Below, in pieces: positions 1 to 32,486 of a DNA stretch of 32,486 bases. Position numbers and translations under genes: made by a program. The DNA is from Alteromonadaceae bacterium (GTDB taxonomy: Bacteria > Pseudomonadota > Gammaproteobacteria > Enterobacterales > Alteromonadaceae). Every line of letters begins with the position of its first letter. Position 1 is the stretch's first letter. Below the pieces are notes generated by a model that was not told the DNA's origin, searched no databases, and worked only from the letters and a program-made list of their open reading frames with translations. The stretch is from positions 1 to 32,486 of the forward strand of contig WFQC01000079.1 of the NCBI GenBank assembly GCA_015487235.1. Reading direction: 5' to 3'.

Positions 1-275
1 ACAATTTTTCCACCTAACTTTTCTTGTAAATAAGGGGCTGCTGTAAGGTGGTCTGCATGAGCATGGGTTTCTAAAATCCATTGGCATTGCCATTGCTGTT
101 TAGTGATATAAGCAATAATTTTATCTGCAGATGAAGTTGAAGTAGTTGCTGAGTGCAAGTCAAAGTCTAAAACTGAATCAATAATAGCGCATTGTTTGTT
201 TTCAACATCGGCAACCACATAGCTTGCGGTAAAGGTTTGTTCATCAAAAAAAGGAACAATACTCAAAGTACTCAT
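1..275 (-). CDS. MBL-fold metallo-hydrolase (5' part of gene, runs off window)
   Basis: The first 91 residues are visible and the gene continues beyond base 1. The reading begins MSTLSIVPFFDEQ and reaches HAHADH at residues 71-76, the HxHxDH zinc-binding signature of the metallo-beta-lactamase fold. Before it lies an Asp-rich stretch with a TSTSSAD segment (about residues 45-51). That layout is typical of the glyoxalase II, ETHE1 and Blh-like branch, whose members include persulfide dioxygenases. The substrate cannot be decided from this fragment, and the rest of the metal ligands are outside the window. The likely start is the ATG at 275. The gene lies downstream of the peroxiredoxin gene on the same strand, with an intrinsic terminator between them, so it is probably transcribed separately. 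A role in thiol or sulfur detoxification would suit the peroxiredoxin neighbour but is inference. Confidence 0.8.
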   Translation of the reverse strand, partial: MSTLSIVPFFDEQTFTASYVVADVENKQCAIIDSVLDFDLHSATTSTSSADKIIAYITKQQWQCQWILETHAHADHLTAAPYLQEKLGGKI

Positions 276-325
276 TATTTTCTCCATTTTATGTTGCCAT
301 TTTTCTACCTTATGGCTCTTATATT

Positions 326-355
326 AAAAAGAGAACAATCGCTTGCTCTCTTTTT
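326..355 (-). terminator. Intrinsic terminator after peroxiredoxin gene
   Basis: A 13-bp stem with one mismatch (326-338 with 343-355) closes on a TCGC loop. The outer A/T pairs supply the U-tract for leftward transcripts. It lies 14 bp past the peroxiredoxin stop codon. Confidence 0.75.
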
Positions 356-368
356 ATTATGCTATTGT

Positions 369-1031
369 TTATAAGCTTTTCTTACTAAAGTACCAGTCTG
401 TATAATCATAGCCTTGATCTGCTCGTTCATTCGCTTCTTCAATAGTTTGTGGTGGTGGAATTATTACCTTATCACCTGCTTGCCAACCTTCTGGCGTTGC
501 TATGCCATGCTCATCTGATGTTTGTAATGCGGTAAGTAAACGTAAAAACTCAGGAATAGAACGACCGTTCGACATTGGGTAATAAACCATTGCGCGCAAA
601 ATTCCATCAGGGTCAATAAAAAAGGTTGAACGTACTGCAGAGGTATCACTTGCTCCCGGTTGGATCATGCCATAAGCATTCGCTACCTTCATTGATAAAT
701 CATCAATAATAGGAAATTGTATGCGAACACCAAATTTATCTTCTATACTCTTCATCCAAGCGATATGTGAAAAAGTAGAGTCAATAGAGAGACCTAATAA
801 TTCACAATTTTTAGCTTGAAAATCATCGTAATGCTTTGCAAAAGCCATAAATTCTGTAGTACAAACTGGCGTAAAGTCAGCAGGATGAGAAAATAAAATG
901 AGCCATTTACCACGGTAATCGCTTAATGAGCGTTGGCCGTGTGTTGTTTTAGCATTAAAGTTTGGAGCTGGCTCGTTTAAACGAGGTAAAGTTACTACTG
1001 CTTCGGTACTTGTTGTATTTGTATCAGTCAT
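369..1031 (-). CDS. 1-Cys peroxiredoxin (Prx6/AhpC-TSA family)
   Basis: This 220-residue protein is a thiol peroxidase expected to reduce H2O2 and organic hydroperoxides in the cytoplasm. The peroxidatic motif PVCTTEF is visible, with Cys57 and the preceding Thr54 in the Prx6-type HPADFTPVCTTEF arrangement. The C-terminal dimerisation part is long (PPPQTIEEANER and beyond), as in the Prx6 class and unlike the shorter 2-Cys AhpC. There is no Cys-containing C-terminal resolving motif, so a 1-Cys mechanism is expected. No signal peptide is present. The start ATG at 1031 has a strong Shine-Dalgarno, AAGGAG at 1039-1044. The gene is monocistronic, followed by the terminator at 326-355, and divergent from the cyd operon. 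A peroxide-responsive regulator is plausible but no operator was recognised. Confidence 0.93.
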   Translation of the reverse strand: MTDTNTTSTEAVVTLPRLNEPAPNFNAKTTHGQRSLSDYRGKWLILFSHPADFTPVCTTEFMAFAKHYDDFQAKNCELLGLSIDSTFSHIAWMKSIEDKFGVRIQFPIIDDLSMKVANAYGMIQPGASDTSAVRSTFFIDPDGILRAMVYYPMSNGRSIPEFLRLLTALQTSDEHGIATPEGWQAGDKVIIPPPQTIEEANERADQGYDYTDWYFSKKSL

Positions 1032-1166
1032 GGTGTATCTCCTTAATAAAAACCATTATAGATTAGTTTATTCTAATTTACACTTTTTAAATATAGAGGT
1101 TTTATTGCTTAAATAAAATAGTTTTTACCAATCACTTTAATAGATGTTTTCTATCTTAAAAAAAAC

Positions 1167-1180
1167 TTGATTTAAATCAC
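1167..1180 (+). promoter_or_regulatory. FNR/CRP-type operator upstream of cyd operon
   Basis: The site reads TTGAT-TTAA-ATCAC, which matches 9 of 10 conserved bases of the FNR box TTGAT-N4-ATCAA. A TATAAC at 1201-1206 would serve as the -10, so a start near 1213-1215 puts the box centre at about -41, the class II activator position. Oxygen-dependent control is expected for a high-affinity cytochrome bd oxidase. CRP or another FNR-family factor could use the same site. Confidence 0.6.
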
Positions 1181-1274
1181 TAAAGAACTAAAATATTAGC
1201 TATAACTAAATTAATTAATTTTAATATTTAAGTAAATGTTTAATTTTAATTAATATTTTATTGCCTGGCACTTA

Positions 1275-1448
1275 ATGATGGACTCTTTTTTTAAAAAGCT
1301 CTTAAAAATAATAGCTGTTAAAATAGTCGCTATTACCATTATTTTTTATCTTTTTTTTAATGAACCCGCATTAAGTCAAGATCCACAACTTAAACAGCAG
1401 CAAATTCACTCTCATTTTTTAACAACCTCGGAGAAAGATAATGATTGA
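1275..1448 (+). CDS. Small single-TM protein overlapping cydA start
   Basis: This is a 57-residue ORF beginning [15 protein letters not shown]. Residues about 10-28 are a continuous hydrophobic segment preceded by Lys residues, and the tail after it is polar ([15 protein letters not shown]). It would be a single-pass inner-membrane protein with the N terminus in the cytoplasm. Its stop TGA at 1446-1448 lies inside cydA, an 8-base overlap that suggests translational coupling and operon membership. Short single-TM proteins upstream of cydA are known in other phyla (I recall DUF4492), and the hydrophobic part looks similar, but I could not verify that family here. It has no clear Shine-Dalgarno, and the second Met at 1278 is an alternative start. 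A role as a cytochrome bd accessory subunit or assembly factor is inference. Confidence 0.5.
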
Positions 1449-3012
1449 TCCGACTCTCGTTGAACTGTCGCGTGCACAGTTTGCAATGACAGCCCTTTAT
1501 CACTTTTTATTTGTACCTTTAACACTTGGTTTGTCATTTATTTTGGCAATTATGGAATCGGTTTATGTGATCACCAATAAACAAGTTTACAAAGATATGG
1601 TCAAATTTTGGGGAAAGCTCTTTGGTATTAACTTTGCGCTAGGCGTTACCACAGGGTTAACCATGGAATTTCAATTTGGCACTAATTGGGCCTATTACTC
1701 GCATTACGTTGGTGATATTTTTGGGGCACCTCTTGCGATAGAAGGCTTAATGGCATTCTTTTTAGAATCTACCTTTATCGGCATGTTTTTCTTTGGCTGG
1801 GATAGATTAAGCAAAGTTCAGCATTTAACAGCCACGTGGATGGTAGCAATAGGCTCTAACTTTTCAGCGCTTTGGATCTTAATCGCCAATGGCTGGATGC
1901 AAAACCCTGTTGGCTCTGAATTTAATTTTGAAACCATGCGCATGGAAATGACCAGTTTTGCTGAGTTAGTTTTTAACCCTGTTGCGCAAGTTAAGTTTGT
2001 ACATACTGTATCGGCAGGTTATGTAACGGGTGCTATTTTTGTTCTAGCGATAAGTTCTTATTATTTATTAAAAAAACGAGATATAGCTTTTGCTAGGCGA
2101 TCGTTTGCGATTGCGGCAAGCTTTGGTTTTGCCAGTGTGTTATCGGTTATTTTATTAGGTGATGAAAGTGGCTATGAAATTGGTGACGTGCAAAAAACCA
2201 AATTAGCGGTAATTGAAGCCGAGTGGAATACTGAAGAACCCCCTGCCGCTTTCACTTTATTTGGCTTACCGAATGAAGAAACCATGGAAACCGATTACGC
2301 AATAAAAATTCCTTATGCCTTGGGTATTATTGCTACGCGTTCATTAGATACACCGGTTGTCGGCATTAAAGATTTAATTCAAGAGCATGAACAACGTATT
2401 CGTACGGGTATTAAGGCGAATATTTTGTTAGATAAGCTGAAAAATGGTGAAAAAACACCTGAAAATATTGCTGCGTTTAATGAGGTTAAAGACGATTTAG
2501 GTTATGGCTTGTTATTAAAACGTTTTACTGATGATGTCTCAAAAGCAACTGAAACCCAAATAAAGCAAGCTGCTCGAGAATCGTTACCTAAAGTGGCGCC
2601 TATGTTCTTTTCTTTTCGGATTATGGTGGCATCAGGCTTTTTGATGTTATTACTGTTTGCTTTAGCTTTTTGGCACAGCAATCAAAAAGACTTACTGCAA
2701 AAAACATGGTTATTTAAATTTGCGCTTTATTCACTCCCTCTACCTTGGATAGCGCTTGAAGCGGGTTGGATTGTTGCAGAATATGGTCGTCAGCCATGGG
2801 CTATAGGGGAAATTTTACCTACAGGTTTAGGCGTTTCAAGTGTAAGTAGTGGCGATGTATTAAATACAATTATTGCCTTGGCAACTTTTTATACGGGGTT
2901 ATTAATTGTCGAAATGTACTTAATGATCAAATTTGTTAAACAAGGCCCTTCAAGTTTACATACGGGTAATTACCATTTTGAGAAATTAGCGCAAGGAGAA
3001 AGCCATGTTTGA
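1441..3012 (+). CDS. cydA: Cytochrome bd ubiquinol oxidase subunit I
   Basis: CydA is the quinol-oxidising, haem-bearing subunit of the inner-membrane cytochrome bd oxidase, which reduces O2 to water at high affinity. The 523 residues align almost end to end with E. coli CydA (522). The N terminus is [17 protein letters not shown], where His21 matches the haem b595 ligand H19. VKFVHT matches the H186 region, and [14 protein letters not shown] is the signature of the canonical enzyme. The long periplasmic Q-loop ([15 protein letters not shown] onward, about residues 250-400) marks the L-type bd oxidase and not the short-loop cyanide-insensitive form. The start ATG has GGAG at 1430-1433. It overlaps the small upstream ORF by 8 bases and cydB by 8 bases, so the operon is tightly coupled. 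The FNR-like box at 1167 probably drives it. Confidence 0.98.
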
Positions 3013-4141
3013 TTATGAAACGTTACGTCTTATTTGGTGGCTATTAATTGGGGTTTTATTAATTGGTTTTGCGGTAACAGATGGCTTTGATATGGGAGCT
3101 GGTATTTTATCGCTTATTTTAGGTAAAACAGAAACTGAACGTCGGGTTGTCATTAACTCAATGGCACCGCACTGGGAAGGCAATCAGGTGTGGTTTGTAA
3201 CTGCAGGTGGCGCTATTTTTGCTGCGTGGCCGCAAGTTTATGCGGTGGCTTTTTCAGGGTTTTATACGGCAATGTTAATTACCTTAAGTGCGTTGTTTTT
3301 TCGCCCCGTAGGGTTTGATTATCGCGGCAAAATTGATGATCCTAAATGGCGTAGTACGTGGGATAAGCTGCTGTTTATTGGCAGTGTTGTTCCACCTATT
3401 ATTTTTGGTGTCGCTTTTGGTAATTTATTTTTAGGTGTACCTTTTAGTTTTGATAATTTATTAAGAGCACATTTTGAAGGGGGATTTTTAGATCTCCTTT
3501 CTCCTTTTGCTTTATTGTGTGGTGTGATCAGCTTGTTGATGATTATCACACAAGGTGCAACTTGGTTAGCTATGAAAACCTCTGATGAAATAAGAATAAG
3601 GGTAACTAAAGCAGGCATATTTACAGCACTAGTTACCGCTATTTTATTTATATTAGCCGGTGTTTGGGTTGCTCAGCTTGATGGCTATGTAATAAGCAAA
3701 ATAGGTGATTTAAATACGGCGTCTAATCCGCTGTTAAAATCAGTGATCCTCGAAAAAGGCGCGTGGCTTGCTAATTACAATCAATACAGTTGGATGATCG
3801 CTATGCCAGTTATTGGTGTGCTGTCATTATTGTTGACCGCAGGGTGTTTAAAAATGAAAAAAGAAGGTTTAGCGTTTATTTTTTCAAGCCTTGCTACGTT
3901 AGGCATTATTATGACTGCTGGCTGTAGTTTGTTTCCTTTTATTATGCCGTCTTCATTAATGCCAGATCATAGCTTAACTATTTGGGATGCAACATCAAGC
4001 TATAAAACCTTAAATATTATGACTATTGTTGCAGGTATTTTTGTGCCTATTATATTGGCTTATACCGCGTGGACTTATTCAAAAATGTTTGGCCGTTTAG
4101 ACAATAAATATATTGAAGATAATAGTCATTCACTTTATTAA
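3005..4141 (+). CDS. cydB: Cytochrome bd ubiquinol oxidase subunit II
   Basis: CydB pairs with CydA to form the bd oxidase core and stabilises the haem b595/d site. The 378 residues match E. coli CydB in length and begin [20 protein letters not shown]. The diagnostic segments are [10 protein letters not shown] near residue 24 and [17 protein letters not shown] near residue 54. The protein is highly hydrophobic with about eight or nine membrane spans. The start overlaps the end of cydA, where AGGAG at 2995-2999 serves as ribosome-binding site. A 23-base gap leads to cydX. Nothing unusual is seen. Confidence 0.98.
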
Positions 4142-4164
4142 TCAGATTAAAAAGGAAAAATAGT

Positions 4165-4269
4165 ATGTGGTATTTTACGTGGATTTTAGGGGTATTACTG
4201 GCTTGTTCTTTTGGTATTATTAATGTGCTGTGGCTAGAGCATACGGGTTTATTAGAAGATGATGAGTGA
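4165..4269 (+). CDS. cydX: Cytochrome bd small subunit CydX
   Basis: The 34-residue protein begins MWYFTWILGVLLACSFGIIN, nearly identical to the N-terminal helix of E. coli CydX (MWYFAWILGTLLACSFG). CydX is a single-pass subunit that binds CydA and is needed for stable, active oxidase. The polar tail LEHTGLLEDDE is short, as usual. An AAGGA at 4152-4156 serves as ribosome-binding site. The last 11 bases overlap the ybgE reading frame. Confidence 0.97.
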   Translation: MWYFTWILGVLLACSFGIINVLWLEHTGLLEDDE

Positions 4270-4624
4270 TCTTATGACTAAAAGCCAAAGCCATAAAGCA
4301 AGCTATAATGAAAATAAAATAGCAAGTGCATCAGCTAAAAAACGAGGGGTGAAAAGTTATCTTTTTATTGCCCAAGAAAATGCTTTTATTGTGCGTTTAG
4401 GCTCTTTTCTTTTGGCCTTGGTTTTTAGTGTGATTATTTTATTTAATCCACACTTTGTGGCGGTAGACTCGCAAAGTATTCAACATGGTTTACTCAGTTT
4501 ACAAATGCTGGCCATTTGCTGTGCTTTTATTCATGGTATTGGTTTTTCAGCTGAAAACATTTATTTTCGAGTCTTAATAAGCCCATTTTGGCATTGGCCC
4601 GTAATGTTGAGTTTATTGTGGTAA
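4259..4624 (+). CDS. ybgE: Cyd operon protein YbgE
   Basis: YbgE is a small inner-membrane protein always found with cydABX in enterics and relatives; its molecular role is not established. This copy has 121 residues against 97 in E. coli, because of an extra hydrophilic N terminus (MTKSQSHKASYNENKIASASAKK). The conserved part follows: a first membrane span (FLLALVFSVIILF), then NPHF, IQHGLL, a second span with FIHGIGF and the final SPFWHWPVMLSLLW. In-frame Met codons at 4259, 4262 and 4274 are alternative starts; the first is given because it overlaps the cydX stop and implies coupling. A strong terminator follows the stop. Confidence 0.9.
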   Translation: MMSDLMTKSQSHKASYNENKIASASAKKRGVKSYLFIAQENAFIVRLGSFLLALVFSVIILFNPHFVAVDSQSIQHGLLSLQMLAICCAFIHGIGFSAENIYFRVLISPFWHWPVMLSLLW

Positions 4625-4637
4625 TTTATTTAGAATG

Positions 4638-4669
4638 AAAAAATGCGCTTATTAACAAGCGCATTTTTT
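4638..4669. terminator. Bidirectional intrinsic terminator between cyd operon and dsbA-like gene
   Basis: A perfect 13-bp stem (4638-4650 with 4657-4669, core TGCGCTT/AAGCGCA) has a six-base loop and A6/T6 flanks. It therefore works in both directions between the converging genes that end at 4624 and 4692. Confidence 0.9.
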
Positions 4670-4691
4670 ATGTTGATTGGCTATTATAACC

Positions 4692-5351
4692 TTAACACCA
4701 ACTTGCGGTATTTTGTGGTTTATTTAATACTTCTTCAATATTGGCTTGTAAAACACGATAGCCAACATTGCCGTATAAAGTTTGTCGACCTTCATTAATA
4801 ATATAGCTTGGGCTGCCACGTAATAGTTGCTGTTTGGCACTTTGATAATCAGACATTAGCATCGCCATTGCTTCACCCGTATTAACAGCATGGCGTATTA
4901 AGTTCTCATCTAGTGAATTTTGCTGCACTATATCGTATAAGGTACTTAATTTACTAATATCTTTTGCATCAATAAAAAAAGCTTGGCGAATTGTACAGGC
5001 GAGGTTTGCGGCGGTTTCTTTGTTATAACAATGCTCAATTGCCTTGATAACAAGGTGTGCATTAGCAGATGTTGTCGGGCGAACCTCTGTCCAAATTTTT
5101 TGATTAATAGATGCATGTTCATACGCTTTTACTGAATTAACCACATGTTGAGCAAAACCTTGATAACCGCCTTTTTCTTGCCATTGTTTTTGCATTTTTT
5201 CTTGAGTATTACCAAAAATATCAATGTAGCGATGATGAATAATAATTTTATCACCTAAACTTTTTTCTAACTCATCAATACGCTTTTGTGCAATCCATGC
5301 CCAAATACATAAAATATCGGTGTAATAATCAATAATCAAAGGTTGGCTCAT
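4692..5351 (-). CDS. DsbA-family thioredoxin-fold protein with degenerate active site
   Basis: This 219-residue protein has no signal peptide, so it is cytoplasmic. The N terminus IIDYYTDILCIWAWIA matches the DsbA/FrnE and 2-hydroxychromene-2-carboxylate isomerase superfamily, where the usual motif is CPWC. Here it reads CIWA: Cys15 is kept and the resolving Cys is Ala. The thioredoxin-fold cis-Pro loop is seen as GSPSYIINEGRQTLYGNVGY (about residues 178-197), and a helical insertion lies between. A lone Cys, together with a terminal SWC, suggests a glutathione-linked transferase or isomerase, or monothiol chemistry, instead of disulfide formation. The gene stands alone, faces the cyd operon and ends at a shared terminator. 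The substrate is unknown. Confidence 0.8.
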   Translation of the reverse strand: MSQPLIIDYYTDILCIWAWIAQKRIDELEKSLGDKIIIHHRYIDIFGNTQEKMQKQWQEKGGYQGFAQHVVNSVKAYEHASINQKIWTEVRPTTSANAHLVIKAIEHCYNKETAANLACTIRQAFFIDAKDISKLSTLYDIVQQNSLDENLIRHAVNTGEAMAMLMSDYQSAKQQLLRGSPSYIINEGRQTLYGNVGYRVLQANIEEVLNKPQNTASWC

Positions 5352-5443
5352 GGTAGTTGTTCTCTTGGTTATAACGCTCAGTGTTAATAATTGAATAGTA
5401 ACACGAGTTTTTTAAAAAAGTAGCATTTAATGCTATATGTAAT

Positions 5444-5514
5444 ATAACACCCACTCTAATAAATAACGGTTCAATCTTGCGGGTTAAAATACTGCCTAAT
5501 AGAATTGCTATAAC
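5444..5514. repeat. Degenerate copy of dispersed palindromic repeat
   Basis: The stretch with core CTAATAAATAACGGTTCAA followed by CTTGCGGGTTAAAAT matches, with scattered substitutions, the copies at 16201 and 21721. Its right end is poorly preserved. It lies between the dsbA-like gene and the ibpA terminator. Confidence 0.5.
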
Positions 5515-5532
5515 TTTTAAATCCGTCTGAAT

Positions 5533-5559
5533 AAAAAAGCCCAAGCATTAACTTGGGCT
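5533..5559 (-). terminator. Intrinsic terminator of ibpA
   Basis: A perfect 8-bp stem, AGCCCAAG (5538-5545) with CTTGGGCT (5552-5559), has a six-base loop. Read leftward it is followed by a run of six T. Confidence 0.85.
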
Positions 5560-5607
5560 GAATGTTGACAGAATAATAATGATAATTTAGAGAGTTACTA
5601 ACCTATA

Positions 5608-6060
5608 TTAGGTATTATTTACACCCGAATTGTTATTGTTAATTGCTATTTTTCGTGGTTTGTAAGCTTCTGGAATTTCTCTTTCTAAATCAATATGAAG
5701 CAGACCATTTTCCATACTTGCACCAATCACTTTAACATGGTCACCTAATTGAAATTTACGTTCGAAATTACGCTCAGCAATGCCTTGGTATAAAAAGTTT
5801 CTACCTTCATTATTTTTGTTTGTTGGTTTGGTGCCGGTAATCGTTAAGGTATTTTGCTTTGACTCAATATGCAGTTCATTTTCAGTAAAGCCCGCTACAG
5901 CCATAGAAATTCGATAATTATTTTCCCCTAATAATTCAATATTGTAAGGAGGATAAGCAGGTTGTTTTTCAGCTCTTGATGCTTGGTCCATCAAACTAGC
6001 TAAGTGATCAAAGCCAATAAAAGAACGGTAAAGTGGAGTTAAATCAGTTGAATTACGCAT
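5608..6060 (-). CDS. ibpA: Small heat-shock protein, IbpA type (Hsp20)
   Basis: This ATP-independent holdase coats aggregating proteins and passes them to DnaK and ClpB. The 150 residues carry the IbpA signature: start MRNSTDLTPLYRSFIGFDHL, then PPYNIELLGENNYRISMAVAGF, YQGIAERNFERKFQL and the beta-strand NGLLHIDLEREIPEA. The alpha-crystallin domain spans about residues 37-135. A short C-terminal tail has the oligomerisation motif as IAI (residues 138-140), followed by an Asn-rich end. It is the only ibp gene here, so there is no ibpAB pair in this window. Expression is evidently heat-controlled twice: by a sigma-32 promoter at 6250-6277 and by a ROSE-like leader that covers the Shine-Dalgarno. 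Confidence 0.95.
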   Translation of the reverse strand: MRNSTDLTPLYRSFIGFDHLASLMDQASRAEKQPAYPPYNIELLGENNYRISMAVAGFTENELHIESKQNTLTITGTKPTNKNNEGRNFLYQGIAERNFERKFQLGDHVKVIGASMENGLLHIDLEREIPEAYKPRKIAINNNNSGVNNT

Positions 6061-6064
6061 AAAT

Positions 6065-6161
6065 CATATCCTATTTTATTTTAGCAATATGGTTAAGCTT
6101 TTATCTTGTATTCTATTATCCAGCTTGTTGCTGCGATAATTTAAGTTATTTAAAGCTTAAC
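6065..6161 (-). promoter_or_regulatory. ROSE-like RNA thermometer in ibpA leader
   Basis: In mRNA sense, CAUAUUGCU (6091-6083) pairs with AGGAUAUG (6072-6065), which contains the AGGA Shine-Dalgarno eight bases before the ATG. The pairing leaves one bulged G in the UUGCU strand, which is the hallmark of ROSE thermometers. Upstream, GTTAAGCTTT (6161-6152) pairs with AAAGCTTAAC (6101-6092), 10 bp perfect. It encloses a hairpin of ATTATC/GATAAT plus CAGC/GCTG (6140-6115, loop AACAA). Hairpins upstream of an SD-sequestering hairpin match the layout of known ibpA/hsp20 ROSE leaders. Melting behaviour is inferred, not computed. Confidence 0.72.
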
Positions 6162-6249
6162 GAATGTTTAATGATGCCTTTCAAAAATGAACAGGCGATT
6201 AATGTAGCCCCTGTTTATATAATAAACATTAAGGCGACTACATTAATTA

Positions 6250-6277
6250 ATATGGGGATAGTCAATGAGCTTTCAAG
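6250..6277 (-). promoter_or_regulatory. Sigma-32 (RpoH) heat-shock promoter of ibpA
   Basis: Read on the minus strand, the -35 is CTTGAAA (6277-6271), then a 13-base spacer, then the -10 CCCCATAT (6257-6250). This matches the RpoH consensus CTTGAAA-N13-15-CCCCATNT essentially perfectly. Transcription should start near 6243, giving a leader of about 180 nt. The promoter sits just past the tpx stop codon, so tpx and ibpA are not obligatorily co-transcribed. Confidence 0.85.
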
Positions 6278-6285
6278 CAAAAATA

Positions 6286-6960
6286 TTAATTTTTTTTCTC
6301 TTCTTGAACAGGGGTTTGATCAGTTTTAGGCGTGTTATCGGTTGTAGAGGCTTGCGCTTTAGTTGCTGACATTGCTTTTAACTTAGCTAAAGCTGCATCG
6401 TAGTTAGGGTGGTTTGAAATGTTAGCTACGAGCTCTTTATAAGCAACTTTACCCTGTTGGTCAATAATAAAAATAGCGCGAGTCAGTAAGCCCATATCTT
6501 TAATTAACAAGCCATATTTACTGCCAAAGTCTCGCCATACTGAATCAGACAATACTTTAACTTTGTCAATATTTTCTAACTTACAAAATCGTTTTTGTGC
6601 AAAAGGTAAGTCATTGCTAATGGTTAACATTACAATGTTGTCAGGAAACTGAGCAACTTCTTCATTAAAACGTTTGGTTTGTAAAGAGCATACGCCGGTA
6701 TCTAAACTGGGTACCACAGAAATTAACACAATATTGTTGTTAAATTCTTGTAACTGTACTGGGGTAAAGTTTTCATTAACCACTTTAAAGTTTGGCGCTT
6801 TATCTCCCTCATTAACTTGAGTGCCAAGTAAGGTTACAGCTTTATTGCCAGCCTTTACCAACCCCGTTGTTTCACTAAGTTGTGTTTGGCTAAAAGGTTT
6901 GGCGACTAAGGTGTGAGAAAAAAGCAAATAAAGTAGAAAAAGTGTTAAATATTGTTTCAT
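6286..6960 (-). CDS. tpx: Thiol peroxidase (Tpx family) with signal peptide
   Basis: This is an atypical 2-Cys peroxiredoxin that reduces hydroperoxides. The family motif VVPSLDTGVCSLQTKRFN is present, with Thr88 and peroxidatic Cys91; the resolving residue is Cys126 (RFCKLEN). The mid-region VKVLSDSVWRDFGSKYGLLI is typical of Tpx. Two things differ from the usual protein of about 167 residues. The N terminus is a clear Sec signal peptide (MKQYLTLFLLYLLFSHTLVA, cleavage near residue 20), so it should act in the periplasm. There is also a 25-30-residue C-terminal tail rich in Thr, Gln, Lys and Asp. The electron donor would then have to be a periplasmic thiol system, which is inference. The start at 6960 has only a weak A-rich ribosome-binding site. 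Confidence 0.9.
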   Translation of the reverse strand: MKQYLTLFLLYLLFSHTLVAKPFSQTQLSETTGLVKAGNKAVTLLGTQVNEGDKAPNFKVVNENFTPVQLQEFNNNIVLISVVPSLDTGVCSLQTKRFNEEVAQFPDNIVMLTISNDLPFAQKRFCKLENIDKVKVLSDSVWRDFGSKYGLLIKDMGLLTRAIFIIDQQGKVAYKELVANISNHPNYDAALAKLKAMSATKAQASTTDNTPKTDQTPVQEEKKN

Positions 6961-7165
6961 TTTCTTATATTATTAAATCAGTTGAAATTATCTTTTTATA
7001 CCTTAACTGGGTTAAGTAAAAAAATCTACTAACTTGGTGACCAATTGCACTTTCTTTATAACTAGACTAATGGTTATAGTAGAGCAGTAAGCGCAAAGTA
7101 AAAAGAACTTATTTTTCAAAATAATAAGAAAATAGTTTTTATATTTTGATTTTCAACATTTAAAC

Positions 7166-7195
7166 TTGTCTACAGACAAAATTTTGACCCATAAT
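7166..7195 (+). promoter_or_regulatory. Possible promoter of the REC-CheC / GGDEF pair
   Basis: TTGTCT (7166-7171), an 18-base spacer and CATAAT (7190-7195) fit a sigma-70 promoter loosely. The -35 is embedded in the palindrome TTGTC-TACA-GACAA (7166-7179), a possible operator. It precedes the AGGGA ribosome-binding site at 7215-7219. Confidence 0.35.
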
Positions 7196-7225
7196 AAAAC
7201 TATAAAAACTCTTTAGGGAATTAAT

Positions 7226-8323
7226 ATGTCAACTCAATTATTAATTTGTGATGATTCTAATATGGCGCGTAAGCAGGTTGCACGCTCTTTGCCTGATGAT
7301 TGGGATGTTGACATTAACTTTGCCACCAATGGTGCAGAAGGTATTGGGGCTATCAAAGCAGGTAAGGGTGATGTACTTTTACTTGATTTGAATATGCCGG
7401 TAATGGACGGTTATGAAGTACTAGAAACAATTTTAAAGGAAGATCTGCCTACCTTAGTTATTGTTATATCAGGTGATATACAACCAAGTGCTTATCAACG
7501 TGTAAAAAGCTTAGGTGCTTTAGATTTTATTCAAAAACCAGTTAATAAAGAAAAACTGACTGAAATTTTAAAAATGTATGGCTTATTTGAAAGCAAAGAA
7601 GCCACAACAACAGCGCCTACAACTACTCAAGCGGCATCTACTTCAACAGTAAATGCCAATGATTTACCTGCTATGGCTATTGCGCCTCAGGTGGCTAAAG
7701 AAGCGACGGCCGAGAGCGCAGAAATCACCATAGATAACAATTTACGTGATTGTTATCAAGAAATTGCTAATGTTGCTATGGGACGAGCAGGTGACTTGCT
7801 TGCACGTTTGCTTAATGTTTTTGTTAAATTGCCTATTCCTAATGTTAACTTAATTGAAGTAAGCGAATTAAGCATGGCATTAAAGGCAGTTGAGTCTAAT
7901 GAAAGCATTTCAGGAATTTGCCAAGGATTTATTGGTGGTGGCATTTCAGGTGAAGCATTACTTATTTTAAATGATTCAAGCTTTCAAGATGTTGCTAAAT
8001 TGATGAACTATCAAGGTAATGTTGATGAAAGAGCTGAATTAGAGCTTTTAATGGATATTGCTAATGTGTTAATTGGTGCTTGTTTAAATGGTATTTCAGA
8101 ACAATTAGATATGCCGTTTAGTCAAGGGCACCCTGTGGTTTTAGGTCAACACTGTGATATTTCTGAACTGGTGTCTAATAATATGACCAAATGGCAAAAA
8201 ACCTTAGCGATTGAAATTAGTTATGGCATAGAAAACTATCCTATAAAATGCGATATTTTGCTGCTATTTACCGAAAAATCAATGAAAACTCTTAATAATA
8301 AAGTTTCTTATTTACTGGATTAA
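7226..8323 (+). CDS. Response regulator fused to CheC-type phosphatase domain
   Basis: The 365 residues comprise a receiver domain (1-120), a Thr/Ala/Ser-rich linker (about 125-165) and a CheC/CheX-like domain (170-365). In the receiver, the acidic pair is D9/D10, the phosphoacceptor is D54 (LLLDLNMPVMDG), the switch residue is S82 and the Lys is K104 (FIQKP). All are intact. The CheC part keeps both phosphatase signatures, E179-x2-N182 (QEIANVAMG) and D277-x2-N280 (MDIANVLIG), so it may dephosphorylate a phospho-receiver, perhaps its own or CheY. It has no DNA-binding output. The diguanylate cyclase gene begins two bases after its stop, which ties it to c-di-GMP signalling. The cognate kinase is not in the window. 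Confidence 0.88.
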   Translation: MSTQLLICDDSNMARKQVARSLPDDWDVDINFATNGAEGIGAIKAGKGDVLLLDLNMPVMDGYEVLETILKEDLPTLVIVISGDIQPSAYQRVKSLGALDFIQKPVNKEKLTEILKMYGLFESKEATTTAPTTTQAASTSTVNANDLPAMAIAPQVAKEATAESAEITIDNNLRDCYQEIANVAMGRAGDLLARLLNVFVKLPIPNVNLIEVSELSMALKAVESNESISGICQGFIGGGISGEALLILNDSSFQDVAKLMNYQGNVDERAELELLMDIANVLIGACLNGISEQLDMPFSQGHPVVLGQHCDISELVSNNMTKWQKTLAIEISYGIENYPIKCDILLLFTEKSMKTLNNKVSYLLD

Positions 8324-8325
8324 TT

Positions 8326-9285
8326 ATGTCATTAGAAAACACCCAATTAAATGAATTACATTGGTTAATGGAAATGCTCCATAATATTGATGTAGGTTTG
8401 GTGGTATTAGATAGGGATTATACCATTCAAATTTGGAATGGTTTTATGGAAAATCATAGTGGCTTATTACCGCGAGAAACGAAGGGAAAGGTACTTTTTG
8501 ATTTATTTGCAGAGATCCCAAAAGATTGGTTTGTACGTAAAGCCGAATCGGTATTTATGTTAAAAAACAAAGCATTTACAATTTGGGAACAGCGCCCGTA
8601 TTTATTTAAATTTGATAATTACCGTCCTATTACGGGAACTGCTGATTTTATGTACCAAAATACGACGTTTATCCCATTGATGTCATCAACAGGGGAAGTA
8701 ACGCATTTATGTTTGATTGTTTATGATGTAACCGATAGTGCCGTGCATAAACAAGAACTAGAAAAAGCTAATGATAGTTTAGAAATTTTAAGCCAAACAG
8801 ATGGTTTAACAGGCTTATTTAATCGAATTCATTGGGAGTCTTGTTTACAGGCTGAATATAAGCGCTGGACCCGAACTCATACCACAGCAAGCTTAGTGAT
8901 GTTAGATATCGATCATTTTAAGAAAATAAATGATGGTTATGGGCATATGGTAGGCGATGAAGTTATTCGACACATATCAGGCTTAATTAAACAACACGCA
9001 CGCGAGACCGATACTGCGGGCAGATATGGTGGCGAAGAATTTACTATTTTATTACCTGATACCAACCTCAAAAATGCCTATGTTTTTGCTGAGCGCTTAC
9101 GTAAAGCGGTGGAATCATCCATGGTAAAATATAATGATATTGAGCTTAATTACACCATTAGCTTAGGGATCGCTGAAGTTAACGAGTCGTTTGCAAGCTA
9201 TGAAGCATGGATAGAGTGTGCTGATGCGGCGCTCTATCAAGCTAAAGAAGGCGGTCGTAATCAAGTCGGTCTATACCGCTCTTAA
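8326..9285 (+). CDS. PAS-GGDEF diguanylate cyclase
   Basis: This 319-residue soluble protein has an N-terminal PAS sensor (about residues 8-140; starts MLHNIDVGLVVLDRDYTIQIWN) and a short coiled linker (HKQELEKANDSLEILSQTD). A C-terminal GGDEF domain follows, starting DGLTGLFNR. The active site is GGEEF (235-239), with the metal-binding LDIDHFKKINDGYGHMVGD at about 193-211. RETD at 226-229 lies five residues before GGEEF and is a complete RxxD inhibitory site, so product feedback is expected. It makes c-di-GMP from two GTP. It is coupled to the upstream receiver-CheC gene, and the pair likely forms one signalling module. The PAS ligand is not evident. It converges on lnt with a 16-base gap and no clear terminator. 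Confidence 0.93.
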   Translation: MSLENTQLNELHWLMEMLHNIDVGLVVLDRDYTIQIWNGFMENHSGLLPRETKGKVLFDLFAEIPKDWFVRKAESVFMLKNKAFTIWEQRPYLFKFDNYRPITGTADFMYQNTTFIPLMSSTGEVTHLCLIVYDVTDSAVHKQELEKANDSLEILSQTDGLTGLFNRIHWESCLQAEYKRWTRTHTTASLVMLDIDHFKKINDGYGHMVGDEVIRHISGLIKQHARETDTAGRYGGEEFTILLPDTNLKNAYVFAERLRKAVESSMVKYNDIELNYTISLGIAEVNESFASYEAWIECADAALYQAKEGGRNQVGLYRS

Positions 9286-9301
9286 TACTTTTTATGACGA
9301 T

Positions 9302-10849
9302 TTATTTTGCTTTTTTGAATTGCTTCGTTGTCGCCAGTTTAGTACTTATCAGTAAAATAATGGCTAACAAATAGGTTAGCCATTCACCCCATCTTGCATA
9401 AGGTGTTGTTCCTGCTACTAATGTAATCTCTGCTCGTAATACGGTATCAATAAATTGTGGCGCTTGCGCGATAATTTTTCCTTGATGGTTTATTACTGCG
9501 GTAACGCCATTATTGGTTGCACGTAACATCGGACGATTAAACTCTAATGCCCGCATACGGCTTATTTCTAAATGTTGCCAAGGGCCATGAGAATCACCAA
9601 ACCATGCATCATTACTTACGGTTAATAATAACTGGGTATTGTGACTAAAGTTAGCCCTTAGCTGATCACTAAAAACGACTTCAAAGCATATTAAAGGGAG
9701 AATATTTAAGCCATTAGCATGAATATTAGCTTGAATATAATCACCACGAGTAAAAGACGACATCGGTAAGTTAAAAAGAGGTGCTAATGGTTTTAACCAA
9801 GCTTGAAAAGGTACAAATTCACCAATAGGTAATAAATGATGTTTATTATAGCGATTACGGTTGTTATATGTGTAATTATCTTGAGGATTTTCCTGTTCAC
9901 CTAATACAATTAAACTATTAAAATATTCTTTATTTTCAAAGTTATAGTTAATAATACCGGTAATGATTGAGCTATTATTTAAACTAGCAGAGCGATTAGC
10001 CATATCAAGGTAATCTTGTGCAATCGCTTCTACTTCAGGAATAGCTGATTCAGGCCAAACAATTAATTCAGCATCATAATTTTTTCGGGTTAAATCAAGG
10101 TATTTAAGCATAGTTGGCCATGCTTGCTCTGGTTGCCAACGTAATTCTTGCTTAATATTACCTTGTACTAGGGCTACTTTTACCTGTTTATTCAGTGGTG
10201 TTACCCAAGTGAAAGTTGAAGCAACCCATGTACTTAAAGCCATTATAAATAAAATAATTACTTGGTTTTTAATGTGCTTTTTAAGTAGGAGCTGGCTTAT
10301 GGCAACAGCAATAAGGAGTAAAATAAAACTAATACCGATTTCACCGATAATAGGAGCATAAACACTCAAAGGGCTATCTATTTGGCTATAACCTAAAGAA
10401 AGCCACGGAAAGCCGGTAAGTATAACTGAACGTAAATATTCGCTTACTAGCCAAAAAGAGGGTAACAGCCAAGGTTCAAAACGATTATTACCACTAAACT
10501 TACTTGCTAAATAGCAGGCTAATGCAGGGTAAATAGCTAAATATAAGCACAAAATTAGCATCAGTAACAATGAAACGAGCAGCGGCATTCCGCCAAATTG
10601 ATCGATGCTAACATGCACCCAGCTAATACCTGCACTAAACCAACCAAAGCTAAAGAAAAAACCTAATTTGGTGGCTTCTTTTGTGTTTTTATTCTGTAAC
10701 AAGAGTAGCCAAAAAGTTAAAACGATAAGTGTTATTGGCCAATAACCGAAAGGAGCATAAGCGAATACAAGTACCAACCCAGCTAAAAAGCTGAGTAAGT
10801 ACTGAATTTTTATCGAAATTTTTTCGACAGTATTAGCTAGGTTTAACAT
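9302..10849 (-). CDS. lnt: Apolipoprotein N-acyltransferase
   Basis: Lnt adds the third acyl chain to the N-terminal Cys of outer-membrane lipoproteins at the periplasmic face of the inner membrane. The 515 residues have six or so membrane spans in the first 215 residues, then a nitrilase-fold domain. The catalytic triad is visible at E267 (WPESAIPE), K336 (RYNKHHLLPIGEFVP) and C388 (LICFEVVF), each within a residue of the E. coli positions (E267, K335, C387). A last span lies near residue 490. The start ATG follows directly on the ybeX stop codon (TAAATG), so the two are coupled. It is last in miaB-ybeZ-ybeY-ybeX-lnt, the same order as in E. coli. Confidence 0.98.
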   Translation of the reverse strand: MLNLANTVEKISIKIQYLLSFLAGLVLVFAYAPFGYWPITLIVLTFWLLLLQNKNTKEATKLGFFFSFGWFSAGISWVHVSIDQFGGMPLLVSLLLMLILCLYLAIYPALACYLASKFSGNNRFEPWLLPSFWLVSEYLRSVILTGFPWLSLGYSQIDSPLSVYAPIIGEIGISFILLLIAVAISQLLLKKHIKNQVIILFIMALSTWVASTFTWVTPLNKQVKVALVQGNIKQELRWQPEQAWPTMLKYLDLTRKNYDAELIVWPESAIPEVEAIAQDYLDMANRSASLNNSSIITGIINYNFENKEYFNSLIVLGEQENPQDNYTYNNRNRYNKHHLLPIGEFVPFQAWLKPLAPLFNLPMSSFTRGDYIQANIHANGLNILPLICFEVVFSDQLRANFSHNTQLLLTVSNDAWFGDSHGPWQHLEISRMRALEFNRPMLRATNNGVTAVINHQGKIIAQAPQFIDTVLRAEITLVAGTTPYARWGEWLTYLLAIILLISTKLATTKQFKKAK

Positions 10850-11728
10850 TTAGTCAGCTAACTTGCCTGTGATGGTATGATTTTTAGGAATAGTCACTTG
10901 CAAAACTAAAATTCGACGACTATCGGCAGAGGTAACTTTAAACGTAAAGTTGCCTATCGCTATTTCTTCACCTTTTTTCGGTAAATGGCCAAAATGATGT
11001 AATACTAAACCACCAATGGTATCAGCGTCTTCTTTGTCAAATTCACAGTTAAAGTATTCATCAAAATCAGCCAAGTCGGTTAAGGCTTTTACTTGATAAA
11101 CATTACCCGCGAGGCGTTTTATTTCTTCTTCTAGCTCGTCGTCGGTTTCATCTTCTATTTCACCCACAATTAATTCGAGAATATCCTCAATGGTAACCAA
11201 ACCTGAAACACCGCCGTATTCATCTACAACAATGGCCATGTGGTAGCGTTTTGAGCGAAATTCTTTTAATAAAGGTTCTACTTTTTTGCTTTCTGGAATA
11301 ATAATGGCAGGACGTATTAGATTGGCTAGGGTTATGTTTTCCGTTTGTTCTTTAAAGCCGTAAGCCAGTAAGTCTTTGGCGAGTAATATGCCTTCGATAT
11401 GATCTATATCATCATTTACCACGGGAAAGCGTGAATGGGCTGACTCTAAAATAATCGGTAAAAACTCATCAAGTGATTGGTTAATGTCTAAGGTGATCAT
11501 TTGTGAGCGAGGGATCATAATATCTCGCACTCGCATGTCAGCTACTTCCAACACACCTTCGATCATTTGCTTGGTTTCAGGTTTTATTAGTTCACGTTCT
11601 TGCGCATCATTAAGTACGTCAACTAACTGGTCTTTGTTTTTAGGTTCTCCAGTAAATACTTGTACTATTTTATCTAAAATAGATTTATTTGAAGAACCAT
11701 TACTAGGGTGAGGGTTGTCATCGCTCAT
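10850..11728 (-). CDS. ybeX: CBS-domain protein YbeX (CorC family)
   Basis: This 292-residue soluble protein has two CBS domains (about residues 65-190, with [20 protein letters not shown] opening the first). A C-terminal CorC_HlyC transporter-associated domain (about 205-285) contains [22 protein letters not shown]. It lacks the membrane DUF21 part of larger CorC relatives. The E. coli orthologue was named CorC for Mg2+/Co2+ efflux, and YbeX has also been linked to ribosome and rRNA metabolism; which role applies is not decided by sequence. It lies between ybeY and lnt in the conserved operon. An 87-base gap separates it from ybeY. Confidence 0.95.
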
Positions 11729-11815
11729 AGAGCTTCTTTATGTCCTTTGTTAGTAAAAATTAATTTATACCGTATGCTTTTCGCTGGAGTATAAACGGTC
11801 AATCATATACCTTAT

Positions 11816-12274
11816 TCAACTTGAATAAGTATAAGGGTTATTAAACCCGAGTTTTGTTAATATGTCTATCTCAAGTGCTTCCATCTGCTCTGCATCGAGA
11901 TCATTTATATGATCATAGCCAAGTAAATGCAAACAACCATGAACAACCATATGTGCCCAATGAGCATTTATTGCTTTAGTTTGTTGTTGTGCTTCAGTTT
12001 CAACAATATCAGCACAAATAACTAAATCGCCTAATAAGTTTAGTTCAATGCCTTTAGGTGCTTCAAAAGGAAAAGACAGTACATTGGTTGGTTTGTTTTT
12101 ACCACGGTATTGCGCGTTTAATTGTTGGCTTTCGTCAATATCGACTAAACGTATTGTAAGCTCAGTATTATCATATTGAGGTAACAAGCTAGCATTAACC
12201 CATTGCTGAAACTGTGCCAGTGTAGGAATATTGCTATTGGTACACGCGTTTTGTAGATCTAAAGTGATTGACAA
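11816..12274 (-). CDS. ybeY: Endoribonuclease YbeY (16S rRNA maturation / quality control)
   Basis: YbeY is a zinc-dependent single-strand endoribonuclease needed for 16S rRNA 3'-end processing and ribosome quality control. The 152 residues include the signature [11 protein letters not shown], giving zinc ligands H112, H116 and H122. They also include the conserved [15 protein letters not shown] stretch at about 57-71. Length is normal. It follows ybeZ by nine bases and is surely co-transcribed with it. Confidence 0.97.
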
Positions 12275-12283
12275 AATATTCCC

Positions 12284-13333
12284 TTACTCTGTGTTGTGGG
12301 AGGCTTGTTTTTTTGCTTGTGCTTTTTCAAACTTAGCTTTGGCTTCTTTTTGTTCAAATACCTCATAAGCGTCAACAATACGAGCGACAACAGGGTGACG
12401 AACAACATCTTTTGCTTGAAAAAAGCTAAAGCTAATGCCTGGAATATTAGGCAACACTTCAATGGCATGACGTAAGCCTGAACGAACACCTCGCGGTAAA
12501 TCAACTTGTGTAATATCTCCGGTGATCACCGCTCTTGAATTGAAACCAATGCGGGTTAAGAACATTTTCATTTGTTCAACGGTAGTATTTTGGCTTTCAT
12601 CTAAAATAATAAAGGCATCATTTAACGTTCTACCGCGCATATAAGCTAATGGAGCTATTTCAATAACATTACGTTCAATGAGCTTTTCTACCTTCTCAAA
12701 CCCTAACATTTCAAATAATGCATCATAAAGAGGGCGTAAGTAAGGATCTACTTTTTGTGATAAATCACCGGGTAAAAAGCCTAATTTCTCGCCTGCTTCT
12801 ACCGCAGGACGCGTCAATAATATACGTCTTACTTCTTGTCGCTCAAGGGCATCAACAGCACAAGCAACCGCTAAATAAGTTTTGCCTGTTCCTGCAACAC
12901 CAACACCAAAACTTATGTCATGAGTTAATACATTGCGAACATAATGGTGCTGATTTTTATTACGCGGTTTGATAATACCGCGCTTAGTTTTGATCGCCAC
13001 CATTTTTTCATAATCACGATCAAGTGTATTCTGGGGCTTTTGTTCAAGTACGTCGGCATTTAAAATAGCAAGGTGTACCATTTCAGGGCTTATTTCTTGC
13101 GCTTTACCTTTTACGGTGGCAGTTTCTAAATAAAGGTTTTTTAAAAGCGCAACAACGGCTTGGCAATTAGACGGTTTACCTAGTACTTTAAACTTGTTAT
13201 TGCGATAGCTAATTTCTACTCCAAGACGTCGCTCAATCGCTTTTAAATTATCATCCATTGGCCCACATAAGTTAGCTTGGCGCTGGTTATCTTGCGGCTC
13301 TAATAAAAGTTCATGACAAATGTTTTTAGTCAA
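12284..13333 (-). CDS. ybeZ: PhoH-like ATPase YbeZ
   Basis: YbeZ is a P-loop ATPase of the PhoH family that partners with YbeY in RNA and ribosome metabolism. The 349 residues have an N-terminal KH-like region (LEPQDNQRQANLCGPMDDN onward). The Walker A motif GVAGTGKT lies at 145-152 and the Walker B motif AFIILDESQNTT at about 228-239. TGDITQVDLPRG follows. The C terminus is a Lys/Ala/Gln-rich tail (EQKEAKAKFEKAQAKKQ). It sits between miaB and ybeY, as in E. coli. Confidence 0.96.
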   Translation of the reverse strand: MTKNICHELLLEPQDNQRQANLCGPMDDNLKAIERRLGVEISYRNNKFKVLGKPSNCQAVVALLKNLYLETATVKGKAQEISPEMVHLAILNADVLEQKPQNTLDRDYEKMVAIKTKRGIIKPRNKNQHHYVRNVLTHDISFGVGVAGTGKTYLAVACAVDALERQEVRRILLTRPAVEAGEKLGFLPGDLSQKVDPYLRPLYDALFEMLGFEKVEKLIERNVIEIAPLAYMRGRTLNDAFIILDESQNTTVEQMKMFLTRIGFNSRAVITGDITQVDLPRGVRSGLRHAIEVLPNIPGISFSFFQAKDVVRHPVVARIVDAYEVFEQKEAKAKFEKAQAKKQASHNTE

Positions 13334-13372
13334 AAATCTATTCCTACGTTAAAGAAGAAAAAATAATTGGTG

Positions 13373-14812
13373 TTAAGGCGTATAAGTACTGACACCTATT
13401 TCATCCGTATTAGCGACACTTTGATGATGACTATTCGCTAAAATATCAGCGGGGCTATGCTCGGCACGCAAAGCCATTTCATCTTCAGTGCGAATTAATT
13501 CGCCGCGTAATGAATTTGCATAAACATCGGTAATTTTTACATCAACAAACTGTCCTATGACTGTGTGAGGAGCCGTAAAGTTGACGATACGGTTATTTTC
13601 AGTGCGGCCACAAAGCTCCATAGGGTTTTTCTTTGAAGGCCCTTCAACAAGCACTCGTTGAGTTGTGTTAAGCATTTGGCGAGCAATACGTAAAGCTTGT
13701 TGCGTAATTCTGTCTTGTAGTATTTGTAGACGTTTTTTCTTGGTTTCATCACTAATATCATCAGGCAAGTCAGCGGCAGGTGTACCGGGGCGAGCACTGT
13801 ATATAAAGCTAAAACTAAGATCAAAATCAATAGCTTTAATTAAGTCCATTGTTGCTTCAAAGTCAGCGTCTGTTTCACCGGGAAAACCCACAATAAAGTC
13901 AGAAGACATACTAATATTAGGGCGTACTTTGCGTAATTTTCTGATTTGAGATTTATACTCTAAGACGGTATGGCCACGTTTCATTTGCGTTAAAATACGG
14001 TCAGAGCCGCTTTGTACGGGTAAATGTAAGTGACTAACTAATTCTGGTACATCAGCATAAACATCGATAATATCATCAGTAAATTCAACAGGGTGAGATG
14101 TTGTATAGCGAATTCTATCAATGCCTTCTATTGTGGCAACTAGGCGTAATAATTCGGAAAAACGGCAAATACTGCCATCATGGCATGCCCCACGATAAGC
14201 ATTAACATTTTGTCCTAACAAATTTACCTCACGCACACCTTGTTCCGCTAATTGCGCGATCTCATAAAGCACATCATCAAGCGGGCGACTTACTTCTTCA
14301 CCACGAGTATAAGGCACTACACAAAAGGTACAATATTTACTACAGCCTTCCATGATAGATACAAAAGCAGTTGCACCATCGGCTTTAGGTTCAGGCAAGC
14401 GATCAAATTTTTCAATTTCAGGAAAGCTCACATCAACAACAGGGTTATGATCACCAGTAACTTGCTTAATCATCTCGGGTAAACGATGTAAAGTTTGCGG
14501 GCCAAAAACCATATCAACAAAAGGCGCACGTTGACGAATAGCATCACCTTCTTGTGAAGCAACGCAACCACCAACACCAATTAATAGGCTTGGGTTGTCT
14601 TTTTTAAGGTTTTTCCAACGCCCAAGTTGATGGAAAACTTTTTCTTGAGCTTTTTCGCGAATAGAGCAAGTATTTAACAGAATAACATCCGCCTCTTCAG
14701 CGTTTTCTGCTAATTGATAACCATGGGTTGAATCTAATAATTCTGCTATCTTTTGCGAGTCGTACTCGTTCATTTGACAGCCCCAAGTTTTAATATATAA
14801 CTTCTTACTCAT
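13373..14812 (-). CDS. miaB: tRNA-2-methylthio-N6-dimethylallyladenosine synthase
   Basis: MiaB is a radical-SAM enzyme that adds the methylthio group to i6A37 of tRNAs reading UNN codons. The 479 residues begin [19 protein letters not shown]. The auxiliary cluster ligands are C12, C49 and C83; the radical-SAM CxxxCxxC is C157, C161 and C164 (GCSKYCTFC). A TRAM domain follows at about 375-445 ([22 protein letters not shown]). The C-terminal 30 residues are extra and low in conservation. It heads the miaB-ybeZ-ybeY-ybeX-lnt operon and is divergent from ubiF across 197 bases. Confidence 0.98.
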
Positions 14813-15009
14813 GTTAATTTGATACCCAGAAAATGTGCTTAAATGATAACTACAATGAGTTATATCAACTACGTTAAAAAAGGAGGCATATTCTACCTTA
14901 AAATAATAAACAAAACGAGTATGGCCTTGGTGTGATCAGTAATTTTATATTTAAATTAATTTTAGATAGATTACACTAGCCCAGCGTTAATCTTATAAGA
15001 TAAAGAGTT

Positions 15010-16203
15010 ATGGTGAAAAAATTTGATTGTATTGTCATTGGTGGCGGTATGATAGGTGCGGCGAGTGCCGTTTCGCTGGCACAGTTAGGCTTAACAGTTG
15101 CGGTTGTTGAAAAATTTGCACCTAAAAGCTTTTTGGCTGAACAAGCATTAGATTTAAGAGTTTCAGCCATTTCTTTGGCCTCTCAACAACTATTAATGCA
15201 GCTTGAAGCATGGCAACAAATTCACGATTGGCGTATTTGCCCTTACCAACGCTTAGCGGTTTGGGAACATGAGCTTGCTTACACTGAATTTAATGCGACT
15301 GATATTGAGCAACCTTATTTGGGCCATATTATTGAAAATAGGCTAATACAGCTTGCTTTGTGGCAGCAATTTAATCAACATCCCAATATCACCTTATTTT
15401 GCCCTGAAGCATTAGTCAGCTTTAGTGACAATACACAAACAAACACTATTGATGTTGAGTTAACGACACAACAACTGTCTGCTCGCTTATTAATTGGTGC
15501 TGATGGTGCTAATTCAAAGGTGAGAACTTTAGCTAATATTGGCTTAACAGGGTGGGATTACCAGCAATCGGCAATGTTGATCAATGTTGAAACCCCAATT
15601 TTTCAAGACAATATCACTTGGCAGCATTTTTTACCAACAGGCCCTGTGGCTTTTTTACCCTTAGCGGGTAAAAGTGATTTAGGTGGTTATGCCTCGCTAG
15701 TGTGGTATCATCATCGTGATAAAATAAAACAATTAGTTGCGCTACCTAATACACAACTTGCTAAGGCTATTGAAATACATTTTCCTCAACGTTTAGGTGA
15801 AATTAAGGTACTTAACAAGGGCGCATTTTCGTTAACTCGTCGTCATGCTAATCAATACTATCACCATAAAGTTGTGCTATTAGGTGATGCAGCGCATACC
15901 ATTAATCCTATGGCGGGGCAGGGAGTTAATTTGGGTTTTAAAGATGTATTAGCACTGCAAACGGTTATTGCAGAAGCCATTGCTCATGGTGAATCGTGGT
16001 CAAGTGAGCAGGTGCTAGCACGTTATGAAAAAAAACGCCGTAGTGATAATTTAGTGATGATGACGGCGATGGATGCTTTGTATCAAGCTTTTTCTCATCC
16101 TTCTATTGCAATGAAGCTATTGCGTAACACTGCTTTTTTTATGAGTAATAAATTAACACCCGTAAAAAATAAAGTATTAAAGCATGCTTGTGGTATTGAT
16201 TAA
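15010..16203 (+). CDS. ubiF: FAD-dependent ubiquinone-biosynthesis hydroxylase (UbiF type)
   Basis: This 397-residue flavoprotein monooxygenase belongs to the UbiH/UbiF/UbiI family. The FAD dinucleotide motif is GGGMIG (11-16). The second FAD motif is GADGANS (163-169), and the family signature GDAAHTINPMAGQGVNLGF starts at 292. UbiF hydroxylates demethoxyubiquinone, the penultimate hydroxylation of ubiquinone synthesis at the inner membrane. Sequence alone does not separate the three paralogues safely. The divergent miaB and the neighbouring tRNA array reproduce the E. coli ubiF locus, which favours UbiF. The stop codon TAA is the first three bases of the palindromic repeat at 16201. Confidence 0.88.
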   Translation: MVKKFDCIVIGGGMIGAASAVSLAQLGLTVAVVEKFAPKSFLAEQALDLRVSAISLASQQLLMQLEAWQQIHDWRICPYQRLAVWEHELAYTEFNATDIEQPYLGHIIENRLIQLALWQQFNQHPNITLFCPEALVSFSDNTQTNTIDVELTTQQLSARLLIGADGANSKVRTLANIGLTGWDYQQSAMLINVETPIFQDNITWQHFLPTGPVAFLPLAGKSDLGGYASLVWYHHRDKIKQLVALPNTQLAKAIEIHFPQRLGEIKVLNKGAFSLTRRHANQYYHHKVVLLGDAAHTINPMAGQGVNLGFKDVLALQTVIAEAIAHGESWSSEQVLARYEKKRRSDNLVMMTAMDALYQAFSHPSIAMKLLRNTAFFMSNKLTPVKNKVLKHACGID

Positions 16204-16290
16204 TACCAACTCGAATAAATAACAGATCAACCTTGTTGGTTGAAATGTTGAAATAATGTCTAGCTTTGTTATTTATTAGGGTTGGTATAA
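16201..16290. repeat. Palindromic dispersed repeat (90 bp, MITE-like)
   Basis: The ends are imperfect 23-bp inverted repeats: 16201-16223 and 16268-16290 agree at 20 of 23 positions. The interior contains GATCAACCTTG and AATAATGTCTAG, which recur at 21721 and, in part, at 5444. It lies between convergent ubiF and the tRNA array and may also act as a bidirectional terminator. Confidence 0.7.
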
Positions 16291-16355
16291 TACAGTGACA
16301 CAGTGGATCTTTTATTATACATAATAACATTGATTATAAAATAGAGAGAAGAAAG

Positions 16356-16430
16356 TGGCTGGGGTACAAGGATTTGAACCTTGGAATGACGGGATCAAAA
16401 CCCGCTGCCTTACCGCTTGGCTATACCCCA
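16356..16430 (-). tRNA. tRNA-Gln (anticodon TTG), copy 2
   Basis: The 75-nt gene, CCA encoded, begins TGGGGTATAGCCAAGCGG. The anticodon arm has loop TTTTGAT between GCGGG and CCCGT, the T arm carries GGTTCAAATCC, and the acceptor closes with TACCCCAGCCA. It is identical in sequence to the copy at 16478, 47 bases away. Confidence 0.97.
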
Positions 16431-16477
16431 ACAGGAGGATCTAAAATCGTTACATTAACTTTTTATGCTTTAAAAAG

Positions 16478-16552
16478 TGGCTGGGGTACAAGGATTTGAA
16501 CCTTGGAATGACGGGATCAAAACCCGCTGCCTTACCGCTTGGCTATACCCCA
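16478..16552 (-). tRNA. tRNA-Gln (anticodon TTG), copy 1
   Basis: The 75-nt gene has the same sequence as the copy at 16356: anticodon loop TTTTGAT, T arm GGTTCAAATCC and encoded CCA. It lies third in the Met-Leu-Gln-Gln array. No CTG-anticodon Gln tRNA is present in the array, unlike the E. coli equivalent. Confidence 0.97.
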
Positions 16553-16589
16553 ACAATGTAACGCTTTGCAACATCAATGTTGCTAGAAA

Positions 16590-16674
<85 letters not shown>

Positions 16675-16684
16675 ATTTCTATTA

Positions 16685-16761
16685 TGGTGGCTACACCGGG
16701 ATTTGAACCTGGGACCCCATCATTATGAGTGATGTGCTCTAACCAACTGAGCTATGTAGCC
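16685..16761 (-). tRNA. tRNA-Met (anticodon CAT, elongator)
   Basis: The 77-nt gene begins GGCTACATAGCTCAGTTGG. The anticodon loop CTCATAA lies between CATCA and TGATG, and the acceptor closes GTGTAGCCACCA. The paired G-C first base pair and the absence of the three G-C pairs of the initiator anticodon stem mark it as elongator. It is the first gene after the array promoter. Confidence 0.96.
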
Positions 16762-16792
16762 TTTCCATCTTGCCTCTGTGCAAGTGGCGCGT

Positions 16793-16821
16793 ATTATGCA
16801 AATCTGATCGGGCTACGTCAA
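16793..16821 (-). promoter_or_regulatory. Sigma-70 promoter of the tRNA array
   Basis: On the minus strand TTGACG (16821-16816), a 17-base spacer and CATAAT (16798-16793) form a near-consensus promoter. It is followed by the GC-rich discriminator ACGCGCC expected of a stringently controlled stable-RNA gene. The Met tRNA begins about 32 bases past the -10. Confidence 0.85.
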
Positions 16822-16904
16822 CCGTTTTTTTGGAAAATTTTATACTTTTTGTTTGTTTGCCTAAAGCATCAACAAATTGTTTATAAACTGTGCGAAAAAC
16901 ACTG

Positions 16905-16931
16905 AGGTTAGTGCTATTTATAAACTAACCT
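16905..16931 (-). terminator. Possible terminator after the 16981 gene
   Basis: An 8-bp perfect inverted repeat, AGGTTAGT (16905-16912) with ACTAACCT (16924-16931), is followed leftward after five bases by TTTTT. The distance from the T-run makes it a weaker candidate than the others here. Confidence 0.4.
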
Positions 16932-16980
16932 ATAACTCAATAAAATAGTATTCATTTATTGATAGAAATATCTTAATACA

Positions 16981-17334
16981 CTATTCAATGCGTTTTTTAG
17001 CTTCTGCAAGTAACTCGGGTGAAAGTTTTTCTAAATCACTTAAATTAGCGCTAACAATTTTTTTAGAGAGTTTCCTAATAATCATTTCACCGGTTGAAAG
17101 TGAACCTGAGGCAGCGGCAAATACTAAAATATTTTGGTGATTACAACGTAACTCTTTAAATATTTTGCGAATTTTTAAGTGATTACTTTTTAAAAAAGAT
17201 CTAAGGCGTTTTTTATCATCTGCAGCGACATACTCACAAATACTTAACGATATGTTCGCAGAGAAGCTTGGTGGACTATAGCTAAATATTGAAGAGGCGA
17301 AAATAACAGTAAATAGTTTAACAAAATTACGCAT
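16981..17334 (-). CDS. Secreted DUF3718-like protein, paralogue A
   Basis: This small exported protein has 117 residues from the start chosen here. An open frame extends eight codons further to 17358, but the Met at 17334 is preferred: it has AAGGA just upstream and gives a normal Sec signal peptide (MRNFVKLFTVIFASSIFSYS, ending near SFSA). The mature part holds CEYVAADDKKRLRSFLKSN, then LRCNHQNILVFAAASGSL and KLSKKIV. Two Cys (CEY and CNH) could form a periplasmic disulfide. The pattern fits what I remember of the DUF3718 family of Shewanella and Colwellia, whose function is unknown. It is about half identical to the gene at 17524 and lies 189 bases downstream of it with its own ribosome-binding site, past a terminator. 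Confidence 0.75.
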   Translation of the reverse strand: MRNFVKLFTVIFASSIFSYSPPSFSANISLSICEYVAADDKKRLRSFLKSNHLKIRKIFKELRCNHQNILVFAAASGSLSTGEMIIRKLSKKIVSANLSDLEKLSPELLAEAKKRIE

Positions 17335-17441
17335 AAAATTTTCCTTCAAATTAAACAACCTATTATCTAGTGTAGTGTATTTTCTTTATGAGTCAAAAAG
17401 CTTTCTTTGATTAATAAAATATATAATATTATAAAAAAGTA

Positions 17442-17464
17442 AAGCCTATCAAAAAGATAGGCTT
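17442..17464 (-). terminator. Intrinsic terminator after the 17524 gene
   Basis: A perfect 9-bp stem, AAGCCTATC (17442-17450) with GATAGGCTT (17456-17464), has a five-base loop. Leftward it is followed by TACTTTTTT. It separates the two paralogous secreted-protein genes, so each probably has its own transcript. Confidence 0.8.
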
Positions 17465-17523
17465 CATATAGATAATCGAGAGTAATTATTAAGGTTATAT
17501 TGCGTTATATGAAATTACCTATA

Positions 17524-17871
17524 TTATTCAACTCGCTTTTTAGCTTTAGCTGCTAAATGAGCTGAATGCTCTGCAATGGCATCAATATTGGCACGAATCA
17601 CTTTTTTAGAAAGCTTACCAATCATGAGTTCACCAACATCAAGTGCATTAGACGAAGCAGCAAAGACTAATAAGTTTTGGCCATTACATTGAATATTTTT
17701 AAAAATAGAGCGTAACTTTAATTTATTGGCTTTTAAGAAACCTCTCAGGCGCTTTTTATCGTTTACTGATACATACTCGCAAATACGCAATGAAATACTG
17801 TCGGCAGCGCTTGCGGTAGGTGTCATAGCAAAAGCCGTTGTAATTAAACTAGCAATAAGTAATTTTTTCAT
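17524..17871 (-). CDS. Secreted DUF3718-like protein, paralogue B
   Basis: The 115 residues have a textbook Sec signal peptide (MKKLLIASLITTAFAMTPTASA, cleavage after residue 22). The mature domain has ISLRICEYVSVNDKKRLRGF, then IFKNIQCNGQNLLVFAAS, GELMIGKLSKKV and a charged end AAKAKKRVE. The Cys pair CEY/CNG and most hydrophobic positions are shared with paralogue A, so the two arose by tandem duplication. An AAGGA lies at a good distance before the ATG at 17871. It is probably periplasmic. The function is unknown; neighbours (tRNAs, ychF) give no clue. Confidence 0.8.
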   Translation of the reverse strand: MKKLLIASLITTAFAMTPTASAADSISLRICEYVSVNDKKRLRGFLKANKLKLRSIFKNIQCNGQNLLVFAASSNALDVGELMIGKLSKKVIRANIDAIAEHSAHLAAKAKKRVE

Positions 17872-17971
17872 GTTTTTTCCTTTTTTATTAAGTTATTACA
17901 ACACTTGTATCTAAATTTCTGATCTTCCTGATGAATTGTAATCCTTATTCTTATAGCAAGTATTTAGGCTA

Positions 17972-18042
17972 TACCTATTGAACAGGTGAATTTCATTGCT
18001 GATAAAACAGGTAAAAATGAAATAAACAGCGTTTTATAGGTA
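17972..18042. repeat. Nested inverted repeat in the ychF/DUF3718 spacer
   Basis: Outer arms TACCTAT (17972-17978) and ATAGGTA (18036-18042) enclose inner arms ATTTCATT (17990-17997) and AATGAAAT (18016-18023). AACAGGT occurs twice as a direct repeat. It is not the same as the 16201-type element. The rest of this 288-base spacer holds the ychF terminator and presumably the promoter of the 17524 gene. Confidence 0.5.
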
Positions 18043-18061
18043 CAAGTATAATTTTAGTGTA

Positions 18062-18106
18062 GTCATAAAAAAAAACTTTGCTGTAAAACATAAGTATTAC
18101 AGCAAA
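18062..18106 (-). terminator. Intrinsic terminator of ychF
   Basis: A perfect 10-bp stem, TTTGCTGTAA (18077-18086) with TTACAGCAAA (18097-18106), is followed leftward by a run of about nine T. It lies 54 bases past the ychF stop. Confidence 0.85.
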
Positions 18107-18159
18107 ATTAAGTTTGTTGGTCATTTAAAAATGGTTTGGGTACTGTAGGGTATTAGTGT

Positions 18160-19251
18160 TTAAACATTAAAACGAAAATGGATCACATCACCATCTTGAA
18201 CAAGGTAATCTTTACCTTCTAAGCGCCATTTACCCGCTTCTTTGGCGCCGGCTTCACCTCGGTATTGAATAAAGTCATCGTAAGCAATAACTTCGGCACG
18301 AATAAAGCCTTTTTCAAAATCAGTATGAATAACACCAGCCGCTTGTGGTGCGGTAGCATTGTGTTTTACTGTCCAAGCGCGTACTTCTTTTACGCCAGCA
18401 GTAAAATAGGTTTGTAAATGTAATAGGGCATAGCCAGAGTTAATAACACGATTTAACCCAGGTTCAGTAAGCCCCATTTCACGCATAAATTCTTCAGCTT
18501 CTTCTTTGTCAAGTTCTGCTATTTCGCTTTCTATTTCAGCACAAACAGGCACAACCACAGCACCTTCTTTTTCTGCAATTTCGCGCACTTGATCAAGATA
18601 TGGGTTATTTTCAAAACCATCTTCATTGACATTAGCAATATACATTGTGGGTTTAATGGTTAGAAAATTTAGGTAGGCAACGGCTGCTTTTTCTTCTTTT
18701 GTTAACTCAAGCGAACGGATCATATTGCCATTTTCAACATGCTTTAATATTTTTTCTAATACAGGCACTTCGAATTTTGCGTCTTTATCGCCACCTTTAG
18801 CTCGTTTTCCTTGACGAATAATCGCACGTTCGGCAGTGTCCATATCGGCTAAAGCAAGTTCAGTATTGATCACATCAATGTCATCAGCAGGGTTAACACT
18901 ACCTGAAACATGCACAATATTTTCGTTTTCAAAACAACGAACCACATGGCCTATGGCATCAGTTTCACGAATGTTTGCCAAAAATTTATTACCTAAACCT
19001 TCTCCTTTTGAAGCGCCAGCAACAAGGCCTGCGATATCAACAAATTCCATTGTCGTTGGTAACACACGTTGAGGGTTTACTATTTCAGCTAAAGCATCTA
19101 AACGAGGATCGGGTACAGGTACAACACCCGTATTGGGTTCGATAGTACAAAACGGAAAGTTTGCTGCTTCAATTCCTGCTTTGGTTAATGCGTTAAATAA
19201 GGTTGATTTTCCGACGTTGGGCAAACCAACAATGCCACATTTAAATCCCAT
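18160..19251 (-). CDS. ychF: Redox-regulated ATPase YchF (OLA1/Obg family)
   Basis: YchF is a P-loop NTPase that binds ATP in preference to GTP and associates with ribosomes; in E. coli it dampens catalase and oxidative-stress responses. The 363 residues start [20 protein letters not shown] (P-loop 9-17). Then come [11 protein letters not shown], the switch region [20 protein letters not shown] and the YchF-type NVNEDG in place of NKxD. A C-terminal TGS domain follows (about 280-363, [28 protein letters not shown]). It follows pth by 22 bases, the same pth-ychF pairing as in E. coli. Confidence 0.98.
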
Positions 19252-19273
19252 GATTTACACCTATAAATAGTTT

Positions 19274-19858
19274 TTAGCTTGCTTTAAATGAATGCAGACG
19301 ATGTTGTGCTTTTTTCAAATCATCTTTTTGCCATAACTCAATACAGCGTGTTGCTTCATCAATTGCTTGCTCGATACGTTGTTGCTCGTTTGCGGGAGCT
19401 TTACCTAAAACATGACCCGTTACTTTGTCTTTATGACCCGGATGACCTATGCCAATACGCAAACGGTAAAAATTTTTATTATTAGCGAGTGAAGCAATAA
19501 TATCTCTTAAGCCATTATGCCCACCGTGACCGCCACCTAATTTAATTTTACAGATCCCAGGTTCCATGTCTAATTCGTCATGTGCTACTAATATATTTTC
19601 AACGGGAATTTTAAAAAAATTAACCAAAGGAGCCACAGCTTTACCACTGCGATTCATAAAAGTCGTTGGAATTAATAAGTGAACAAGTTGACCGGCTATT
19701 TCACCTTTACCATAAAGGCCAAAATATTTTTTTTCTGCTCTAAGTGATATATTGAAACGCTTTGCAAGCTCTTCAACGAACCAAACACCAGCGTTATGAC
19801 GGGTTTTACTATATTCGGGGCCTGGATTACCCAGACCCACTATTAGTTGAATACTCAT
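19274..19858 (-). CDS. pth: Peptidyl-tRNA hydrolase
   Basis: Pth frees tRNA from prematurely released peptidyl-tRNA. The 194 residues show [20 protein letters not shown], with N11 and the catalytic H21. [10 protein letters not shown] supplies the conserved Asp, and [13 protein letters not shown] is the substrate-binding loop. Length is standard. It lies 21 bases after rplY and 22 before ychF, so rplY-pth-ychF is probably one operon from the promoter at 20643. Confidence 0.98.
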
Positions 19859-19879
19859 AAATACTAAGGTATTTAGTGA

Positions 19880-20497
19880 TTACTCAGCTACTGCTTCTTC
19901 ATCAGCTTCATCATCACTGCTGCTGCCTTTAGGAGCATTTGCAGTAACAACTGCATGGTCGTGATCAGCACCTTTACCTAATTCAACAGAGCTAACACCT
20001 TTTGGTAATTTAACATCTGATAAATGTAATGTTTGTCCTACTTCCATTTCTGTTAAATCAACTTCAATGAACTCAGGTAAATCAGCAGGTAAACAGGTAA
20101 TATCGATATCACTGATGTGATGAGCGATAATAGCGCCTTTCTTCACAACAAAACGCTCATTCACAAAATGAACAGGTACTGTTTTGTGAATGGCTTTGTT
20201 GTCATCTACACGTAAAAAGTCTAAGTGCATAATCATTGGCTTGAAAGGATGGCGTTGCATATCTTTAATTACAGCTTTTACAGGCTTACCATCAACATTA
20301 ATGGTTAAAATATGCGAATAAAAAGCTTCTTCTTCTTGTGCACGGAACACTTTGTTGTGTGCTAAGGTTAAGGATACAGGCTCTTCACCGGCACCGTATA
20401 GGATTGCTGGAACTTTGTTGTTATGACGAAGGCGGCGGCTCGCACCTTTCCCTAAGTCTGTACGTACTTCAGCATCCAAAGTAAATAAATCAGTCAT
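19880..20497 (-). CDS. rplY: 50S ribosomal protein L25/Ctc
   Basis: L25 binds 5S rRNA. This is the long two-domain CTC form (205 residues): an N-terminal L25 domain (about 1-95; begins [30 protein letters not shown]) and a C-terminal TL5-type beta domain (about 100-185). An acidic tail follows ([13 protein letters not shown]). E. coli has only the first domain. It is first in an rplY-pth-ychF operon. The promoter upstream at 20643-20671 has a GC-rich discriminator, and the leader contains the 7-bp hairpin GAAGTTA/TAACTTC at 20603-20621. Confidence 0.97.
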
Positions 20498-20642
20498 GGT
20501 TAATTCTCTTATATTTTATACTTAACTATCAAATAGATATCGTATAAGTTAAATGTACATTGTTTTCGCGACCAAAAACAATAATGAAACCTTGTTTATA
20601 AAGAAGTTACTTAATAACTTCCCCAGATAAAAAAGGCGCGGC

Positions 20643-20671
20643 ATAATACCACTTCAGCGCATGAGATCCAA
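20643..20671 (-). promoter_or_regulatory. Promoter of the rplY operon
   Basis: On the minus strand TTGGAT (20671-20666), a 17-base spacer and TATTAT (20648-20643) are followed by GCCGCGCC, a discriminator typical of stringently controlled translation genes. The leader to the rplY ATG would be about 140 nt. Confidence 0.7.
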
Positions 20672-20689
20672 GTGCTATGTACAATGAAG

Positions 20690-21652
20690 CTAAAAATTTA
20701 GTGCGATATTTTCTTGGTAATAAGCTAATTGTTCGGGCGTTAAAATGCCTTCAAGATGTTTTTGTAGTTGGGCTTTAAAATCTGCGTTAAGTGGTGTACT
20801 TCTTCTATTTAAAGGATTACGCGCCCCAGCAATCGTAATATGACTTAAATCAGCAGGTTGCTCATCAAAAAAACGTTGTATTTCATCTTTTTGGTAAGGC
20901 TCTAAAGCAGGAATGCGTTGGATCATTTGAGCTTGTCTATTCATCGCTAGGTTATGTTGCTGCGTTGCTTGCGCCACTTCATATTCATAATAATCATTAA
21001 TTTGTTCTTCGGTTAACACAGAGGTTAGCGTACTTTCAAAATAACTTTGTTGGCTTTGTAATTCTGCTTCTACTTGTTGAGTTAATTGTTCATTATCTAT
21101 TTGACCGTACTCGCCATAGTTAAATAGTTGCTCAACGCTGCCTTGTGCTAGTGCTTCTAAAATGGGTGCCATAATGTCGAGATCGGTCAGCATTTTATTA
21201 CGCAATAATAGGGCAAGTGCTTGGCTTTGTTCTTCTGTTAAATCGAGTGCTTTTCTTAGTTTTTCAGGCACAATGTATTCAACAGGTGGCAGGTTCTTTT
21301 TCATAAAATCAACAGATAAAAAGCGCATATTAGCAGGGCGCTTATGTGATTTTTGTTGCAAATGAGTGGTGTTGCTATTTTCTTGAGTAGCCCCTTTAAG
21401 TGCATTGAGTTTGGCAAGTTGATTTTTAAGTTGAATAACTTGCTCATTTAACTCTTGGTTTGATTTTTGTAATGCTTGCCATGATAAGTCATCATTTGAA
21501 ACTGACGCTAACATATCATCATGGGCTATAGGGATTATTTGAGCGCTTTCACTTGTACTATAAAGGCTTTTGAGCAGCCAAGCAGCAACAAAGCCTAAGA
21601 TAAATATAAGTAAGTACTTATATGATACAGATTTAAAATTATTGTTAGCCAC
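20690..21652 (-). CDS. Membrane-anchored protein with three LTxEQ motifs, function unknown
   Basis: I do not recognise this 320-residue protein. It starts with a short basic stretch and one membrane anchor (residues 12-28, YLLIFILGFVAAWLLKS), so most of it should lie in the periplasm. A coiled-coil follows (about 55-88, LQKSNQELNEQVIQLKNQLAKLN). Then comes an all-helical, Gln/Glu-rich region with LTEEQ at 138-142, LTEEQ at 213-217 and LTPEQ at 304-308. Repeated LTxxQ is the hallmark of Spy/CpxP periplasmic chaperones, which are secreted and have two copies. A membrane-tethered, enlarged Spy-like chaperone or envelope-stress sensor is a possibility but inference. It lies between prs and rplY, upstream of the rplY promoter, with no evident terminator of its own. 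Confidence 0.8.
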   Translation of the reverse strand: MANNNFKSVSYKYLLIFILGFVAAWLLKSLYSTSESAQIIPIAHDDMLASVSNDDLSWQALQKSNQELNEQVIQLKNQLAKLNALKGATQENSNTTHLQQKSHKRPANMRFLSVDFMKKNLPPVEYIVPEKLRKALDLTEEQSQALALLLRNKMLTDLDIMAPILEALAQGSVEQLFNYGEYGQIDNEQLTQQVEAELQSQQSYFESTLTSVLTEEQINDYYEYEVAQATQQHNLAMNRQAQMIQRIPALEPYQKDEIQRFFDEQPADLSHITIAGARNPLNRRSTPLNADFKAQLQKHLEGILTPEQLAYYQENIALNF

Positions 21653-21720
21653 AATGTCCCTTTGAATACTTACTTAATAGAATGGTATTATTTCAATTTG
21701 CTATGAGAAATATTAAACCT

Positions 21721-21870
21721 TATACCAACTCGGATAAATAATTGATCAACCTTGCTAGTTAAAATAATGTCTAGTTTCGTTATGAATTTTGCAAGTAGAA
21801 TAACTACTTACTGCAATTCAAGCCTTGCTAACCATCATTTTTCTTGCGTAAATTTTAATCGAATTGGTAT
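21721..21870. repeat. Palindromic dispersed repeat (long variant)
   Basis: The left end TATACCAACTCGGATAAATA and the interior GATCAACCTTG and AATAATGTCTAGTTTCGTTAT match the 16201 copy. The right end (21851-21870, reading GAATTGGTAT at its edge) is the inverted complement of the left end with a few changes. An extra stretch of about 60 bases lies between. This and the prs terminator account for the 302-base gap between the 20690 gene and prs. Confidence 0.65.
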
Positions 21871-21906
21871 TAAATCTAAACTATTTATTGAAAAAACAAA
21901 AGTAAT

Positions 21907-21932
21907 AAAAAAGGGATAAAAACTCATCCCTT
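21907..21932 (-). terminator. Intrinsic terminator of prs
   Basis: A 7-bp stem, AAGGGAT (21911-21917) with ATCCCTT (21926-21932), is followed leftward by TTTTTT. It lies 23 bases past the prs stop. Confidence 0.8.
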
Positions 21933-21954
21933 CGCAGTAATTATTTACTTATTA

Positions 21955-22902
21955 TTAAGAATCAAACATTGCTGAAATGGATTCTTCGTTTGAAACACGG
22001 CGAATCGCTTCAGATAACATACTACTTAAACTGAGTTGGCGTACTTTGCCTGTAGCTTTAATCGCGTCAGTTAAGGTGATAGAGTCAGTCACAATGACTT
22101 CATCTATTACTGAGTTTTTAATATTTTCAGCAGCATTACCTGAAAAAACAGGGTGAGTAGCGTAAGCATAAATACGATTAGCGCCATGTTCTTTTAAGGC
22201 TTCAGCAGCTTTTGCTAATGTTCCACCCGTATCGATCATGTCATCAACAATAATACAGTCACGACCTTTTACATCACCAATAATATGCATTACTTGCGCA
22301 ACGTTTGCTTTAGGGCGACGTTTATCAATAATAGCAAGATCGGTATCATTTAATAACTTAGCAACAGCGCGAGCACGTACAACACCGCCAATATCAGGTG
22401 AAACAACCACGGAGTCTTCTAATTTATTAGCCAGCATATCTTCTAATAAAATAGGCGTACCAAAAACATTGTCAACCGGTACATCAAAGAAGCCTTGAAT
22501 TTGCTCGGCGTGTAGATCTACAGTTAATACCCGATCAACACCTACATTTGAGAGAAAATCGGCAACGACTTTAGCGGTAATTGGCACACGAGCACTACGT
22601 ACACGACGGTCTTGGCGAGCATAGCCAAAATAAGGAATAACAGCCGTAATACGACCTGCAGATGAACGACGCAACGCATCGATCATCACAATTAATTCCA
22701 TTAAATTATCATTAGTTGGAGCACAAGTTGATTGAATAATAAAAACATCCGCACCTCGAACATTTTCATTAATTTCAACACTGATCTCACCATCACTAAA
22801 ACTGCCAACTTTGGCATCACCTAATGAAATATATAAACGATTTGCTATTTTTTTGGCCAGTTCAGGGGTGGCATTACCCGCAAAGATCTTCATGTCAGGC
22901 AC
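21955..22902 (-). CDS. prs: Ribose-phosphate pyrophosphokinase
   Basis: Prs makes PRPP from ribose 5-phosphate and ATP for purine, pyrimidine, His, Trp and NAD synthesis. The 315 residues match E. coli Prs nearly end to end: start [20 protein letters not shown], then [37 protein letters not shown] and the PRPP-binding loop [19 protein letters not shown]. The start is a GTG at 22902: GAGGAA at 22909-22914 lies six bases before it and fifteen before the next ATG (22893). It has its own extended -10 promoter and a terminator on each side, so it is probably monocistronic, although ispE and lolB precede it. Confidence 0.98.
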
Positions 22903-22966
22903 GGTGTGTTCCTCAGAAACATTGACATTAAACGTTAGCTTATCTTAAACAGAAAAAACTATGTGA

Positions 22967-23002
22967 ATTATAACACTCATTGGCAAGTTTATTTTAACTT
23001 GC
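22967..23002 (-). promoter_or_regulatory. Extended -10 promoter of prs with upstream palindrome
   Basis: On the minus strand TGTTATAAT (22975-22967) is a consensus extended -10. No good -35 is seen. In its place lies the perfect palindrome GCAAGTT-N6-AACTTGC (22983-23002), which could be an operator. It does not fit the contiguous PurR half-sites used at E. coli prs. Confidence 0.55.
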
Positions 23003-23048
23003 TTAACTGTATTTATTACCAAAGACATAACTGGCAATAAATAATGAC

Positions 23049-23078
23049 AAAAAGCCAAAATATAATAGCTGGCTTTTT
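23049..23078 (-). terminator. Intrinsic terminator of lolB-ispE
   Basis: A perfect 9-bp stem, AAAAAGCCA (23049-23057) with TGGCTTTTT (23070-23078), has a 12-base loop. Its A/T ends supply the leftward U-tract. It lies 23 bases past the ispE stop. Confidence 0.75.
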
Positions 23079-23101
23079 ATCGTTAACTTTTAAACTTTTA
23101 T

Positions 23102-23974
23102 TTATAACGCTTCAATCACTTTAAGTAAGGGTGATTTGTTTAAACCTTTTGCTACAAAAGAGCTTATCTTTTGTGGAAGCTTAGCTTGTAAGTTTAATGC
23201 CTCGGCTTTGCTATTAAAGCGCGTGAAGATACAAGCCCCAGTACCTGTCATTCGAGACGGCGCGTATTCTACCAACCAAGCCAGTAGCTTGGCAACCTCA
23301 GGATAATGTTTTACAACCATTGTTTGGCAATCGTTATGGCAGTCTTCGATGACTAATTTATCAAGAGAAATTTTTGCCGTATTGCGAGGCAAATCGGCTG
23401 AATTAAATACAGCGGCTGTGGAAATACTGCATTGAGGTTTGGTCACTAAATACCAATATTCTTTAGGATTTGCTGGCGTTAACTGCTCACCAACACCACA
23501 GGCAAAAGCGGCAAAACCATGAATAAATACGGGAACATCTGCCCCTAAACTTAGCCCAAGTTGAGCAAGTTTTTCAAGCGAAAAATTAATATGCCATAAC
23601 TTATTCAATGCCATTAAAATAGTCGCTGCGTTAGAAGAACCTCCACCTAGCCCACCTCCCATAGGTAATACTTTGTCTATTTTTATTTCGACACCGCAGG
23701 AAGAAAAATCTTGTATTTTTAGTTCTTGCTGGGCTGATGTTTTAAGTAAATTAGCGGCTTTTACCATTAAATTATCTTGTGCTTTGAGTTGTTCAAAGTG
23801 CGTTAATAGCGTAATTTTCCCTGAATTGTTAGTCGCTAATTCAATAGTATCGCCATGATCTAAAAATTGAAATAAGGTTTGTAATTCATGATAACCGTCG
23901 CTACGACGTCCGTTTACATGCAAAAAAAGATTTAACTTAGCGGGAGAGGGAAAGTTTAAAAAAGAAGATTTCAC
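23102..23974 (-). CDS. ispE: 4-diphosphocytidyl-2-C-methyl-D-erythritol kinase
   Basis: IspE phosphorylates CDP-ME in the MEP isoprenoid pathway. The 290 residues have the GHMP-kinase layout: PAKLNLFLHVNGRRSDGYHE at 11-30 (K13 in the active site), the ATP-binding loop PMGGGLGGGSSNAAT at 104-118, and GADVPVFIHG with the catalytic Asp. A C-terminal MTGTGACIF completes it. Its ATG overlaps the lolB stop by four bases (ATGA), so translation is coupled. The lolB-ispE-prs order next to hemA matches E. coli. Confidence 0.97.
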   Translation of the reverse strand: MKSSFLNFPSPAKLNLFLHVNGRRSDGYHELQTLFQFLDHGDTIELATNNSGKITLLTHFEQLKAQDNLMVKAANLLKTSAQQELKIQDFSSCGVEIKIDKVLPMGGGLGGGSSNAATILMALNKLWHINFSLEKLAQLGLSLGADVPVFIHGFAAFACGVGEQLTPANPKEYWYLVTKPQCSISTAAVFNSADLPRNTAKISLDKLVIEDCHNDCQTMVVKHYPEVAKLLAWLVEYAPSRMTGTGACIFTRFNSKAEALNLQAKLPQKISSFVAKGLNKSPLLKVIEAL

Positions 23975-24591
23975 TTTATACTCCAGTGATTTAAGTGTAT
24001 TTTTATGCGTAAATTACCTTGTTTTATACTGAGTTTTGTTGGTAATTGATAACCCTGAAAAAGCTGATAATCATGATAAATTATTTGCCACGTTTGCTGA
24101 TAATAATAACTTGTTAATGATTTGGGTAAGAGAGAGTTTTGTGAGTATTCAATTTTATCCGCACTGGTGTAAGCAAGCCCTTTTAACCAGTAACTTAGCG
24201 CTTTTGTGGGTAAGGTTATGCCCGTTAGTTGGTAAATAAGCTGTGTTAAATTATGCCCTTGGTAGGTTTTTCCATCGACTTCAATGGTATGATGATTATT
24301 CAAACTTTCAACGTGTAATATGTTTATTCCTAAGAAAGTTGTTAAATCAATTTGCTGATAATGGTTATTATCTTGCTGATTGAACTGCCAAAAAAGCGTG
24401 GCACTTTGGCGCTTTTTATTCTCAATAAAAGCTATTTTTCCTTTTACTATCCAATGAGTAAGTTGCATTAGCTGTTGATTGCGCTGCTCAATTGTTGTTG
24501 CTACTAACGGTTGCTTTATCGTTGAAGAAGGGTTAGAGGCACAAGCAGACAAGTAAAGTACTATAAAAATCAGTAAAAACTGTTTTAGCAT
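23971..24591 (-). CDS. lolB: Outer-membrane lipoprotein insertase LolB
   Basis: LolB receives lipoproteins from LolA and places them in the outer membrane. The 206 residues start with a lipoprotein signal (MLKQFLLIFIVLYLSACAS), with lipobox LSAC and lipidated Cys17. After it come the hallmark WIVKGKIAFIENKKRQSATLFWQF, the protruding loop region THFLGI-like (TTFLGINILHVESL), and AYTSADKIEY. Conservation is modest, as usual for LolB, but the lipobox, length and hemA-lolB-ispE context are decisive. It is divergent from hemA across about 195 bases. Confidence 0.93.
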   Translation of the reverse strand: MLKQFLLIFIVLYLSACASNPSSTIKQPLVATTIEQRNQQLMQLTHWIVKGKIAFIENKKRQSATLFWQFNQQDNNHYQQIDLTTFLGINILHVESLNNHHTIEVDGKTYQGHNLTQLIYQLTGITLPTKALSYWLKGLAYTSADKIEYSQNSLLPKSLTSYYYQQTWQIIYHDYQLFQGYQLPTKLSIKQGNLRIKIHLNHWSIK

Positions 24592-24787
24592 AAAAATTTA
24601 GCAGCTATGTAATCAATCAGAAAGTGGCATTGTATCAATATTTTTACATAATATGCGAGTGCTTTAATTTTGATCTAGGTAAACTTAACACGTTAATCTT
24701 AGCCTTATCTGTGTATTAAGCTTTCTTTGTTTGCGTATTTTTCGTAAAATTACCTTACTTTCTATATTACTTTTACTATTTTACTTT

Positions 24788-26065
24788 ATGTCCATAGTTG
24801 CTGTTGGGATAAACCACAAAACTGCGCCAGTATCGGTGAGAGAAAAACTGAGTTTTAATCCTGACCGTTTAAGCTCATCACTACAAGCGTTGCTTGACTT
24901 TGTAAAATGTCGAGAAGCCGCTATTTTGTCTACTTGCAACCGTACTGAACTCTATGTTGTGCAAGATGGAGATTTTTCCCTCACACAAGAAAAAATCATT
25001 CAATGGCTAGAACAACATCATAGTGTACCGGCAAGTATTATTTCGCCTACATTGTATTGGCACCAAGATCAAAATGCCGTGAATCATATGATGCGTGTTG
25101 CGTGTGGGCTCGACTCTTTGGTGTTAGGTGAACCACAAATTTTAGGGCAAATGAAACAAGCTTATAGTCAAGCTAAAGCCGCAGGTTCTATGGCTTTAAT
25201 TATGGATCGCTTATTTCAACGCACTTTTGGTGTCGCCAAACAAGTTCGCACAGAAACCGACATTGGCGCTAGTGCTGTGTCAGTTGCTTTTGCTTCGGTT
25301 AATTTAGCAAAACATATTTTTGGCGACTTAAAAAAATCGAAAGTATTATTAGTTGGTGCGGGTGAAACAATTGAACTTGTAGCGAAACATTTATACGAAA
25401 ATAATGTTGGTAAAATAACGGTTGCGAATAGAACCATTGCACGCGCTGAAAAAATGGCCAATGAAATTGGCGCTGACGTTATTACCTTGGCACAAATTCC
25501 TGAACGCATGAGCGATGCTGATATTGTGATTAGTTCAACAGGCAGTACTTTACCTTTAATCGGTAAAGGCATGGTTGAACAAGCACTGCAAGCAAGAAAA
25601 CATCAACCTATTTTTATGGTTGATTTGGCCGTACCGCGTGATATTGAAGAGCAAGTTGGAGAGCTTGAAGATGTCTTTTTGTACACCGTTGATGATTTAC
25701 AAGATATTATTGCTCAAAATTTAGATAATCGTCGTAAAGCGGCTATTCAAGCTGAAGTTATTGTTAAAAAACAAACTGATAACTTTATGGCGTGGTTACG
25801 GGGGTTAAACACACAAGACGCTGTGGTTGCTTTTCGTAAACAATGCTTAAATACGCGCGATGCTTTACTTGAAAAATCACTCAAACAATTAAAAAATGGT
25901 AAAGACCCCGAAGCGGTTATCGCTCAACTTGCCACACAATTAACTAATAAGTTTATGCATGCGCCCACAAATGCATTACAATCAGCAGCACAAGGTGGCG
26001 AGTTAGACCGATTAATATATCTGCGAGATATTTTTAATCTAGATGTCAAAGATATAGACGCATAA
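24788..26065 (+). CDS. hemA: Glutamyl-tRNA reductase
   Basis: HemA reduces glutamyl-tRNA(Glu) to glutamate semialdehyde, the first step of C5-pathway tetrapyrrole synthesis. From the ATG at 24788 the protein has 425 residues and begins MSIVAVGINHKTAPVSVREK, matching the family N terminus. The frame stays open to a TTG at 24731, but the extra 19 residues have no family counterpart. The active-site Cys50 is in STCNRTEL. GLDSLVLGEPQILGQ, the NADPH-binding LLVGAGETIELVAKHL and the C-terminal dimerisation helix are present. No Shine-Dalgarno is visible before the ATG; the upstream 40 bases are pyrimidine- and A-rich. It heads hemA-prfA-prmC-sirB2. Confidence 0.97.
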   Translation: MSIVAVGINHKTAPVSVREKLSFNPDRLSSSLQALLDFVKCREAAILSTCNRTELYVVQDGDFSLTQEKIIQWLEQHHSVPASIISPTLYWHQDQNAVNHMMRVACGLDSLVLGEPQILGQMKQAYSQAKAAGSMALIMDRLFQRTFGVAKQVRTETDIGASAVSVAFASVNLAKHIFGDLKKSKVLLVGAGETIELVAKHLYENNVGKITVANRTIARAEKMANEIGADVITLAQIPERMSDADIVISSTGSTLPLIGKGMVEQALQARKHQPIFMVDLAVPRDIEEQVGELEDVFLYTVDDLQDIIAQNLDNRRKAAIQAEVIVKKQTDNFMAWLRGLNTQDAVVAFRKQCLNTRDALLEKSLKQLKNGKDPEAVIAQLATQLTNKFMHAPTNALQSAAQGGELDRLIYLRDIFNLDVKDIDA

Positions 26066-26130
26066 ATAACAATGCTGATAACCTCTGCGCAACATTTTTT
26101 CTGTAGCAATTATTAAATAAAGAATTATCA

Positions 26131-27222
26131 ATGAATAAAACTGTTTATCAAAAATTAGAAGGCTTAATAGAGCGTTTTGAAGAAGTACAAGCACTACTTT
26201 CTGACCCTGATACGATTAGCGATCAAGAAAAGTTTAGGGAGCTGTCAAAAGAATATTCGCAACTTGAAGTAGTCACTAAAGCATTTCAAGCTTTTCAAAA
26301 AGCTGAAAATGATTTGGCTGAAGCGGAGAATATGCTCAAAGATGAAGACCCAGATATGCGAGAAATGGGTCAAGAAGAATATAAAAATGCCAAGCAAAAT
26401 ATAGAAAAGCTTGAGCAAGAATTACAAATATTATTGCTACCTAAAGATCCTAAAGATGACAATAACTGCTTTGTGGAAATTAGAGCTGGAGCTGGTGGAG
26501 ATGAAGCGGCTATTTTTGCAGGTGATTTATTTCGAATGTACAGTCGTTACGCTGAAAAACAAGGCTGGCGTGTTGAAGTAATGAATGCCAGTGAAAGTGA
26601 GCAGGGTGGTTACAAAGAAATTATCATGAAAATAGAAGGCGATGGGGTTTACGGTCAAATGAAATTTGAGTCGGGTGGGCATCGTGTGCAACGTGTACCC
26701 GAAACAGAATCACAAGGGCGAGTTCATACTTCCGCTTGTACTGTTGTTGTTATGCCAGAAATACCCGAAGCAGAAGCGATTGAAATTAACAAAGCGGATC
26801 TTAAAATTGATACTTTTAGAGCCTCAGGCGCAGGTGGTCAGCATGTTAACAAAACAGACTCCGCTATTCGTATTACTCACCTACCTACTGGTATTGTGGT
26901 TGAGTGCCAAGATCAACGCTCGCAACATAAAAACCGTGCACAAGCTATGTCGGTTTTACAAGCGCGTTTACAAGCGGCTGAAGATGAAAAACGCCGTAGT
27001 GAAGAAGAATCATCTCGTCGCAACTTAGTGGCCAGTGGCGATCGTTCAGAGCGTATTCGCACCTATAATTTTCCACAAGGGCGTATGAGTGACCATCGTA
27101 TTAACTTAACGCTTTATCGCTTAAATGAAATTATGGAAGGTAATTTGCAATTGGTTATGGAACCCATCATGCAAGAGAACCAAGCAGATTTATTAGCGGC
27201 ATTATCATCAGAAAATAGCTAG
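26131..27222 (+). CDS. prfA: Peptide chain release factor 1
   Basis: RF1 terminates translation at UAA and UAG. The 363 residues include the codon-recognition tripeptide PET at 190-192 (usually PAT or PVT in RF1) within [14 protein letters not shown]. The catalytic GGQ is at 235-237 within [17 protein letters not shown]. The N-terminal coiled domain and the C-terminal LNEIMEGNL end are complete. It lies 65 bases after hemA and is followed two bases later by the prmC start, whose product methylates the GGQ glutamine. Confidence 0.98.
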
Positions 27223-27224
27223 TT

Positions 27225-28127
27225 TTGACGTCTAAATCAACACCCCATTTACCTTGTTTAATCACCACAACTACTGTTGCTGCTGTGATTAAACAAGCTA
27301 GCGTATTTTTAAATACACAGACAAAAACAGATACTGCTAAGCTCGATGCGCAGCTATTATTAGCTTTTGCTTTAAACAAATCGGTAAGTTATTTATTAAC
27401 TTGGCCTGATGAAATTTTATCAGCTAAAACAATTGCACAATTTCAATCACTGTTAAATCGACGCTTACAAGGCGAACCTATTGCTTATGTGTTAGAAGAA
27501 AAAGAATTTTGGTCGCTACCTTTTAAAGTGTCACCTGCAACCTTGATCCCTCGTCCTGATACTGAATTGCTAGTTGAGCAAGTTTTGTTACATTTTGCCA
27601 ATAAAAAAGATGCTATAGTTTGCCTCGATTTAGGTACAGGTACTGGTGCTATAGCATTAGCACTAGCTTCAGAGCGACATAACTGGCAGATTGATGCGGT
27701 TGATTTTAGCGAAGAAGCCGTTGCGTTAGCGCAATATAATGCACAGCAACTGGCGTTAACTCAGGTAACTATTTATCAAAGTGATTGGTTTGCTGGTGTA
27801 CCGAGTGATAAACAATTTGATGTTATTGTGAGTAATCCACCTTATATAGATAAAACCGATAAACATTTAACTGAAGGTGATGTACGTTTTGAACCTAAAA
27901 CCGCTTTAGTGGCTAATAAGCAAGGCTTAGCCGATATTGAAAAAATAGCGACACAAGCTCGCCAATTTTTAAAAAATAATGGCATGTTATTTTTCGAGCA
28001 TGGATATCAGCAAGCGATAGCGGTGCAAACGCTGTTAAAAAGTTTAGGGTATCAAAATATTCAAACGATAACTGATTTATCGGGTAACGATCGCGTTACT
28101 AAAGCTGTTTATACTCAGGCTACCTAA
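27225..28127 (+). CDS. prmC: Peptide chain release factor N5-glutamine methyltransferase
   Basis: PrmC methylates the Gln of the GGQ motif in RF1 and RF2 using SAM. From the TTG at 27225 the protein has 300 residues. The SAM-binding DLGTGTGAI is at 135-143, the catalytic NPPY at 204-207 and IPRPDTE at 108-114. The start is uncertain: no ATG lies in the first 20 codons. TTG sits two bases after the prfA stop, suggesting coupling. A GTG at 27285 would give a protein closer to the E. coli length. TVAAVIKQA (residues 17-25) resembles the usual family N terminus, so the upstream TTG is preferred. A perfect 13-bp inverted repeat covers codons 10-25. Confidence 0.95.
   Translation: MTSKSTPHLPCLITTTTVAAVIKQASVFLNTQTKTDTAKLDAQLLLAFALNKSVSYLLTWPDEILSAKTIAQFQSLLNRRLQGEPIAYVLEEKEFWSLPFKVSPATLIPRPDTELLVEQVLLHFANKKDAIVCLDLGTGTGAIALALASERHNWQIDAVDFSEEAVALAQYNAQQLALTQVTIYQSDWFAGVPSDKQFDVIVSNPPYIDKTDKHLTEGDVRFEPKTALVANKQGLADIEKIATQARQFLKNNGMLFFEHGYQQAIAVQTLLKSLGYQNIQTITDLSGNDRVTKAVYTQAT
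27253..27297 (+). repeat. 13-bp perfect inverted repeat inside the prmC start
   Basis: CTTGTTTAATCAC (27253-27265) and GTGATTAAACAAG (27285-27297) are exact complements. The 19-base loop contains a further CAAC-TACT-GTTG hairpin. In mRNA this is a strong stem about 30 bases after the TTG start. There is no T-run after it, so it is not an ordinary terminator. Confidence 0.8.
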
Positions 28128-28185
28128 AGACAGAACGTAGCAAAAATGAGTCAAACAATAACAATAAAAACTATAGGATATATTT

Positions 28186-28551
28186 ATGAAACATTTACAC
28201 ATGACCATAGCATTTATTAGTGTCGCACTATTTACGTTGCGTTTTATTTGGTTGCTTATTGGTTCTGATAAACTACAGCAAAAATGGGTAAAAATAACGC
28301 CTCATGTTATTGATACTTTATTACTAGCCTTAGGTATTGCGATGGCTGTAGAATTAAGTATTAACCCTGTAGAGCAATATTGGTTTGCCGAAAAATTATT
28401 TGCTGTTGTTGCATACATATTTACAGGCTATTACACTTTAAAGCTCGCGCGTAATCGTACTATGCAAATTATTGGTTTTTTAGGGGCATTAGGTTGGGTT
28501 ATGCTTGTAGTTCGTTTGGCTATAACAAAAGCACCGATTTTTTTAGGGTAA
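28186..28551 (+). CDS. sirB2: SirB2-family inner-membrane protein
   Basis: This 121-residue integral membrane protein has four predicted spans: about residues 6-26, 42-60, 68-88 and 96-114. The start MKHLHMTIAFISVALFTLRF and the KITPHVIDTLLLALG segment are characteristic of SirB2 (YchQ). The Salmonella name refers to up-regulation of invasion genes; the biochemical role is unknown. It follows prmC by 58 bases with AGGA in its leader, the same prmC-ychQ order as in E. coli, where sirB1 comes next. Here sirB1 is 3.5 kb away. Confidence 0.92.
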   Translation: MKHLHMTIAFISVALFTLRFIWLLIGSDKLQQKWVKITPHVIDTLLLALGIAMAVELSINPVEQYWFAEKLFAVVAYIFTGYYTLKLARNRTMQIIGFLGALGWVMLVVRLAITKAPIFLG

Positions 28552-28594
28552 GGAACTCTTGCGTTTTTAAATTTAATAAAATGTAAACTTAAAA

Positions 28595-28619
28595 GGTCAA
28601 CACGTCTTTAGTGTTGATC
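28595..28619 (+). terminator. Probable terminator after sirB2
   Basis: A 9-bp stem (28595-28603 with 28611-28619, one G-U pair) is followed after four bases by TTTTTT at about 28624. It ends close to the start of the peptidase gene at 28645, so it might also lie in that gene's leader. Confidence 0.55.
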
Positions 28620-28644
28620 GGTATTTTTTATTTGGTAGGTTGTT

Positions 28645-30588
28645 ATGTTAGTAAGGATGCTGTTTTCTGTATGCCTTTTTGTTGCTTTTTTAAAACCAGT
28701 AGAAGGGGTATTGTTACCTGTTGAAGCTTTTGCTAGTTTACCTAAAATATCTAATGTTATCTTATCACCTAATGGTAAATATGTTGCCTCGTTAGTCAAT
28801 ATCAATAACGATAGAATACAAGGAAGTGCAATTAAGCTACTTGACTTAACAACGAAGGAAAATCGTTATTTACTGCTAACCGATAATAAAAATTATGTCA
28901 TTGATGAAATAGTTTGGGCTAATAATCAGATTTTACTTGTACATACTAGCTATCCTGACAGAAAAGGAAATACCCCGCTTGTTCGTACTAATTTGCTCAG
29001 GCTTGATATTAACACGCGACAAACCTCCCATGTTATTACGAAAAAACTATTAAAACATCTTCGTTATATTCCCAACATATTATCAACGGTTGTTGATTAT
29101 TTGCCTGATGATGAAGATCATATTCTAATGTCTATCGCTGGCTTTAAAAACTCTGGTGAACACACCTTAATTAAAGTTGCTTTAACTGATAATCCTAACT
29201 TTGATATTGTACAAAAGTTAAAAAGAGGTGTATTTAGCTGGCTTACTGATAGTGAACATAATATTCGTATTGCTATTCACCGACAAAAAACACGCTATAA
29301 AATTAAAGAAAAATTACCTAACAAAGACAGTTATAGAGACTTATGGCAGTTTGATATTTTTTCAGAACAAGAAGTTTGGCCATTAGGTTTTGGTAAAGAT
29401 CCCAATATTCTTTATGTTAAAGCCTTACATCAAGGCAAAGATGCCGTATTTTCTGTCGATCTTAGTAAAAAACCGCTGACTAAAACACTGATTTATGCAA
29501 ATGATGATTATGACGTGCAAGGTATTTTACAATATTCTAACCTCTCAGGAGAGTTGATCGCGGTGGATCATCATTTTATTACTAAACAGTATCAAAAGTT
29601 GCAACAAGGTATTGATCTTGTCTTTCCTGATACCGTGAATACTATTATCGATTTTAGCACTGATGAGCAAAAATACGTTGTTTTAACTCATAGTGATATT
29701 GAACCAGGTAGTTATTACATTGGTGACAGAAGTAAAAATACTATTGAATTTTTAGCACATAAATACCCTGATTTAACGCCTAAACTGCTAAGTGAAAAAC
29801 AAAAAATTACTTATAAGGCTCGTGATGGCTTAACAATAGAAGGCTTTTTAACGCTCCCTAATCAACAACAACAAACTCATTTGCCAACGATTATTTTTCC
29901 GCATGGTGGCCCGATTAGTTTTGATAATGATAGTTTTGACTATTGGACACAATTTTTTGCCAATAGAGGTTATGCCGTATTACAAATGAACTTTAGAGGG
30001 TCTTATGGTTACGGTTTTGACTTTATGAAACAAGGGCTTGCTTCATGGGGGTTATCAATGCAAGACGATATTGAAGATGGTACTCGTTGGATGATCAAAC
30101 AAGGATATACAGATCCTAATAATATTTGTATTGTTGGAGCTAGCTATGGAGGATATGCTGCATTAATGGCTACCATTAAAACGCCAGAACTTTACCAGTG
30201 TGTCATTAGCTTTGCAGGGGTAACTGATATTGAAAATTTAGTGGTTTCAAGTAAAAAGTTTACAAATTATGACATAGTTAAAAAGCAAATAGGCAATGAT
30301 TTTTCTGAGCTATGGCAACGCTCTCCTCTTAAACATGCTGATAAACTTTATAAACCAACGTTACTTATTCATGGCAGCGAAGATCGCGTTGTAAGTGTAC
30401 GACAAAGTGAAAGGCTTTATAGTAAATTAAAGGGGCTAGACAGAAATGTTGATTTTATCTCACTCGAAGAAGGTGATCACTACTTAAGTAACAACCAGCA
30501 TCGAGTCTTAACATTTAAAGCAATGGATAAGTTTTTGAAGACCTATTTAAAGCAAAATTCATCGCAACCTACAAAGTCGGCTCCGTAA
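28645..30588 (+). CDS. Secreted S9-family (prolyl oligopeptidase-like) serine peptidase
   Basis: This 647-residue protein has a signal peptide (MLVRMLFSVCLFVAFLKPVEG), a beta-propeller-like N-terminal half (about 30-385) and an alpha/beta-hydrolase catalytic domain (about 390-635). The triad is clear: Ser500 in GASYGGY, Asp580 in HGSEDRVV and His612 in EEGDHYLS. The oxyanion segment is PHGGP at 419-423. Such acyl-aminoacyl/dipeptidyl peptidases cut peptides in the periplasm or outside the cell and suit a protein-degrading marine bacterium; the exact specificity is not visible. ATG codons at 28645 and 28657 are alternative starts, both with weak ribosome-binding sites. The gene sits between sirB2 and the IS element, breaking the usual sirB2-sirB1 pair. 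Confidence 0.92.
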   Translation: MLVRMLFSVCLFVAFLKPVEGVLLPVEAFASLPKISNVILSPNGKYVASLVNINNDRIQGSAIKLLDLTTKENRYLLLTDNKNYVIDEIVWANNQILLVHTSYPDRKGNTPLVRTNLLRLDINTRQTSHVITKKLLKHLRYIPNILSTVVDYLPDDEDHILMSIAGFKNSGEHTLIKVALTDNPNFDIVQKLKRGVFSWLTDSEHNIRIAIHRQKTRYKIKEKLPNKDSYRDLWQFDIFSEQEVWPLGFGKDPNILYVKALHQGKDAVFSVDLSKKPLTKTLIYANDDYDVQGILQYSNLSGELIAVDHHFITKQYQKLQQGIDLVFPDTVNTIIDFSTDEQKYVVLTHSDIEPGSYYIGDRSKNTIEFLAHKYPDLTPKLLSEKQKITYKARDGLTIEGFLTLPNQQQQTHLPTIIFPHGGPISFDNDSFDYWTQFFANRGYAVLQMNFRGSYGYGFDFMKQGLASWGLSMQDDIEDGTRWMIKQGYTDPNNICIVGASYGGYAALMATIKTPELYQCVISFAGVTDIENLVVSSKKFTNYDIVKKQIGNDFSELWQRSPLKHADKLYKPTLLIHGSEDRVVSVRQSERLYSKLKGLDRNVDFISLEEGDHYLSNNQHRVLTFKAMDKFLKTYLKQNSSQPTKSAP

Positions 30589-30623
30589 TAAAGAATTAGA
30601 CAGACATCATCGGGAAATAACTT

Positions 30624-30633
30624 ATTTACGAGG
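30624..30633. repeat. Target-site duplication, left copy
   Basis: ATTTACGAGG directly abuts the left terminal repeat of the IS and is repeated exactly at 31901-31910. Confidence 0.92.
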
Positions 30634-31900
30634 TAGGGCAAACGGGTTAAAACTATGCAGATGTAAAGCCGACAGTTAATACTTTCATCATATAATTTTC
30701 ATCCCAGCCAGCTTTTAGCCGTTTAGTTTTGACTCCAACCTTTACGCTTTTCTCATTTTTTAACAAGTTAAGCGCTATTTTGTTCATCATTGAGAAGTTT
30801 TCTGCCCCATAGCCACTTCTCAAACGATTTTGATCTTCATTAAAGCTAACGTCTAATTGCCAATGCAGCCTATTTTCAACAAACCAATGACTACGTATTG
30901 CATTGGCAATAAAATCGGCATTTTTATCACTATGACTGGTAATGTAAAGTCGCTGCTCACGTGATACCTTTCCTTGCACTTCTCTTCTTGAATCAACGAT
31001 TGCAATACCTTTGATGCTTTTCCATCTAGGGTGGCGCTCAATTAGCCACTGCACATCATCGGTTAACCAAACATTTCGCTGTTCAAGACGCCCATGCTCA
31101 CCATTAGCTGTTTTACTAACTGTATGTGATATGTTCTTAAATGCATTTGCCAAATTTGTTTCTAAAAATAGCTTAATGTCATCATGAAATTCACCTTGGT
31201 TACCTTTTAAGGCCAAAACATAGTCCGCTTCAGCGTCTACTATTTTATCGGCAATCGAAAACTGACACCCCATGGCATCCATCGTTATCGTCGCTCCTTT
31301 AATGTCTAATAAATCAAGCAATAAAGGAATGGCGGTAATTTCATTCGATTTTTCATTAACCTTGGTTTGACCAAAGCATAAATTGTTTTTTGCTGACCAA
31401 GCACTAACGAGGTGTATAGCAGAAGCCCCCGAAGCTTTGTCTAACGTTCTGCGCATGGTTTTGCCATCTATTGAAACAATATCATCTTTCAAGTTACCTA
31501 ATTGGCTCACCCACTTGGTAAAAGCCTCGGAAAATTCTTTAGGCTTTACACGGTTCAATACATCAGAAAATGTATCGTGACTAGGTATGCCATGCTTTAA
31601 ATCTAGAAAGCTCTTAAACCAGTCTATTTTAGCTTTCCCGTATTCTTCAATAGCACAAAAATCATCACAGCCACAGATAATTGCACAAATGGATATTGTC
31701 AATATATTAACTAATGGATGGCGCAAACGCCGATTTATTCTTGGGTCGGTTAGCCCACCGAAAGCTTTACTGATAGTAGTCTCTGTCATAATAATTCAGG
31801 CAAAGACCATTATATGCCACGCCTAGCAGGATCGGTCAAATGATCAAAACTGTTTGCTTAAATTATCGACTAACAGATGAAATTAAACCCGTTTGCCCTA
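30634..31900 (-). mobile_element. ISAs1-family insertion sequence, complete (1267 bp)
   Basis: The ends are 18-bp terminal inverted repeats: TAGGGCAAACGGGTTAAA at 30634-30651, and its complement at 31883-31900 with one mismatch. Exact 10-bp direct repeats ATTTACGAGG flank the element, within the 8-10 bp expected for ISAs1. A single intact transposase ORF fills it. Intact ends, ORF and duplication indicate a recent, probably active insertion. It lies between the S9 peptidase gene and sirB1. Confidence 0.93.
30653..31789 (-). CDS. ISAs1-family DDE transposase
   Basis: The 378 residues match the ISAs1/H-repeat transposase family: N-terminal GGLTDPRINRRLRHPLVNIL, then IPSHDTFSDVLNRV. The catalytic residues are D108 (VSIDGKTMR), D171 (TITMDAMGCQ) and E305 (WFVENRLHWQLDV). 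The ORF is uninterrupted, so the enzyme should be functional. It occupies nearly the whole element, ending one base inside the left terminal repeat. Transcription runs opposite to the flanking host genes. Confidence 0.95.
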   Translation of the reverse strand: MTETTISKAFGGLTDPRINRRLRHPLVNILTISICAIICGCDDFCAIEEYGKAKIDWFKSFLDLKHGIPSHDTFSDVLNRVKPKEFSEAFTKWVSQLGNLKDDIVSIDGKTMRRTLDKASGASAIHLVSAWSAKNNLCFGQTKVNEKSNEITAIPLLLDLLDIKGATITMDAMGCQFSIADKIVDAEADYVLALKGNQGEFHDDIKLFLETNLANAFKNISHTVSKTANGEHGRLEQRNVWLTDDVQWLIERHPRWKSIKGIAIVDSRREVQGKVSREQRLYITSHSDKNADFIANAIRSHWFVENRLHWQLDVSFNEDQNRLRSGYGAENFSMMNKIALNLLKNEKSVKVGVKTKRLKAGWDENYMMKVLTVGFTSA

Positions 31901-31910
31901 ATTTACGAGG
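31901..31910. repeat. Target-site duplication, right copy
   Basis: ATTTACGAGG directly follows the right terminal repeat of the IS and is identical to 30624-30633. Confidence 0.92.
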
Positions 31911-31958
31911 CTATTCTACTAGGATGCTGCGTTATTTTTGGTTAAAATAGGCAGATAT

Positions 31959-31980
31959 ACCAAGACGGTATAGTCTTGGT
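31959..31980 (+). terminator. Hairpin between the IS and sirB1, possible former terminator of the peptidase gene
   Basis: A perfect 8-bp stem, ACCAAGAC (31959-31966) with GTCTTGGT (31973-31980), is followed by TTCTTC. Without the IS it would lie about 90 bases past the peptidase stop. The T-run is weak, so it may instead be part of the sirB1 leader. Confidence 0.45.
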
Positions 31981-32014
31981 TTCTTCATTCCACTAGGTAG
32001 TATTATTGTTGTCA

Positions 32015-32486
32015 ATGAATCCATTATTAATTACTGAAATTTGTGCAGAGCAATCAGATTTACTGAATGCATTAATCTTATTAGAAGAATACATTTTTGA
32101 AGGAAAACCAGAGGTATTAACAGCATTTGATACACTCATTGCTAGCTGTCAGCAAGCAATAGCATTAGATCAAGAGCATGATCCTTTAGTGCAGGTTGAG
32201 CAGTTTTTAGATCATTTCTTTGTTACGCAATTATTTATCGACAACGCCCAGCAGTCTTGGCCGATTAAGAGTTACCGTTTAGTGCATGCTCTTCATTATC
32301 GTCGTGTAGCTCCGGTATTAAAAGTTATTTTATTGCAACACATTGCGCGTCTTTGTGGCTTAAATTGTGATGTAGTTTTTATACCAGAAAGCTTAATGAT
32401 GCGTATTATCTGCACTGATGATTATATTGTTATTTTTGATGTCGTTACAGGTGAAGCTTTAGATTGGCAAAATTTTGACAACCGTA
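32015..32486 (+). CDS. sirB1: SirB1 family protein (transglutaminase-like domain), 5' part
   Basis: This frame is open from the ATG at 32015 to the end of the window: 157 codons, beginning MNPLLITEICAEQSDLLNAL. It resembles E. coli SirB1 (YchA): an N-terminal helical region, a short YRLVHALHYRRVAPVLKVIL block where YchA has its transglutaminase-like core, then VVFIPESLMMRIICTDDYIVIFDVVTGEAL. That segment aligns with YchA VIFPTQLILRIECPDGEIWL and beyond. The core Cys-His residues of active transglutaminases are not evident in the part seen. Its usual neighbour sirB2 is 3.5 kb upstream, separated by the peptidase gene and the IS. The C-terminal TPR-like half is outside the window. Confidence 0.78.
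   Translation, partial: MNPLLITEICAEQSDLLNALILLEEYIFEGKPEVLTAFDTLIASCQQAIALDQEHDPLVQVEQFLDHFFVTQLFIDNAQQSWPIKSYRLVHALHYRRVAPVLKVILLQHIARLCGLNCDVVFIPESLMMRIICTDDYIVIFDVVTGEALDWQNFDNR

Follow-up and report, generated by a model that had tools for sequence, protein, structure and literature searches.

The window, by which we mean the whole 32,486-nt stretch analysed, carries the gene ibpA on its minus strand. A thiol peroxidase-like gene lies upstream of it and ends at 6286, with a promoter and a leader in between. The encoded protein matches Pfam HSP20 above the cut-off, and its best NCBIfam model is IbpA (177.6 bits, below the curated cut-off of 212). Because the ATG of ibpA is at 6060, the leader is about 180 nt long, counted from a predicted transcription start. 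The features of the locus, all on the minus strand, are the following:

5608 to 6060, minus strand: ibpA, HSP20 small heat-shock protein of 150 aa, whose GIAERNFERKF keeps the equivalent of Arg93

6065 to 6091, minus strand: hairpin IV, ROSE-like thermometer, CAUAUU-[G6085]-CUA / UAGGAUAUG, covering the Shine-Dalgarno (SD) sequence AGGA at 6072-6069

6092 to 6161, minus strand: 10-bp stem 6161-6152 / 6101-6092, predicted by folding, enclosing hairpin III

6140-6115, minus strand: hairpin III, AUUAUC-[G6134]-CAGC / GCUG-GAUAAU, inside the 10-bp stem

6176 to 6196, minus strand: hairpin II, GCCU-[G6192]-UUCA / UGAA-AGGC, resembling the first hairpin of the E. coli ibpA ROSE_2 match

6200 to 6244, minus strand: hairpin I, predicted by folding, adjoining the inferred transcription start, with bulged G6235 and a small sub-hairpin inserted at its tip

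6250 to 6277, minus strand: sigma-32-type promoter, CTTGAAA (6277-6271)-N13-CCCCATAT (6257-6250)

Downstream of ibpA, a likely intrinsic terminator was recognised by eye at 5559-5530 on the minus strand (AGCCCAAG-TTAATG-CTTGGGCT, then a T run). Elsewhere in the window, four tRNA genes are clustered at 16359-16761, minus strand.

The sigma-32 consensus is given as NNCTTGAA-N13-18-CNCCATAT (PMC3669281). The window promoter agrees with it, RpoH dependence itself being a prediction. Its score of 15.2 is the maximum of a simple home-made sigma-32 scale; none of 104 base-shuffled leaders reaches this value, and the promoters of the other 103 leaders described below score from 9.5 to 15.2, with the weakest site in L061. 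An earlier sequence-only reading of this DNA had proposed a consensus sigma-32 promoter CTTGAAA-N13 on the minus strand, a leader of about 180 nt, a UUGCU pairing with the AGGA with one bulged G, and a 10-bp stem enclosing another hairpin. All four are borne out by the promoter score, the position of the ATG and the predicted fold.

ROSE-like leaders of small heat-shock genes hold two to four hairpins (PMC3669281), and the window leader holds four; in the 3'-proximal one, U(U/C)GCU is imperfectly paired with the SD, which is likewise found here. CAUAUUGCU pairs with AGGAUAUG across the SD site with a single G bulged. In full, the strand CAUAUU-[G]-CUA (6091-6082) is paired with UAGGAUAUG (6073-6065) around a loop of 8 nt, so that CAUAUUGCUA and UAGGAUAUG make up the thermometer helix of the window, with one G bulged. 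When three stretches were folded to minimum energy, the SD was paired at each of nine temperatures between 0 and 42 C (per-base probability 0.67-1.0), so that the AGGA is closed at low temperature, as the sequence-only reading had required. At 42 C the pairing falls modestly, to 0.67-0.95 per base, in the two longer stretches. The AUG is open when the folded transcript ends 6 nt into ibpA and partly paired in the other two stretches.

Leaders of relatives, the named ones being Colwellia and Thalassotalea, were gathered by protein similarity and were thus not selected for their RNA. This gave 112 loci, of which 111 could be placed and 104 are distinct after duplicates were merged (the leaders of L005 and L033 are identical); L003, another Hsp20 gene with its start not placed, was left out of all leader counts. 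The distinct leaders read UUGCU in 77 cases, UCGCU in 25 and UAGCU in 2, which amounts to U(U/C)GCU in 102 of 104. Covariation had been set beforehand as a check, and it is present. In alignment A1, which comprises 101 of the 104 distinct leaders with three long-loop leaders left out, the SD helix has a covariation score of 0.200 against 0.095 in shuffles and at most 0.062 in slid versions. In the same alignment, 94.2% of cells pair (85.7% in shuffles) and 51 cells are changed on both sides (17.6 in shuffles); the number of helix pairs with two-sided change, 3, is no better than the 2.9 of the shuffles. An apparent loss of UUGCU in L043, L056 and L057 was rejected, as these have long loops with an inserted sub-hairpin. 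The thermometer has an enlarged apical loop of 27-35 nt, wide enough to accommodate a small hairpin, in L004, L008/L043, L056 and L057, and the SD pairing is kept there.

Models of the known families do not recognise the element. No Rfam ROSE model matched the window at gathering, and none matched within 5900-6350 at E up to 10, so the leader does not reach the gathering score for membership in ROSE, ROSE_2 or ROSE_3. RF01832 had no match in the window's own genome; it matches E. coli ibpA at 100.4 bits. RF00435 and RF01832 (Rfam release 15) at gathering also missed the ibpA leaders of all 15 relatives and of the paralogue that were scanned. This is a gap in Rfam coverage that includes the window; sub-threshold RF00435 matches lie across the ibpA leaders of L048 and L078, at 26 bits against a cut-off of 45. 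A covariance model, R1, was trained on 24 short leaders from relatives, the window being excluded. With 150 of 1703 first-look candidates scored in the window's own 3.07-Mb genome, R1 places the window leader at the top (38.7 bits, E 0.0016). Next come the 5' half of the same leader, at 24 bits (E 0.86), and, in third place, the paralogue's leader, at 20 bits (E 4.7). R1 further matches six of the seven RF00435 loci given to it (E 0.0002-0.025), five of them outside the class (E 0.0003-0.025); L132 is missed, and L130, one of the seven, belongs to the window's own class. The RF00435 loci outside the class are presumably from Alphaproteobacteria. The E. coli ibpB leader is matched at 19.6 bits (E 0.31), and the E. 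coli ibpA leader is not matched at E up to 10. The relatives' model thus finds accepted ROSE leaders, as expected for common descent, with the E. coli ibpA leader missed. As the Rfam ROSE models miss the window and R1 finds RF00435 loci, we regard the element as ROSE-like by motif and descent, outside the Rfam families. The checks named by the sequence-only reading thus gave a mixed outcome: the helix covaries and the SD is closed in the folds, but the Rfam ROSE models find no match.

The paralogue is a second IbpA-like gene of the same genome (L002, contig C93, gene from 1498), 59% identical, with a UUGCU leader at 1415-1503 and its own sigma-32-like site. A third HSP20 gene (L179, C93:5892-6197) follows shortly downstream; its leader has neither the ROSE motif nor a bulged-G hairpin.

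The closest characterised systems are the ROSE-like thermometers of E. coli and Pseudomonas ibpA, which share with the window the small heat-shock protein gene, the sigma-32 promoter, the bulged-G U(U/C)GCU/SD pairing and more than one hairpin (PMC3669281). The window leader differs in being longer, with four hairpins including the extra hairpin III, in the sub-hairpin at the tip of hairpin I, and in going unrecognised by RF01832. The consensus structure of RF00435 has a bulged G in the first hairpin, NC[G]CC-GGG, and in the last, UUGCU/AGGA, as in the window; in RF00435 loci of other classes, however, the middle hairpins often have no bulged G, and the window is unmatched by RF00435. ROSE-G thermometers of ABC transporter genes also have an SD hairpin with a bulged G, but they use CUGCU with two opposed bulged Gs and serve other target genes (PMC12857270).

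The sequence-only reading had further suggested that the A/U-rich stem of the thermometer is cold-tuned and opens far below the E. coli temperature. With the SD-opening cost in E. coli at 37 C as the yardstick, the window leader comes down to that value no earlier than 39.6 C when computed on the whole leader, or 50.2 C on the last hairpin region. Computed on whole leaders, the medians of such equal-opening temperatures are 33.6 C in Colwellia, the lowest of the four groups, 36.7 C in Pseudoalteromonas, 42.8 C in the Alteromonas group and 44.3 C in Thalassotalea, with wide ranges. By the local measure, Colwellia, at 44.2 C, is hardly set apart from the Alteromonas group (44.3 C), Thalassotalea (46.3 C) and Pseudoalteromonas (51.2 C). 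No consistent cold shift was thus seen across the clade medians of these four groups with nearest-neighbour energies. In favour of cold tuning, some Colwellia leaders are devoid of the closing C-G pair (UUAUUGCU/AGGAUAA). Because the energy model ignores non-canonical pairs and misses the E. coli thermometer hairpin, which is absent from its own predicted minimum, these energies say little either way. With a model this crude for the ROSE motif, strong cold tuning finds no support, and we consider it quite improbable.

Two observations go beyond the sequence-only reading, namely that the same bulged G recurs in the upstream hairpins and that Arg93 of IbpA goes with those hairpins. When whole leaders are folded at 25 C, the upstream hairpins also have a single bulged G in the 5' arm. 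Counted from the inferred start, apical hairpins with a 5' bulged G number 2.80 per leader in the 104 leaders, and all other single bulges together about 0.1 per leader. The corresponding value for 5' bulged-G apical hairpins is 0.03 in 312 dinucleotide shuffles. Equal-length controls give 0.019 (coding start), 0.029 (upstream of the promoter) and 0.048 (downstream), and the antisense control has no bulged-G hairpin on the 5' side. Among the apical single bulges, 291 of 301 are a G on the 5' arm. The pair above the bulge is C-G in 228 and U-A in 63 of these, and the pair below has a pyrimidine on its 5' side in 271 of 291; in 32 of 291 there is just one pair below before a mismatch. RNAalifold, run on a MAFFT alignment made without the array in mind, finds an invariant bulged G in hairpins I and IV and covarying neighbours of the bulged G in hairpin I. 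Covariation in hairpin II is not counted by the tool because this alignment (A2) misplaces hairpin II between clades.

The window leader itself has four bulged-G hairpins, with G6235 (I), G6192 (II), G6134 (III) and G6085 (IV), of which hairpin I is not counted as apical because of the sub-hairpin at its tip. In E. coli, the predicted minimum of the ibpA leader contains two, hairpin IV not among its hairpins, and the E. coli K-12 ibpB leader (L113, in the ibpA-ibpB intergenic region) also has two, AUGCUC[G]CC/GGGAGCAU and CUC[G]CUUC/GAAGGAG. In the Rfam consensus structures, the bulge is already shown for RF00435 in hairpin I and for RF01832 in hairpin II. Among the literature titles searched, none points to a bulged G that recurs in the upstream hairpins of ROSE; older ROSE papers lie mostly outside that scope, so the feature may have been noticed earlier.

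The array extends to wider samples. In 55 more distant gammaproteobacterial leaders, where a few starts may be misplaced (that of L142 was not found or is misplaced), U(U/C)GC(U/C) lies near the SD in 49, and 62 single bulges are a 5' G against 13 of any other kind (shuffles, 0.036 per leader). RF00435 picked out 27 loci, 26 of which lie outside the class; 27 of their bulges are a 5' G and 11 are of other kinds, chiefly in the first and last hairpins, which are contained in the very model by which these loci were chosen. The 12 non-IbpA Hsp20 genes of related genomes had neither a bulged-G hairpin nor, within the last 60 nt, a U(U/C)GCU. In the GTDB family f150 (21 genomes with 18 gene matches, loci L219-L233), 13 of the 16 leaders placed for the hairpin count have a bulged-G hairpin just upstream of the SD and not over it. 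It is of the type UUUAUG[G]CUC/GAGCAUAAA, where either of two neighbouring Gs can be the bulged one, or UUAUU[G]CUC/GAGAAUAA, and appears in folds with and without the SD. Other contacts pair the SD in part, with a mean of 0.36-0.88 at 25 C in the 14 leaders placed for SD pairing. As the folds put the hairpin upstream of the SD, the module is predicted to persist in this family though it no longer covers the SD.

IbpA is reported to bind its own 5'UTR and to repress its own translation in E. coli, V. harveyi and C. neteri, with Arg93 irreplaceable for this self-repression via the 5'UTR (PMC10474464). That system has the same type of gene and leader as the window (PMC10474464), and the window IbpA keeps what it requires, namely Arg93 (GIAERNFERKF) and an aromatic residue at the Tyr34 site (AYPPYN). 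Self-repression has been demonstrated in the three species named; that the bulged-G array is the RNA feature behind it is our own suggestion. It was observed post hoc that three distant genes with neither motif nor array lack Arg93, having Pro, Thr and Gln instead. The sample was then enlarged by the families of two of these three discovery cases and by 60 further genes of the order to 236 gammaproteobacterial ibpA-like genes, the discovery cases included and L235, whose N-terminus is cut, left out. All 60 order genes have Arg93 and thus show conservation, not association. Arg93 is present in 226 genes and missing from 10 (Gln 7, Pro 1, Lys 1, Thr 1) in four lineages. With the last 140 nt folded, at least one 5' bulged-G hairpin is found in 203 of the 226 genes with Arg93 and in none of the 10 without it (Fisher 7.6e-10, a value that ignores the relatedness of the genes and is partly post hoc). 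An SD-paired ROSE core or a bulged-G hairpin is found in 225 of 226 and 3 of 10, respectively, the latter three being loose pairings of a distant UUGCU in the GTDB family f11.

Seven of the 10 genes without Arg93 belong to one genus of this family. These seven Gln genes, which lie within the loci L286-L295, have no bulged-G hairpins; inspected by eye, they read UUACU before the SD, where their relatives read UUGCU, which looks like a change of the bulged G to A. Of the three Arg-bearing genes in f11, two (L292, L296) are also devoid of hairpins in the fold, L296 keeping the ROSE core, and no bulged-G hairpin is folded in 23 of the 226 Arg93 genes of the whole sample. Arg93 was rejected as the sole mark of array genes, since an Arg is aligned at this site in four of nine placeable non-IbpA Hsp20 proteins that have no array. 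E. coli rpoH is a further target of IbpA control. In three folded stretches of its start region, no 5' bulged-G apical hairpin was predicted, which speaks against a universal operator, or rpoH may be bound otherwise. Array hairpins also occur with genes that have another residue at the Arg93 site. E. coli IbpB has Gln there, yet its leader has two array hairpins; as IbpA suppresses ibpB expression (PMC10474464), regulation in trans can explain this case. The three RF00435 loci L119, L123 and L138 outside the class, which have Pro, Gly or Gln in place of this Arg and keep array hairpins, could perhaps be explained likewise, as their genomes may hold other small heat-shock proteins.

We consider it likely, with a probability of about 0.88, that 6061-6277 is the ibpA control region, composed of a sigma-32 promoter and a ROSE-like thermometer. 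That the complementarity arose by chance and the leader is no regulator might be argued from the missing Rfam match and the ease with which A/U-rich sequence pairs, but the covariation, which we judge to refute it, the conservation in 104 leaders and the top rank given to the window leader in its genome by the independent model R1 make this extremely improbable. For the upstream hairpins, a simpler account is that the SD hairpin is the ROSE-like thermometer and the others are mere scaffolds that aid folding or shield the mRNA at its 5' end, the bulged Gs serving the fold. It draws on published work, in which B. japonicum ROSE1 without its first three hairpins responds more weakly to temperature, a role of the upstream hairpins in folding or mRNA stability is suggested, and the SD hairpin alone is sufficient in Pseudomonas (PMC3669281). 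A scaffold does not predict that single bulges are nearly always a G confined to the 5' arm, nor that a pyrimidine stands directly above the bulge, as is the case in 291 of 291. It also does not predict that the bulge persists in f150, where the last hairpin is upstream of the SD, or that bulged-G hairpins are lost together with Arg93. We hold the scaffold account to be somewhat doubtful. A repeated, sequence-specific bulge on varied stems looks like a protein site whichever the protein, so the array might instead be read by another RNA-binding protein or a ribonuclease. We think this unlikely, as it leaves the tie to Arg93 of the encoded chaperone unexplained, as well as the absence of the array from the 12 other Hsp20 genes of related genomes.

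The promoter, the fold, the covariation and the conservation of motif and array come from the present analysis, and the regulatory steps are proposed on the model of characterised relatives. From the sigma-32 promoter, ibpA mRNA would be made under protein-folding stress. Its leader would form four hairpins, all of which have one G bulged out of the 5' arm, and in hairpin IV the U(U/C)GCU-type pairing would hide the SD at growth temperature and loosen on warming. The dual transcriptional and translational heat control put forward by the sequence-only reading is thus probable, on the grounds of the sigma-32 promoter and the ROSE-like SD hairpin and by analogy with E. coli and Pseudomonas (PMC3669281). 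The bulged-G hairpins are candidate docking sites of the IbpA oligomer, for which we see slightly less than even odds. IbpA might, via Arg93, keep its own mRNA shut until unfolded proteins draw it away; with IbpA titrated in this manner and a thermometer over the SD, the leader would read temperature and aggregation together. Judged from sequence comparison, IbpA oligomers perhaps read the array. We tentatively extend this to ROSE leaders of ibpA in general, which may be tandem arrays of one module, a single G bulged between 5'-arm pyrimidines, forming a multivalent operator read by the IbpA oligomer via Arg93. The SD thermometer would then be the module that happens to cover the SD; the modules vanish along with Arg93 and remain where the SD has moved.

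The ordinary part of this finding is a new ROSE-like thermometer behind a sigma-32 promoter, an arrangement known from E. coli and Pseudomonas; the thermometer extends the known class to a clade missed by the Rfam models. The less ordinary part, an array that tracks Arg93, matters more than the thermometer itself. The role of the upstream ROSE hairpins is described as not fully understood (PMC3669281), and an array read by IbpA, if true, would answer this question. Its tie to Arg93 makes that role directly testable. Single-nucleotide deletions of the bulged Gs are predicted to abolish self-repression with the stems untouched. If true, the bulged-G module tied to Arg93 would make one leader sense both temperature and protein aggregation.
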